Source: a virus. Taken from it: a stretch of DNA of 34,564 nt. Of this stretch, positions 1 through 34,564 are shown piece by piece (position 1 is the stretch's first letter; the number at the start of each line of letters is the position of its first letter). The stretch is from positions 1 through 34,564 of IMG/VR virus record IMGVR_UViG_3300024520_000271, one strand, 5' to 3'. A program made the position numbers and the translations under genes. The notes under the pieces were generated by a model. That model made no database searches, had not been told where the DNA came from, and saw only the letters and a list, made by a program, of their open reading frames with translations.

Positions 1-169
1 TTAAGAACTGGTTATAACACTATTACTTCAGGAACATTTAAACAATATTAACATGAGAATAGAAGAACAATTAATACAAAAGAAAACATTTAAACAAATT
101 GCAAATTTCTTAGGTATATCAGAAGGCGATGTATCAGAAAGTTTAAATAGAGCTACTCCAAGAAAAATA
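1..169. repeat. Terminal direct repeat, left copy
   Basis: Bases 1-169 align without gaps to 34396-34564. Six positions differ (127, 152, 154, 157, 161, 163), all in the second half and all inside the 84-aa gene that starts at 53. The repeat shows that the window closes into a circle of 34,395 bp. It is best read as an assembly or permutation overlap and not as a biological terminal repeat, because the mismatches sit in codons and are mostly synonymous, as expected for two strain variants. Confidence 0.9.
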
Positions 170-307
170 ATTAACGAATGTAATTCATATAAAGATTTAT
201 TGAGACAAGGTGTTAATGATGATGATTATACTATTAGAGACTTGGAATATATCAAAGAACATGATAAGAGCTATTTTAAGTACCTTTTAACAAACGATTA
301 TGTATAA
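53..307 (+). CDS. Small protein with helix-turn-helix-like N-terminus
   Basis: This 84-aa protein has an N-terminal pattern, K-x-I-A-x-x-L-G-I-S-x-x-x-V (about residues 14-28), that reads like a helix-turn-helix, followed by a charged C-terminal half with no recognisable domain. The start at 53 follows a TAA stop by a few bases and an A-rich leader, typical of this genome. It lies between the small terminase (33476) and large terminase (996) when the circle is closed, so a packaging or transcription role is possible but not shown. The repeated copy at 34448 encodes Ala to Thr at residue 34 and otherwise silent changes, which supports it being a real coding gene under purifying selection. Confidence 0.75.
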   Translation: MRIEEQLIQKKTFKQIANFLGISEGDVSESLNRATPRKIINECNSYKDLLRQGVNDDDYTIRDLEYIKEHDKSYFKYLLTNDYV

Positions 308-357
308 TCTAAGTACTTATATAGAAAAATAATAATAACACGTTAAAACGCTTTAAA

Positions 358-450
358 ATGATTATAGGATATACAAGTATTATAATAGGTATCATAGTAG
401 TCTTTATATTTGAGATTGTAAAGTTTTATTGGGATAATCTCAATAAATAA
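358..450 (+). CDS. 30-aa single-pass membrane peptide
   Basis: A short ORF encodes 30 residues, most of which form one hydrophobic helix (Ile/Val/Phe-rich, residues 2-21) followed by a short polar tail containing KFYWDN. The ATG follows TTTAAA, and the stop TAA abuts the next reading frame. Small membrane peptides of this kind are common between packaging genes of phages, but no family is recognised. Support is the clean membrane segment and tight packing; the short length keeps confidence moderate. Confidence 0.45.
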   Translation: MIIGYTSIIIGIIVVFIFEIVKFYWDNLNK

Positions 451-466
451 TGAATTATGTTTGTAG

Positions 467-488
467 CATATTAATAAATAAGATTATG
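467..488 (+). repeat. 22-bp duplicated translation leader, copy 1
   Basis: Bases 467-488 are identical to 682-703. Both contain ATTAATAAATAAGATT and end exactly with an ATG. The duplication of the leader with its start codon argues that translation of the two following genes starts at 486 and 701 and not at upstream in-frame codons. Confidence 0.75.
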
Positions 489-689
489 GAAGCACATAGA
501 GTAAAATACGGGACAAAAGTAATAGTAACTGATGAAGACGTGAAGACACCACCTTCAGCAATACCAATAAATAAAGGCGATGAAATCACAATACATAGGC
601 TAGATGGAATGTATTGCAATGGGATAGATGAGAATGGTAATAGAATTTATATTGCTGCATGGACTGAAGTGAAGCCTTGTACATATTAA
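486..689 (+). CDS. Hypothetical 67-aa protein
   Basis: The protein is 67 aa from the ATG at 486, which closes the 22-bp leader shared with the next gene. An upstream ATG at 450 in the same frame would add 12 residues and overlaps the previous stop as TAATG, but those residues are simply the leader read in frame, so 486 is preferred. The sequence is beta-rich (KYGTKVIVTDE, GDEITIHRLDG, NRIYIAAW), suggesting a small SH3-like or barrel fold. No family is recognised. It belongs to the packaging operon upstream of the large terminase. Confidence 0.65.
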   Translation: MEAHRVKYGTKVIVTDEDVKTPPSAIPINKGDEITIHRLDGMYCNGIDENGNRIYIAAWTEVKPCTY

Positions 690-703
690 TAAATAAGATT
701 ATG
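682..703 (+). repeat. 22-bp duplicated translation leader, copy 2
   Basis: Identical to 467-488 and ending in the ATG of the 100-aa gene at 701. It overlaps the stop codon of the previous gene. The longer frame from a TTG at 677 would only translate this leader. Confidence 0.75.
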
Positions 704-1003
704 ACAGGGAAAAACAAAGAACAGTTTGAGAGGTGGTGGTATAAGAATATAGACTTTGTAGCCTTATGGGTTTTTTATGAATTACCCTTTGAAATGCAAA
801 TAAGTGTTTACCTAGCTTATTATGATAGTATTGATTATGTTATTGACGTAATGTATATATTTGCATTTAAACAATATACCTTTGAATTAGAAAATAAAGA
901 AGGGAGTCTAGGTTTACCATACAAAGAAAATCTTTTTAATTCAAGAAACGAAGCATACAAAGAAGCATTTAAAGAAGCAGATAAATTAATTAATAATGAG
1001 TAA
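701..1003 (+). CDS. Hypothetical 100-aa protein next to terL
   Basis: The 100-aa product begins MTGKNKEQFERWW, has an aromatic central part (residues about 18-60) and ends in a helical stretch (RNEAYKEAFKEADKL). The N-terminal KEQFExWW and the C-terminal amphipathic helix are features I recognise in small uncharacterised proteins of Bacteroidota phages, without known function. The start at 701 is set by the duplicated leader. Its last codons overlap the start of the large terminase by 8 bases (ATGAGTAA), which implies translational coupling. Confidence 0.7.
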   Translation: MTGKNKEQFERWWYKNIDFVALWVFYELPFEMQISVYLAYYDSIDYVIDVMYIFAFKQYTFELENKEGSLGLPYKENLFNSRNEAYKEAFKEADKLINNE

Positions 1004-2225
1004 CCACGTACAATTATATACACCGCATCCTAAGCAGATGGAAGTTCACAAAGCGTGTAGCAATGATGATCTATTTTTTATATCAGTCAATGCAGGTAGA
1101 CAATCAGGTAAGACGGCTCTATCTCAGCAACAAGCGATTAAGTGGGCTTTAGATGATTCTAACCAATTAATCTACTGGGTATCTCCTACAGCATCACAAG
1201 CTGATAAAGTGTATAAGCAGATACTTAAAATGATAGATGGTCAACCATTTATGACTTCATCTAAAGGAGGACAGGGAGATACTGAGATAGTATTTTACAA
1301 TGGTTCTAAGATTCAATTTAGGAGTTCAGCACAAGAAGATAGTTTAAGAGGTGAAACTATTGAGTACCTTATAATAGATGAGGCAGCCTTTCAAAAGGAA
1401 TCTGTATTCTTTGAGATACTTCTACCTATGTTAAATGTAAGAGGTAGAAAGGTTTTAATAGTATCTACTCCAAAGGGTAAGAACTGGTTCTTTAACATGA
1501 TTCAGAAAGGTAATATAGATGATAAATATAAATCGTTCTTATTTACATCTTATGACAATCCGTATAGCAGTAGAGAAGTAATTGAGTTAGCCAAAGCTTC
1601 TATGCCTGATGTATTATTTAGGCAAGAATACATGGGGGAGTTTGTAGATAATAGTGCTATCTTTGAAAACTTAAAAGAGTTATGTTGTATAGATATATCT
1701 AAGAGTAGATACGAATCATCTAATCATTATTATATGGGAGTTGATGTAGCTTTAAAAGATGATTATACAGTTATCACTGTAATAGATAAAGATGATAATG
1801 TTATATGGTATGATAGATTTAATAAATGCACAGCACCACAATTAAAGCAACGTATAATAGATGCTAATAATAAATGGAAGCCTAAAACATTAATGATAGA
1901 AGAAAATAATCAGGGACTCCCTATCATAGATGATTTAGAAATAGTACATGGATTGAGAAATATTGTTAGATTTAAAACAACTGGGACAAGTAAGCCTGAA
2001 ATAATAAATAATTTAATAAATGCTTTTGCATCTAAGAAGATTAAAGTACCTAATGATGCTATCTATAAAAGTGAGCTTGAGACTTTTACAATGACAATAA
2101 GTCCAACTGGAAAACCTAAGTTTGCTGCTGCTAATGGATTCCATGATGATATACCTATGAGTTTAGCGATTACATGGGAAAATAAAAATAAAAATAAATA
2201 TAGTGGTGAATACAATTTTTTATAG
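996..2225 (+). CDS. terL: Terminase large subunit
   Basis: This 409-aa protein is the ATPase/nuclease motor that packages phage DNA into the prohead. The ATPase domain shows Walker A GRQSGKT (residues 34-40), Walker B YLIIDEA (124-130) and the coupling motif STP (157-159). The C-terminal RNase H-like nuclease shows MGVDVA with Asp250, an acidic IEEN (301-304) and a GFHDD near residue 393, together forming the usual acidic metal site. The length is normal for the family. The start at 996 overlaps the upstream gene. The small terminase lies 0.5 kb before the window's end, separated from terL by small genes and the 108-bp element at 33939, where a packaging site could lie. Confidence 0.96.
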   Translation: MSNHVQLYTPHPKQMEVHKACSNDDLFFISVNAGRQSGKTALSQQQAIKWALDDSNQLIYWVSPTASQADKVYKQILKMIDGQPFMTSSKGGQGDTEIVFYNGSKIQFRSSAQEDSLRGETIEYLIIDEAAFQKESVFFEILLPMLNVRGRKVLIVSTPKGKNWFFNMIQKGNIDDKYKSFLFTSYDNPYSSREVIELAKASMPDVLFRQEYMGEFVDNSAIFENLKELCCIDISKSRYESSNHYYMGVDVALKDDYTVITVIDKDDNVIWYDRFNKCTAPQLKQRIIDANNKWKPKTLMIEENNQGLPIIDDLEIVHGLRNIVRFKTTGTSKPEIINNLINAFASKKIKVPNDAIYKSELETFTMTISPTGKPKFAAANGFHDDIPMSLAITWENKNKNKYSGEYNFL

Positions 2226-2237
2226 TATATTTGTAAA

Positions 2238-2360
2238 ATGATAGATATAATATTAGCTATAGTATTTGCTTTAAGTTATAATATAGCAGTAACAAGTTTT
2301 ATAAAAGTAAATGAATGTAATAAAAAAATAAAAGAATGGCAAAAAAACCAAAAACGATAA
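2238..2360 (+). CDS. 40-aa membrane peptide
   Basis: The ORF encodes a hydrophobic helix at residues 2-22 followed by a basic tail rich in Lys and Asn (K-E-W-Q-K-N-Q-K-R at the end). It starts 13 bases after terL and overlaps the next small ORF by 25 bases. A TATATTTG hexamer-like box sits at 2226-2233, too close to serve this ATG. A small membrane peptide in the packaging/tail operon is plausible; function is unknown. Confidence 0.45.
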   Translation: MIDIILAIVFALSYNIAVTSFIKVNECNKKIKEWQKNQKR

Positions 2361-2497
2361 GCTATTATCAAAAGAAATTAAAGCAGAAATTAAAAGAAAT
2401 TAGTGTATATCAAAATACATTAGCTTATTTAGTAGATGCTGAAGATGATAAACAATTAATTGAAAGAATAAACGAATATAAAAAACTATTGAAATAA
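2336..2497 (+). CDS. 53-aa helical protein
   Basis: A 53-residue protein with a basic N-terminus (MAKKPK) and heptad-like helices (YYQKKLKQKLKEISVYQNTL, then an acidic stretch and IERINEYKKLLK). It looks like a short antiparallel coiled coil. It overlaps the preceding peptide out of frame, and a promoter-like box and a terminator follow, so it is probably the last gene of the packaging transcript. No family recognised. Confidence 0.5.
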   Translation: MAKKPKTISYYQKKLKQKLKEISVYQNTLAYLVDAEDDKQLIERINEYKKLLK

Positions 2498-2521
2498 TTT
2501 TTTTATATCAAATAAAATTTG

Positions 2522-2529
2522 TATGTTTG
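2522..2529 (+). promoter_or_regulatory. TAnnTTTG-type promoter box
   Basis: TATGTTTG matches the Bacteroidota minus-7 consensus TAnnTTTG. At the expected distance upstream there is only TTT (2500-2502), not a clear TTG. Transcription from here would run straight into the hairpin at 2562-2590. Confidence 0.4.
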
Positions 2530-2561
2530 TAAACGTATTTATTTTGTTTAGTTAATATACC

Positions 2562-2597
2562 GCCCCTAGAGACCAATTCAATCTAGGGGCTTTATTT
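2562..2597 (+). terminator. Rho-independent terminator
   Basis: GCCCCTAGA (2562-2570) pairs perfectly with TCTAGGGGC (2582-2590) around an 11-base loop and is followed by TTTATTTTTT. This ends the terminase transcript ahead of the tail genes. Confidence 0.85.
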
Positions 2598-2623
2598 TTT
2601 CATAAACACAAGATAATAATATA

Positions 2624-2638
2624 ACTTTTAAATATATG
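2624..2638 (+). promoter_or_regulatory. ACTTTTAAATATATG motif, copy 1
   Basis: First of four near-identical occurrences (also 12618, 17030, 19263). Its last three bases are the ATG of the tail chaperone gene. It follows a terminator, so it marks the beginning of a transcription or translation unit. Whether it is a phage promoter or a translation-initiation element is open. Confidence 0.55.
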
Positions 2639-3301
2639 AAGATATTAGTACCTACTTCTTGGAATGATGTAACAGTTGAAGAGTATCAGCAATTAGCATC
2701 TTTAGACGCTGATGACAACGCATCAAAAAGATTAGCTGATATAATATCTATACTTTGTGGAGTTAATTCGTTAGAACTCACCACAGACACCGTAAAAGAG
2801 ATTCAAGAGAGTATTGCTTTCTTAAATGAAAATTTACCTAAAGATAGATATAGTTCTTTTATTCATGATGGTATTGAGTATGAATGGATCAAATCAATTA
2901 ACGAAATTACTTTAGGAGAGCAAATAAGCATAGAACAAACTATTGAGAATGAAGAGTTGAACTACTCTCAATCATTTGATTTAGTTATGGCTGTGTTATT
3001 AGTTAAGAAAGGAGAAAAATTTAATGCTAAAGACTTGAATAAAAATAGAGAATTGTATTCTAAGTTTCCTATTACTAAAGTCCATGAGATGATCCTTTTT
3101 TTTTTGAGTGGAGGCAAAATATCTTTACAACCTATCAGGGAGTTTTTGGTAATACCGAAAATGAGCAAGATAGAGAAGATTGGTCTGATGAAGAGAGAGA
3201 GATTAATGAAGCGATTAAAAAGGAAAGTGTTGGTAGTGGTTTTAAGTGGGTTGCAATGGTTGACAGGTTGGCTCAAAATGATATTACGAAGCATGAAATA
3301 A
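2636..3301 (+). CDS. Tail assembly chaperone, zero-frame product
   Basis: The 221-aa zero-frame product starts MKILVPTSWNDVTVEEY, a beginning I recognise in siphophage tail assembly chaperones of Bacteroidota phages. Residues 1-156 are acidic and well behaved. After a T10 run (3096-3105) the character changes to a very basic, low-quality stretch (residues 157-221, many Lys/Arg/Met), while the -1 frame carries a convincing acidic protein to 3378. So the biologically relevant long product is probably a -1 fusion of about 247 aa (analogous to the G-T product of lambda), and the zero-frame tail may be incidental. Chaperones of this class hold the tape measure protein during tail assembly. A homopolymer error or natural length polymorphism would also explain the picture. 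Confidence 0.75.
   Translation: MKILVPTSWNDVTVEEYQQLASLDADDNASKRLADIISILCGVNSLELTTDTVKEIQESIAFLNENLPKDRYSSFIHDGIEYEWIKSINEITLGEQISIEQTIENEELNYSQSFDLVMAVLLVKKGEKFNAKDLNKNRELYSKFPITKVHEMILFFLSGGKISLQPIREFLVIPKMSKIEKIGLMKRERLMKRLKRKVLVVVLSGLQWLTGWLKMILRSMK
3096..3105 (+). other. Slippery T10 site for -1 frameshift
   Basis: Ten T in a row. The zero frame reads ATC CTT TTT TTT TTG AGT. A slip of one base back on T TTT TTT gives TTT GAG TGG and opens the -1 frame to 3378. T TTT TTT satisfies the X XXY YYZ rule. Confidence 0.7.
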
Positions 3302-3378
3302 TATTTGATATAAATTATATACACTGTTTAAATATGTTATCATATTGGAAGCAAGTGGATGAAAATAAGAGAGAATGA
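3103..3378 (+). CDS. Tail chaperone C-terminal part in -1 frame
   Basis: In the -1 frame, 91 codons from 3103 to a TGA at 3376-3378 encode a soluble, acidic protein: it begins FEWRQNIFTTYQGVFGN, continues with EDWSDEEREINEAIKKE and ends with VDRLAQNDITKHEIIFD and LSYWKQVDENK. The pattern W-V-x-M-V-D-R-L-A-x-x-D-I-T-K is typical of chaperone C-termini. The TGA overlaps the next ATG as ATGA (3375-3378), exactly as other genes here are coupled, which is strong evidence that this frame and not the zero frame is the authentic end of the gene. It has no start codon of its own at a sensible place, so it must be reached by frameshifting. Confidence 0.7.
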   Translation, partial: FEWRQNIFTTYQGVFGNTENEQDREDWSDEEREINEAIKKESVGSGFKWVAMVDRLAQNDITKHEIIFDINYIHCLNMLSYWKQVDENKRE

Positions 3379-4859
3379 CAATCGAACAAATAATATTACT
3401 ATTCAAAGATATTGCTGCAAGGCATAAGCAAATAAATGGTTTTAAAGTTTCTGAAGATTATAATCTAGGTGAAATAGATGATAATGATTTTCCGTTATTA
3501 GCAATCGTACCTACTAAGCCAAACTTACCTAGAGACGTAAACGGTTTTAGTATGTTTACTATGGACTTTGAAATTAAGCTATTAGATTTAGTCAATGATG
3601 ATTTAGATAATAAAATTAATGTATATTCAGATGCAGTAGAAATATTAAAAGATATTGTTAATGAATTTGCTACTCATCCATATTATGCTGATAATTCAAT
3701 AGATATTATATCTGATGCGTCTATGACTAAATTAGATGGATTTACAGATATAGATTTATATGGATATGGTACAGAGTTAACTTTAGCTTCCCCTAATAAG
3801 ATTTCGTTTTGTGGTAGTCCTATTGATAACTTAACGGGTTATTCATTTGCAGTAGTAGATGGAAAGGTAGTTAATACAAATTTAACATATAGTCAAGATG
3901 TACCACTAGGTCAAACGGTAGTATTACCTGATATAACACACACACAAAGTGATGGCACACCTACTCCTACTCCTGCTCAAACTCCTTTTGTTTGTGATGC
4001 TTTCACCGATGTAGTTATAACTGATGCTAACAATGTGTCTAGCCCTATAAGCAAAGGGAGTGGTGAAACTTATACTTGTGAAACGCTACTTGTAAACGAA
4101 TGGTTTGAACTAGAAATTGATACAACAATAGCAGCAGAGACAAATAACGACCAGTTTAAAATTAGTGTTGTAAGCAGCTTTCGACTAGAAGTTGATATTA
4201 TGGACGGTAACGGCTCTACTTTTATAAATGGAACATCTAATTCAGACCTTCAATTAATTTTCACATTTCCAACTGCAGGCGTTAACATCATTAGAATTAA
4301 AGGGTATTTAAGCATGAAATTCAACACACTTGGAGACTCAAAAAAAATAACAGACATTAGAAACTGGGGTACAAACGTTTGGGCAAATAATAACTATGCA
4401 TTAGCTTGTGAAAATATGGCTTTAAATATTTCTGCTAAAGACACTATAAGGGCTGTCTCAGGAAATTTAACAAATGCCTTCTACAAGTCTAGTTGGAGTG
4501 GTAACAATACTCCAATTTTTACACCTACTATTTGCACCAATGCATTTGCTTACACCCCTCTTAACGCTAATCTTGGACACTGGGATATGCGAACTGTTAC
4601 TGGTATGCTAAATTTCGCGTATAACGTTACGACATGGAGCCAAGAAAATTATTCTAATACTTTATTGGGTTGGTTAAGATGGGATAGTGTAACTCATGCT
4701 CCTGCTACAAACTACGTAGTTCCTTCAAATATAATTTTTAACGGCGGTATTACTGTAGGGAATACTAGCACTGTAGCAATAGGAAGTGAGGCAGAACTTG
4801 CAAGGGATTATTTAATAAACACTTTGAATTGGACAATAACAGATGGAGGAGCTGTATAA
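3375..4859 (+). CDS. Tail-terminator-like protein fused to BspA/DUF285-like domain
   Basis: The 494-aa protein appears to have three parts. Residues 1-155 resemble tail-terminator or tail-completion proteins of Bacteroidota siphophages (MTIEQIILLFKDIAARH start, alternating strands). A Thr/Pro linker near residue 197 (PTPTPAQTP) follows. The C-terminal half contains DUF285/BspA-type signatures: KKITDIRNWGT, NLGHWDMRTVTGMLNFAYN, and an ending RDYLINTLNWTITDGG close to the conserved terminus of such surface proteins. That family consists of leucine-rich-like repeats on cell surfaces and some phage particles and mediates adhesion. The fusion would display an adhesive domain on the virion. The gene is coupled (ATGA) to the chaperone gene before it. 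Confidence 0.7.
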   Translation: MTIEQIILLFKDIAARHKQINGFKVSEDYNLGEIDDNDFPLLAIVPTKPNLPRDVNGFSMFTMDFEIKLLDLVNDDLDNKINVYSDAVEILKDIVNEFATHPYYADNSIDIISDASMTKLDGFTDIDLYGYGTELTLASPNKISFCGSPIDNLTGYSFAVVDGKVVNTNLTYSQDVPLGQTVVLPDITHTQSDGTPTPTPAQTPFVCDAFTDVVITDANNVSSPISKGSGETYTCETLLVNEWFELEIDTTIAAETNNDQFKISVVSSFRLEVDIMDGNGSTFINGTSNSDLQLIFTFPTAGVNIIRIKGYLSMKFNTLGDSKKITDIRNWGTNVWANNNYALACENMALNISAKDTIRAVSGNLTNAFYKSSWSGNNTPIFTPTICTNAFAYTPLNANLGHWDMRTVTGMLNFAYNVTTWSQENYSNTLLGWLRWDSVTHAPATNYVVPSNIIFNGGITVGNTSTVAIGSEAELARDYLINTLNWTITDGGAV

Positions 4860-4868
4860 AATATACTT

Positions 4869-5039
4869 ATGAAAGAATACAACGGATATTTAATAGTAAA
4901 AATTGATGAAGAATATATCCCTATGGGAGACGTTCAAAAACCATCTAGGGTAACAACAAAACACAAGGTAATAGAGTTAGCAAATGAAGCTGAATATTTA
5001 GCGAAGTGCAAAGAATTAAATATTGAATTAGATGATTGA
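4869..5039 (+). CDS. Hypothetical 56-aa protein
   Basis: The ORF of 56 codons starts 9 bases after the previous stop with an A-rich leader and overlaps the next gene by 8 bases (ATGATTGA), a geometry seen repeatedly in this genome. The sequence reads MKEYNGYLIVKIDEEYIPMG, then a KPSRVTTKHKVIELANEAEY helix. No family recognised; likely a small structural or accessory protein of the tail operon. Confidence 0.6.
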   Translation: MKEYNGYLIVKIDEEYIPMGDVQKPSRVTTKHKVIELANEAEYLAKCKELNIELDD

Positions 5040-5595
5040 AAAATTAAAACAAATAGTAAAATTAGCAGCTAATGAAACAGAAGCCGAAAAGCTTTTAATG
5101 GATGAAATAGCTCGAGATAATTTATTCAGAACTTTAGAAGATAACGATATAGGAATATCTATTGACGATTTAGGTTTGACTGTAGAAGATATAGATGATA
5201 ATTCTTATATGCATCAAATATCTGAGAATGAAGGTGAAGAGCAAGAATTCGCAAAAGCAAAAACTGTTAATCTTTACAGATATGTAGCCCACACTTCAAG
5301 TGGTTATAGCTCAGGAGATTTAGGAAAAGATTCAAGAAGCTTTTGTAAAGTACTCGTAAGACGTACTAAATTGTCTTTGATGCGATATGTTGACATACTT
5401 AAATTAAACGGCTCTAATAAAGGCTTTGGTATTAATGGAGCTAATGTTTACAATGTATTTAAGTGGAGAGGCGGAGTTAATTGCAAGCATATTTGGGTTA
5501 AGTATATTTATAATATGGAAACGCAAAAACTTGAAGTTGCACCACAATCAGAGCAACCTAAACAATCAGGACAAGGAGCTGTGCCAAATGCCTAA
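5032..5595 (+). CDS. Structural protein with Cys/His C-terminal domain
   Basis: This 187-aa protein has an acidic helical N-terminal half (residues 1-78) and a C-terminal domain with LYRYVAH, RSFCKVL (Cys about 104), KWRGGVNCKHIWVKY (Cys and His about 150-152), then a Gln-rich tail. The pattern YRY..FC..RGG-NC-x-H is one I recognise in phage head-morphogenesis type proteins and at the C-terminus of some XkdF-like phage proteases; the Cys/His residues may bind metal. Here the XkdF-like protein (16393) is a separate gene 11 kb away. Exact role in the virion is not established. Confidence 0.55.
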   Translation: MIEKLKQIVKLAANETEAEKLLMDEIARDNLFRTLEDNDIGISIDDLGLTVEDIDDNSYMHQISENEGEEQEFAKAKTVNLYRYVAHTSSGYSSGDLGKDSRSFCKVLVRRTKLSLMRYVDILKLNGSNKGFGINGANVYNVFKWRGGVNCKHIWVKYIYNMETQKLEVAPQSEQPKQSGQGAVPNA

Positions 5596-6067
5596 AAGCG
5601 AAAAATTAAAAGAAGCTATAGAAATCTTTGGTAAAGAGATTGTAGAAATAGCAGGGCAACTTATAAAGAATGAGCCTAAAGTTAATACAGGGCGTTTGAT
5701 GGATTCTTTAGAAAGTAGAGCTATTGAAACTGCTTTTGGTACTTCATACACTTTATTAGTTTTAGCTGAAGATTATTTTATATATGTAGATCAAGGAAGA
5801 AAGCCAAACAGCACACCCCCACCTGTAGCTCCAATTAAAAAGTGGTGTAATCAAAAAGGGATAGATGAAAGTTTAGCTTATGCAATAGCTAAAAGCATTG
5901 GGAAGAAAGGAATACCTGCTACGAATATTAGTAGCAGAATGTTGAAACAAGCTTTAAATAATGTAGCTTATAGGAGATTAGAAGATGGTATTGCAGATTG
6001 GGTAGATGATTTAATAGAAGAGAATTTTAAAGGATTAAGTAAAAAAGGAAATATAACATTTAAGTAA
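5588..6067 (+). CDS. HK97 gp10-like tail completion protein
   Basis: The 159-aa product begins MPKSEKLKEAIEIFG and contains the core of the gp10/tail-completion family: a helix, VNTGRLMDSLES, TSYTLLVLAEDYFIYVDQGRKPNSTPPP (about residues 55-82), then a C-terminal alpha/beta part ending in IEENFKGL. Proteins of this family join head and tail. An ORF open from 5426 exists but the ATG at 5588, overlapping the previous stop by 8 bases, is the sensible start because upstream codons lie in another gene's coding frame. The stop TAATG is coupled to the next gene. Confidence 0.8.
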   Translation: MPKSEKLKEAIEIFGKEIVEIAGQLIKNEPKVNTGRLMDSLESRAIETAFGTSYTLLVLAEDYFIYVDQGRKPNSTPPPVAPIKKWCNQKGIDESLAYAIAKSIGKKGIPATNISSRMLKQALNNVAYRRLEDGIADWVDDLIEENFKGLSKKGNITFK

Positions 6068-7509
6068 TGAGTACAACGATAAGATTAGAGCCTCAAGAAT
6101 TTCAAAGTGCTTACAATGAAATTATAACGGTATTAGATAGCAGCCAAAAGAGTAGACCAAAATTTCAACATATAGTTAAAATTTATATTGATGGGGTTTA
6201 TTCTAGTAAATTAAAAGTAACACCAAACCCTGCAGGATTGGGAGTAGTTAATTTATCAAAGCATATTGAAAGCTATGTTAGTGGTGATTTAGATTTAACA
6301 GATACCAATATATTTAAACAGATACCTAATAGTTTTGTTAAATATCATATTGAATTAGAAGAAGAGTATTTACACAATCCTAACTTTTTATCGGTATCAG
6401 ATAACGGTGGTTTTGTTCAATACAATTTTACAACCGACCATGAATTTAGTTTAGGGGATTTTATTACAGTTAATGCTTCAGTTCCTGAAGGTAGTTATAT
6501 TGGTGAGCAAGAAATCACAAACGTAGTTAGTACAACTGCAGTAGTTACTACTACAGCTTTTACAGCAACTTCTGTAGGTAATGCAGAATTGACAAGCGGA
6601 GCTACTACAATCTTTACAGATGCTGCAGTATTTTCTGCAGATAAATTCGCTTTAAATAACGTAGTGGATTGGGTAGATGTCCCTAGCTTTGATCCCACTA
6701 CATACTTAGTAGATTCAGCATCCCCTTCTGATTTCCTAACAAACTTAGACACAACTCAGACAGTATTATTAGATGATAGGATTAACTTTAATTTCTACAA
6801 TAAAACCTCAAATGAAGCTGAGTATTTAGAGGTTATATCAACTTTAGGAACTATAAGAATTCCTAACAATTTTACAACTACAAGTGATGCTAATAAATTC
6901 ATTTCGGTCGGCGTTGCACCTGCTGATATATTAAATCATACAGGATCAACCGTAACAGTTGTTAGTGGTATAGCTGCAATGATAGATGATACCATAGAGT
7001 CTTATACAGTGCAGTTGATAGATTCAGCTTTTAACCCATCAACCGAATTATTTACATTTAAAGTAAAATCAGAATGTAGTCCATATACTAACTATAAATT
7101 AATATACCTTAACAAAAGCGGTTCTTTTTCTGGTTTTAATTTTGAATTAGGAAGCAATAAAAAAGTAAAAGTAAACAAAAAGAACTACAATAAAAATTAC
7201 GGCTCTGCTGCAGTTAATGGTGAAACAGTAACTTATGGATGGAACTCTTACGAGCGTGGAGCTTCTACTTATGCTACAGATGTAACTGATACTTATAGTG
7301 TTACAAGTGATTACATTACAGAATTAGAAGGTGAAAAGATAGCCGATTTAATACAAAGCCCCGAAGTATATCACTTAGATTCAAGTGATGTATTGAGAGC
7401 TGTAAATATTAACACAAATTCTGTTAAAATTAAGACAAGATTAATAGATCATTTAGTGAATTACTCAATAGATTTTACTTACGCAACAAAAAACACAACT
7501 CAAAGATGA
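6067..7509 (+). CDS. Tail structural protein
   Basis: A 480-aa protein, MSTTIRLEPQEFQSAYNEI at the start, followed by a jelly-roll-like segment with PNPAGLGVVNLSKHIESYVS (about residues 59-78). This beginning recurs in uncharacterised tail or baseplate proteins of Bacteroidota phages. The middle (residues 150-320) is rich in Thr, Val and Ser and beta-strand prone; the C-terminus includes GWNSYERGASTYATD. No enzymatic motif is seen. It sits between gp10-like protein and the giant tail protein and is coupled to both by overlaps, so a distal tail or baseplate role is inferred. Confidence 0.65.
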   Translation: MSTTIRLEPQEFQSAYNEIITVLDSSQKSRPKFQHIVKIYIDGVYSSKLKVTPNPAGLGVVNLSKHIESYVSGDLDLTDTNIFKQIPNSFVKYHIELEEEYLHNPNFLSVSDNGGFVQYNFTTDHEFSLGDFITVNASVPEGSYIGEQEITNVVSTTAVVTTTAFTATSVGNAELTSGATTIFTDAAVFSADKFALNNVVDWVDVPSFDPTTYLVDSASPSDFLTNLDTTQTVLLDDRINFNFYNKTSNEAEYLEVISTLGTIRIPNNFTTTSDANKFISVGVAPADILNHTGSTVTVVSGIAAMIDDTIESYTVQLIDSAFNPSTELFTFKVKSECSPYTNYKLIYLNKSGSFSGFNFELGSNKKVKVNKKNYNKNYGSAAVNGETVTYGWNSYERGASTYATDVTDTYSVTSDYITELEGEKIADLIQSPEVYHLDSSDVLRAVNINTNSVKIKTRLIDHLVNYSIDFTYATKNTTQR

Positions 7510-10500
7510 ATGATATAAAGATATTACTAGCTGATAGTGAAATAGATATTAAAGGCACATTCGGTTTTGGTATAAATTACACAGTTTCTGATGTAAAAGA
7601 CCCTTCAAAACGTAATGCTCCCTATTCAAAAACTGTTACTTTACTGGGAACTAAGAATAACAACAGAATAATGGGGGGGCTTTGGGACGTGAATGCTGAT
7701 TTCACATTTTTTAACCCTAATTTTAAAACAGAATGCAGCATAATTGTTAATAGTTCTACAGTTATTGAGGGGTTTTTAAGATTAAAAAACATTAAAATAG
7801 TAAATACTAACTTTGAAGAGGGGGATGCTATTGAGTATGAGTGTGTTATAACTAGTAAATCAGTAGATTTTTATGGTAAGATTCAGGATAAATTATTAAC
7901 TGAGTTAGATTTCTCATATTACAACCATGATTACACAAAAGCAAACATAGTTTCTTCATGGAGTAATGATAGTAGGGGAGCTTATGTTTATCCTTTAATG
8001 TGGAACGGTAAAGAAGTTGGTGAGGGAAGCGAATATTATAAAACTGATTCTTTTAAACCTGCTATATTTGAGAAAGCTTATCTTGTTAGAATGGCTAAAG
8101 ATGCAGGTTACTCTTTAACGGGTTCTTTAATGGATGAAACCACTACAGAAGGTTTAGCTTTTTCTAAAGCAATTATACCTTTTAACGGCGAACTTCCCGA
8201 AATAACAGAAGCAGAAGTGTTAAGGAGAAAATTTAAAGCAAGTAGTGGGAGTAGTTTGTCTTTAGCTTCAGGCTCAATAACGTCTTCTTTTTGGACTGGT
8301 GTAAATTCAGGTATTGTAAATGTTACAAATGCAACTAACGATTCTACTGCAGGGAACTTTGATAACGGGGGAAACTATGATGCAACATTGAATAAATGGA
8401 CTGTAGATGCAGATGGCGTATATGGTATTCATGCTACATTAGATTTTATATCTACTTTTTCAACTGGAGGTACTGTCTACATGAGTGGATATAGAGAAGA
8501 TTGGTGGGGTAATACAGTTCAAGATACACCCGCAGGAACTACCATTAGATTTTCTGCTCAAGTATATATTGATGGGGCTGCTTACGGTAATCACTACTCT
8601 TCTAATTATGTTCAGATGCCCACAACGTTAACTACTTCAGACGTTCAAAATAGGCAGTTAGTAATATCTTTACCGACTGTTCATTTACAAGCTACTCAGG
8701 AAGTTACCATAGTTGTATCAGTAGGTGGGGTTAACTTCGTAGCCGCAAACGGTAGAAGTTTAAATTATACAACAGATGGAACTATTAATGGCACAGTTAA
8801 TACAGTAAGCTACACAATGGAATTGGATAGTACTGTTATACATAACGAAGTTAGAAGCTCTGCTTTAACAGATGGAGACGATATAATACTTTCTGAGTTC
8901 ATACCAAAGAATATAAAACAAAGCGATATACTAACAGATATTATAAAAAGATACAATGCCTATATAACTTTAGACCCTGATAAAAGTAACACTTTAGTCA
9001 TAGAGCCTAGAGATACTTTTTATGCTAGAGGAGATACTTTAGATTGGACTAATAAAAAAGATCATTCTAAACCTGATAAGATTAAATTATTATCGGAACT
9101 GCAAAACAAAAAAATTAAGTTTTCATATACTCCTGATGAAAAAGATTACAATGAAAATTATACTAAGGCTTTAAGCGGTGATATTTATGGAGAGCATGAA
9201 ATAGAATTTGTAAATGAATTTGTTAAAGGTGAAAAAATGATTCAAACACCTTTTAGCCCAACGCCTTTAATTTATAATCAAAAAGACCCTTTAAGAAGAT
9301 GTGCCATTATTCCATCTATAAAAACTTCAGCTCCTGAGACTAATCCAAGAATTTTGCATTATGGAGGTTTAAAAAGTACTTTAAACGGACAGCCGTTTTG
9401 GATAGAGTCAACAGATGGAGCAGGAACTACTTCAAATGTGGCTTATTATAGTTACCCGTATGCAGGTCATTATGATGACCCGATAAACCCTACAATGGAT
9501 ATTCATTTCGGTACAGTTCCTTTTGAATATTATTCTGCTAAAGCTACTACAACATCTTCAACTCAGTATAATAATTATTGGAAAAATTATATAGAACAAA
9601 TTGCAGAAGGGAAGCAAGTGGATATGTATTTCTTTTTAAATGAAGTAGATATTAATTATATCAAAGATAATTTAAACGCTAAGATATTTGTAAAAGATGC
9701 ATATTATTATATTAATAAAATAGTTGATTACAACCCTATTGTTAAGGGTGTAACTAAAGTAGAATTATTAAAAATAAAAGATGGTAATACTTTTGTGGAT
9801 AATATAGAGATTATAGATGGCGATACATATAATCCAAATGAAGGAACTGATGTAACAGCAGGAAGTGGTAACGGGAATACTTCAGGCTCTACTGGAGTTA
9901 CAATTAATGGAGAAGATAATAGAGTAGGTACAGCATCATATAATGTTACAATTAATGGTAATGATAACTTTGTAGGAGATGATTCGCCAAACGCAATTAT
10001 AACAGGAGATAACAACGTAATTGATTCAGCTGTAGAAAATGGTTTTGTAATCGGAGCAAGTAACAGAACGGTATCACAATCTAATACTGGTTACATTGGC
10101 GAACAATTTTATAGAGATGGAAAGCCAGCTACAGTTGTAGAAGATTACGAATTAGCAGACGTAATAACTTTAAGAGATGCAGGGACTTTAGAAGTTGGAG
10201 TTTCTTATAATTGTATTGATTTAGGATTACAATTTAAAGCAGAAGCAGTAGATGTTTTAAATTTTAATAGCACTCGTATTCTAGAAGTACCAAAAGCTTC
10301 TTTATATTCTAGCCTTGAAATATGGATTCCTAATAAGGATTATTCTGTAGATGATTTAGTTATATGGGGTGGGGTTGTTTGGAGGTGTACTGCAATAAGC
10401 GGAGGGTACAGCCCTATAGATGATTATACACTGAACAGCTCATATTATGAAGTAAATAGATCAGCAGGGAATTATGAAACCTTAAAGGTAGATGTATTAT

Positions 10501-10922
10501 ATAGTGAAGCAGATTCTCAAATAGTAACCACAAGAGATTCAAGAGGTAATGTAGTAAATACTATGGATGAAGATTTACACGTTTTATCTGATTGGAATGA
10601 TTCAAGAATATCTAATAATATTTTCGAAGGGTTTATTAATAATGATGTAACAGATTTATCTAATAATATTTGTAAAATAATTAAGAACAATAGAAATTTT
10701 GGAAGCATTACAGGTAACAGGAACAATGGAGATATAATGGAAAACACCTCTCAAACTGCTACCACTTTTTCAATTACTGACAATGTTAATAACGGTAGTA
10801 TAGATTTTAATCATTCTACAGCTAACATTACAATTAATAATAATGTTAACAATGGTTATATAGGTAATGCTACAACAACTAATAGAGCTGCAAGTATATC
10901 AGATACAACTGTGAATAAATAA
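7506..10922 (+). CDS. Large tail protein with Asn-rich solenoid C-terminus
   Basis: At 1138 aa this is the largest protein in the window. The N-terminus (MNDIKILLADSEIDI, then DPSKRNAPYSKTVTL) is typical of tail/baseplate hub proteins of Bacteroidota siphophages. Residues about 240-440 form Thr/Ser-rich beta domains. Residues about 790-850 show repeated GxxNxxxG motifs (VTINGEDN, VTINGNDN, IITGDNN) that look like turns of a left-handed beta-solenoid of the trimeric adhesin head type. The last 120 residues carry another Asn-rich series (NNIFEGFINN, NNGSI, NNVNNGYI). The gene probably encodes a baseplate hub extended into a host-contacting fibre. It ends 62 bases before the converging minus-strand cluster. 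Confidence 0.7.
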   Translation: MNDIKILLADSEIDIKGTFGFGINYTVSDVKDPSKRNAPYSKTVTLLGTKNNNRIMGGLWDVNADFTFFNPNFKTECSIIVNSSTVIEGFLRLKNIKIVNTNFEEGDAIEYECVITSKSVDFYGKIQDKLLTELDFSYYNHDYTKANIVSSWSNDSRGAYVYPLMWNGKEVGEGSEYYKTDSFKPAIFEKAYLVRMAKDAGYSLTGSLMDETTTEGLAFSKAIIPFNGELPEITEAEVLRRKFKASSGSSLSLASGSITSSFWTGVNSGIVNVTNATNDSTAGNFDNGGNYDATLNKWTVDADGVYGIHATLDFISTFSTGGTVYMSGYREDWWGNTVQDTPAGTTIRFSAQVYIDGAAYGNHYSSNYVQMPTTLTTSDVQNRQLVISLPTVHLQATQEVTIVVSVGGVNFVAANGRSLNYTTDGTINGTVNTVSYTMELDSTVIHNEVRSSALTDGDDIILSEFIPKNIKQSDILTDIIKRYNAYITLDPDKSNTLVIEPRDTFYARGDTLDWTNKKDHSKPDKIKLLSELQNKKIKFSYTPDEKDYNENYTKALSGDIYGEHEIEFVNEFVKGEKMIQTPFSPTPLIYNQKDPLRRCAIIPSIKTSAPETNPRILHYGGLKSTLNGQPFWIESTDGAGTTSNVAYYSYPYAGHYDDPINPTMDIHFGTVPFEYYSAKATTTSSTQYNNYWKNYIEQIAEGKQVDMYFFLNEVDINYIKDNLNAKIFVKDAYYYINKIVDYNPIVKGVTKVELLKIKDGNTFVDNIEIIDGDTYNPNEGTDVTAGSGNGNTSGSTGVTINGEDNRVGTASYNVTINGNDNFVGDDSPNAIITGDNNVIDSAVENGFVIGASNRTVSQSNTGYIGEQFYRDGKPATVVEDYELADVITLRDAGTLEVGVSYNCIDLGLQFKAEAVDVLNFNSTRILEVPKASLYSSLEIWIPNKDYSVDDLVIWGGVVWRCTAISGGYSPIDDYTLNSSYYEVNRSAGNYETLKVDVLYSEADSQIVTTRDSRGNVVNTMDEDLHVLSDWNDSRISNNIFEGFINNDVTDLSNNICKIIKNNRNFGSITGNRNNGDIMENTSQTATTFSITDNVNNGSIDFNHSTANITINNNVNNGYIGNATTTNRAASISDTTVNK

Positions 10923-10984
10923 TTCCTAACATTCGCTAAGTGGCATTTAAACGCCACCAAGCTCGGTGTTGTAATCAATTATGC
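10923..10984. repeat. Inter-gene element E5 between converging genes
   Basis: These 62 bases separate the stop of the large tail gene from the stop of the last minus-strand gene. GTGGC (10940-10944) pairs with GCCAC (10953-10957), so it may terminate in both directions. Read on the minus strand it shares ACAACACCGAGCT and TTAGCGAATGTTAGGAA with the spacer at 25025-25139, so it belongs to the same element family. Confidence 0.7.
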
Positions 10985-11224
10985 TTAAATCATAAATACA
11001 TCATTGCATTCCTTACATCTAACCCATCCTGCTATTTCGGGTTCAGTGTTTTTACAGTCGCATAACTGTTCGCTTTGCCTTACAACATTATGTATAACAA
11101 ATAATTTTACTAAACTTTTTGCTAAATTGTTAAATTCGCTTTCTGCAATACACCCTTCCAAGCTTTCTGTAACTGTATCTGAGTGTTCGTAGCTTTTTAT
11201 TATTTTCAATATTTCCTTTTCCAT
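10985..11224 (-). CDS. 79-aa zinc-ribbon-like protein
   Basis: Last gene of the minus-strand cluster. It encodes a helical N-terminal part (EKEILKIIKSYEHSD) and a C-terminal CxC...CxxC arrangement (LCDCKNT ... VRCKECNDVF) suited to binding zinc. Overall design, size and position of the Cys pairs resemble the neighbour at 11588, suggesting paralogues or a common theme. No known function; short zinc-ribbon phage proteins are often nucleic-acid or host-protein binders, which is inference only. Confidence 0.65.
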   Translation of the reverse strand: MEKEILKIIKSYEHSDTVTESLEGCIAESEFNNLAKSLVKLFVIHNVVRQSEQLCDCKNTEPEIAGWVRCKECNDVFMI

Positions 11225-11284
11225 AATTATTGTAGTTTTAAATCCGTAAAATTAAATGCCATACATTAGCCGTTAGTAGCAATA
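11225..11284 (-). repeat. Inter-gene element E4
   Basis: Spacer of 60 bases between minus-strand genes. On the minus strand it opens with GCTACTAACGGCTAATGTATGG shortly after the stop codon; CTAACG close behind a stop also occurs in the spacers at 11504-11587, 12113-12395 and 24568-24614. Confidence 0.5.
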
Positions 11285-11503
11285 TTAATGGTTTTCACAG
11301 TTTCCTTTATGAGCCAATGACATTGCATCACTCCAAGGTCTACAGCTAATGTAAATATATTCACAACCATCTACCTCTATTACCTTGTATGTTTTTTCAG
11401 GGTTTACATCATTATCACTTCCTTCTAGGGTACAACCAACCATTAAAAAAGCAACTAACAATGTGTAAAATGCATAGCTTAATTTTGTTATTAAATTTTT
11501 CAT
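11285..11503 (-). CDS. Small lipoprotein
   Basis: The 72-aa product has a classical lipoprotein signal: a basic N-terminus (MKNLITK), a hydrophobic stretch (residues 9-23) and a cysteine in LMVGC (residue 24), followed by an acidic TLEGSDND, which favours surface export in Bacteroidota. The mature part is about 49 aa with three further Cys. A phage lipoprotein in an accessory cluster could act in superinfection exclusion or host-envelope modification, as some known phage lipoproteins do; nothing here proves that. Confidence 0.7.
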   Translation of the reverse strand: MKNLITKLSYAFYTLLVAFLMVGCTLEGSDNDVNPEKTYKVIEVDGCEYIYISCRPWSDAMSLAHKGNCENH

Positions 11504-11587
11504 CTGTTTTTATTTTTAAAGTTTATTAATTATTCAAAGTTCTGTGCTGTTTAGGTCGCCACGCATCTTATACAAATACGTTAGCAA
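11504..11587 (-). repeat. Inter-gene element E3
   Basis: Spacer of 84 bases. On the minus strand it begins GCTAACGTATTTG and contains CCTAAACAGCACAG (plus-strand positions 11542-11555), which is identical to 24289-24302 ahead of the second small-gene array. Confidence 0.6.
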
Positions 11588-11821
11588 TCATTCAACGGCT
11601 ATATTTCCGCAGTCTAAACATTTTAATGCTGTCGAGCTAATTTGTTCGTGTTCAGTTTCTTTATCACACATCCCACAAAGTAACAGATTGCTAACATTCT
11701 GTATATTTAATGCTTGCTTTAGTGCTATTAATTCATCTTCGCAATAAACAGTATTGTCAATATTTTTTAACTCTGTATTAACCATATTGGTTATCATCAA
11801 TCTTTGTACTTCTGTTATCAT
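11588..11821 (-). CDS. 77-aa zinc-ribbon-like protein
   Basis: The protein has an N-terminal helical half (MITEVQRLMITNMVNTEL) and a C-terminal CxxC (LLCGMCDKE) plus CxxC (KCLDCGN), a zinc-ribbon layout. It resembles the product at 10985-11224 in length and design. It is the third gene of the minus-strand cluster. No family assignment is possible by reading; a DNA- or protein-binding accessory role is a guess. Confidence 0.65.
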   Translation of the reverse strand: MITEVQRLMITNMVNTELKNIDNTVYCEDELIALKQALNIQNVSNLLLCGMCDKETEHEQISSTALKCLDCGNIAVE

Positions 11822-11878
11822 CTTTATCTATTTAATTTTTTCGTTAATAATTCGCACTAAACATACAGTAGTAATTAA
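11822..11878 (-). repeat. Inter-gene element E2
   Basis: A 57-base spacer. On the minus strand it reads TTAATTACTACTGTATG, similar to the TTAATTACTGCTAACG that starts the spacer at 24566 in the second array. Confidence 0.4.
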
Positions 11879-12112
11879 CTACAATAAGCTAAGTTCGTGC
11901 TTTACTTTTAGAAAATATTGATAAGCATTTACATAACCTTCATATTCTGTTGGTATCATTTGTGCGTGCTTAATTGCTTCGTTTACACATATTTCAGCGT
12001 GCTTAATTGCTATCATAGTGCATAGTATTTCATATCCGCAATCAGTATCTTCATTCATCAATATTATTCTAAAAGTATCCACTAAGTCGTTTGCTTTTTC
12101 TTTTGGTGTCAT
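11879..12112 (-). CDS. 77-aa helical protein
   Basis: Starts MTPKEKANDLVDTFR and is all-helical, with several Cys and His (CGYEILCTMIAIKHAEICVNE). Proteins beginning MTPKEKA..LV are common, uncharacterised small proteins in Bacteroidota phages and prophages, so this is very likely a true gene. Second gene of the minus-strand cluster, preceded by a 283-base spacer. Confidence 0.7.
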   Translation of the reverse strand: MTPKEKANDLVDTFRIILMNEDTDCGYEILCTMIAIKHAEICVNEAIKHAQMIPTEYEGYVNAYQYFLKVKHELSLL

Positions 12113-12395
12113 AATCTAAGTTTTGTGCTTATAAACCGCTTACAGTAGTTAACACTGTATATAGTTTATAAGCCTAATTAATATTCGTTTTTAATTGTAA
12201 ATTTCTGCTATGGCTTACAAAACCATATACTAAACGTTATGATGCAATTAAAAAAGACATACAACAATAAATATAAGTAATGTGGAGTATAGTCTTTCTT
12301 TATTCCAATGCTTACTTCGTCAAGATGGGTGGTTCACTATACACATCATACCAACAAGTTACCGCACTACTCATATTCTTTGCCGTTAGTAATCA
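12113..12395 (-). repeat. 283-base non-coding spacer E1 with nested inverted repeats
   Basis: No convincing gene lies here. The plus strand holds an inverted repeat GCTTATAAAC (12127-12136) / GTTTATAAGC (12164-12173) with a second pair nested inside, TACAGT (12141-12146) / ACTGTA (12154-12159). Bases 12242-12267, read on the minus strand, match 25038-25063 at 25 of 26 positions. On the minus strand the spacer starts ACTAACGGC right after the stop of the preceding gene. The element is long for a phage and looks imported. Confidence 0.6.
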
Positions 12396-12551
12396 TTATT
12401 TTAACACCTCATTAATTGAAGCTCTTAATATATCAAATCCGCCTCTATCATCTAATTGAGATTCTATTTCCTTTAACATATTCTTATAACTATCTATTAA
12501 CTTCCATTGTGCCTCAATAATCTTTAACTGTTTTTCTACTACTTCATCCAT
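12396..12551 (-). CDS. 51-aa coiled-coil protein
   Basis: First gene of the minus-strand cluster. The 51-residue product (MDEVVEKQLKIIEAQWKLID start, ending RASINEVLK) is almost entirely helical with heptad spacing. A good Bacteroidota-type promoter stands just upstream on the same strand (12573-12604), which supports expression. No known family. Confidence 0.65.
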   Translation of the reverse strand: MDEVVEKQLKIIEAQWKLIDSYKNMLKEIESQLDDRGGFDILRASINEVLK

Positions 12552-12572
12552 ATTATTCCGTTTAGTGAATGA

Positions 12573-12604
12573 CAAATATAATAAACTTTTTTAATATAAA
12601 CAAA
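12573..12604 (-). promoter_or_regulatory. Minus-strand promoter of the accessory cluster
   Basis: On the minus strand TATATTTG (plus 12573-12580) lies 20 bases downstream of TTTG (plus 12601-12604), matching the TTG-N19/20-TAnnTTTG Bacteroidota promoter. It directs transcription leftwards into the five small genes 12551 to 10985. Confidence 0.75.
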
Positions 12605-12617
12605 GTAAAAAAAAAAA

Positions 12618-12632
12618 ACTTTTAAATATATG
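12618..12632 (+). promoter_or_regulatory. ACTTTTAAATATATG motif, copy 2
   Basis: Identical to 2624-2638; ends in the ATG of the 55-aa gene at 12630. It lies just beyond the divergent minus-strand promoter and marks the resumption of rightward structural genes. Confidence 0.55.
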
Positions 12633-12797
12633 AGCGAAAAAGAATTCTATAATAAAATTAGATTAGATGAAAATGGAAAACTAATAACTGTAGTAAATAC
12701 AAAAACAAACATAGATACTAAGGTAGGGAATAGGTATAGCTTCTTTAAAAAAATCAAGTTGGATGATACCAATAGAATTAAAATAGTTTTTGAATAA
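12630..12797 (+). CDS. 55-aa protein with duplicated RLDENG-like motif
   Basis: A 55-residue protein with two similar blocks: FYNKIRLDENGKLITVV (residues 6-22) and FFKKIKLDDTNRIKIVF (about 38-54). The following gene begins with a third version, FFKEVRLDENGALVVSL. The stop TAA is directly followed by that gene's ATG, so the two are translationally coupled. The block looks like a short beta-hairpin used as an attachment or oligomerisation module on tail proteins; I recognise no named family. Confidence 0.65.
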   Translation: MSEKEFYNKIRLDENGKLITVVNTKTNIDTKVGNRYSFFKKIKLDDTNRIKIVFE

Positions 12798-14303
12798 ATG
12801 GCAGACTTAGAAATAGACAATCAATACGACTTTTTTAAAGAGGTTAGGCTTGATGAAAACGGAGCTTTAGTTGTTTCATTAGAGCAAGGTGGAGGCTTCA
12901 GTTATATAGAAGATAACTACACAGCTTTGTTGTTAATAACGGGAGCTTTAGAAGGTCAATTAGCATATATTGAAAATTCAGAGGGGACAAAATGGCTGCC
13001 CTCTACATTGGGAGGATCTTATTATCCTTCAGGAATTTATCTATATAACGGCACATCTTGGGTGAGTGATAGAAACAATATAGCTTTAACTCTTAATGAT
13101 GTATTAACTAATAGAATTGTAGTTACTCAAGATAATTACACTAACACTATAGGAGGCACAATAGACTCAACAAAAGAATATTTTATTGATGGCATTGTAG
13201 ATTTAGGAGCTACGCAAATAACTGTACCCTCTACAGGAATATCTATAAAAGGTTACAACTTTGATGCAAGTGCTTTAATTAGTTCAGAAGATAATTATTC
13301 TATGTTTGTTAGTGATGTAGGAGGTAGTGGAAATGTTTTGATGTCGGATTTATATTTAACTGCTTCAGGAACTAACTCTAAAGTGTATGATCTAGTAGAT
13401 GCTACTGGATTCCATACTATAGAAGTGAATGTAATAAACTACATAGGATGCACCTCTTTAGGAGTTATTGATAATTATAGACAAGGATTAGAAGCAGGTA
13501 CAGGTCGCTTTGGCGGCACTCCTCAACTTGAATTAAAAGGTGTTTGGGTAGGGGGATATTTTATTGATACCTCAATAGTTAGAAGCTTATCAGATGGTAG
13601 CTATTCATTATTTAAAGCGGGAGTAGGTTTTTTAATGAGTTCAAGATTTAGAAGTAATATGAATATAGATTTACCTGCATCAGCTTCATTTTGTGATTTT
13701 GCCCCTTCTAACTTTGTTAATCCTTCTACTTTACAGATTACTAATATGATAATGACAAGAGCAGGAGTTGCTGATGCTACAGATTTAAATTATTTTCCTA
13801 ATATAGATCAGACTGATATTGCATCGGCATGGGATGGAAACAATGGACTACCTAATACTTTTGAGGGTGGACGCTTAACTGTTTCAAGTGAAAATCTTAC
13901 CACAATATCAGCAGGGTCTACATGGCACACTTTAAATGCTACATGGAGTGCTAATAGACTAGAGCATTTTGATTCACCTGCAGCAGGTCAACTAAGACAC
14001 TTGGGGAACTCACCTAGAGAGTTTAGATGCGTTGTGAATTTTTTAATTGAATGTACAGCTAATAAGGATTTAGGTATAAGGCTTAGAAAATGGGATGATT
14101 CAGACGGCGTGTTTGTTGACTTATCTGAAGTAAAAAGGCAAGTAAATTCATTTGTTGGAGGTAGGGACGTTGCAATTTTCAATTTTATTTTTAATGTGAA
14201 TTTAGATAAAAACGATTATGTATTTTGGCAAGTTAGAAACAATAGCGGAAGCAATAACTTAACATTAGAGTTGGATTCAGACTGGTTCTTAGAAGAAAGA
14301 TAA
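12798..14303 (+). CDS. Tail fibre / receptor-binding candidate
   Basis: The 501-aa protein starts with the RLDENG block (residues 12-29) shared with the upstream small protein, then a region with SEGTKWLPSTLGGSYYPSG that resembles fibre proteins of flavobacterial phages. Residues about 110-330 alternate short strands and Gly (IKGYNF, VLMSDLYLTASG, LELKGVWVGGYF), consistent with a right-handed beta-helix as in pectate-lyase-like tailspikes. The C-terminal ~130 residues form a separate beta domain. No catalytic residues can be assigned. The position before the tape measure gene is unusual for fibre genes but fits this phage's rearranged tail module. Confidence 0.65.
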   Translation: MADLEIDNQYDFFKEVRLDENGALVVSLEQGGGFSYIEDNYTALLLITGALEGQLAYIENSEGTKWLPSTLGGSYYPSGIYLYNGTSWVSDRNNIALTLNDVLTNRIVVTQDNYTNTIGGTIDSTKEYFIDGIVDLGATQITVPSTGISIKGYNFDASALISSEDNYSMFVSDVGGSGNVLMSDLYLTASGTNSKVYDLVDATGFHTIEVNVINYIGCTSLGVIDNYRQGLEAGTGRFGGTPQLELKGVWVGGYFIDTSIVRSLSDGSYSLFKAGVGFLMSSRFRSNMNIDLPASASFCDFAPSNFVNPSTLQITNMIMTRAGVADATDLNYFPNIDQTDIASAWDGNNGLPNTFEGGRLTVSSENLTTISAGSTWHTLNATWSANRLEHFDSPAAGQLRHLGNSPREFRCVVNFLIECTANKDLGIRLRKWDDSDGVFVDLSEVKRQVNSFVGGRDVAIFNFIFNVNLDKNDYVFWQVRNNSGSNNLTLELDSDWFLEER

Positions 14304-14304
14304 T

Positions 14305-16266
14305 ATGGCAAAAAGAGAAGTAGAAATAAAAGTAAAAGCTGATTCATCAGAAGCTGTAAGCGATGTTGATAAATTAGTTAAAGCAGTTGAAGGGTTAACT
14401 GAAAGCCTTTCGGAATCTAAAGAAGAAACTGATAAAGTAAATGATGGTTTAAAAGCTACCGAGAAATCAGGAAGTAAATCATTAAAAGCAGTTGCTACAG
14501 GTTTTAAAGGTGTAGGATTAGCTATTAAAGCAGCAGGCATAGGTTTAGTCATTGCAGCTTTTGCTGCTCTTAAAGAAATACTAGAGAAACAACAACCCGT
14601 TTTAGATTTTATAGATTCAGCTTTTACAGCTATTGGTTTAGCAGTTACTACTGTTTCTAAATCTTTACAATCATCTACCTCAGATTTTGATGCATTAGGC
14701 AAAGTAATGGGGGGAATTCTGAATCTTTTTTTACTTCCTTTTAAAGCATCTTTTTACGGTATTAAAGGGGCTGTATTAGCTTTACAGTTGGCGTGGGAAT
14801 CTTCATTTCTAGGTGGTGGAGATGAAAAGAAAATAGCCGATTTAAAACTTTCTATTGAAGAGGTCGGAGATGATCTTATAAAATTGAAAGATCAAGCTAT
14901 AGATTCAGCAAAAAATATAGGTAATAACTTAGGAGAGGCATTGGATGAAATTGCTACGGGAGCTGAAGCTGTAGGAGACGCTATAGAAGACTTAAACTTG
15001 AAAGCTATTAAAGCAGAAGCTGATAGAATTACAGCCGCTAAAAATGCTGCTAAAATAGCTGAAGCAATTAATAAAGGAAAATTCGAGGCGTTTGATAGGG
15101 AAGCAGAATTGTTAAGACAACAAAGAGATGATTATACTTTATCTTTAGATGAAAGAAAAAAAGCTAATAATGAATTAGCATTAGTATTAAATGAGCAGGA
15201 AGAAATAATGCTTCGTAATGCTCAAATAGTTATCAATGCTGCTGCAGGTGAATTAGCCGCAAATGCTACAATAGAAAATAGAGTAGCTTTAATTAATGCT
15301 CAAAATGAAGCTGAAGCGATTAGAGCAGATATAACTGGTAGACGTTCTGAACAATTAATTAATGAGATAGCTTTAGAAAAAGAAGGGGCGGATGCTGCAG
15401 AAGCTGCTAGATTGTTGGAAGAGAAACAATTAAAAGAAAGTGGTGAAAGGAAAATACAAGCAGATATAGAATTAAAACAATTAAGAGCAGATTTAGGGCT
15501 AGATGATCCTAATGCAAGCCCTGAACAAATTAAAGCTGCTTTTGAATTAAAACTACAAGCATTAAAAGAGCAGTTTGATCAGGAGCAAATATTAAAAGCA
15601 GAACAACAAGAAACGCAACAAGCAACGCAAGCAGAAATAGATGCTCAGAAGTTGTTAGATGTAGAAGCTTACGAAGCAGAGGTTGCTCAAATTAAAAAAG
15701 ACCACGCTGATGATGTTTCTGATAAAGAAAAACAAACTTCAAAAGATAAAGCAGCTTTAAGAAAGGCGGATTACGAAGCTACTATATCGGGGGCTAGTAA
15801 CATGTTAGGTAATCTTAGTCAATTAATGGATGAAGGCTCTGCAGAAGCGAAAGCAATAGCATTAGCTCAGGCTGTTATAAGTGGGATTCAGGGAGTTCAG
15901 GCTGCTTATACAAGTGGTTCTGCTGTTCCAATAGTAGGAGTAGCATTAGGGCCTATTGCTGCAGGTATTGCTGCAGGTGTAGCCGCTAAGAATATACAAA
16001 AGATTTCACAAGCTCCTACTGGTGGGAAGAAAGGTGGTAGAGGTGGGGGTGGTAGTTTTAGTATGCCTTCAATTCCTACAGGTTCTGCTTCAGCTCCTGA
16101 TATTAATCCTGAATCTTTATTTTCTACTCAAACACTAGAAGGAAACGAATCAGAAAGTATAGGAAATGGGAAAGGAATTAACCAAAAAGTTTACGTTTTA
16201 GAAAGTGATATATCTGATAAACAAAATAGAGTTTCAACTATAGAATCTGAGTCTCAAATTGGGTAG
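14305..16266 (+). CDS. Tape measure protein
   Basis: The 653-aa protein shows the tape measure layout: basic/acidic helical N-terminus (EVEIKVKADSSEAVSDVDKL), a hydrophobic Gly/Ala-rich segment (GFKGVGLAIKAAGIGLVIAAF, residues about 70-95), long charged coiled-coil helices (about 210-500), and a C-terminal Ala/Gly-rich hydrophobic region (VQAAYTSGSAVPIVGVALG, about 530-565) followed by a Gly-rich linker. It sets tail length and may help DNA passage. At roughly 0.15 nm per residue it implies a tail near 100 nm. It follows the fibre gene by one base and is last before the twin element at 16273. Confidence 0.88.
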   Translation: MAKREVEIKVKADSSEAVSDVDKLVKAVEGLTESLSESKEETDKVNDGLKATEKSGSKSLKAVATGFKGVGLAIKAAGIGLVIAAFAALKEILEKQQPVLDFIDSAFTAIGLAVTTVSKSLQSSTSDFDALGKVMGGILNLFLLPFKASFYGIKGAVLALQLAWESSFLGGGDEKKIADLKLSIEEVGDDLIKLKDQAIDSAKNIGNNLGEALDEIATGAEAVGDAIEDLNLKAIKAEADRITAAKNAAKIAEAINKGKFEAFDREAELLRQQRDDYTLSLDERKKANNELALVLNEQEEIMLRNAQIVINAAAGELAANATIENRVALINAQNEAEAIRADITGRRSEQLINEIALEKEGADAAEAARLLEEKQLKESGERKIQADIELKQLRADLGLDDPNASPEQIKAAFELKLQALKEQFDQEQILKAEQQETQQATQAEIDAQKLLDVEAYEAEVAQIKKDHADDVSDKEKQTSKDKAALRKADYEATISGASNMLGNLSQLMDEGSAEAKAIALAQAVISGIQGVQAAYTSGSAVPIVGVALGPIAAGIAAGVAAKNIQKISQAPTGGKKGGRGGGGSFSMPSIPTGSASAPDINPESLFSTQTLEGNESESIGNGKGINQKVYVLESDISDKQNRVSTIESESQIG

Positions 16267-16272
16267 TGAAAT

Positions 16273-16382
16273 TTGTTTGAAAACGGGAAAAAATGAAAAA
16301 TTTCCCACTTTGAAACAATCCTTTGCTATCTATACTTGAGCCATATCAAATGTACGCTAGTATATATATATATATAACAACA
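16273..16382 (+). repeat. Twin ~110-bp structured element, copy A
   Basis: This intergenic element matches 33939-34046. First half: arms GTTTGAAAACGGGAAA and TTTCCCACTTTGAAAC are identical in both copies and pair at 13 of 16 positions, while the loop between them differs. Second half: a conserved GCTATC, then a GCTAGTATATA run of (TA)8 here and (TA)7 in copy B, ending ACAACA. It lies just after the tape measure gene and 10 bases before the protease gene ATG. A regulatory RNA leader, promoter or replication/packaging site is possible. Confidence 0.75.
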
Positions 16383-16392
16383 AATAAAAATT

Positions 16393-17022
16393 ATGAAAGA
16401 ATTATTAGTTGAATTAACAGTTAACGAATTAGAAGAAACAGGCATAGATATTATATCTTTTGTAGAAGCTCCTGCTATAGAAACTAACTTCATGTATTTT
16501 AGTAAAAATAAGAAGCAAAACTTCTCTTCTATTGATGCTGAAAAACGAATAGTAGTAGGAGCAGCTATGTTAGCTAATGAAAAAATAGTTAGAGAAGATG
16601 CAGATGGTAATCCATATTTTGTGTATTTCTCAGAAGAAACAGTTAGAAAGTGCCAAGAATTATTTTTCAAAAAAGGTAATACCAAAGGAACTAATGTAGA
16701 TCATGAACAAACAAAAGTTAGTTCAGGAGTTACTGTGGTAGAATCATGGATAGTAGAAAACCCTGAAATGGATAAATCAAAGCATTTAGGCTATGATGAT
16801 ATACCAAAAGGTAGTTGGTTTGTTTCTTACAAAGTAGATGATGATGCATTATGGGAGAAAGTAAAATCAGGAGAGGTACAAGGGTTTAGTGTAGAGGGAG
16901 TATTTACGCAAACAGTTGTAGATGATAAAAACATAGAGCAGGAGATGCAATCTATTTTAAATGGTTGTGGTTCTCGTATTGATAAAATACTAGCATTAAA
17001 AGAAAAATTAAACATTTCATAA
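16393..17022 (+). CDS. XkdF-like prohead protease
   Basis: The 209-aa product matches the phage serine protease XkdF type: MKELLVELTVNELEETGIDI, ISFVEAPAIETNFMYFS, RIVVGAAMLANEKIVR (residues about 52-67), then NVDHEQTKVSSGVTVVESW (about 100-118), where His is the usual catalytic candidate, and VKSGEVQGFSVEGVF (about 157-171) with the catalytic Ser candidate in GFSVEG. The enzyme matures the prohead by cleaving the scaffold and capsid. It is followed directly by scaffold-like and capsid genes, as expected. Its ATG lies ten bases after the twin element copy A, which probably controls the head operon. Confidence 0.85.
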   Translation: MKELLVELTVNELEETGIDIISFVEAPAIETNFMYFSKNKKQNFSSIDAEKRIVVGAAMLANEKIVREDADGNPYFVYFSEETVRKCQELFFKKGNTKGTNVDHEQTKVSSGVTVVESWIVENPEMDKSKHLGYDDIPKGSWFVSYKVDDDALWEKVKSGEVQGFSVEGVFTQTVVDDKNIEQEMQSILNGCGSRIDKILALKEKLNIS

Positions 17023-17029
17023 TTAAATT

Positions 17030-17044
17030 ACTTTTAAATATATA
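17030..17044 (+). promoter_or_regulatory. ACTTTTAAATATAT motif, copy 3
   Basis: ACTTTTAAATATAT followed by ATAA instead of G. Unlike the other copies it is separated from the start codon (17065) by about 20 bases, which argues against a pure start-codon element. Confidence 0.5.
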
Positions 17045-17064
17045 TAAATCAAATAATTAAAAAC

Positions 17065-17655
17065 ATGAGCGAAAAAGAAAAAAGCGTTGTTGACAAAGTG
17101 AAAGAACTTTTATTCAGTTCTGAGGTTGTTGAAGCAGAAGATACTTTTGCAGAGGTTAAAACTTCTGAAGGTGTTATTTTAAATGTATCAGCTATGGAAG
17201 CTGATGGAGTAGTAGAAATAGTTTCTGAAGATGGTAAAGAAGTTGCACCTGCAGGAGAGTATATTCTTGAAGATGGTTCTACTATTGTAGTAGGTGAAGA
17301 AGGTATTATTTCAGAAGTTAAACCTGCTGAGGTAGAAGAAGAAGTAGAAGAAGAAATGTCTGAGGAGGTCGTAGAAGACTCTAAAGAAGTTTCTGATGCA
17401 GATGTATCAGAAGAAGAAGTAAACCCGTTAGAAGCGAGAATAGAGGCTTTAGAAGCGAAGTTTGAAGCTGTTATTATCGAGAACAGTAAAATAAAAGAAT
17501 CTAATGTATTGTTAGCAGAACAAAATGTTGCTTTAGAATCTAAGTTTTCTGCATTTAAGGGAGAGCCAGCAGCAGAAGAAATTAAGATTTCTAAAAGCGA
17601 TGCTAAAACTGACAAATTCAAAGCATTAGGAAACATAAGAAGAAATAAAAAATAA
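17065..17655 (+). CDS. Acidic scaffold-like protein
   Basis: A 196-aa, strongly acidic protein lying between protease and major capsid. Residues 25-90 contain a beta-rich Gly/Val segment (VILNVSAMEADGVVEIV, GEYILEDGSTIVVGEEG), then a long Glu/Val stretch (EVEEEVEEEMSEEVVED), a coiled-coil (EARIEALEAKFEAVIIE, LAEQNVALESKFSAF) and a basic C-terminal tail (LGNIRRNKK). Acidic body plus coiled coil plus basic C-terminus is how phage scaffolds look, and position supports it. Weak sequence conservation prevents certainty. Confidence 0.75.
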   Translation: MSEKEKSVVDKVKELLFSSEVVEAEDTFAEVKTSEGVILNVSAMEADGVVEIVSEDGKEVAPAGEYILEDGSTIVVGEEGIISEVKPAEVEEEVEEEMSEEVVEDSKEVSDADVSEEEVNPLEARIEALEAKFEAVIIENSKIKESNVLLAEQNVALESKFSAFKGEPAAEEIKISKSDAKTDKFKALGNIRRNKK

Positions 17656-17680
17656 TTATTAATAAATAAACCAATAAAAA

Positions 17681-18610
17681 ATGGCTTTAGATTTAACAGG
17701 CTTAACAGCCTACACAAGTGAAAACTCTACAGAATTAATTTCTGCAGCAGTTTTAAAAGGTTCTACGATTGATAGAATCCAAGTTCAAGCAGGTATTAAA
17801 TCTGCTGAAAAAATTAACCTTATTGCAATAGACAATACTTTCCAAGCAGGAGCTTGTGGATTCTCTGCAAGTGGTAACGTAGATTTAACACAAAGAACTA
17901 TTACAGTTTCTAAGATTAAGCAAAATGCTGCTGTTTGTGTTGATGATTTAGAAGCGTATTATACACAGCAAATGATGAAAGCAGGATCTTACAATGAAGA
18001 TATGCCTTTTGAACAAAAGTATTCTGAATTAGTTGTTGAAGGAACTCAAACATATTTAGAGAACTTAGTATGGAGAGGGAATATTGCTACGGGAGCAGGA
18101 GATATGGCTTTTGCTGATGGTCTTTTAGTTGCTATTGATGCTGAAGGTTCTGTAGTATCTGCTACAACTACAACAGCTATTACTGCAGGAAACATCATTG
18201 ATAGAGTTGATGAAATGATTGATGCAATTCCAGTTGATGCTTTACAATCAGAAGATTTAAGTTTAAACATGCCTTTAGGACATTATAGAATGTACACTAG
18301 AGCATTACGTAATGCGAACTTATTTCACTATTCAGCAGATGAAAACGATAACTTTTCAATTGTAGTGCCTGGGACTAATGTAACTGTAAGAGGTACAAAA
18401 GGACTTAACCAATTAACTGGTATCGGTGTAAGATGGATTCTTGCAGAAGATTCTAACCTTTGGGTAGGAACTGATTTGTTGAATGATGCTGAAAACTTCT
18501 CTATTGCTTATTCAGTAGATAATGATGAAGTAAGAACTATTCAAAAATTCAAGTTTGGAGCAAACATTGCTTTCCCTGAAAGAATCGTAGAGCTTACAAC
18601 TACAGCATAA
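17681..18610 (+). CDS. Major capsid protein
   Basis: The 309-aa protein (MALDLTGLTAYTSENSTELI) fits the HK97-fold major capsid proteins of Bacteroidota siphophages: INLIAIDNTFQAGACGFSASG, TITVSKIKQNAAVCVDDLEAYY, QKYSELVVEGTQTYLENLVW (a helix that resembles the spine helix, about residues 109-130), and a C-terminal NVTVRGTKGLNQLTG segment. Length matches the smaller HK97-type capsids. It follows the scaffold-like gene, and a strong hairpin stands right after its stop, which suits a highly expressed gene. Confidence 0.88.
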   Translation: MALDLTGLTAYTSENSTELISAAVLKGSTIDRIQVQAGIKSAEKINLIAIDNTFQAGACGFSASGNVDLTQRTITVSKIKQNAAVCVDDLEAYYTQQMMKAGSYNEDMPFEQKYSELVVEGTQTYLENLVWRGNIATGAGDMAFADGLLVAIDAEGSVVSATTTTAITAGNIIDRVDEMIDAIPVDALQSEDLSLNMPLGHYRMYTRALRNANLFHYSADENDNFSIVVPGTNVTVRGTKGLNQLTGIGVRWILAEDSNLWVGTDLLNDAENFSIAYSVDNDEVRTIQKFKFGANIAFPERIVELTTTA

Positions 18611-18620
18611 TTAAAAAAAT

Positions 18621-18644
18621 AGGGAGTAGTTAATTCTACTCCCT
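18621..18644 (+). terminator. Hairpin after the capsid gene
   Basis: AGGGAGTAG (18621-18629) pairs perfectly with CTACTCCCT (18636-18644) around the loop TTAATT. Only a short T/A run follows, so it may be a partial terminator or a stabilising hairpin. A closely similar hairpin with the same loop occurs at 32241-32266. Confidence 0.7.
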
Positions 18645-18673
18645 TATTATAAACTCATAAAAACTCAAACAAT

Positions 18674-19189
18674 ATGGCAACATGTACGTTAACAGCAGGA
18701 ATACCTTTAGCTTGTTTAGAGTCTACAGGGGGAATTAAAAACGTTTATATCTCAGCTTTTGCAGATGCAGCAACATTTACTTTGACAGCAGATGTTATTA
18801 CAGCTTCAGTAGGAACTGGAACTTTTTATACTTTTAAATTCAGACCTCAGACTGCTTCTCTAAATGAAGAGGGAACACACTCACAAGAAAACGGTACTAA
18901 CTTCTGGACTCAAACTTTAGCTATGATTTTCCATAAAATGGAAACAAGCAAAAGAAACAACTTATTACTATTAGCAGGAACACAAATGCACGTAATAGTT
19001 GAAACTCAAAATGGAGATTACTGGCTATTAGGAAAAGAAAACGGTGCTTATTTAACTGGCTCTACTTCTACTACTGGGCAAGGGTATGGAGATTTAAGCG
19101 GTTACAATGTAACTATTACAGGAACAGAACCAAAATTTGCTACTGAGATGGATTCAACTACTTTTGGATTACTTACATTATCAGCATAG
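18674..19189 (+). CDS. Major tail tube protein candidate
   Basis: The 171-aa product (MATCTLTAGIPLACLESTGG) contains FRPQTASLNEEGTHSQENG (residues about 56-74), TNFWTQTLAMIFHKMETSKR and LLAGTQMHVIVETQNGDYW. This set of motifs is typical of a conserved structural protein following the capsid in Bacteroidota siphophages, which I take to be the tail tube. It is a compact beta-protein of the right size. A terminator follows, in line with a single strongly expressed unit. The tape measure and chaperone genes lie elsewhere, so the tube assignment is from sequence pattern and not from neighbours. Confidence 0.65.
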   Translation: MATCTLTAGIPLACLESTGGIKNVYISAFADAATFTLTADVITASVGTGTFYTFKFRPQTASLNEEGTHSQENGTNFWTQTLAMIFHKMETSKRNNLLLLAGTQMHVIVETQNGDYWLLGKENGAYLTGSTSTTGQGYGDLSGYNVTITGTEPKFATEMDSTTFGLLTLSA

Positions 19190-19210
19190 TAATAATTTAT
19201 ACTATTTTAA

Positions 19211-19240
19211 AAGGGCTATCTTAACGGATAGCCTTTTTTT
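19211..19240 (+). terminator. Rho-independent terminator
   Basis: GGCTATC (19214-19220) pairs with GATAGCC (19227-19233) around TTAACG, followed by seven T (19234-19240). Flanking A and T extend the stem. It closes the capsid/tail-tube unit. Confidence 0.88.
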
Positions 19241-19262
19241 ATAAACATTGCATAAATAATTA

Positions 19263-19277
19263 ACTTTTAAATATATG
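19263..19277 (+). promoter_or_regulatory. ACTTTTAAATATATG motif, copy 4
   Basis: Identical to the copies at 2624 and 12618, ending in the ATG of the 54-aa gene at 19275, and again placed just after a terminator. Confidence 0.55.
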
Positions 19278-19439
19278 AGCAAATTAGTTTTAAAAAAAGA
19301 GTACGAAAATGTGACTCTATCAAACGGAAATTTAAAAGCATTTAACACAATAGATGTTACTGATTCAAACGTAGAATTCTATATTCAAAAAGGATTTAGA
19401 TTTATCTTTGAAGAGAAGAAGAAAAAGAAAAATGATTAA
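19275..19439 (+). CDS. 54-aa protein before the portal unit
   Basis: The ORF encodes a 54-residue protein (MSKLVLKKEYENVTLSNGN start, ending with FEEKKKKKND). The middle, LKAFNTIDVTDSNVEFYIQKG, reads like a short beta-fold; small proteins of this type with a poly-Lys end occur next to head-completion genes of Bacteroidota phages. The start coincides with the recurrent motif. The stop overlaps the next start (ATGATTAA). Confidence 0.7.
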   Translation: MSKLVLKKEYENVTLSNGNLKAFNTIDVTDSNVEFYIQKGFRFIFEEKKKKKND

Positions 19440-19830
19440 ATTAACTCAATCAGCATCTACTAATGTAGTGTTATCTTTGCAAGAAGTTACTACTTTAGCT
19501 ACTCCCTACTATGTATTTGAATTTACTAGTGATGATACGGGCGTTTCTAAGGTGTTTACTGGAGTAGATATATCTACTAACATAGCTAGATATAATGAGT
19601 TTGTTATAGAGCTTAATTCAGTTGAAGATTTGAATAATAGTATTATTGATTTACCGTTAAAAGGGTTTTATAAATATAAAATTTATTCTACAGCAGTTTT
19701 AAATGATTTAGATTTAGCTAATGTAACTGAATTAGTAGAAAGTGGTAAAGTTTATGTAGATGGTTCTGAGCAAATTACTAAGACAACTTACTCAGGCGGT
19801 AATGATACAAAAGTAGTGTACAATGGATAA
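19432..19830 (+). CDS. Structural protein, head/tail region
   Basis: This 132-aa protein starts MIKLTQSASTNVVLSLQEVT and contains YYVFEFTSDDTGVSKVF, ARYNEFVIELNS, and a C-terminal LVESGKVYVDGSE. I recognise this pattern as a widespread, uncharacterised structural protein in Bacteroidota phages, near capsid or tail genes. An upstream in-frame ATG (19408) would add a Lys/Arg run that is really the C-terminus of the previous gene; 19432 is preferred because it gives the usual 8-base overlap. The stop overlaps the portal start. Confidence 0.7.
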   Translation: MIKLTQSASTNVVLSLQEVTTLATPYYVFEFTSDDTGVSKVFTGVDISTNIARYNEFVIELNSVEDLNNSIIDLPLKGFYKYKIYSTAVLNDLDLANVTELVESGKVYVDGSEQITKTTYSGGNDTKVVYNG

Positions 19831-21193
19831 GAAAAAAGAAGAGTTTAACGGGGGTGAATTTTTCGCTTTTAGTATGAATAGAGTTGAAAACACTCCGAAA
19901 TTCAAAGAAACTAAAGCTAAATGGATTCCATACGGGGATGATAACAACTACCCTAGTTATTTGGTGGGTTTAATGAATTCATCATCTAAACACAATAGCT
20001 TATTAACTAAGAAGGTTAATATGGCTGTAGGAGCAGGGTTTAAAGACAATCCTGCATTGGTAGATTTCTTTGCAAATGTAGAAGGCTCTGAAAATCTTAA
20101 CGATATTGTTTTTAAAATGGGATGGGATCTGTTTCTTTACGGGGGTTATTCTATGGCTGTTACATGGTCAAGAGATAAGACTAAGATAGTGCGTGTTAAA
20201 TACGTTCCATTTGATAAAGTTAGAATTGCTAAGGAAGATGAAGATGATGCTGCTATGATGAAAGGAGTCGAAGCAGGCAAATCTTACTATTTAATTAGTG
20301 GAGACTGGGAACAATACAGAAAAGAAAAATATAAGCCTGAATTAATACAATCATTTGATGGGGTTTATTTTGGTGAAGATACAGAATTAATTTATCACAC
20401 AGAATATAGATCAGGAGTAGATTATTACACACACCCTTCTTATATTTCTACTATTGATTGGATAGAATTGGATGTACAAATTGCGAACTTTCACCTATCT
20501 TCAGTGCATAACGGGTTCACTCCTAGCATGATAATTTCTTTTAAAGGTGGCGTACCTTCAGAAGAGGAGAGAAAGCAAGTTAAAAAGAATTTGGAAAAGC
20601 AATATGGAGGCACAGATAATGCATCTAGTGTTTTTGTAACATTCTCAAAAGACTCAGATTCTGCACCTGAATTTATACCAATTAATTTAAACGCTTCGGA
20701 TGATAGATTTATACAATTAGAGGAGCAAATACAACAAAATATTATAGTAGGGCATGGAGCTTCACCAGTTGTGGCTGGTGTAGCTGTAAGTGGAAAGTTA
20801 GGCTCTACTAATGAAATAGAAGAAGCTGAAGAAGTATTCTTTAATTCTGTTATTGAGCCTAAACAATCAGTAATAGAAAATAGCTTTAATTGGATATTAA
20901 AAACAAATGCTTCAAATGAGAAGGTAGATTTAGGCTCTTTAAGAAGTGTTACTCAAGATGAGGTTGTAGAAGGTGAGGTTGTAGATGTAGAAGCTGAGGC
21001 TAAAGCAAAATTAAGAGGTTCTGTAGGTGGGGTTACTGGAATACTTTCTATCGCTGCTCAAGTATCAGAGGGTACAATATCTTTAGATGGGGGAGTAGCT
21101 ATACTTGAAACTATTTTTGGAATAGATAGAGAGGCAGGAATTAGAATGTTACAAAAGGACAGTAAAAAAATATTAGAAGATGGCAACGAATAA
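19823..21193 (+). CDS. Portal protein
   Basis: The 456-aa product fits phage portal proteins: KWIPYGDDNNYPSYLVGLMN (residues about 31-50), KHNSLLTKKVNMAVGAGF, FKMGWDLFLYGGYSMAV (about 96-112), KYVPFDKVRIAK, then DWIELDVQIANFHLSSV (the long stem helix) and a C-terminal FIPINLNASDDRFIQLEEQIQQNI. The portal forms the dodecameric ring through which DNA enters. Here it lies downstream of the major capsid, while most siphophages have it upstream; that reordering is notable. The start overlaps the preceding gene by 8 bases. Confidence 0.9.
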   Translation: MDKKKEEFNGGEFFAFSMNRVENTPKFKETKAKWIPYGDDNNYPSYLVGLMNSSSKHNSLLTKKVNMAVGAGFKDNPALVDFFANVEGSENLNDIVFKMGWDLFLYGGYSMAVTWSRDKTKIVRVKYVPFDKVRIAKEDEDDAAMMKGVEAGKSYYLISGDWEQYRKEKYKPELIQSFDGVYFGEDTELIYHTEYRSGVDYYTHPSYISTIDWIELDVQIANFHLSSVHNGFTPSMIISFKGGVPSEEERKQVKKNLEKQYGGTDNASSVFVTFSKDSDSAPEFIPINLNASDDRFIQLEEQIQQNIIVGHGASPVVAGVAVSGKLGSTNEIEEAEEVFFNSVIEPKQSVIENSFNWILKTNASNEKVDLGSLRSVTQDEVVEGEVVDVEAEAKAKLRGSVGGVTGILSIAAQVSEGTISLDGGVAILETIFGIDREAGIRMLQKDSKKILEDGNE

Positions 21194-21692
21194 AGTGTAT
21201 TTCATGAGCGTAGATTATCTACGAGATGAAACGGTAATTAATGGGAATGTAGATGCTGAAGTATTAGAGCCGTTTATATTAGTAGCTCAGAATGTTCATA
21301 TTGAAACAATTACAGGAACTAATTTATACAATAAAATCATAGCAGATTTAGAAGCTGTATCTATTACGGGGGTTTATAAAACTCTTTTAGATGATTACAT
21401 ACATCCTGCTTTATTACAATGGAGTTTATATGAAGCTTTGCCATTCATCAACTATAAGTTAACTAACAAATCTATATCTACTAAAGATAGTGATAATTCA
21501 GCATCAATAGATTTAAGTGAATTGTCTTACTTGCGTGATTCAGTAAGAGATGTAGCAGAGTATTACAGTCAAAGAGCTATAGCTTATTTACAAGATAATG
21601 AAGATTCATTTCCTGAATACACATCTAATGGAGATGACTGCAGCGATATTGCTACAAGTTCAAATGCTTATTTTAGCGGTATTCAATTTTAA
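21180..21692 (+). CDS. Head-tail connector protein (DUF6712-like)
   Basis: This 170-aa protein (YFMSVDYLRDETVINGNVDAE) has the composition of a helical head-tail adaptor: HIETITGTNLYNKIIADLE (about residues 40-58), a central LLDDYIHPALLQWSLYEALP (about 73-92), and DVAEYYSQRAIAYLQDNED near the end. The pattern agrees with the DUF6712 family of Bacteroidota phage connectors. It starts inside the last codons of the portal gene, supporting a joint head-completion unit. Confidence 0.75.
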   Translation: MATNKVYFMSVDYLRDETVINGNVDAEVLEPFILVAQNVHIETITGTNLYNKIIADLEAVSITGVYKTLLDDYIHPALLQWSLYEALPFINYKLTNKSISTKDSDNSASIDLSELSYLRDSVRDVAEYYSQRAIAYLQDNEDSFPEYTSNGDDCSDIATSSNAYFSGIQF

Positions 21693-21694
21693 TC

Positions 21695-21892
21695 ATGCAA
21701 AAACAAGTAGACAACATAGAAGCAAAGGTAGATAAAATGTACGATGCTTTAGTAGGTTCTGAGTTAAATCCAAACGGATTAATTGATAGAGTTAAACATA
21801 TAGAGAAACAACAAGAAAGCATTAAAAAAAGGCACTGGATGGTAGCAGGTGGTATATCTGTTATATCTTTTTTAATTAGTTTATATACATGA
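21695..21892 (+). CDS. XhlA-like coiled-coil membrane protein, lysis
   Basis: A 65-aa protein with an N-terminal coiled coil (VDNIEAKVDKMYDALVG, LIDRVKHIEKQQESIKKRH) and a single C-terminal membrane segment (WMVAGGISVISFLISLY, residues about 48-64). The layout equals that of XhlA-type accessory lysis proteins. Its last codons overlap the next small membrane gene (ATGA), and an M15 peptidase lies downstream, so a role with the holin is likely. Confidence 0.65.
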   Translation: MQKQVDNIEAKVDKMYDALVGSELNPNGLIDRVKHIEKQQESIKKRHWMVAGGISVISFLISLYT

Positions 21893-22077
21893 AAAATATT
21901 ATAACAAATATAATAGGTATTATACTATTGGCTTGTGGTGTTTACGGCTTAATGTATTTAGATTTAGAACTAATTAAAGTAGGTTTTTTGTTTCTATGCT
22001 CAGGAGTGTTAATATATTTTAAGAACGCAACCATTAAACGTTATTTATCAAAGGGTGTTAAAAAGTACCTATCTTGA
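21889..22077 (+). CDS. Small holin-like membrane protein
   Basis: The 62-aa product has two hydrophobic segments (residues about 4-22 and 28-44) separated by DLELIK and ends with a basic tail (KRYLSKGVKKYLS). Size, two helices and a cationic C-terminus fit a class II type holin. It lies between an XhlA-like gene and a spanin-like gene. No sequence family is recognised. Confidence 0.55.
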   Translation: MKNIITNIIGIILLACGVYGLMYLDLELIKVGFLFLCSGVLIYFKNATIKRYLSKGVKKYLS

Positions 22078-22598
22078 AACATGTACCAATTTACATAATA
22101 TTAGTACTATTGCTGCTTGTTGTTACGTGTAGTGATAATAAAACAAGCTGTATTGATAGAACTAAAGCAGTAGTTGAATACGATACTACTATAATTCATC
22201 ATACAATCAGAGACACTATAACATCATTTGATACTATTGTTAAAAATACAAGAGATACAATAGTTGATAGTGTTAAATATTCTTTGAATGAATATCACTA
22301 TAAAGTGAATGATTCATTAATAACAGGCGAAATAGTTGTAGAAGCACCGTTTAATCCCATTTTAAGATATGAATTAACGGCTAACTCATTTCATACAACC
22401 GAATACACCAAAGAAACTATAACTAACCTTAGAGGCTTCTTGTATGGAGGGCAAATAACTATAGATCCTTTATTAACTAATTTGCAGGGAACTTTAGCTT
22501 ATCAAAATAAGCGTGGTAGTATGTACAGTCTAGGTTTAGGCTTTGATTTCACAAATAAAAATAGGCTCATTTCTGTAGGCTATTTAAAAAAATTCTAA
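22074..22598 (+). CDS. Putative spanin-like lipoprotein
   Basis: The 174-aa ORF has no early ATG; a TTG at 22074 overlapping the previous TGA (TTGA) is the best start. A hydrophobic segment (residues 6-18, IYIILVLLLLVVT) ends in Cys19, lipobox-like. A DT-rich periplasmic stretch follows (YDTTIIHHTIRDTITSFDTI), as seen in Rz/spanin-like proteins of Bacteroidota phages. The last 60 residues alternate like outer-membrane strands (GGQITIDPLLTNLQGTLAY, SMYSLGLGFDFTNKNRL, ISVGYLKKF with terminal Phe). A lipoprotein anchor plus outer-membrane-like terminus would suit a single-protein spanin linking envelope layers, but this is inference. Confidence 0.6.
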   Translation: MKHVPIYIILVLLLLVVTCSDNKTSCIDRTKAVVEYDTTIIHHTIRDTITSFDTIVKNTRDTIVDSVKYSLNEYHYKVNDSLITGEIVVEAPFNPILRYELTANSFHTTEYTKETITNLRGFLYGGQITIDPLLTNLQGTLAYQNKRGSMYSLGLGFDFTNKNRLISVGYLKKF

Positions 22599-22606
22599 AA
22601 AAATTA

Positions 22607-22636
22607 TTGTTTATTAGTTTTTTCTGTTTACATTTG
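22607..22636 (+). promoter_or_regulatory. Bacteroidota-type promoter
   Basis: TTG (22607-22609), exactly 19 bases, then TACATTTG (22629-22636). It lies 40 bases upstream of the secreted protein gene at 22677 and is one of the two best consensus matches seen in the window. Confidence 0.8.
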
Positions 22637-22676
22637 TCAAGTCTTTAAAAAGAATTAAAGATTTAAACTAAACAAA

Positions 22677-23033
22677 ATGAAGAAATTAACTTTAACATTA
22701 GGGACTATTTTAGTAGCTCTAACACTACAAGCCCAAGATGTGCAGATCAATAACAAAAACGTTGAAAGCTATCAATATTTAGATGTGCATACAGGCGTTA
22801 AAATGATGACAACTAGAGAAGCGGTTTTTGTAGATACTGGAGATAATAAATTTAGAGCTACTAACTGGGATTTAATGAAAAATCAGTCTGTTTGGTTTGA
22901 TGGTAAAAGATTAAAACCTAAAGATTCTATGAAACTTAAAAAGTATTTACTTTCGCATGGATGGAAAATAGCAGATAAAACGCCATCAATGATAGGTAAC
23001 ATAACTACAACCATTACAACTTACATTAAATAA
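22677..23033 (+). CDS. Secreted 118-aa protein
   Basis: The protein has a Sec signal peptide: MKKLTLTLGTILVALTLQAQ with probable cleavage after AQA or LQA around residue 19. The mature ~98 residues start DVQINNKNVESYQYLDVHTG and contain WDLMKNQSVWFDGKRLKPKD; the style resembles small periplasmic or secreted Bacteroidota proteins. It has its own strong promoter between the lysis cassette and the replication region, so it may be an early-expressed moron acting in the envelope. No family recognised. Confidence 0.7.
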   Translation: MKKLTLTLGTILVALTLQAQDVQINNKNVESYQYLDVHTGVKMMTTREAVFVDTGDNKFRATNWDLMKNQSVWFDGKRLKPKDSMKLKKYLLSHGWKIADKTPSMIGNITTTITTYIK

Positions 23034-23034
23034 T

Positions 23035-23313
23035 ATGATGACAACAAACGAAGCAGAGAAATTTGTTCAAGAAATAGGATGCTTAAAATTTAGATATGCT
23101 ACAGAATTAAGTGTATATTACACTACTTTAATTCCTGCAGTGGTAGATGAAAAAGCTTACTACTATCAATTTGAATTTGATTTCACGCCTGAAAGCGAAT
23201 TTACTTTTTTCGCTTATGATAGTGCTAATCAGTTTTTAAGTGATTTTAAATTAGTTAGTATTGCATTACTAGATAATGATAGAATTGAAGACGTTATTTA
23301 TAAAAATTATTAA
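23035..23313 (+). CDS. Hypothetical 92-aa protein
   Basis: The product (MMTTNEAEKFVQEIGCLKF) is a small alpha/beta protein rich in aromatic residues (YYYQFEFDFTPESEFTFFAY). Two adjacent ATG codons (23035, 23038) are both possible starts. It follows the secreted protein by one base and precedes the exonuclease, so it is likely co-transcribed with them from the promoter at 22607. No family recognised. Confidence 0.65.
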   Translation: MMTTNEAEKFVQEIGCLKFRYATELSVYYTTLIPAVVDEKAYYYQFEFDFTPESEFTFFAYDSANQFLSDFKLVSIALLDNDRIEDVIYKNY

Positions 23314-23316
23314 GAT

Positions 23317-24246
23317 ATGAAATTAGGACAAAAAAAGATTCAAAGAATTACAGATTTATATGCTTCTAGTATGAGTCGAAAAGAAGTTCAAGAGTTATTA
23401 GCTGAAGAGTGGTGCTGTTCTGTAAGGAATATTAGATACCATGCTAAAATTTTAGGACTAGGAACTGTAAAAGCTCATACTAAAGAAGATAGAGTTTTAG
23501 TATATGATATTGAAACTTCAAGAGTTACGGCTAAAATTTGGAGTAGTGGTAAACAATATGTTAATCATTCAGCTTTAAAAACTAGCACTTCTATTATTTC
23601 TATAGCTTGGAAGTGGATAGGTGAAGACAAAGTTCATTCTTTAACATGGGATAAAGACCAATGTGATAAAACTATGATGGAAAAGTTTTTAAAAGAATAT
23701 AATAAAGCTGCTATTGTAGTAGGTCAAAATAACAATTCTTTTGATAATAAATTAATAAATACAAGGGCTGCTTATCATAAATTGTTTGTTAATAGTTACA
23801 TAACATCATTTGATATTTATAGACACGCTAAATCTAAGTTTAGACTAGCGTCTTATTCTATGGCTTACATGGCTAAGTATTTCGGTTTAACATTAAAGCA
23901 ATCACATGAAGGTATTCATATGTGGGATATGATAGAAGACGGTACGAAAGCAGAACAAAAGGAATATCTTAAAAAAATGGTAGATTATAACGTAGGTGAT
24001 ATTGTAACTACTGAAGAGCTATATATGACTTTAAGACCTTACTTTAAACACGCAACTAATTTAGCTGTTAAAGATGGTTTACCTAAGTGGGCTTGTCCTA
24101 ATACGGGTTCTTTAAATGTAAGTTTACTAGATACTAAGTTTACAGCAGCAGGAACAGTACAAAGAATTTTATATTGCGAGGAAAGTAACACTCAATATAA
24201 AGTAAGTAATAAGACCTACATGGATTTTTTGCAAAGACAATTGTAA
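23317..24246 (+). CDS. DnaQ-like 3'-5' exonuclease with N-terminal HTH
   Basis: The 309-aa protein has an N-terminal helix-turn-helix-like part (residues 1-50, MSRKEVQELLAEEWCCSVRN) and an RNase H-fold exonuclease domain with the three DEDD motifs: YDIETS (Asp64, Glu66), GQNNNSFDNKLINTR (Asp143) and MVDYNVGDIVTTEELY (Asp228 with Tyr224, the DEDDy/DEDDh region). It removes 3' ends, acting in proofreading or recombination. A polymerase-palm-like protein (26807) is encoded 2.5 kb away without its own obvious exonuclease, so this could proofread in trans; that link is inferred. Confidence 0.82.
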   Translation: MKLGQKKIQRITDLYASSMSRKEVQELLAEEWCCSVRNIRYHAKILGLGTVKAHTKEDRVLVYDIETSRVTAKIWSSGKQYVNHSALKTSTSIISIAWKWIGEDKVHSLTWDKDQCDKTMMEKFLKEYNKAAIVVGQNNNSFDNKLINTRAAYHKLFVNSYITSFDIYRHAKSKFRLASYSMAYMAKYFGLTLKQSHEGIHMWDMIEDGTKAEQKEYLKKMVDYNVGDIVTTEELYMTLRPYFKHATNLAVKDGLPKWACPNTGSLNVSLLDTKFTAAGTVQRILYCEESNTQYKVSNKTYMDFLQRQL

Positions 24247-24348
24247 TACGCCAAAACTTGATTAAATTAATAGTTATGGCGAATTAAACCTAAACAGCAC
24301 AGTGTATGTTGCGTTGCGGAATTAACAATAAAATTAAATAGAAAAGAT
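24247..24348 (+). repeat. Inter-gene element E6
   Basis: This spacer of 102 bases opens with an inverted repeat CGCCAAAACT / AGTTATGGCG (one mismatch) right after the exonuclease stop, which may act as a terminator, and carries CCTAAACAGCACAG (24289-24302), identical to a spacer in the minus-strand cluster (11542-11555). Confidence 0.6.
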
Positions 24349-24567
24349 ATGAATTGGATTAAGAGATTATTTAGTAAAAAACCACTAAACAAGCAATGTG
24401 ATATACATTGTGTTAGCAGTAGTTTTAATTGCTTAGGCTGTAATAAAGTTGTAGATGGTGGCGACTACTTATATATAAAAGAATTTAGAGATGAATTTGC
24501 AAAAAACAGATGCAAAAAATGTGTAACAGAAATAGTTGAAAGCGGTAAATTAGTTGAGATACTTTAA
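24349..24567 (+). CDS. 72-aa Cys-rich small protein
   Basis: First gene of the second small-gene array. The N-terminus MNWIKRLFSKK is amphipathic and basic, and the body has CDIHC, NCLGCNKVV and RCKKCVTEI, a double CxxC zinc-binding arrangement. The look is bacterial more than phage-structural. It is preceded by an A-rich leader and flanked by elements of the shared spacer family. No known function. Confidence 0.6.
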   Translation: MNWIKRLFSKKPLNKQCDIHCVSSSFNCLGCNKVVDGGDYLYIKEFRDEFAKNRCKKCVTEIVESGKLVEIL

Positions 24568-24614
24568 TTACTGCTAACGAATGGTAATATGTTTTGAATT
24601 TAAAATTTTGAGTG
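24568..24614 (+). repeat. Inter-gene element E7
   Basis: The spacer begins TTACTGCTAACGAATGG directly after the stop codon, similar to spacers E2 and E3 of the minus-strand cluster read in their own direction. Confidence 0.4.
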
Positions 24615-24794
24615 ATGGAAAATAACAAAGAAATAGAAAACTACCCTGATGAGTTTTGGGATGATTACGAAGAAAATGACGAACCCGATTACTACTACTG
24701 TAATTGTTGCAATAGCACCCAAGCCGAATTAAGTTTTGGAAATAGCTGCAACACTTGCGGAATATTTGGAGTGATGGAAGGAGAAAATTTTTAA
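24615..24794 (+). CDS. 59-aa acidic zinc-ribbon protein
   Basis: A very acidic N-terminus (YPDEFWDDYEENDEPDYYY) leads into a CxxC...CxxC ribbon (CNCCNST, SCNTCGIFG). ATG at 24615 is taken over the GTG one codon earlier. The array partners on both sides and the spacer elements suggest it is a cassette-like accessory gene. Function unknown. Confidence 0.6.
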   Translation: MENNKEIENYPDEFWDDYEENDEPDYYYCNCCNSTQAELSFGNSCNTCGIFGVMEGENF

Positions 24795-24892
24795 TATAAA
24801 ATATATTACGTGTTAGGCTCATTTTTAATTGTTGCCTAAACGCATTGTGTATGGGTAGTTTTTGCCCGATTTAATAACTTAAAAATATAATT
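24795..24892 (+). repeat. Inter-gene element E8
   Basis: The spacer contains GTTAGGC and GCCTAAAC as inverted arms 15 bases apart, followed by GTATGGGTAG and TTTTTGCCCG. The arm sequences recall the outer cores of integron attC sites, but the canonical paired 7-base cores are not all present and no integrase is seen. Confidence 0.5.
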
Positions 24893-25024
24893 ATGAAGAA
24901 AGAACAATTTGAAATACTGATGTATGCGCTTTATGGAAACAACCAATTATTTATACCACAAGGGCAAACCATACAAGAATGGATAGATAATGCCTTTGAT
25001 AACGCAGAAAAGCAAGGGCAATAA
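24893..25024 (+). CDS. 43-aa protein
   Basis: The short ORF encodes MKKEQFEILMYALYGNNQLF and ends TIQEWIDNAFDNAEKQGQ, two helices around a Gly-Asn turn. It has an A-rich leader (TAAAAATATAATT) and a clean stop inside the array of small genes. Short size limits certainty. No family known. Confidence 0.5.
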   Translation: MKKEQFEILMYALYGNNQLFIPQGQTIQEWIDNAFDNAEKQGQ

Positions 25025-25139
25025 TTACCTATACACGTTGTTGTATGTCTTTTTTAATTACATACAACACCGAGCTATGTAACGCCTTTTCGGTGTTATA
25101 TTAGCGAATGTTAGGAATAGTAAAAACAAATAAAAAAAT
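25025..25139 (+). repeat. Inter-gene element E9
   Basis: This 115-base spacer is the most complete member. It contains TTGTTGTATGTC...AATTACAT (25038-25063; 25 of 26 shared with E1), ACAACACCGAGCT (25064-25076) and TTAGCGAATGTTAGGAA (25101-25117), both shared with E5, and an AACACCGA / TCGGTGTT inverted repeat. ACACCRARCTATGTAACG and CGGTGTTATAT are also found in E10 at 29275. Confidence 0.65.
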
Positions 25140-25562
25140 ATGAAGATAAGCAAAAACATAACATTAAAAGAGGCTGTTAACTCAGCTACAGCAAATAGGA
25201 GAAAAATTAAAAACACTCCTAATGAGAAACAATTAGAAGCAATGAAAACTATTTCAGAAAAAGTTTTCGAGCCTTTAAGGGAAGGCTTAGGTAATAACCC
25301 TATAAGGATTAATTCATTCTTTAGATGTATCGAACTTAATAGAGCTGTAGGCGGCTCTTATATTTCACAGCACTGCAAGGGTGAAGCAATGGATTTAAGA
25401 GCTTTAAATGGTTCTAATGCAGATTTATATTACTATATTCGAGATAACCTAGATTTTGATCAATTAATATGGGAGTATGGTAATGATGAAGAGCCTGCAT
25501 GGATTCATGTATCATATACAACAACTAAACCAAATAGAAAACAAACATTAAGAATAAGATGA
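25140..25562 (+). CDS. Peptidase M15-type endolysin
   Basis: The 140-aa protein matches M15 (D-Ala-D-Ala carboxypeptidase/L-Ala-D-Glu endopeptidase type) phage endolysins: FRCIELNRAVGGSYISQHCKG (residues about 61-81), with zinc ligands His78 and Asp85 (QHCKGEAMD) and His123 (WIHVSY). It cleaves peptidoglycan cross-links at lysis. No signal peptide is visible, so it needs the holin-type proteins encoded at 21695-22077. It overlaps the next gene (ATGA). The gene is separated from the lysis cassette by about 2.5 kb, including the small-gene array. Confidence 0.88.
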   Translation: MKISKNITLKEAVNSATANRRKIKNTPNEKQLEAMKTISEKVFEPLREGLGNNPIRINSFFRCIELNRAVGGSYISQHCKGEAMDLRALNGSNADLYYYIRDNLDFDQLIWEYGNDEEPAWIHVSYTTTKPNRKQTLRIR

Positions 25563-25834
25563 ATATAGAAGAAACTAACAAAAGAATAACAGAAGAGTTG
25601 GCAGCGTTTTGTGCTGAATTATTACAAAAGAATGAAGATTATAATAATAGTTTGCATGAGCCTAATATTTTCGGTCAAGACCCTATCGAAGGAATTAAAG
25701 CAAGAATAAGTGATAAACTTAATAGAATACTTTCAAAAGGATTAGACGATAAAACAGAAGATTCTTTTAGAGATTTGTTTGGCTATTATATTCATTATAA
25801 AATTATGATAGATGGCAAAGAAAAAAGAAGTTAG
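25559..25834 (+). CDS. DUF1599-like nucleotide-modification-associated protein
   Basis: The 91-aa sequence has KNEDYNNSL (residues about 25-33), IEGIKARISDKLNRIL (about 43-58) and TEDSFRDLFGYYIHYKIM (about 66-83). This order corresponds to the DUF1599 (nucleotide modification associated domain 1) pattern KxxDYxxS...RxxDKxxR...EDxxxDLxGY. Such proteins go with altered nucleotide pools or base modification in phages. No base-modifying enzyme is recognised elsewhere in the window, so its role is open. It is coupled to the endolysin gene and overlaps the following gene by 23 bases. Confidence 0.6.
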   Translation: MNIEETNKRITEELAAFCAELLQKNEDYNNSLHEPNIFGQDPIEGIKARISDKLNRILSKGLDDKTEDSFRDLFGYYIHYKIMIDGKEKRS

Positions 25835-26009
25835 TAAAAGGTCTGTTAATCAATATCCACACAATCTAAATAAGCATACTATAATTACGGATAGAAATAG
25901 CTTTAATGTTAAAGGACAGCGATATACAATAAGCGGAGATAACATAATAAACATCACAACCAAAGAAGTTTATACTGTTGATTGGCAAAAGGTTAAAGAT
26001 TACTTTTAA
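25812..26009 (+). CDS. Hypothetical 65-aa basic protein
   Basis: The product starts MAKKKEVSKRSVNQYPHNLN and has a beta-strand pattern (HTIITDRNSFNVKGQRYTIS, GDNIINITTKEVYTV). It ends 6 bases before a strong terminator, so it is the last gene of the lysis/accessory transcript. No family recognised. Confidence 0.6.
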   Translation: MAKKKEVSKRSVNQYPHNLNKHTIITDRNSFNVKGQRYTISGDNIINITTKEVYTVDWQKVKDYF

Positions 26010-26014
26010 AATAT

Positions 26015-26046
26015 ATTCCCTGTTATTAATTTAACAGGGAATTTTT
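26015..26046 (+). terminator. Rho-independent terminator
   Basis: ATTCCCTGTTA (26015-26025) pairs perfectly over 11 bp with TAACAGGGAAT (26032-26042) around a 6-base loop; TTTTT follows (42-46). Strongest terminator in the window; a promoter box follows within 4 bases. Confidence 0.92.
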
Positions 26047-26049
26047 ATA

Positions 26050-26057
26050 TACATTTG
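26050..26057 (+). promoter_or_regulatory. TAnnTTTG promoter box of the HNH gene
   Basis: TACATTTG matches TAnnTTTG; no TTG at the ideal distance (the place falls inside the terminator loop). It sits 22 bases before the HNH gene and directly after the terminator. Confidence 0.55.
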
Positions 26058-26078
26058 TAGGGAATTAAAATTTATATT

Positions 26079-26810
26079 ATGACAAAGGAAGAGAAAAGAA
26101 GAGAGTATTCGAGGCAGTGGTATTTAAAAAACAAAGAAAAATCTGCTGCTAAAGCAAGAGCGTATTATATAGCAAATAAAGAGAGGATAAATGCTACTGT
26201 TAAAAAATACAGAAATGAAAACTCAGAAAAAGTTAAGGCTAGACTTAGAAAATATACAGAGAAAAACAAAAAGAAAATAGCAGCAAATGCTAAGATTTAT
26301 AGGGAGAAAAACGGAGAAAAAATAAGAGAAAAACAGAGACTTTACTACGCTGAAAATAGAAAAAAAGAAGCTATTAGGAAAAAAAAATACCACGCAGCAA
26401 CAAGGGAAAGGAGAAACAAAACAGAAAGAGACCGTTTAAATTCAGACCCTATTTACAAGTTGAAAAGAGGGGTGAGACATAATATATGCGGGTCTTTTAA
26501 GCGTCAAGGATTCACTAAAAAATCAAAGTCTTTTAAAATTCTATGCTGCGACTACAGTACTTTCCTAAAGCATATTGAATCTAAATTTACTGAAGGTATG
26601 ACATTAGAAAATTATGGCGAATGGCATTTAGACCATCAAATACCTTTAGCTTTAGCAGAAACAGAAGAAGAGGTTATAGAGCTATGCCATTACACAAATT
26701 ACCAACCGTTATGGAAAGAAGAAAATTTTTCAAAAGGAGATGCTATTTTTTTAGAAAATATTAGTTTTGCAAATCAAACTAGGTTTGCTAAGTTTTTAAG
26801 TAGAGTATGA
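26079..26810 (+). CDS. Free-standing HNH endonuclease
   Basis: The 243-aa protein has a very basic, repetitive N-terminal part (residues 1-125) built of copies of Y-[YR]-x-x-N-[KR]-E-[KR]-[IK], a DNA-binding coil found in phage homing endonucleases, then an HNH domain: CDYSTFLKHIESKF (about 154-167), EWHLDHQIPLALAE (about 181-194, with HLDH) and LCHYTNYQPLWKEENFSKGD (about 203-222, with N and K of the HNH). It probably cleaves DNA at a specific site in relatives lacking it. Its own promoter/terminator boundary and position before the replication protein are typical for a mobile homing gene. The last bases overlap the next start (ATGA). Confidence 0.87.
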   Translation: MTKEEKRREYSRQWYLKNKEKSAAKARAYYIANKERINATVKKYRNENSEKVKARLRKYTEKNKKKIAANAKIYREKNGEKIREKQRLYYAENRKKEAIRKKKYHAATRERRNKTERDRLNSDPIYKLKRGVRHNICGSFKRQGFTKKSKSFKILCCDYSTFLKHIESKFTEGMTLENYGEWHLDHQIPLALAETEEEVIELCHYTNYQPLWKEENFSKGDAIFLENISFANQTRFAKFLSRV

Positions 26811-29047
26811 AGTATTTATATAATGAAAACAAATATCTATCTAGCGATATTATTAGTGAATGTTTTGAGAATGGAAAGATTAATTATATTGATAAGGTTT
26901 TGACAGGTTCAGGTTTTACTACTGGCTTCTCATTTTTACAACCTGCTTTTAATAAAGTTAATGTTTTAATAGCTCCTAATCAATCAATAGTTAAAGACAA
27001 AGAAAAAGAATATAAAGTAGGTAAATTCGCCCCTAATAAAAGAGCTGCATTTGTTTACGAGGGCAGCCCGTTACGTGGTAAGCACTCCGATTACGATTTA
27101 GTAGTATTAGTTGCTGATTCATTTAATAACTTCAGTTATCTATTAAAAGGTAATATTGATAAATTAATGGTAGATGAATTCCATTCTGTTATTATTCAAA
27201 GCTCTTTTAGGCATCAGCTTAAAAAAATGATATACGCTTTAGAAAATGATCATAAAGAAGCAGCTATTAGTTTTGTTACTGCATCTCCTTTATTATATTC
27301 TAAGATAGATATACAAATAGAAAATAAATACATGGATGATAGAATATTATACACTTCATCTGATGTAAAAGAATCTATTAAAAGGTGTGTCGAATCCATT
27401 AAATCAGGGAAGAAAACTATTATTTTTATTCAAGATGCTACAATAGTTAAAAACATTTTAAGAGCTGCAGGTAGAAATAATTTTAGATTAATAAGTGGCA
27501 ATAATTTTCTAAGTACATTATTAACTAAGGGCATTTATAAACTAGATGAAAATTCTAATATAGTTATTTGTTCATCTGCAGCTTTTGAAGGGTGGAGTGA
27601 TTATAGTATAAACGGTCATTCTTATATTTATATGAATTTAGGTAATCAACATAATACTTTTTTAGGCTGTAATATCTACCAAGCATTAGGAAGGTTAAGA
27701 GAGGGTTACGAATATGCGGAGATTTGTTGCACTAGATTAGGTGGTGGTGGTTTTGCTAATAACATAGTAGAAAGTTTACAAGATAAATTAGATAAGTTCA
27801 TTCAAATAGATAAATTTTCTATTGAGCAAAAACAATCTAAAAGTTTTGAATTTAGTTTCAAAAGAGAAAGAGTTAAAGCATTAGATTTAAAACCGTATAT
27901 GTTTTTTAAAAGAGATAAAAACGTTTACACTATATTAAAATATTATCATGCTATAGATGTGCATAATGAAACAAAACAAATAGATACTCAATTAAAACTT
28001 TATACTAATTATTTAAGAGTAAGAAAAATAGAATTAAAAGATATAGATGTGGACATAACACAAAAAAGAATGATGAGTAGAGTTGGTAGAGAGCAAAGGA
28101 TAGAAAATATAGTTACTAATGTAAGAGATAATAATTTAGAAGATTCTTTTATGGATTTCTTTTTTAAGAATTTCAGACCTGAAGATAAAATTAAATACTA
28201 TGTAAATGAGATAGATATTTTACAAAGTTGTGCTTTTGAATTAGAAATTGAATTAGATATTAAATATGAAACATTAAAACAATATCTTTTAAATGATGGT
28301 TATTTTAAAGAATTAAAGAAAGTATTAAAAGAAGCATCTATTAAGTGGGGATCATCTAAAAGAGAGATAACAGAAAGTTTAAAGACTTTTGAAGAAACTA
28401 CTTTTCAATATACTTTAGATGTTGCAATAGGAATCACCACAGGCTACTTTGAAAGTAATATGGTAGGGCATAGAGATTATAATAAATTAACACAAGTAGG
28501 AATTGATTTAATAGAGTTTGTTGCATTAAAACTAAATAAAGAAGTAACAGAAGTAGATATTAGAAATTGTTTTCCTCGTATAATATACGCTTTAAATGGT
28601 TATTCGTTGCCCTCAGATTTTTATGGTATTGATAGACAAAAGAACAAAAAAAGGATTAATGTATTATTGAATTCATTTAGATACAATAAAGAGAATTTAA
28701 GACCGTATGAAACACAGAAAAAAGACAGTAGAAGAAAATTAATTGAAGTTGGCATTAAAGAAGAGGTTGTAGAATGGTTAATAAATAATTATTTTAATAC
28801 AGCATTTAAAGGGGATTTCTTTAACTTCTTAGCATATCATGAGAGAGTTATAATAGGAGCTGCTATGGAAAAAATAAAACAATCTAATGCAAATATAGAA
28901 TTATATAGAAGACACGATAGCTTTTTATGCTTTAACGAATTGAGTTATAAAGTTTTAAATAATTTTGAATACTTAGGATGCAAAGATTGGTTCGATTCTT
29001 TTAAACCAAATGACAATGATTTTATTTTAAAACCGTTGTTATTCTAA
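26807..29047 (+). CDS. SF2-helicase-like protein with putative polymerase-palm C-terminus
   Basis: The 746-aa protein has SF2 helicase/Herpes-origin-binding-like motifs: P-loop position LTGSGFTTGF (residues 32-41, Phe37 where Lys is expected), DEFH (123-126), SFVTASP (155-161) and YQALGRLREG (291-300). Residues about 580-710 show another series: VDIRNCFPRII (Asp584), KKRINVLLNSFRYN (614-627) and YRRHDSFLCF (700-709, Asp704). These resemble polymerase palm motifs A (DxxSLYPSI), B (KxxxNSxYG) and C (DTDS or HDE), though the spacing between A and B is short and motif C has one Asp. No other DNA polymerase or primase is recognised in the genome. A replication role is likely; polymerase activity is inference. 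Confidence 0.6.
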   Translation: MKYLYNENKYLSSDIISECFENGKINYIDKVLTGSGFTTGFSFLQPAFNKVNVLIAPNQSIVKDKEKEYKVGKFAPNKRAAFVYEGSPLRGKHSDYDLVVLVADSFNNFSYLLKGNIDKLMVDEFHSVIIQSSFRHQLKKMIYALENDHKEAAISFVTASPLLYSKIDIQIENKYMDDRILYTSSDVKESIKRCVESIKSGKKTIIFIQDATIVKNILRAAGRNNFRLISGNNFLSTLLTKGIYKLDENSNIVICSSAAFEGWSDYSINGHSYIYMNLGNQHNTFLGCNIYQALGRLREGYEYAEICCTRLGGGGFANNIVESLQDKLDKFIQIDKFSIEQKQSKSFEFSFKRERVKALDLKPYMFFKRDKNVYTILKYYHAIDVHNETKQIDTQLKLYTNYLRVRKIELKDIDVDITQKRMMSRVGREQRIENIVTNVRDNNLEDSFMDFFFKNFRPEDKIKYYVNEIDILQSCAFELEIELDIKYETLKQYLLNDGYFKELKKVLKEASIKWGSSKREITESLKTFEETTFQYTLDVAIGITTGYFESNMVGHRDYNKLTQVGIDLIEFVALKLNKEVTEVDIRNCFPRIIYALNGYSLPSDFYGIDRQKNKKRINVLLNSFRYNKENLRPYETQKKDSRRKLIEVGIKEEVVEWLINNYFNTAFKGDFFNFLAYHERVIIGAAMEKIKQSNANIELYRRHDSFLCFNELSYKVLNNFEYLGCKDWFDSFKPNDNDFILKPLLF

Positions 29048-29065
29048 AAAAGTTTATTATATTTG
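29036..29065 (+). promoter_or_regulatory. Bacteroidota-type promoter
   Basis: TTG (29036-29038), 19 bases, TATATTTG (29058-29065). The upstream box lies in the last codons of the helicase/palm gene. It would start the unit beginning with the 49-aa gene at 29127 and the second helicase. Confidence 0.78.
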
Positions 29066-29126
29066 CTAATGCTAAATGTAAAAAACGTTTTAATGATTTT
29101 TAAATAATGTTATAAACTTTTAATTA

Positions 29127-29276
29127 ATGGAAACAAGAGCGAAACAAACGGAACATTTTAAAGGGCTTATGTATGATTTAGAAGATAAAAATGATAGAAT
29201 AGCTTTGTTATGGAGCTTAGTAAATGCTAATAAAATAAATAGAAGGCAGTTTAAGGAATTAATTAATTGTTTATAA
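29127..29276 (+). CDS. 49-aa helical protein
   Basis: The ORF gives a 49-residue charged helical protein (METRAKQTEHFKGLMYDLED at the start, NRRQFKELINCL at the end). It has a promoter 60 bases upstream. Its stop codon TAA lies in the left arm of an inverted repeat (29275-29324), an arrangement seen at cassette-type boundaries in this genome. No family known. Confidence 0.55.
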   Translation: METRAKQTEHFKGLMYDLEDKNDRIALLWSLVNANKINRRQFKELINCL

Positions 29277-29324
29277 CACCAAACTATGTAACGTAAGCGA
29301 AGCGGTGTTATATAGTTTGGTGTT
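29275..29324 (+). repeat. Inter-gene inverted repeat E10
   Basis: AACACCAAACTATGTAAC (29275-29292) pairs with GTTATATAGTTTGGTGTT (29307-29324) at 17 of 18 positions. It shares ACACCRARCTATGTAACG and CGGTGTTATAT with E9 at 25064-25100. No T-run follows, so it is not a simple terminator. Confidence 0.7.
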
Positions 29325-29340
29325 AGCAAAAAAAATAAAT

Positions 29341-30576
29341 ATGTTTAAGTTAAGAGATTACCAGCAGGATTTATCTAATAAGGTAGCTTCTGTTATTAAA
29401 GAAAATAAGATAGCTATTCTAAATGCTGAAGTTAGAACTGGGAAAACTCATGTAGCTTTAGATGTGGCATCTAGATATAAGAATGTTTTATTCATTACAA
29501 AGAAGAAAGCAATATCATCTATAGAAGATGATTATAAAACAGCAAACCACTCATTTAATATAACAATAATAAACTATGAAAGCTTACATAAAATTCAAGG
29601 CGTTTTTGATTTGGTTATATGTGACGAATCGCATAATCTGGCAACCTATCCAAAACCTAGTAAAAGAATTAAAGCAGTTAAGCAGTTCGTTACTAATGAC
29701 TTACTACTCTTAACAGGAACTTTGTTACCTGAATCAAACAGTCAAATTTTTCATCAGCTTTGGGTAAGTCCTCACAGTCCTTATAAGAATTGTGGTAATT
29801 TCTATAAATGGCATAAGATTTATGGCACGCCTGCAATAGTTTATACTTCTTACGGAGAGGCTAAAGACTATAGCGTAGTTGATTATGATAAAATTAAAGG
29901 AGTTGTAGAACGTCTTAAAGTATCATTCACTCAAAAGGAAGCAGGATTTACTACTAAAGTTAATGAGCATATTGTTAAAGTAGATATGAAACAATCTACT
30001 GTTAACTTAATGAATAAGCTTAGAAAGGATTTAGTAATTGAAGGAAAAGAAGAAACTATCTTAGCAGATACGGGTGTAAAGCTTATGAGTAAGCTGCAGC
30101 AAATGAGCAGCGGCACTGTTAAATTTGAGAGTGGTAATGCTAAAACATTAGACACTACTAAAGTAGATTACATTGCAGAACGTTTTAAAGGTAAGAAGTT
30201 AGCTATCTTTTATTATTATAAGCAGGAGTTAGAAATGATTAAAGATAAGTTCAAAGATACTTTAACGACTGATTTAGAAGAGTTTAACACTACGGATAAA
30301 CATATAGCTTTGCAGCAAATATCGGGTGCTGAAGGGATTAACTTATCTAAAGCTGATGTATTAATCTTTATTAACTTTGGTTTTAGCAATACTAAATACA
30401 TTCAGGCAAAAGATAGATTAACTACAATGGATAGGAAAGTTAATGATGTATATTTTATCATATCTAATAATGGTATTGATATGAATGTTTACAATGCATT
30501 ACAAAATAAAAGAGATTACGTACTACAAACATTTAAAAGAGATGAAAGAGCAACAATATCAAAAGAAAATCAGTGA
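29341..30576 (+). CDS. SNF2/DEAD-like DNA helicase
   Basis: The 411-aa protein (MFKLRDYQQDLSNKVASVIK) is a SNF2-type SF2 helicase: Q-motif-like N-terminus, Walker A AEVRTGKTHVAL (residues 29-40), DESH (95-98), LLLTGTLLPES (about 124-134), and C-terminal LAIFYYYKQE, QQISGAEGINLSKADVLIFI and motif VI QAKDRLTTMDR. It likely unwinds or remodels DNA in phage replication. The start at 29341 is chosen over an upstream in-frame codon at 29305, because the latter would begin inside inverted repeat E10. The 3' end overlaps the nuclease gene by 35 bases. Confidence 0.87.
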   Translation: MFKLRDYQQDLSNKVASVIKENKIAILNAEVRTGKTHVALDVASRYKNVLFITKKKAISSIEDDYKTANHSFNITIINYESLHKIQGVFDLVICDESHNLATYPKPSKRIKAVKQFVTNDLLLLTGTLLPESNSQIFHQLWVSPHSPYKNCGNFYKWHKIYGTPAIVYTSYGEAKDYSVVDYDKIKGVVERLKVSFTQKEAGFTTKVNEHIVKVDMKQSTVNLMNKLRKDLVIEGKEETILADTGVKLMSKLQQMSSGTVKFESGNAKTLDTTKVDYIAERFKGKKLAIFYYYKQELEMIKDKFKDTLTTDLEEFNTTDKHIALQQISGAEGINLSKADVLIFINFGFSNTKYIQAKDRLTTMDRKVNDVYFIISNNGIDMNVYNALQNKRDYVLQTFKRDERATISKENQ

Positions 30577-30832
30577 TAACCTAACTAAAGAGGGTTGGTT
30601 TGTAACCAACTTAATAAAAACTAATCGCAATGGAATACCTGATCTGTTAGCTTTAAAGGATGGAGAGCCTCCGAAATTCATAGAATGTAAGACTCCAAAC
30701 GGTAAATTGTCTGTAATACAGAAATATATGTTAAAGTTGCTATCATCTTTAGGCTTTTGTGTATCAGTTAGTTATGGTATGGAGATAAAAAAATATGAAA
30801 ATAATAAAGAAAAAGATACGGACTTATTCTAA
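30542..30832 (+). CDS. VRR-NUC type nuclease
   Basis: The 96-aa product has the PD-(D/E)xK core in VRR-NUC arrangement: NRNGIPDLLAL (Pro33-Asp34), KFIECKTPNGKLSVIQ (Glu48, Lys50, Gln60) and MLKLLSSLGFCVSV. Stand-alone VRR-NUC proteins are common beside phage SNF2-type helicases, where they are thought to process DNA structures. An upstream in-frame codon at 30485 lies within the helicase gene; the ATG at 30542 gives a normal length. Confidence 0.87.
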   Translation: MKEQQYQKKISDNLTKEGWFVTNLIKTNRNGIPDLLALKDGEPPKFIECKTPNGKLSVIQKYMLKLLSSLGFCVSVSYGMEIKKYENNKEKDTDLF

Positions 30833-30870
30833 AAAGTTGTATTTTTACAAAGAATTAAAAAACTAAACAA

Positions 30871-31125
30871 ATGTATTTATTAGAAGACAGTAAAAAAGAT
30901 TTATTTGAAAGAGAAGAATATCTTACAAGAGTAGAAGGAACTAATAGAATTTTAGAGTTTCCTTTTCGTATGAAGATTAAAAATGTATTGCATCGAGTAT
31001 TTGTGGATGTAATGATAACAGTTGAAGATGAAAAAGATTATTTTGAATTTGACATTGTAGATGATTTTTATACACAAGATCAAAAAGATGGAATTGAGAA
31101 CCTTTTAAATAAAGAATTATGTTAA
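30871..31125 (+). CDS. Hypothetical 84-aa protein
   Basis: An acidic 84-aa protein (MYLLEDSKKDLFEREEYLTR) with a beta-rich centre (NRILEFPFRMKIKNVLHRVF, VDVMITVEDEKDYFEFDIV) and a helical end. It overlaps the next small gene by 7 bases. A TATTTTTAC box lies 30 bases upstream, similar to TATATTTAC before the OB-fold gene, but is a weak promoter match. No family recognised. Confidence 0.6.
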   Translation: MYLLEDSKKDLFEREEYLTRVEGTNRILEFPFRMKIKNVLHRVFVDVMITVEDEKDYFEFDIVDDFYTQDQKDGIENLLNKELC

Positions 31126-31292
31126 GCGAGTATATTAGAATAAGTCATTCGATTGATTCAATCAATAACTTTGAACAAGTTAAGCCAACTTTTAAATGGA
31201 TTAGGCATTTTGGTAATGCTTTTAAAGATGTACAAGGAATACAGGAGAAGAAACAATTATTATTAACACAACTAAACAATATAGAATTATGA
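31119..31292 (+). CDS. 57-aa protein coupled to the annealing protein
   Basis: A 57-residue helical protein (MLSEYIRISHSIDSINNFEQ, ending EKKQLLLTQLNNIEL) fills the gap between the 84-aa gene and the annealing protein, with start and stop both in short overlaps (ATGTTAA before, ATGA after). The double coupling makes it a real gene. The layout suggests a partner of the recombination proteins; no family recognised. Confidence 0.65.
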   Translation: MLSEYIRISHSIDSINNFEQVKPTFKWIRHFGNAFKDVQGIQEKKQLLLTQLNNIEL

Positions 31293-31846
31293 GTACAGAC
31301 AATTTAGAATTATGGAATAGGGTTTGTAAGACAGACCCGAAGCATACAAAGAACGCAAAAATAGGAGGTATGAAAATTACAGCAGTTGCTCCTCAATATC
31401 AAATACTAAACGCCACTAGAGAATTTGGGGTTTATGGTCAAGCATGGGGCTTTAGAAATATAGATTTCGATTTCTCTTTAGTTGAAAAGTTTAAGTTAGT
31501 AGTATTAAAAGCCACGTTCTTTTCTCCTGGCGGAGAGTGTCAGATAGTTAATAGCTCAAAAATATTTATGGATAGAGCAGAGACTATGGTAGATTCAGAT
31601 TTTGCTAAGAAAATGGAGACAGATGCTTTAACTAAAGTATTATCTAAAATGGGTTTTAATGCAGATATTTTTATGGGGAGGTTTGATGATGTTAAATATG
31701 TTAACGAAATGAAAGCAGAGTTTACAGAGAAACCCGCTTTAGATGATTCTAAATTAGATGGATGTGATAAATGGAGTGATGAACAAAAAGAAGCAGTTAA
31801 AAATAAATTCAAATTAACTAAGAAACAAATAGAATTATTAAAATAA
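31289..31846 (+). CDS. Rad52-like single-strand annealing protein
   Basis: The 185-aa protein starts MSTDNLELWNRVCKTDPKHT and has GGMKITAVAPQYQILNATRE, VYGQAWGFR, then METDALTKVLSKMGFNADIF plus MGRFDDVKYV (residues about 108-140). The last block closely resembles the TDAL..ALS.iGf.ADiymG pattern of phage Rad52/DUF1071-type annealing proteins. It would anneal complementary single strands in recombination-dependent replication. The C-terminus ends with a small helical HeH-like part (DEQKEAVKNKFKLTKKQIEL). An OB-fold ssDNA-binding candidate follows. Confidence 0.8.
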   Translation: MSTDNLELWNRVCKTDPKHTKNAKIGGMKITAVAPQYQILNATREFGVYGQAWGFRNIDFDFSLVEKFKLVVLKATFFSPGGECQIVNSSKIFMDRAETMVDSDFAKKMETDALTKVLSKMGFNADIFMGRFDDVKYVNEMKAEFTEKPALDDSKLDGCDKWSDEQKEAVKNKFKLTKKQIELLK

Positions 31847-31873
31847 AATACATATATTTACAAAAAAATAACT

Positions 31874-32227
31874 ATGAAAATAACAGGAAAAATAACAGTA
31901 ATTAAAGAAGTAGAAAAAGGAACTACTAAAGCCGATAAGAACTGGTCTAAAGTATCATTCTTATTAGAAACAGATGAAACGTATAATAATTTATATTGTC
32001 TTAATATCTTCTCTATGGATGATGCAGAAAAAAACAATGTAGAAAACTTTACTAAGTTTAATAAGGTTGGTCAAATGGTAGACGTTGAATTTAACGTCAA
32101 AACTACTGAGTGGAATGGTAAACACTTTACAGAATTAGCAGCATGGAAAGTATTTAAAGCTGAAGCTGTAGAGATTCCGCAAATGGAAGGAACTACTGAA
32201 GCGTTAAATGATGCGTTACCGTTTTAA
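31874..32227 (+). CDS. DUF3127 OB-fold ssDNA-binding protein
   Basis: The 117-aa product MKITGKITVIKEVEKGTTKA, with NWSKVSFLLETDETYNNLYC, a VGQMVDVEFNVKTTEWNGKH core and the terminal DALPF, matches the DUF3127 OB-fold family that acts as the phage SSB. The acidic, hydrophobic end (ALNDALPF) imitates the partner-binding tip of bacterial SSB. It follows the annealing protein and is closed by a hairpin at 32241. Confidence 0.8.
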   Translation: MKITGKITVIKEVEKGTTKADKNWSKVSFLLETDETYNNLYCLNIFSMDDAEKNNVENFTKFNKVGQMVDVEFNVKTTEWNGKHFTELAAWKVFKAEAVEIPQMEGTTEALNDALPF

Positions 32228-32240
32228 TTAATAAGAACTC

Positions 32241-32266
32241 AGGGAGGTAGTTAATTCTATCTCCCT
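32241..32266 (+). terminator. Hairpin after the SSB-like gene
   Basis: AGGGAGGTAG (32241-32250) pairs with CTATCTCCCT (32257-32266) with one G-T wobble around TTAATT. It is the hairpin of 18621-18644 with one extra base in each arm. Confidence 0.7.
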
Positions 32267-32281
32267 TTATAATTTATAGAT

Positions 32282-32518
32282 ATGGCAAAGAAAAAAGCAA
32301 GTGCAAAAGGTAGAAAGCCTTTTAAAAGGAAAGTAACTACAATTACTAAAGACTTAAAGCAAGTTGATTTAGAAGATTCTATTGAAGAAGTAACTGAAGA
32401 GCTTAAAAAGAAGACTATCGTATTAGATAAAGGTATCTTAAATTTCAACTGGGTAGCTCGTGAATATAATATTTCTGTAGATGAAGCAAAGAAATTAGTA
32501 AAAGAAGCTAATAAATAA
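32282..32518 (+). CDS. Hypothetical 78-aa protein
   Basis: The product begins with a Lys-rich tail (MAKKKASAKGRKPFKRKVTT), continues with an acidic helix (LKQVDLEDSIEEVTEELKKK) and ends with ILNFNWVAREYNISVDEAKK, which resembles a helix-turn-helix. Its stop overlaps the start of the sigma-like gene by one base (TAATG), so both are probably translated together; the pair may be functionally linked. No family recognised. Confidence 0.65.
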   Translation: MAKKKASAKGRKPFKRKVTTITKDLKQVDLEDSIEEVTEELKKKTIVLDKGILNFNWVAREYNISVDEAKKLVKEANK

Positions 32519-33114
32519 TGAGAGATTTAATTTTAATAGAAGTTTATTTTGATGAAACTTTAAGAGGCTATATTAAGAAGTTAACCCCTCATTTATATGA
32601 GGAGGCTCATTCTCAATTTATGTTAAACGTAATGACTAAAATTGATGAAGATAAGTTAGTTCGTTTACATGAATCTAAAGAGCTTCAATATTACCTTGTA
32701 ACAATGGCTCGAAATATGGTAGTTAATTTTTGTTCTGATTTCAATAAGAAGTATAGAGATTATTTAAGTTATGATAAATGGTTAGACATAGATGGATATG
32801 AAGAAGATAAACAACGCTTCCTATCTAATGAGTGTAGCGTAGAGGAGGGGCTTATAGATGTAGAAAAAGAGTATCTAATTAATGAGCTTATATTAGATGT
32901 TAAAGCATGGTTAAAAGGTAGAGCCGAAAGAATCGAAGGTGCTTATTATGATGAAATACTATTTAATAAGTATTTTAGTGGTGGTTTAACCTTTAGAGAG
33001 ATAGCGGAACAAACAAAGATACCATTATCAGAAATTTACAACGGTGTATCTAACGCACAAAATATAGTATTAATGAAATTTCAACAAAGATATGACAACA
33101 TTATTAATCAATAG
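32518..33114 (+). CDS. Sigma-70-like transcription factor
   Basis: The 198-aa protein has two regions of the sigma-70/ECF layout: an N-terminal helical domain with a region 2-like ELQYYLVTMARNMVVNFC plus NKKYRDYLSY (residues about 56-85), and a C-terminal region 4-like HTH, LTFREIAEQTKIPLSEIYN (157-175) followed by the recognition-helix continuation GVSNAQNIVLMKFQQRY. Between them lies an acidic linker. It may redirect host RNA polymerase to phage promoters; the recurrent ACTTTTAAATATAT motif is one candidate target. Upstream genes are coupled. Confidence 0.72.
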   Translation: MRDLILIEVYFDETLRGYIKKLTPHLYEEAHSQFMLNVMTKIDEDKLVRLHESKELQYYLVTMARNMVVNFCSDFNKKYRDYLSYDKWLDIDGYEEDKQRFLSNECSVEEGLIDVEKEYLINELILDVKAWLKGRAERIEGAYYDEILFNKYFSGGLTFREIAEQTKIPLSEIYNGVSNAQNIVLMKFQQRYDNIINQ

Positions 33115-33316
33115 TATAGTAATAGGTTACATGTGTTATTCAATAGTAACTTTTAAGTTACCTTCATCTATTAAGGATGCTTTTAAAACATTGTTTAATT
33201 GTCCTAAGTGCTATACTTTTTGGCTTACCTTAGTAGTTAGTCAAGATTTAAAGTTAGCTTTATTATCTTCTTTGGTTGCATTTCTTTTAGATTCATTTGT
33301 AGTAACTAAGTTATGA
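33092..33316 (+). CDS. Small membrane protein (DUF1360-like)
   Basis: The 74-aa product has two or three hydrophobic segments (residues 3-21, 40-50, 55-72) and the signature FNCPKCYTFWLTLV (about 35-48), close to the C-x-x-C-x-x-F-W pattern of DUF1360 membrane proteins. It overlaps the sigma-like gene by 23 bases. Its role in the phage is unknown. Confidence 0.65.
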   Translation: MTTLLINSIVIGYMCYSIVTFKLPSSIKDAFKTLFNCPKCYTFWLTLVVSQDLKLALLSSLVAFLLDSFVVTKL

Positions 33317-33498
33317 TAGAAGATTTAGAGTGGGTTGCATCCCTAACACGTTTAAAACAAGAAGATAAGCAAAGACTTTTAAATATACATAGAACTTTGT
33401 TTACTTCAATACCTGATCCTTGTATGAATTGTCCCGATCAAATTAGGCAAGCAGTAAACAGAATAAAAAAATACCATGAAAAAGAAAGAAATAAGTGA
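33313..33498 (+). CDS. 61-aa CxxC protein
   Basis: The product is helical (MIEDLEWVASLTRLKQEDKQ) with a C-terminal DPCMNCPDQIRQAVNRIKKY. This CxxC followed by an amphipathic helix occurs in small uncharacterised proteins ahead of terminase genes in Bacteroidota phages. Start overlaps the preceding stop (ATGA), and the 3' end overlaps the small terminase by 23 bases. Confidence 0.65.
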   Translation: MIEDLEWVASLTRLKQEDKQRLLNIHRTLFTSIPDPCMNCPDQIRQAVNRIKKYHEKERNK

Positions 33499-33937
33499 GA
33501 AACATAAATCTGTTGTAGATGAATACTTTTTAAATGGATTCAGTAAACCTTCAGCATATTCTACACAATATGAAGTAGAAGGTATTGCAGCCTCGAGAGG
33601 CTTTTATAAGATGTGTTTAAGACCTGAAGTTAAAGAATACTTCATGGCATCACAAAAAGACCTAGCAGCCTCAATAGGACTATCTAAAGAGGTTATCGTA
33701 GGGACACTAGCAAAAGATATAGAATCTTACAATGAATTCGTAGCTTTAGCGAATCAGGATAATCTTACAGAGAAGCAAGAAAAAAAATTCAATAGATTAG
33801 CACAAATCTACAACCATAATTCTAAGATAAAATCTATGGAAGTTATATCTAAATTATTAGGACTTTTTGAGCCTGAAAAAGTAGAGATAAAACAGGTAAA
33901 TTATACGGTAGATTTTGGTACAAAAAATGATGCCTAA
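33476..33937 (+). CDS. terS: Terminase small subunit
   Basis: The 153-aa protein follows the small terminase pattern: KHKSVVDEYFLNGFSKPSAY (residues about 10-29), VEGIAASRGFYKMCLRPEVK (about 34-53; the Y..A..lL..P.V motif), then a long helix (DLAASIGLSKEVIVGTLAKD) and a C-terminal segment VEIKQVNYTVDFG that would contact TerL. It recognises the packaging site. The gene ends two bases before element copy B (33939-34046), which is thus a candidate region for pac or cos. Confidence 0.82.
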   Translation: MKKKEISEKHKSVVDEYFLNGFSKPSAYSTQYEVEGIAASRGFYKMCLRPEVKEYFMASQKDLAASIGLSKEVIVGTLAKDIESYNEFVALANQDNLTEKQEKKFNRLAQIYNHNSKIKSMEVISKLLGLFEPEKVEIKQVNYTVDFGTKNDA

Positions 33938-33938
33938 C

Positions 33939-34046
33939 TTGTTTGAAAACGGGAAATTTTCTTTTTTTTCCCACTTTGAAACAAATTTGCCCTTGCTATC
34001 ATTGGCTCATATTAAATGTGCGCTAGTATATATATATATAACAACA
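33939..34046 (+). repeat. Twin ~110-bp structured element, copy B
   Basis: Same arms as copy A (GTTTGAAAACGGGAAA 33941-33956 and TTTCCCACTTTGAAAC), a different T-rich loop, then GCTATC, GCGCTAG and (TA)7 with ACAACA. It follows terS directly and precedes a promoter box and the next gene. Copy A and copy B are 17,666 bp apart on a 34,395-bp circle, nearly opposite each other. Confidence 0.75.
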
Positions 34047-34074
34047 TTTTTTTTCTCTATTAAAAATATAGTTG

Positions 34075-34082
34075 TATATTTG
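34075..34082 (+). promoter_or_regulatory. TAnnTTTG promoter box
   Basis: TATATTTG, matching the Bacteroidota minus-7 box, 23 bases before the ATG at 34105. No clear TTG at 19-20 bases upstream. It lies just after element copy B. Confidence 0.5.
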
Positions 34083-34104
34083 TACAAAATAAATACACAA
34101 TATT

Positions 34105-34446
34105 ATGACAATAGATGAACAACAAGAAGACGAATATTTCAATAGAAAAATATATATAAATGGTAAATTTATGTTGGATGATAAATTTGATGTAGATGGA
34201 GGTATTAAAATTGACTTCGCTTTTTTTCATGGTACAATGTTTGAATTTGAAACTTTATTAATAAAACATAAAGACATTGTAGATAAATATAAATTAGAAT
34301 ACACGTTTTTAACTGCAGAAGAGATAAGACTATTAGAATTACCGACACCAAACTTTAAAAGTATCAATACTAATATAGCAGAAGAAAAAAGATATTTAAG
34401 AACTGGTTATAACACTATTACTTCAGGAACATTTAAACAATATTAA
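34105..34446 (+). CDS. Hypothetical 113-aa protein
   Basis: The product (MTIDEQQEDEYFNRKIYING) is an acidic alpha/beta protein with GGIKIDFAFFHGTMFEFETL and EYTFLTAEEIRLLELPTPNF. It follows element copy B and a promoter box and is followed one base later by the HTH-like gene repeated at both ends of the window, so it begins the packaging transcript that leads into the large terminase. No family recognised. Confidence 0.7.
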   Translation: MTIDEQQEDEYFNRKIYINGKFMLDDKFDVDGGIKIDFAFFHGTMFEFETLLIKHKDIVDKYKLEYTFLTAEEIRLLELPTPNFKSINTNIAEEKRYLRTGYNTITSGTFKQY

Positions 34447-34564
34447 CATGAGAATAGAAGAACAATTAATACAAAAGAAAACATTTAAACAAATTGCAAA
34501 TTTCTTAGGTATATCAGAAGGGGATGTATCAGAAAGTTTAAATAGAACAACACCACGCAAAATA
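34396..34564. repeat. Terminal direct repeat, right copy
   Basis: Repeats 1-169 with six substitutions; see the left copy. It contains the 3' end of the 113-aa gene and the first 117 bases of the HTH-like gene. Confidence 0.9.
34448..34564 (+). CDS. HTH-like gene, partial second copy
   Basis: This is the first 39 codons of the gene described at 53-307, cut by the window's end. Relative to that copy, codon 25 changes GGC to GGG, codon 34 GCT to ACA (Ala to Thr), codon 35 ACT to ACA and codon 37 AGA to CGC. It is the same locus on the circular genome, not a second gene. Confidence 0.85.
   Translation, partial: MRIEEQLIQKKTFKQIANFLGISEGDVSESLNRTTPRKI

Follow-up and report, generated by a model that had tools for sequence, protein, structure and literature searches.

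Two small-gene arrays of a tailed-phage genome as probable integron-type cassette clusters of a Flavobacteriaceae integron-like system

Sedentary chromosomal integrons of the Vibrio type are long polar arrays located beside a tyrosine recombinase. Their recombination sites are hairpins of ~125 nt, the ends of each cassette are complementary in a cassette-specific manner, and the gene starts just past the cut site. Clusters of cassette sites without an integrase (CALINs) have been reported from virulent phages, with methyltransferase cassettes among them; phage P12002L is reported to carry such a cluster, one attC of which was active with IntI1 (Qi et al. 2023, PMC9892861). The sections of that paper on which we draw tie the sites to IntI1 and note divergent attC directions, and they make no mention of a patchless host recombinase, of reversed gene orientation or of genes inside the hairpin loop. 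In the IntegronFinder 2.0 survey (PMC9024848), Bacteroidetes proper were represented only by In0 elements and one complete Salinibacter integron. Our search of open-access PMC found no published description of a Flavobacteriaceae integron-like system, and the one considered here, from marine members of the family, is apparently undescribed so far.

The stretch of DNA analysed here, which we call the window, is a viral record of 34,564 nt. It is a tailed-phage genome encoding a terminase, portal, tape measure, DnaQ-like exonuclease and helicase. A direct repeat of 169 bp at its ends (1-169 and 34396-34564, 96% identical) makes it likely that this genome is complete or circularly permuted. Five small minus-strand ORFs break the plus-strand structural genes, as an earlier note on this DNA had observed, and all five are present; further small genes form an array on the plus strand. 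Judging from sequence comparison, we consider it very probable that both arrays are CALIN-like clusters of integron-type cassettes belonging to an integron-like system of the host, which would be moved by the host recombinase or by recombination at the arms of the sites. Their features, together with an isolated third site, are as follows.

10922-12573, minus strand: whole minus-strand cassette array, flanked by the tail gene (7506-10922) and by the gene at 12630
12396-12551, minus strand: gene A, ORF of 51 aa
12265-12387, minus strand: attC-like site of host-standard length, loop without ORF (AAC 12387, GTT 12265; stem score 13.5)
12242-12267, minus strand: cassette body without a gene, the 26-bp block of the earlier note (25 of 26 bases shared with 25038-25063)
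12153-12238, minus strand: short attC-like site (right arm GTT 12153; left arm placed by eye)
11879-12112, minus strand: gene B, 77 aa (phrog_21441, E 1e-8; function not known for the family)
11588-11821, minus strand: gene C, 77 aa, possible zinc-ribbon protein (weak HypA match, E 8e-4)
11459-11582, minus strand: attC-like site; gene D starts in its loop (stem score 12.0)
11285-11503, minus strand: gene D, 72 aa, lipoprotein-like (phrog_19356, E 3e-10)
10985-11224, minus strand: gene E, ORF of 79 aa enclosing a right-arm core (GTTGTAA at 11086), possible zinc-ribbon protein
10922-10970, minus strand: terminal attC-like site of the minus array (right arm TTAGCGAATGTTAGGAAT; folds, z -2.1)
24289-25118, plus strand: whole plus-strand cassette array, following the DnaQ-like gene
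24293-24412, plus strand: attC-like site with the start of plus-gene 1 in its loop (stem score 12.5, core distance 119 nt)
24349-24567, plus strand: plus-gene 1, 72 aa, starting in the loop and extending through the right arm
24576-24812, plus strand: attC-like site whose loop encloses all of plus-gene 2 (24612-24794) (stem score 12.5, 236 nt)
24838-25040, plus strand: attC-like site whose loop encloses all of plus-gene 3 (24893-25024) (stem score 13.0, 202 nt)
25040-25068, plus strand: cassette body without a gene, GTTGTATGT-CTTTTTTAATT-ACATACAAC (9-bp end match; right-arm score 19.2)
25066-25118, plus strand: terminal attC-like site of the plus array (right arm in common with 10922-10939; folds, z -2.5)
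29258-29332, plus strand: third attC-like hairpin, isolated (19-bp stem, z -5.6; end match 29109/29277)

The blocks that the earlier note had described as shared between the arrays were all recovered. Positions 12242-12267 and 25038-25063 differ at one of 26 bases and belong to a 40-nt inverted pair (85%), CCTAAACAGCACAG occurs at 11542-11555 (minus strand) and 24289-24302 (plus strand), and 10922-10939 matches 25101-25118 at 18 of 18 positions; all three blocks keep the same sense relative to gene direction. This sharing lies above chance, as judged from the blastn E-values of the minus array against the window (6e-7 for 25024-25063, 9e-5 for 24303-24348) and from motif-matrix scores compared with Markov simulations. 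Most of the best window matches of the bacterial-repeat matrices fall within the two arrays and on the strand of the genes, and several have zero equivalents in 20 simulations, including the right arm at 12153 (score 11.0); right-arm-like exceptions outside the arrays are located at 3326 (plus) and 27891 (minus). Beyond what had been noticed before, the shared blocks are the two arms of a single hairpin site, with some arms inside ORFs, the 26-bp block is a geneless cassette body, and a third site is present at 29258-29332. That hairpin adjoins a 49-aa ORF (29127-29276) just ahead of the helicase gene. An Rfam scan returned no relevant match.

The same motifs recur in bacterial chromosomes. 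Among the matches listed in genome contigs, the left-arm pattern occurs only in Flavobacteriaceae and close relatives, and the host arrays, built of ~125-bp repeats, lie on the downstream side of a tyrosine recombinase gene. We examined the DNA around one such recombinase in 18 genomes: loci that have an array carry the motifs downstream of the recombinase, nearly all on the opposite strand and 0.5-2 kb apart, and the motif strand is fixed in most of the 18; a few loci have few or no nearby motifs or a recombinase of another subgroup. Two complete genomes carry motifs over 60-130 kb on a single strand. In a family sample, 18 of 149 genomes hold at least five motifs (the reversed pattern reaches at most two per strand), and the same geometry was counted by hand in 11 of the 12 contigs that, among the matches listed, have motif and recombinase within 80 kb of each other. 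It is this shared position that suggests the link between array and recombinase.

Left- and right-arm models were built from host sequence alone, and the cassette unit reads left arm (AACG..TGTATATG), loop, right arm (TATATACGGTGTT), barcode, body, barcode'. In a host cassette, the sequence following GTT at one end complements that preceding AAC at the other; this barcode matches at 5/5 positions in 321 of 375 host cassettes (86%, as against 2% when shuffled) and has a fixed mismatch at position 8. Stem-like covariation of the arms is seen across 424 host sites, the six strongest pairs lying on a single diagonal, with a 3-nt asymmetry between the arms. In five duplicated host cassette pairs the repeat on the left-arm side is conserved at 0.81-1.00, compared with 0.63-0.76 on the other side and 0.68 at random (two more distant pairs, with bodies 68-73% identical, were uninformative). 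Because duplicated cassettes keep the left-side repeat only, the repeat can be assigned to the following body, which places the cut at the left arm. Covarying arms, matching end barcodes and a left-side repeat that moves with its body together give the arrays the cassette logic of integrons. The structure-conserved paired arms and complementary cassette ends (R'' and R') of attC sites are thus both found, and a site that travels with its body and is cut at G^TT is seen in the duplicated host cassettes and at three of four breakpoints between sister phages.

In the window, five right arms pair with their expected left arms (24293/24412, 24576/24812, 24838/25040, 11582/11459 and 12387/12265) at scores of 12-13.5, the 99th percentile of the null being 10.3. 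Core distances in three of these sites are 119-123 nt, as is standard in the hosts; where the loops enclose plus-genes 3 and 2 they are 202 and 236 nt, respectively. The left arm of the 11459-11582 site scores 23.5 bits with the host-trained matrix, the best in the window. End barcodes are clear for gene C (10-bp match, 11695 with 11580), plus-gene 1 (matched ends GTTAGCAGTA/TACTGCTAAC) and the body at 25040. The ORF of gene C contains the right-arm core GTTAGCAATC, and the stem-pairing search placed no left arm belonging to genes C and E themselves. The window therefore carries at least five stem-supported sites and no recombinase match, where a CALIN is defined by at least two attC sites and no integrase.

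The blocks sit between genes and form hairpins, as would ordinary terminators or other palindromic repeats between genes, and the earlier note had named generic terminators as the finding that would overturn its proposal. We give this explanation almost no weight: the arms covary, each gene's end barcode finds its match at the far end of the gene rather than on the other side of the hairpin, and the repeat moves with one side only. Moreover, arms lie within coding sequences and whole genes within loops, the motif keeps its polarity relative to the recombinase gene over tens of kilobases, and its genome-contig matches, among those listed, come from Flavobacteriaceae and close relatives. The earlier proposal that both arrays drew on the same pool is instead supported, since hundreds of genes in the chromosomes of Flavobacteriaceae and in other phages are bordered by recombination sites of the family to which these arms belong. 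Its alternative, one element spreading within the genome, is not needed, because the two arrays have sites in common and no gene. Looking in host chromosomes for intact relatives, as the earlier note had suggested, recovered the sites; for the genes, gene C was the sole protein tried and matched 0 of 149 genomes.

Eight aligned host recombinases measure 365-404 aa and conserve the catalytic residues. The best family matches of one of them (L159) are XerA (NF040815, 209 bits) and IntI models, all below cut-off, and its best structure match is PDB 5hxy. XerA and XerC/D tyrosine recombinases are thus its best relatives by family and structure, from which it differs in falling below every family cut-off, in an N-terminal extension of ~90 residues and in its linkage to a cassette array. 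The extension, present in the recombinases of L159, L163, L167, L170 and L173, has no Pfam match, and the same proteins share a conserved C-terminal tail (ISGT/SRN/SRT-like). The L159 protein lacks the IntI4 segment, leaving a gap relative to PDB 2a3v between chain residues 198 and 248, and the IntI additional domain (around patch III) by which a complete integron is recognized is absent from the array-linked recombinase. With the Vibrio-type integrons the host system has in common the long polar array beside a tyrosine recombinase, the site length of ~125 nt, the cassette-specific complementarity of the ends and a gene that starts just past the cut. Unlike them, it combines a recombinase of this kind, pointing in the same direction as the array, with an end complementarity extended by the fixed mismatch and three further pairs; no conserved attI candidate was found downstream of the recombinase. 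Alternatively, these could be ordinary integron cassettes moved by canonical IntI from the surveyed hosts or from passing mobile integrons, given a cassette logic identical to that of integrons and the IntI1-active attC in the CALIN of P12002L in the reported data (PMC9892861). This is improbable, as none of 19 motif-bearing genomes encodes a protein over the IntI family cut-off (TIGR02249) and the array-linked recombinase is without the IntI-specific segment. If the arrays do belong to a host integron-like system, IntI-based searches miss a large set of such arrays, in a bacterial family dominant in the sea, and a candidate recombinase is at hand for phage CALINs already reported. The system is open to testing in culturable Polaribacter and Polaribacter phages.

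The published phage CALINs, that of P12002L included, are from the same phage lineage as the window and very probably share its site family; integrase-less site clusters in virulent phages and methyltransferase cassettes are further points in common. Polaribacter phage P12002S shares a 124-bp match of 87% with the plus array. Over most of the stretch compared, P12002L and P12002S show 99.5-100% identity; they are set apart by whole-gene indels, whose breakpoints fall in the left-arm motif AACG..TGTATATG found after each gene. Breakpoints were read from this pair, leaving out the Freya phage copies; three of four agree with a cut at AA^CG and one lies ~11 bp farther into the arm. Empty sites also occur: in five relatives (L180, L200, L204, L238 and L239) the tail gene is followed directly by the orthologue of the gene at 12630 or 12798, the plus array is missing from ~50 relatives with sequence beyond the DnaQ-like gene, and in L260 dnaQ is followed directly by the 25559 orthologue. 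The modular exchange put forward in the earlier note is supported, as whole units are gained and lost at the left arm in sister phages and relatives lack either array. A domain swap with a cut at the right arm inside genes was rejected as the main route, the moving boundary in sister phages and duplicated host cassettes being the left arm.

The sites might be inherited cassette remnants, with all movement in phages due to phage or host homologous or annealing recombination at the arms and with no site-specific recombinase acting on phage DNA; breakpoint 1 of the P12002L/P12002S pair falls in a shared TGTAT inside the arm, away from AA^CG, no recombinase of the host-array family is encoded in the phage loci examined, including the window, and distant phages show exchange at right arms. 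We find this unlikely, though deserving of attention, because the other three breakpoints fit AA^CG and some phage cassettes retain intact 10-bp end barcodes and host-standard spacing, which drift without use would erode. Most likely, to go by these sequence comparisons, the phage arrays rely on the recombinase of the host, and homologous exchange at the arms offers them a second route. In such a scheme, single strands of the sites would fold into hairpins, the host recombinase would cut the left arm at AA^CG (G^TT on the complementary strand), and cassettes would be excised as circles, matched barcodes rebuilding the site, and inserted elsewhere. Phages could then gain or lose cassettes by this route or by short-homology recombination at the arms.

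Among ~50,000 phages the minus array has one strong match, Maribacter phage Panino (109 bp, 96%), spanning the spacer through the start of gene D. Panino CDS0056 (L004, PP540027.1 about 22174-22282) and gene D (window 11285-11560) have the spacer, the signal peptide and a 16-nt cassette end in common, and their mature proteins are unrelated; the middle has been replaced and both cassette ends retained. Simple cassette exchange leaves this pattern unexplained.

Phage cassettes differ from those of the hosts in the placement of their genes. When both groups were run through one pipeline, host cassettes with an ORF had it in one orientation in 362 of 379 cases, and phage cassettes with an ORF had it in the opposite one in all 37 (these come from other phages and viral contigs and include a few near-duplicates; the window adds one more). 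The ORF starts inside the loop at 16 of 31 phage sites, compared with 10 of 149 host sites. In the window, gene D and plus-gene 1 start in loops and plus-genes 2 and 3 lie wholly inside them; gene D has its ribosome site, start codon and signal peptide in the loop of the 11459-11582 site and then continues through the right arm. Since the start codon or the whole gene is often inside the loop, the recombination site is at once the gene's 5' part. We found no report of reversed orientation or loop starts in phage cassettes in open-access PMC. These observations suggest that marine phages maintain a pool of exchangeable genes of their own and, if correct, describe a phage-specific cassette architecture in which genes are reversed and started inside the recombination hairpin. 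A broader reading, which we offer tentatively and as somewhat short of probable, is that marine Flavobacteriaceae harbor a second integron lineage without the IntI domain, that phages keep a separate, inverted pool, and that the hairpin doubles as a start module (ribosome site, start codon, sometimes signal peptide), letting arm exchange fuse ready-made leaders to new protein bodies.

Regarding the cargo, family searches gave gene A no match better than E 0.09, and neither gene C nor gene E had a tblastn match in phages. Of the eight small proteins, four (C, E, plus-gene 1 and plus-gene 2) contain CxxC-type, zinc-ribbon-like cysteine pairs, and their family matches are weak; zinc-ribbon-like proteins are a possible common cargo type of the cassettes. 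Two further repeats were seen in the window. A 74-bp repeat, 80% identical and ending in a TATATATA run, occurs at 16301-16374 and 33967-34040, 17.7 kb apart. An AT-rich leader (TAAACA...ACTTTTAAATATATG), possibly a phage promoter or ribosome-site motif, is repeated just ahead of phage genes at 2595-2649, 12589-12643, 17009-17043 and 19234-19288, and the minus array ends directly beside one of these copies.

Follow-up and report, generated by a model that had tools for sequence, protein, structure and literature searches.

A twin dyad-bearing intergenic element, a candidate regulated promoter module preceding the head and packaging genes of a Bacteroidota phage

Gene setting of the two copies

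The window analysed here is a whole stretch of 34,564 nucleotides, taken from IMG/VR, of a virus whose hosts are marine-type Bacteroidota bacteria. The ends of the record repeat each other (1-169 and 34396-34564, 96% identity), being identical except near the 3' end, where ...GCTACTCCAAGAAAAATA stands against ...ACAACACCACGCAAAATA, a divergence that perhaps reflects population variation at the assembly join. Such a terminal repeat fits a circularly permuted genome, about 34,395 bp in size. An intergenic element occurs in it twice, beginning at 16273 and at 33939, exactly where a preliminary description of this DNA had placed it; the same description set the copies nearly half a genome apart, which holds approximately, given that they are separated by 17,666 nt one way and by about 16,729 the other way round the circle. 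The genes that surround them are as follows:

14305..16266, plus strand: tape measure protein, stopping 6 nt before the copy 1 dyad
16393..17022, plus strand: head maturation protease (Peptidase_S78_2, profile match 6e-19), the first gene after copy 1
32518..33114, plus strand: candidate ECF-like sigma factor, upstream of the terminase genes (TIGR02937, 2e-4, below the curated cut-off)
33476..33937, plus strand: small-terminase candidate, called on a weak basis, stopping 1 nt before the copy 2 dyad
34105..34446, plus strand: first gene after copy 2, 113 aa, function unassigned
996-2225: TerL, downstream of copy 2 and of the 34105..34446 gene

The head protease, MCP and portal genes come after copy 1 and TerL after copy 2, in agreement with the earlier assignment of the copies to the fronts of the head and packaging genes. 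Apart from a minus-strand block at about 10.9-12.6 kb, all genes downstream of both copies are on the plus strand, so that either copy could head a long transcription unit, within which internal promoters are likely. Elsewhere in the window, the protein encoded at 12798-14303 aligns over 80% of its length, at about 53% identity, with proteins from Pseudoalteromonas phages H105/1, HS1 and HS5, which infect hosts of a different phylum; it is read as a horizontally moved protein, perhaps one that binds receptors. A strong inverted repeat (29267-29332, arms of 26 nt, 85% complementary) lies just before the helicase gene.

Architecture of the element

Each copy is roughly 105 bases long and opens with a dyad, which is followed by 42 bases in register between the copies, a TA tract and ACAACA:

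16273..16318, plus strand: copy 1 dyad, a candidate operator with 18-nt arms and a 10-nt spacer, predicted to span about -70 to -25
16309..16312, plus strand: candidate -33 box TTTG of copy 1, within the 3' arm
16331..16338, plus strand: candidate -7 box TATACTTG of copy 1, 18 nt past TTTG (consensus TAnnTTTG)
16343..16382, plus strand: conserved leader start of copy 1, ATATCAAATGTACGCTAG(TA)8ACAACA, with a predicted +1 at 16343
16361..16376, plus strand: (TA)8 tract of copy 1, a hallmark common to the relatives
33939..33984, plus strand: copy 2 dyad, a candidate operator with arms as in copy 1 and an unrelated loop
33975..33978, plus strand: candidate -33 box TTTG of copy 2, within the 3' arm
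33997..34004, plus strand: candidate -7 box TATCATTG of copy 2, 18 nt past TTTG
34009..34046, plus strand: conserved leader start of copy 2, ATATTAAATGTGCGCTAG(TA)7ACAACA
34027-34040: (TA)7 tract of copy 2

The arms (TTGTTTGAAAACGGGAAA / TTTCCCACTTTGAAACAA) are identical between the copies at 36/36 positions. The earlier report of unchanged arms is thus borne out, though their length is 18 nt rather than 16 and their self-complementarity is imperfect, with 15 of the 18 positions pairing. The loop is indeed variable, as had been noted, having 10 nt in each copy and one base of the ten in common, and the reading of (TA)8 against (TA)7 before ACAACA was likewise correct. Over all in-register columns 66/90 match (arms 36/36, loop 1/10, rest 29/44), and the probability of all 36 arm columns landing among the 66 matches is 3e-7. 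Furthermore, each dyad exceeds chance within its own gap, being matched by 1/300 dinucleotide shuffles for copy 1 and 3/300 for copy 2. A search for further half-sites with at most three mismatches returned just two more, which is no more than chance.

The hexamer GCTATC, previously singled out as a conserved middle, occurs in both copies (16325-16330 and 33995-34000) and was rejected as a box because it is 4 nt out of register between them. The core that is in register, at the same offsets in both copies, reads TTTG-N18-TAT(A/C)(C/A)TTG, and the register fixed by the arms and the (TA)n tract pairs TATACTTG with TATCATTG. Since the -7 box of Bacteroidota promoters, TAnnTTTG, occupies -12 to -5 (PMC9723704), the predicted transcription starts are 16343 and 34009. 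The copies become closely similar again one base before the predicted start, as (C)ATATYAAATGTRCGCTAG(TA)n, so that the transcript would begin with the conserved tail. The (TA)n tract may be part of this leader, or may itself be the -10-like region of a second start. The dyad centre is predicted to lie at about -47 (-47.5 from the inferred start), with the dyad covering the -33 box.

Promoter matches of such quality are common by chance in this AT-rich window, at about 20 per strand, and hence the case for a promoter is built on register and comparison in addition to the consensus. Better consensus matches are found, for example, on the minus strand near 12604 and on the plus strand near 19136. 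The former region (12573-12604, minus) holds a perfect host-type promoter, TTTG-N20-TATATTTG, before the only minus-strand gene block (about 10.9-12.1 kb), which likely comprises early genes. In sigma-A promoters of Bacteroidota, TTTG precedes the -7 box by about 18-20 nt, and the N18 spacing of the element lies in this range. The likeness to these primary-sigma promoters (-33 TTTG, -7 TAnnTTTG) consists of TTTG in place and of TATnnTTG, which fits 5/6 defined -7 positions in both window copies and fewer in the relatives described below; the differences are the 18-nt spacer of the window copies, a position 5 that is not T, and relatives that do not have the TTG.

Counterparts in related phages

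Four relatives were identified by their head proteases, three of them (L060, L061 and L062) about 70% identical to that of the window and the fourth (L128) 63% identical, and all four show this layout in the corresponding gap, where the tape measure gene is followed by the protease gene. From the upstream stop codon to (TA)n there are 93, 93, 92 and 93 nt in the relatives, against 94 nt for copy 1 and 89 nt for copy 2 of the window, the value for copy 2 being measured from a different upstream gene than in the other elements. The relatives have TA runs of (TA)6-7, and runs of (TA)6 or longer are found only in these six elements across 1.56 Mb of related loci. Ahead of the TA run, TTTG (CTTG in L061 and ATTG in L062) is found at a distance of 49-52 nt and a TATA-like box at one of 28-30 nt; the TTTG-N18 spacing is found in both window copies, L060 and L128, with CTTG in its place in L061. 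The dyad centre lies 65-66 nt from the TA run in both window copies, L060 and L061, and 70 nt from it in L062. A core matching TTTG/TATA at 7 or more of 8 positions occurs in all elements but that of L062, as against 1% under a Markov null, a figure that overstates the evidence since the motif TTTG-N18-TATA was chosen after inspecting the elements. The -7 boxes of the relatives (TATAGGGT, CATAGCGT and TCTAGGGA) do not carry the TTG of the host consensus. In a further relative, L004, with a protease of 49% identity, the contig begins inside an apparent element tail.

The arms behave differently from this geometry. Between lineages, the dyad region is identical at 13-21 of 46 positions, which equals background, despite the adjacent proteases being about 70% identical. 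L060 and L061 instead carry a different dyad, GTACTTTTTTAAAAAAGTAC flanked by GTATCAA/TTGACAC, which 2/300 and 7/300 shuffles match, respectively; the dyad of L062 is weaker and asymmetric (19/300), and the gap of L128 contains no significant dyad, with 72/300 shuffles doing as well. L060 and L061 are near-identical here and count as a single lineage, so that two independent lineages, rather than three, are available in addition to that of the window. Conservation in relatives, on which the preliminary description had staked its interpretation, holds in part: the exact sequence is not conserved, while in three of the four gaps (representing two independent lineages, one of them weakly) the arm changes are compensated. 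Sequence searches yielded no copies of the arms. The exact arm pattern had no match in the viral contig collection and a relaxed pattern three chance matches; in bacterial genome contigs the relaxed pattern gave 12 matches, all in unrelated settings and all short of the full dyad. Alignment of the portal revealed no prophages in the bacterial genome contigs, and blastn of each copy against phages gave chance-level matches only. Together, identity within the genome and replacement between genomes at a fixed core spacing favour a shared operator of a fast-evolving regulator. What the sequences show directly is the repeat, the dyad, the geometry and its recurrence at one gene junction in the relatives; promoter activity, the start site and action on DNA rather than RNA are inferred.

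A structured RNA leader, as originally suggested, could also account for several of these features. The dyad would then form a hairpin in a read-through transcript, for instance a cis-acting antiterminator or processing site heading two long transcripts, and it would be contained in any such transcript. On either strand it is predicted to fold more stably than shuffled sequence (z about -3); it has a loop of equal length in the two copies, sits at operon starts, and shows compensated arm turnover in L060/L061. However, wobble pairs favour neither strand consistently, the window gaining them on the minus strand and L061 on the plus strand, and the arms have been replaced, although antiterminators that contact RNA polymerase are expected to keep their sequence. 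Rfam covariance models gave no match to the element above the gathering score, and L128 is without the hairpin. Moreover, the predicted start site is downstream of the dyad, and the leader past this +1 folds no better than shuffles in both window copies and L060, although it does in L062. This places the RNA reading behind a DNA site, and we regard it as unlikely.

The position of the dyad close behind a gene, starting 1-17 nt past the upstream stop codon in every dyad-bearing element, raises the alternative that it closes the upstream operon, as a terminator or 3' stabiliser, and that only the remainder of the element is promoter; in L060 the stem is followed by a T-rich stretch. Yet no terminator was called at copy 1 and none is listed at copy 2, neither window copy has a T run after the stem, and a terminator would not require arms identical at 36/36 positions, such that this explanation appears quite improbable.

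Distant relatives with the same gene order (L006, L063-L066, L129-L131 and others) do not have the element, their equivalent gap being short (8-79 nt) or holding something else; that of L066 (about 1890-2010) contains a different repeated element, a tandem TTTAACAC.TGTTCATTTTGTGTTCAACAGAAA. This distribution bears on the ori- or pac-type sites that had been put forward. In a replication origin used twice, the dyad would be the initiator site and (TA)n the unwinding element, and the six elements do place a dyad beside a meltable TA tract at fixed spacing. Against an origin, the element is missing from those distant relatives, replication genes are not adjacent, and cumulative GC skew, proposed earlier as a check, has no extreme at either copy; we hold an origin to be very unlikely. 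Copy 2 also lies between the small-terminase candidate and TerL, as a pac or cos packaging signal might, but copy 1 is 17 kb off among structural genes, far from the terminase genes, and the element of the relatives is at the head-gene site, making a packaging role scarcely credible. The twin status itself is seen in the window genome alone, the contigs of the relatives ending before the terminase genes. A search for intergenic repeats found no comparable twin element in other relatives, and, across the relatives, a search with TerL for copy-2 regions gave no match and one with the sigma candidate a single distant match.

A candidate regulated promoter module

In light of the above observations, we incline to the view that the element is a regulated phage promoter module used twice, in which one phage regulator acting on the dyad probably switches both units. 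Of the functions first listed for the element, a phage promoter combined with a dimeric protein site fits best, with the -33 box in the 3' arm, the -7 box 18 nt on, and the geometry kept. According to this proposal, the 46-bp dyad would be an operator and would overlap the -33 box in a promoter of Bacteroidota type (TTTG-N18-TATnnTTG), and transcription from about 16343 and 34009 would yield leaders beginning ATATYAAATGTRCGCTAG(TA)nACAACA. A single DNA-binding regulator encoded by the phage would occupy the dyad, at about -47, and thereby switch two units at once, that of the head genes and that of the packaging and tail genes. Because one regulator would bind both dyads, the arms would stay identical within the genome even as the loops drift; joint divergence of regulator and site would account for the different arms, in a preserved geometry, of related phages.

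Candidates for this regulator are the ECF-like sigma factor (32518-33114) and small HTH-like proteins; the products of 32282-32518 and 24349-24567 may be considered as well. The sigma factor candidate occupies the same slot as gp35 of Inhavirus, annotated as sigma-70 region 2, but the two do not align, and an AlphaFold model of the candidate made without an alignment is poor (pLDDT 49). Among the HTH-like proteins, the one at 53-307, downstream of copy 2, has a weak Sigma70_r4-like match (0.0016, below the cut-off). The identity of the regulator, the sign of the regulation and its timing, like every statement on transcription here, are predictions from sequence.

Several known systems offer partial parallels. 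The late promoters of phage P2 depend on the activator Ogr/Delta, which acts on a dyad centred at about -55 upstream of a weak core at several promoters. The present element resembles them in that its two predicted promoters share an upstream dyad through which one phage protein would control more than one unit; it differs in a predicted dyad centre at about -47, in the presence of a -33 box and in its unrelated hosts. No Ogr/Delta homologue was found among the proteins scanned, a 72-aa Cys-rich protein (24349-24567) having no Ogr_Delta match. In heteroimmune lambda-type phages, the OL/OR operators are alike within a genome and different between related genomes, with one regulator serving two units, and the window element resembles them in the first two respects and, under the present proposal, would do so in the third; it has one dyad per promoter and same-strand units; neither a repressor nor an integrase was seen among the window proteins scanned. 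The put sites of HK022 are RNA antiterminators that occur twice per genome as hairpins starting two long units, and their RNA is conserved. The element is like them in copy number and in the placing of hairpins at the starts of two long units, and unlike them in that its arms are replaced in relatives and its hairpin is probably upstream of the start; a conserved RNA stem of the put kind was not found, the arm region being at background identity between lineages.

The closest named relatives found are the Inhavirus members, Nonlabens phages P12024L and P12024S, which share the gene order protease, portal, SSB, helicase, VRR-NUC, sigma, TerL. They differ from the window in having neither a twin element nor a (TA)6 run, and their late genes start at another repeated motif, ...CGTTAATAT..ATG. 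In P12024L (L161), (A)AAACAA...CGTTAATAT occurs at 140, 2992, 5377, 22055, 24737, 25995 and 27573, a few nucleotides before the ATG of gp01, gp05, gp08, gp37, gp42, gp45 and gp46. Its counterpart in the window is a second repeat motif of fixed spacing, TAAACA-N15-ACTTTTAAATATAT (2603-2636, 12597-12630, 17009-17043 and 19242-19275). Three of its copies run up to the ATG of a gene and the remaining one stops a little short of a gene; the motif resembles a late promoter read by a phage sigma factor, from which mRNAs with no leader, or with a very short one, would arise. In L060-L062 the protease ATG is preceded by GAACA-N14-ACTT(T/A)T. This pattern suggests that phage-sigma promoters abutting start codons are general in this group.

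As a more tentative possibility, the element might represent a new class of master promoter in Bacteroidota phages. Its parts, set at fixed distances, would be the 46-bp dyad, the N18 core and a (TA)6-8 tract that is obligatory and transcribed first; its duplication would let a single fast-evolving regulator drive two units, and operator specificity would be replaced wholesale between phages about 70% identical in the adjacent protein. The timing of gene expression in Bacteroidota phages is little understood. A module that is recognisable by its layout (dyad, TTTG-N18-TATA, TA tract) despite changed letters would make the regulated promoters of uncultured phages easier to approach, and might serve as a test case for the coevolution of regulators and operators beyond the classical lambdoid systems.

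Follow-up and report, generated by a model that had tools for sequence, protein, structure and literature searches.

A lysine-less SF2 helicase joined to a palm-like polymerase domain in a small phage: a probable new type of starter for viral DNA copying

The DNA analyzed here (the window, an entire virus record of 34,564 bases) carries direct repeats of 169 bases at its ends, which are 96% identical, and the genome is therefore probably near complete. The host of this small phage is probably a member of the Bacteroidota. One uninterrupted ORF encodes P0001, a protein of 746 amino acids in which a helicase-like half is followed by a half resembling a polymerase palm (Table 1). The start of this ORF overlaps the upstream HNH ORF by the sequence ATGA, and recombination genes follow 1-4 kb downstream: VRR-NUC at 30485, a recombination-type protein (phrog_7838) at 31289, and SSB at 31874. 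The hairpin that lies beyond the fusion gene has a DNA folding energy of -16.7 kcal/mol (z -5.4), and none of 200 shuffled sequences was equally stable; it could be an origin or a regulatory element. A preliminary description of the window had reported this ORF, together with a set of helicase and polymerase motifs, and all of them are present where they had been placed.

Outside this locus, the genome is plus-strand except for a block of small minus-strand ORFs at 10985-12112, in which the GC skew is locally reversed. Four copies of a leader, TAAACA...ACTTTTAAATATAT (2603-2637, 12597-12631, 17009-17043, and 19242-19276), are 74-89% alike and lie mostly just 5' of gene starts; they are perhaps a common promoter or ribosome-binding region. 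In addition, a 74-nt repeat, 80% identical between its two copies (16301-16374 and 33967-34040), ends in TATATATATATA.

Table 1. Features of the fusion gene and its immediate neighborhood (residue numbers are those of P0001)
Feature	Position	Strand	Basis
HNH-type endonuclease gene	26079..26810	+	phrog_1035 endonuclease VII, 2.5e-7; same order in sister phage
Fusion gene (P0001)	26807..29047	+	one uninterrupted 746-aa ORF and its translation
SF2 helicase core, residues ~20-310	26864..27736	+	family profile, 43.8 bits
Motif I, K30-VLT-G34-S-G36-F37-T38-T39	26894..26923	+	Phe37 in place of the Walker Lys; K30 invariant
Motif II, DEFH, residues 123-126	27173..27184	+	D123 and E124 invariant in 26/26; H126 invariant in alignment A4
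Motif III, TASP, residues 158-161	27278..27289	+	A159 invariant in 26/26; aligns with SATP of relatives
Motif V region, SSAAFEGW, residues 256-263	27572..27595	+	S257, F260, E261, and G262 invariant in alignment A4
Motif VI, QALGRLR, residues 292-298	27680..27700	+	Q292, G295, R296, and R298 invariant in 26/26
Connecting region, residues 311-535	27737..28411	+	no family match in databases; only the sister copy reaches in, to residue 388
Probable palm-like polymerase domain, residues ~536-746	28412..29044	+	profile match to stand-alone family; hhalign
Motif A, D584-IRNCF-P590	28556..28576	+	D, N, and P invariant with ten stand-alone relatives (family DIxNSQP)
Candidate motif B, R610-x3-K614-x3-N618-x3-N622-S623	28634..28675	+	read by eye (family RxxxKxxx[YF])
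Helix before motif C, LAYHERVIIGAAMEKIK, residues 675-691	28829..28879	+	aligned by hhalign with family LAxxLQxxESxLI
Motif C, H703-D704-S705-F706, within RRHDS	28913..28924	+	HDS invariant with 10/10 stand-alone relatives
Hairpin, 19-bp stem	29274..29325		between the fusion gene and the SNF2-like (SF2) helicase gene
SNF2-like helicase gene	29341..30576	+	phrog_62, 3e-61; start 29341 probable, as in L004; marks replicator slot

Direct searches with P0001 of Pfam, PHROGs, NCBIfam, PADLOC, the PDB, and the INPHARED phages, and likewise of the PLSDB plasmids, IMG/VR, the GTDB contigs, and 396 Bacteroidota genomes, yielded no credible relative, and for residues ~400-746 no closely related sequence turned up. 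Weak matches such as L107, L111, and L118 were dropped as unrelated on inspection, and a match in Pseudomonas phage Medea1 was rejected because it sits opposite an annotated gene. Pattern scans of IMG/VR did retrieve one orthologue, in a sister phage (IMGVR_UViG_3300028416_000127; L249/L301). This copy is 61% identical to P0001 over residues 1-388, the contig breaking off there and not reaching the palm, and it retains Phe37. As in the window, the gene follows an HNH gene, and the portal and capsid proteins of the two phages are 60% and 56% identical, respectively. A gene for a DnaQ-like exonuclease (23317-24246) is without a counterpart in the sister contig, where the corresponding region contains a metallophosphatase-like ORF; consequently, the fusion protein may not strictly require the exonuclease as a partner. 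With AlphaFold, neither the run on a 6-sequence alignment (mean pLDDT 38.7) nor that on the C-terminus alone (36.8) yielded a usable fold of P0001.

The relationships of the two halves emerged instead from family profiles. Relatives of the N-terminal half were found in Bacteroidota genomes with a DNA pattern for K-x-x-[TP]-G-x-G-x-T-T, whose first catch was a 622-amino-acid protein encoded beside a tyrosine recombinase, and the family was extended from there. Its carriers are Bacteroidota (Bacteroides) and Acinetobacter plasmids, integrative elements, and phages, and the relatives (L131, L148-L152, L143, and L250) are annotated "DEAD/DEAH box helicase family protein" or hypothetical. Residues 1-400 of P0001 score 43.8 bits against a profile of 20 relatives, compared with 11.4 bits for the best of 2,000 shuffles and -4.5 bits for the whole sequence reversed. 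The match stops near residue 400, and residues 401-746 alone score -2.4 bits. Judged by these scores, the N-terminal half of P0001 is homologous to the lysine-less helicase family. P0001 itself matches no Pfam helicase model, and PF02399 (the herpes origin-binding helicase) gave no match in a search in which the control likewise found nothing; other members of the family (A4) match the Pfam models DEAD (5.3e-6), SNF2, and ResIII. On three Acinetobacter plasmids (L149, L151, and L152; one is named pTB2-2B-tetX) the lysine-less helicase gene lies near a gene for an AAA ATPase, and there it may be an unrecognized replication gene.

The motifs of P0001 stand in SF2 order, with a DExH/D box (DEFH), a SAT/TAS motif (TASP), and a motif VI of the QxxGRxxR type (QALGRLR). 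In motif I, however, GSGFTT is present where Walker A calls for GxGK[ST], which confirms the P-loop without Lys of the preliminary description. Position 37 is A, G, F, or L in the family, but Lys in none of the 26 sequences aligned; thus, the missing Walker Lys is a family trait. Invariant in the same 26 sequences are K30, G36, T38, K65, D123, E124, A159, Q292, G295, R296, and R298. It had been proposed that P0001 makes unusual use of ATP. This holds insofar as the Lys is absent, and because of that absence the ATPase activity of P0001 is not assured, but the peculiarity belongs to the whole family. Furthermore, since an invariant Lys, K30, lies seven residues upstream of the missing one, ATP may still be used, in a re-wired way. 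The match of relatives to the DEAD, SNF2, and ResIII models points to an SF2 motor whose Lys has been relocated or is dispensable, and we infer from the alignment that K30 stands in for the Walker Lys. Among phage proteins, large terminases have been recorded with deviant Walker A motifs (Mitchell and Rao 2004, as cited in PMC5727402). Because the lysine-less P-loop is constant across plasmids, integrative elements, and phages, the drive of an SF2 motor by a relocated lysine becomes a testable question.

The C-terminal half is related to a different family, whose members are stand-alone proteins of 390-550 amino acids. The family was found in Bacteroidota genomes with a DNA pattern for D[ILVF]xN[ST]QPF and was then extended by tblastn to six records from huge uncultured phages and a Hymenobacter plasmid. 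Its ten members (alignments A6/A7) are L302, L303, L304, and L308, five proteins of huge phages (L309-L313), and that of the Hymenobacter plasmid (L314). All ten have in common stretches resembling GRxHT, DIxNSQP, RxxxKxxx[YF], FP, LAxxLQxxE, and HDS, and their invariant residues, in the numbering of L311, are R243, R256, D271, N274-P277, G307, Y310, K326, F347, P352, Q376, E379, and H404-S406. Even in this distant family, the Asp residues equivalent to Asp584 and Asp704 of P0001 are invariant (10/10). The only PDB sequence matched by the full-length family profile is that of DNA polymerase I (7r0k, E 0.5, at GRLHTN and HD); with the palm-only profile, 7r0k (E 2.6) comes second to a Bcl-2-like protein, which was treated as a chance match to an unrelated protein. 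In addition, one member weakly matches phrog_15971, "DNA polymerase I" (0.002). These similarities suggest that the stand-alone family is related to family A. The family is undescribed, with no Pfam model and no known function.

Against the profile of this family, residues 470-746 of P0001 score 24.3 bits (E 9e-6 over 12,000 ORFs), whereas the best unrelated natural ORF scores 9.9 and the best of 5,000 shuffles 13.3. In an hhalign comparison (E 3e-4, probability 39%), P0001 and the family are colinear over motif A and the stretch preceding it, and over motif C and the helix preceding that; pairwise comparisons of P0001 with single members are weak (z -1.4 to 3.2). P0001 has the DIRN and the P of the family motif A, with NCFP where the family has NSQP, and lacks the invariant Gln before the HDS helix. 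The order of the motifs matches, and the two Asp residues are 120 residues apart, compared with 131-143 in most of the family. R610 and K614 were not placed together with the RxxxK of the family by automatic alignments, the fit being one seen by eye. It should be noted that the agreement in motif A is partly selected, because four of the ten relatives were found by a motif-A-like DNA pattern; HDS and the other agreements were not part of that pattern. A search of IMG/VR with a motif A pattern found nothing. Taken together, these comparisons make it probable that the C-terminal half of P0001 contains a palm. The earlier claim that a helicase and a polymerase-like domain are joined in one polypeptide has thus held up, firmly for the SF2 half and as a probable assignment for the other.

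As to the type of polymerase, no Pfam, NCBIfam, or PHROG polymerase model matched P0001, family-A profiles included. The residues of family A do occur in order in P0001 (the motif A Asp, the R/K of motif B, and HD[ES] in motif C), with a homology that is indirect, via the stand-alone family. DIRNCFP resembles the DxxSLYP of family B, but NVLLNSFRYN (618-627) has neither the Lys nor the spacing of KxxxNSxYG, and motif C is HDS rather than DTDS; consequently, the family B reading was set aside. From its motifs, the palm looks nearer to the family A/T7 RNA polymerase (single-subunit) type than to family B. The preliminary description had set the motifs beside those of both families. Its palm-like reading survives, in that the motifs exceed chance, albeit weakly, while the resemblance that remains is to family A (RxxxK, HDS) and not to family B.

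It is unlikely, in our estimation, that the palm-like residues are a coincidence. If they were, the helicase half would be the initiator, host DnaG would prime, and the C-terminus would be a lineage-specific domain for DNA binding, loading, or oligomerization in which a D, a K, and HDS happen to recall a palm. Helicase relatives of ~600 amino acids appear to work without a palm, which would suit such an arrangement, as would a similarity that is weak and confined to one sequence and the lack of a usable AlphaFold model. However, 24 bits over the right region, compared with the values for shuffles and unrelated ORFs given above, together with the expected succession of motifs and an Asp-Asp spacing not far from that of most of the family, argue for a genuine palm.

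Comparison with related phages shows that P0001 occupies the slot of a replicator. Among 65 related loci having upstream sequence, 59 have a large replicator-type ORF (one of four types, of the primase/helicase kind) within 3 kb upstream of the neighboring helicase, and in 52 of these 59 the occupant is the VirE-annotated type. Homologues of the slot replicators are annotated DNA primase/helicase or DNA primase/TOPRIM, with the VirE type annotated primase/helicase in Flavobacterium phages. The swapping of DNA polymerases has been documented among related phages (PMC11348598), and this fits P0001 being a replaced replicator. Furthermore, the preliminary description is right that the genome shows no additional DNA polymerase or primase as far as the scanned ORFs of the replication and packaging regions are concerned, among which an exonuclease subunit, the SNF2-like helicase, VRR-NUC, the recombination-type protein, and SSB were recognized.

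On balance, we lean toward a model in which P0001 is a replication initiator, a lysine-less helicase joined to a minimal family-A-like polymerase whose priming or extension of DNA serves the host polymerase. In this model, the N-terminal lysine-less SF2 motor would bind the origin of the phage, for which the hairpin that follows the fusion gene is a possible site, and would open or remodel the duplex there. The C-terminal ~210 residues would be a minimal palm polymerase of the family-A/T7 RNA polymerase type, in which D584 and D704 may bind the catalytic metals and R610/K614 are candidate contacts to the incoming nucleotide. The palm would lay down or extend a short primer on the exposed strand, and host DNA polymerase III would elongate it. 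P0001 would in this way replace, in one polypeptide, the primase-helicase held at the same place by related phages. Origin binding, priming, and the hand-over to the host polymerase are steps that we infer. The presence of helicase relatives on plasmids, integrative elements, and phages is as expected of an element-borne replication protein. On the other hand, many phages of such a size rely on host polymerases alone and have no polymerase of their own, which counts against an initiator-polymerase. Such a protein would probably be a starter of viral DNA copying of a new type. A more specific proposal, which is made tentatively and is possible rather than probable, is that P0001 is a single-polypeptide initiator-primase, in which a relocated-lysine SF2 motor is combined with a family-A-like palm that primes de novo; this palm, of an undescribed family, would be unrelated to the DnaG and archaeo-eukaryotic primases. 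To our knowledge, the known primases fall into two families. If the proposal is true, the phage protein would be a compact priming tool and a second, independent instance of a family-A primase.

A polymerase in P0001 could also serve recombination or repair synthesis, filling gaps or extending ends together with the recombination protein, SSB, and nucleases, while host proteins start replication; in that case, the phage protein would be analogous to DNA polymerase theta. The recombination genes downstream (VRR-NUC, phrog_7838, and SSB) and the HNH nuclease gene that overlaps the fusion gene are compatible with this role. We regard it as improbable, given that an annotated primase/helicase fills the same slot in related phages and that no alternative initiator was recognized in this one. 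Finally, that the core might hydrolyze no ATP and be only a DNA-binding scaffold for the palm domain would account for the loss of the Walker Lys throughout the family, but this is quite doubtful, since the Mg- and ATP-contacting residues T38, D123, E124, R296, and R298 are invariant, as is K30, which fits a working ATPase with a relocated Lys, and since large terminases, too, have been recorded with deviant Walker A motifs (Mitchell and Rao 2004, as cited in PMC5727402).

Several systems can be compared with the proposed initiator. Like P0001, the lysine-less helicases have colinear motifs I-VI, an invariant upstream Lys, Thr after the missing Lys, and Gln-x2-Gly-Arg-x-Arg. However, they are proteins of ~585-694 amino acids in which no palm-like C-terminus was seen, and P0001, with Phe at the Lys position, is only 17-22% identical to those aligned. 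The stand-alone palm-like proteins share with P0001 the motif A Asp, Asn, and Pro, the HDS, a Glu in the helix ahead of it, and roughly the same spacing between the two Asp residues; they differ in being separate proteins with no helicase fusion, with NSQP rather than NCFP, and with another N-terminal region. The flavophage primase-helicases (the VirE-annotated protein of MW202828 and those of the Flavobacterium elemo phages) hold the slot of P0001 and presumably do the same job, but no sequence similarity to P0001 was found; their helicase domain is of the GxGK type, and their primase region is different.

DNA polymerase theta combines an SF2 helicase and a family-A polymerase in one polypeptide and is used in end joining. 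Its helicase-then-polymerase order is that proposed for P0001, but it has more than 2,000 residues, a helicase of the Hel308/Ski2 type with the Walker Lys, and a full-size family-A polymerase. A family-A polymerase acting as a primase is known from one recent case, CCPol-MP of SCCmec, which works alongside the initiator helicase Cch2 (PMC7581432). As described there, this pairing of a family-A polymerase as primase with the initiator helicase of a mobile element resembles what is proposed for P0001; however, three separate proteins are involved, and Cch2 is a helicase of the Primase_Cterm/D5_N type with a Walker Lys (K252) and not an SF2 enzyme. By analogy, then, CCPol-MP/Cch2 is the nearest functional precedent for P0001, and DNA polymerase theta is the nearest architectural one.
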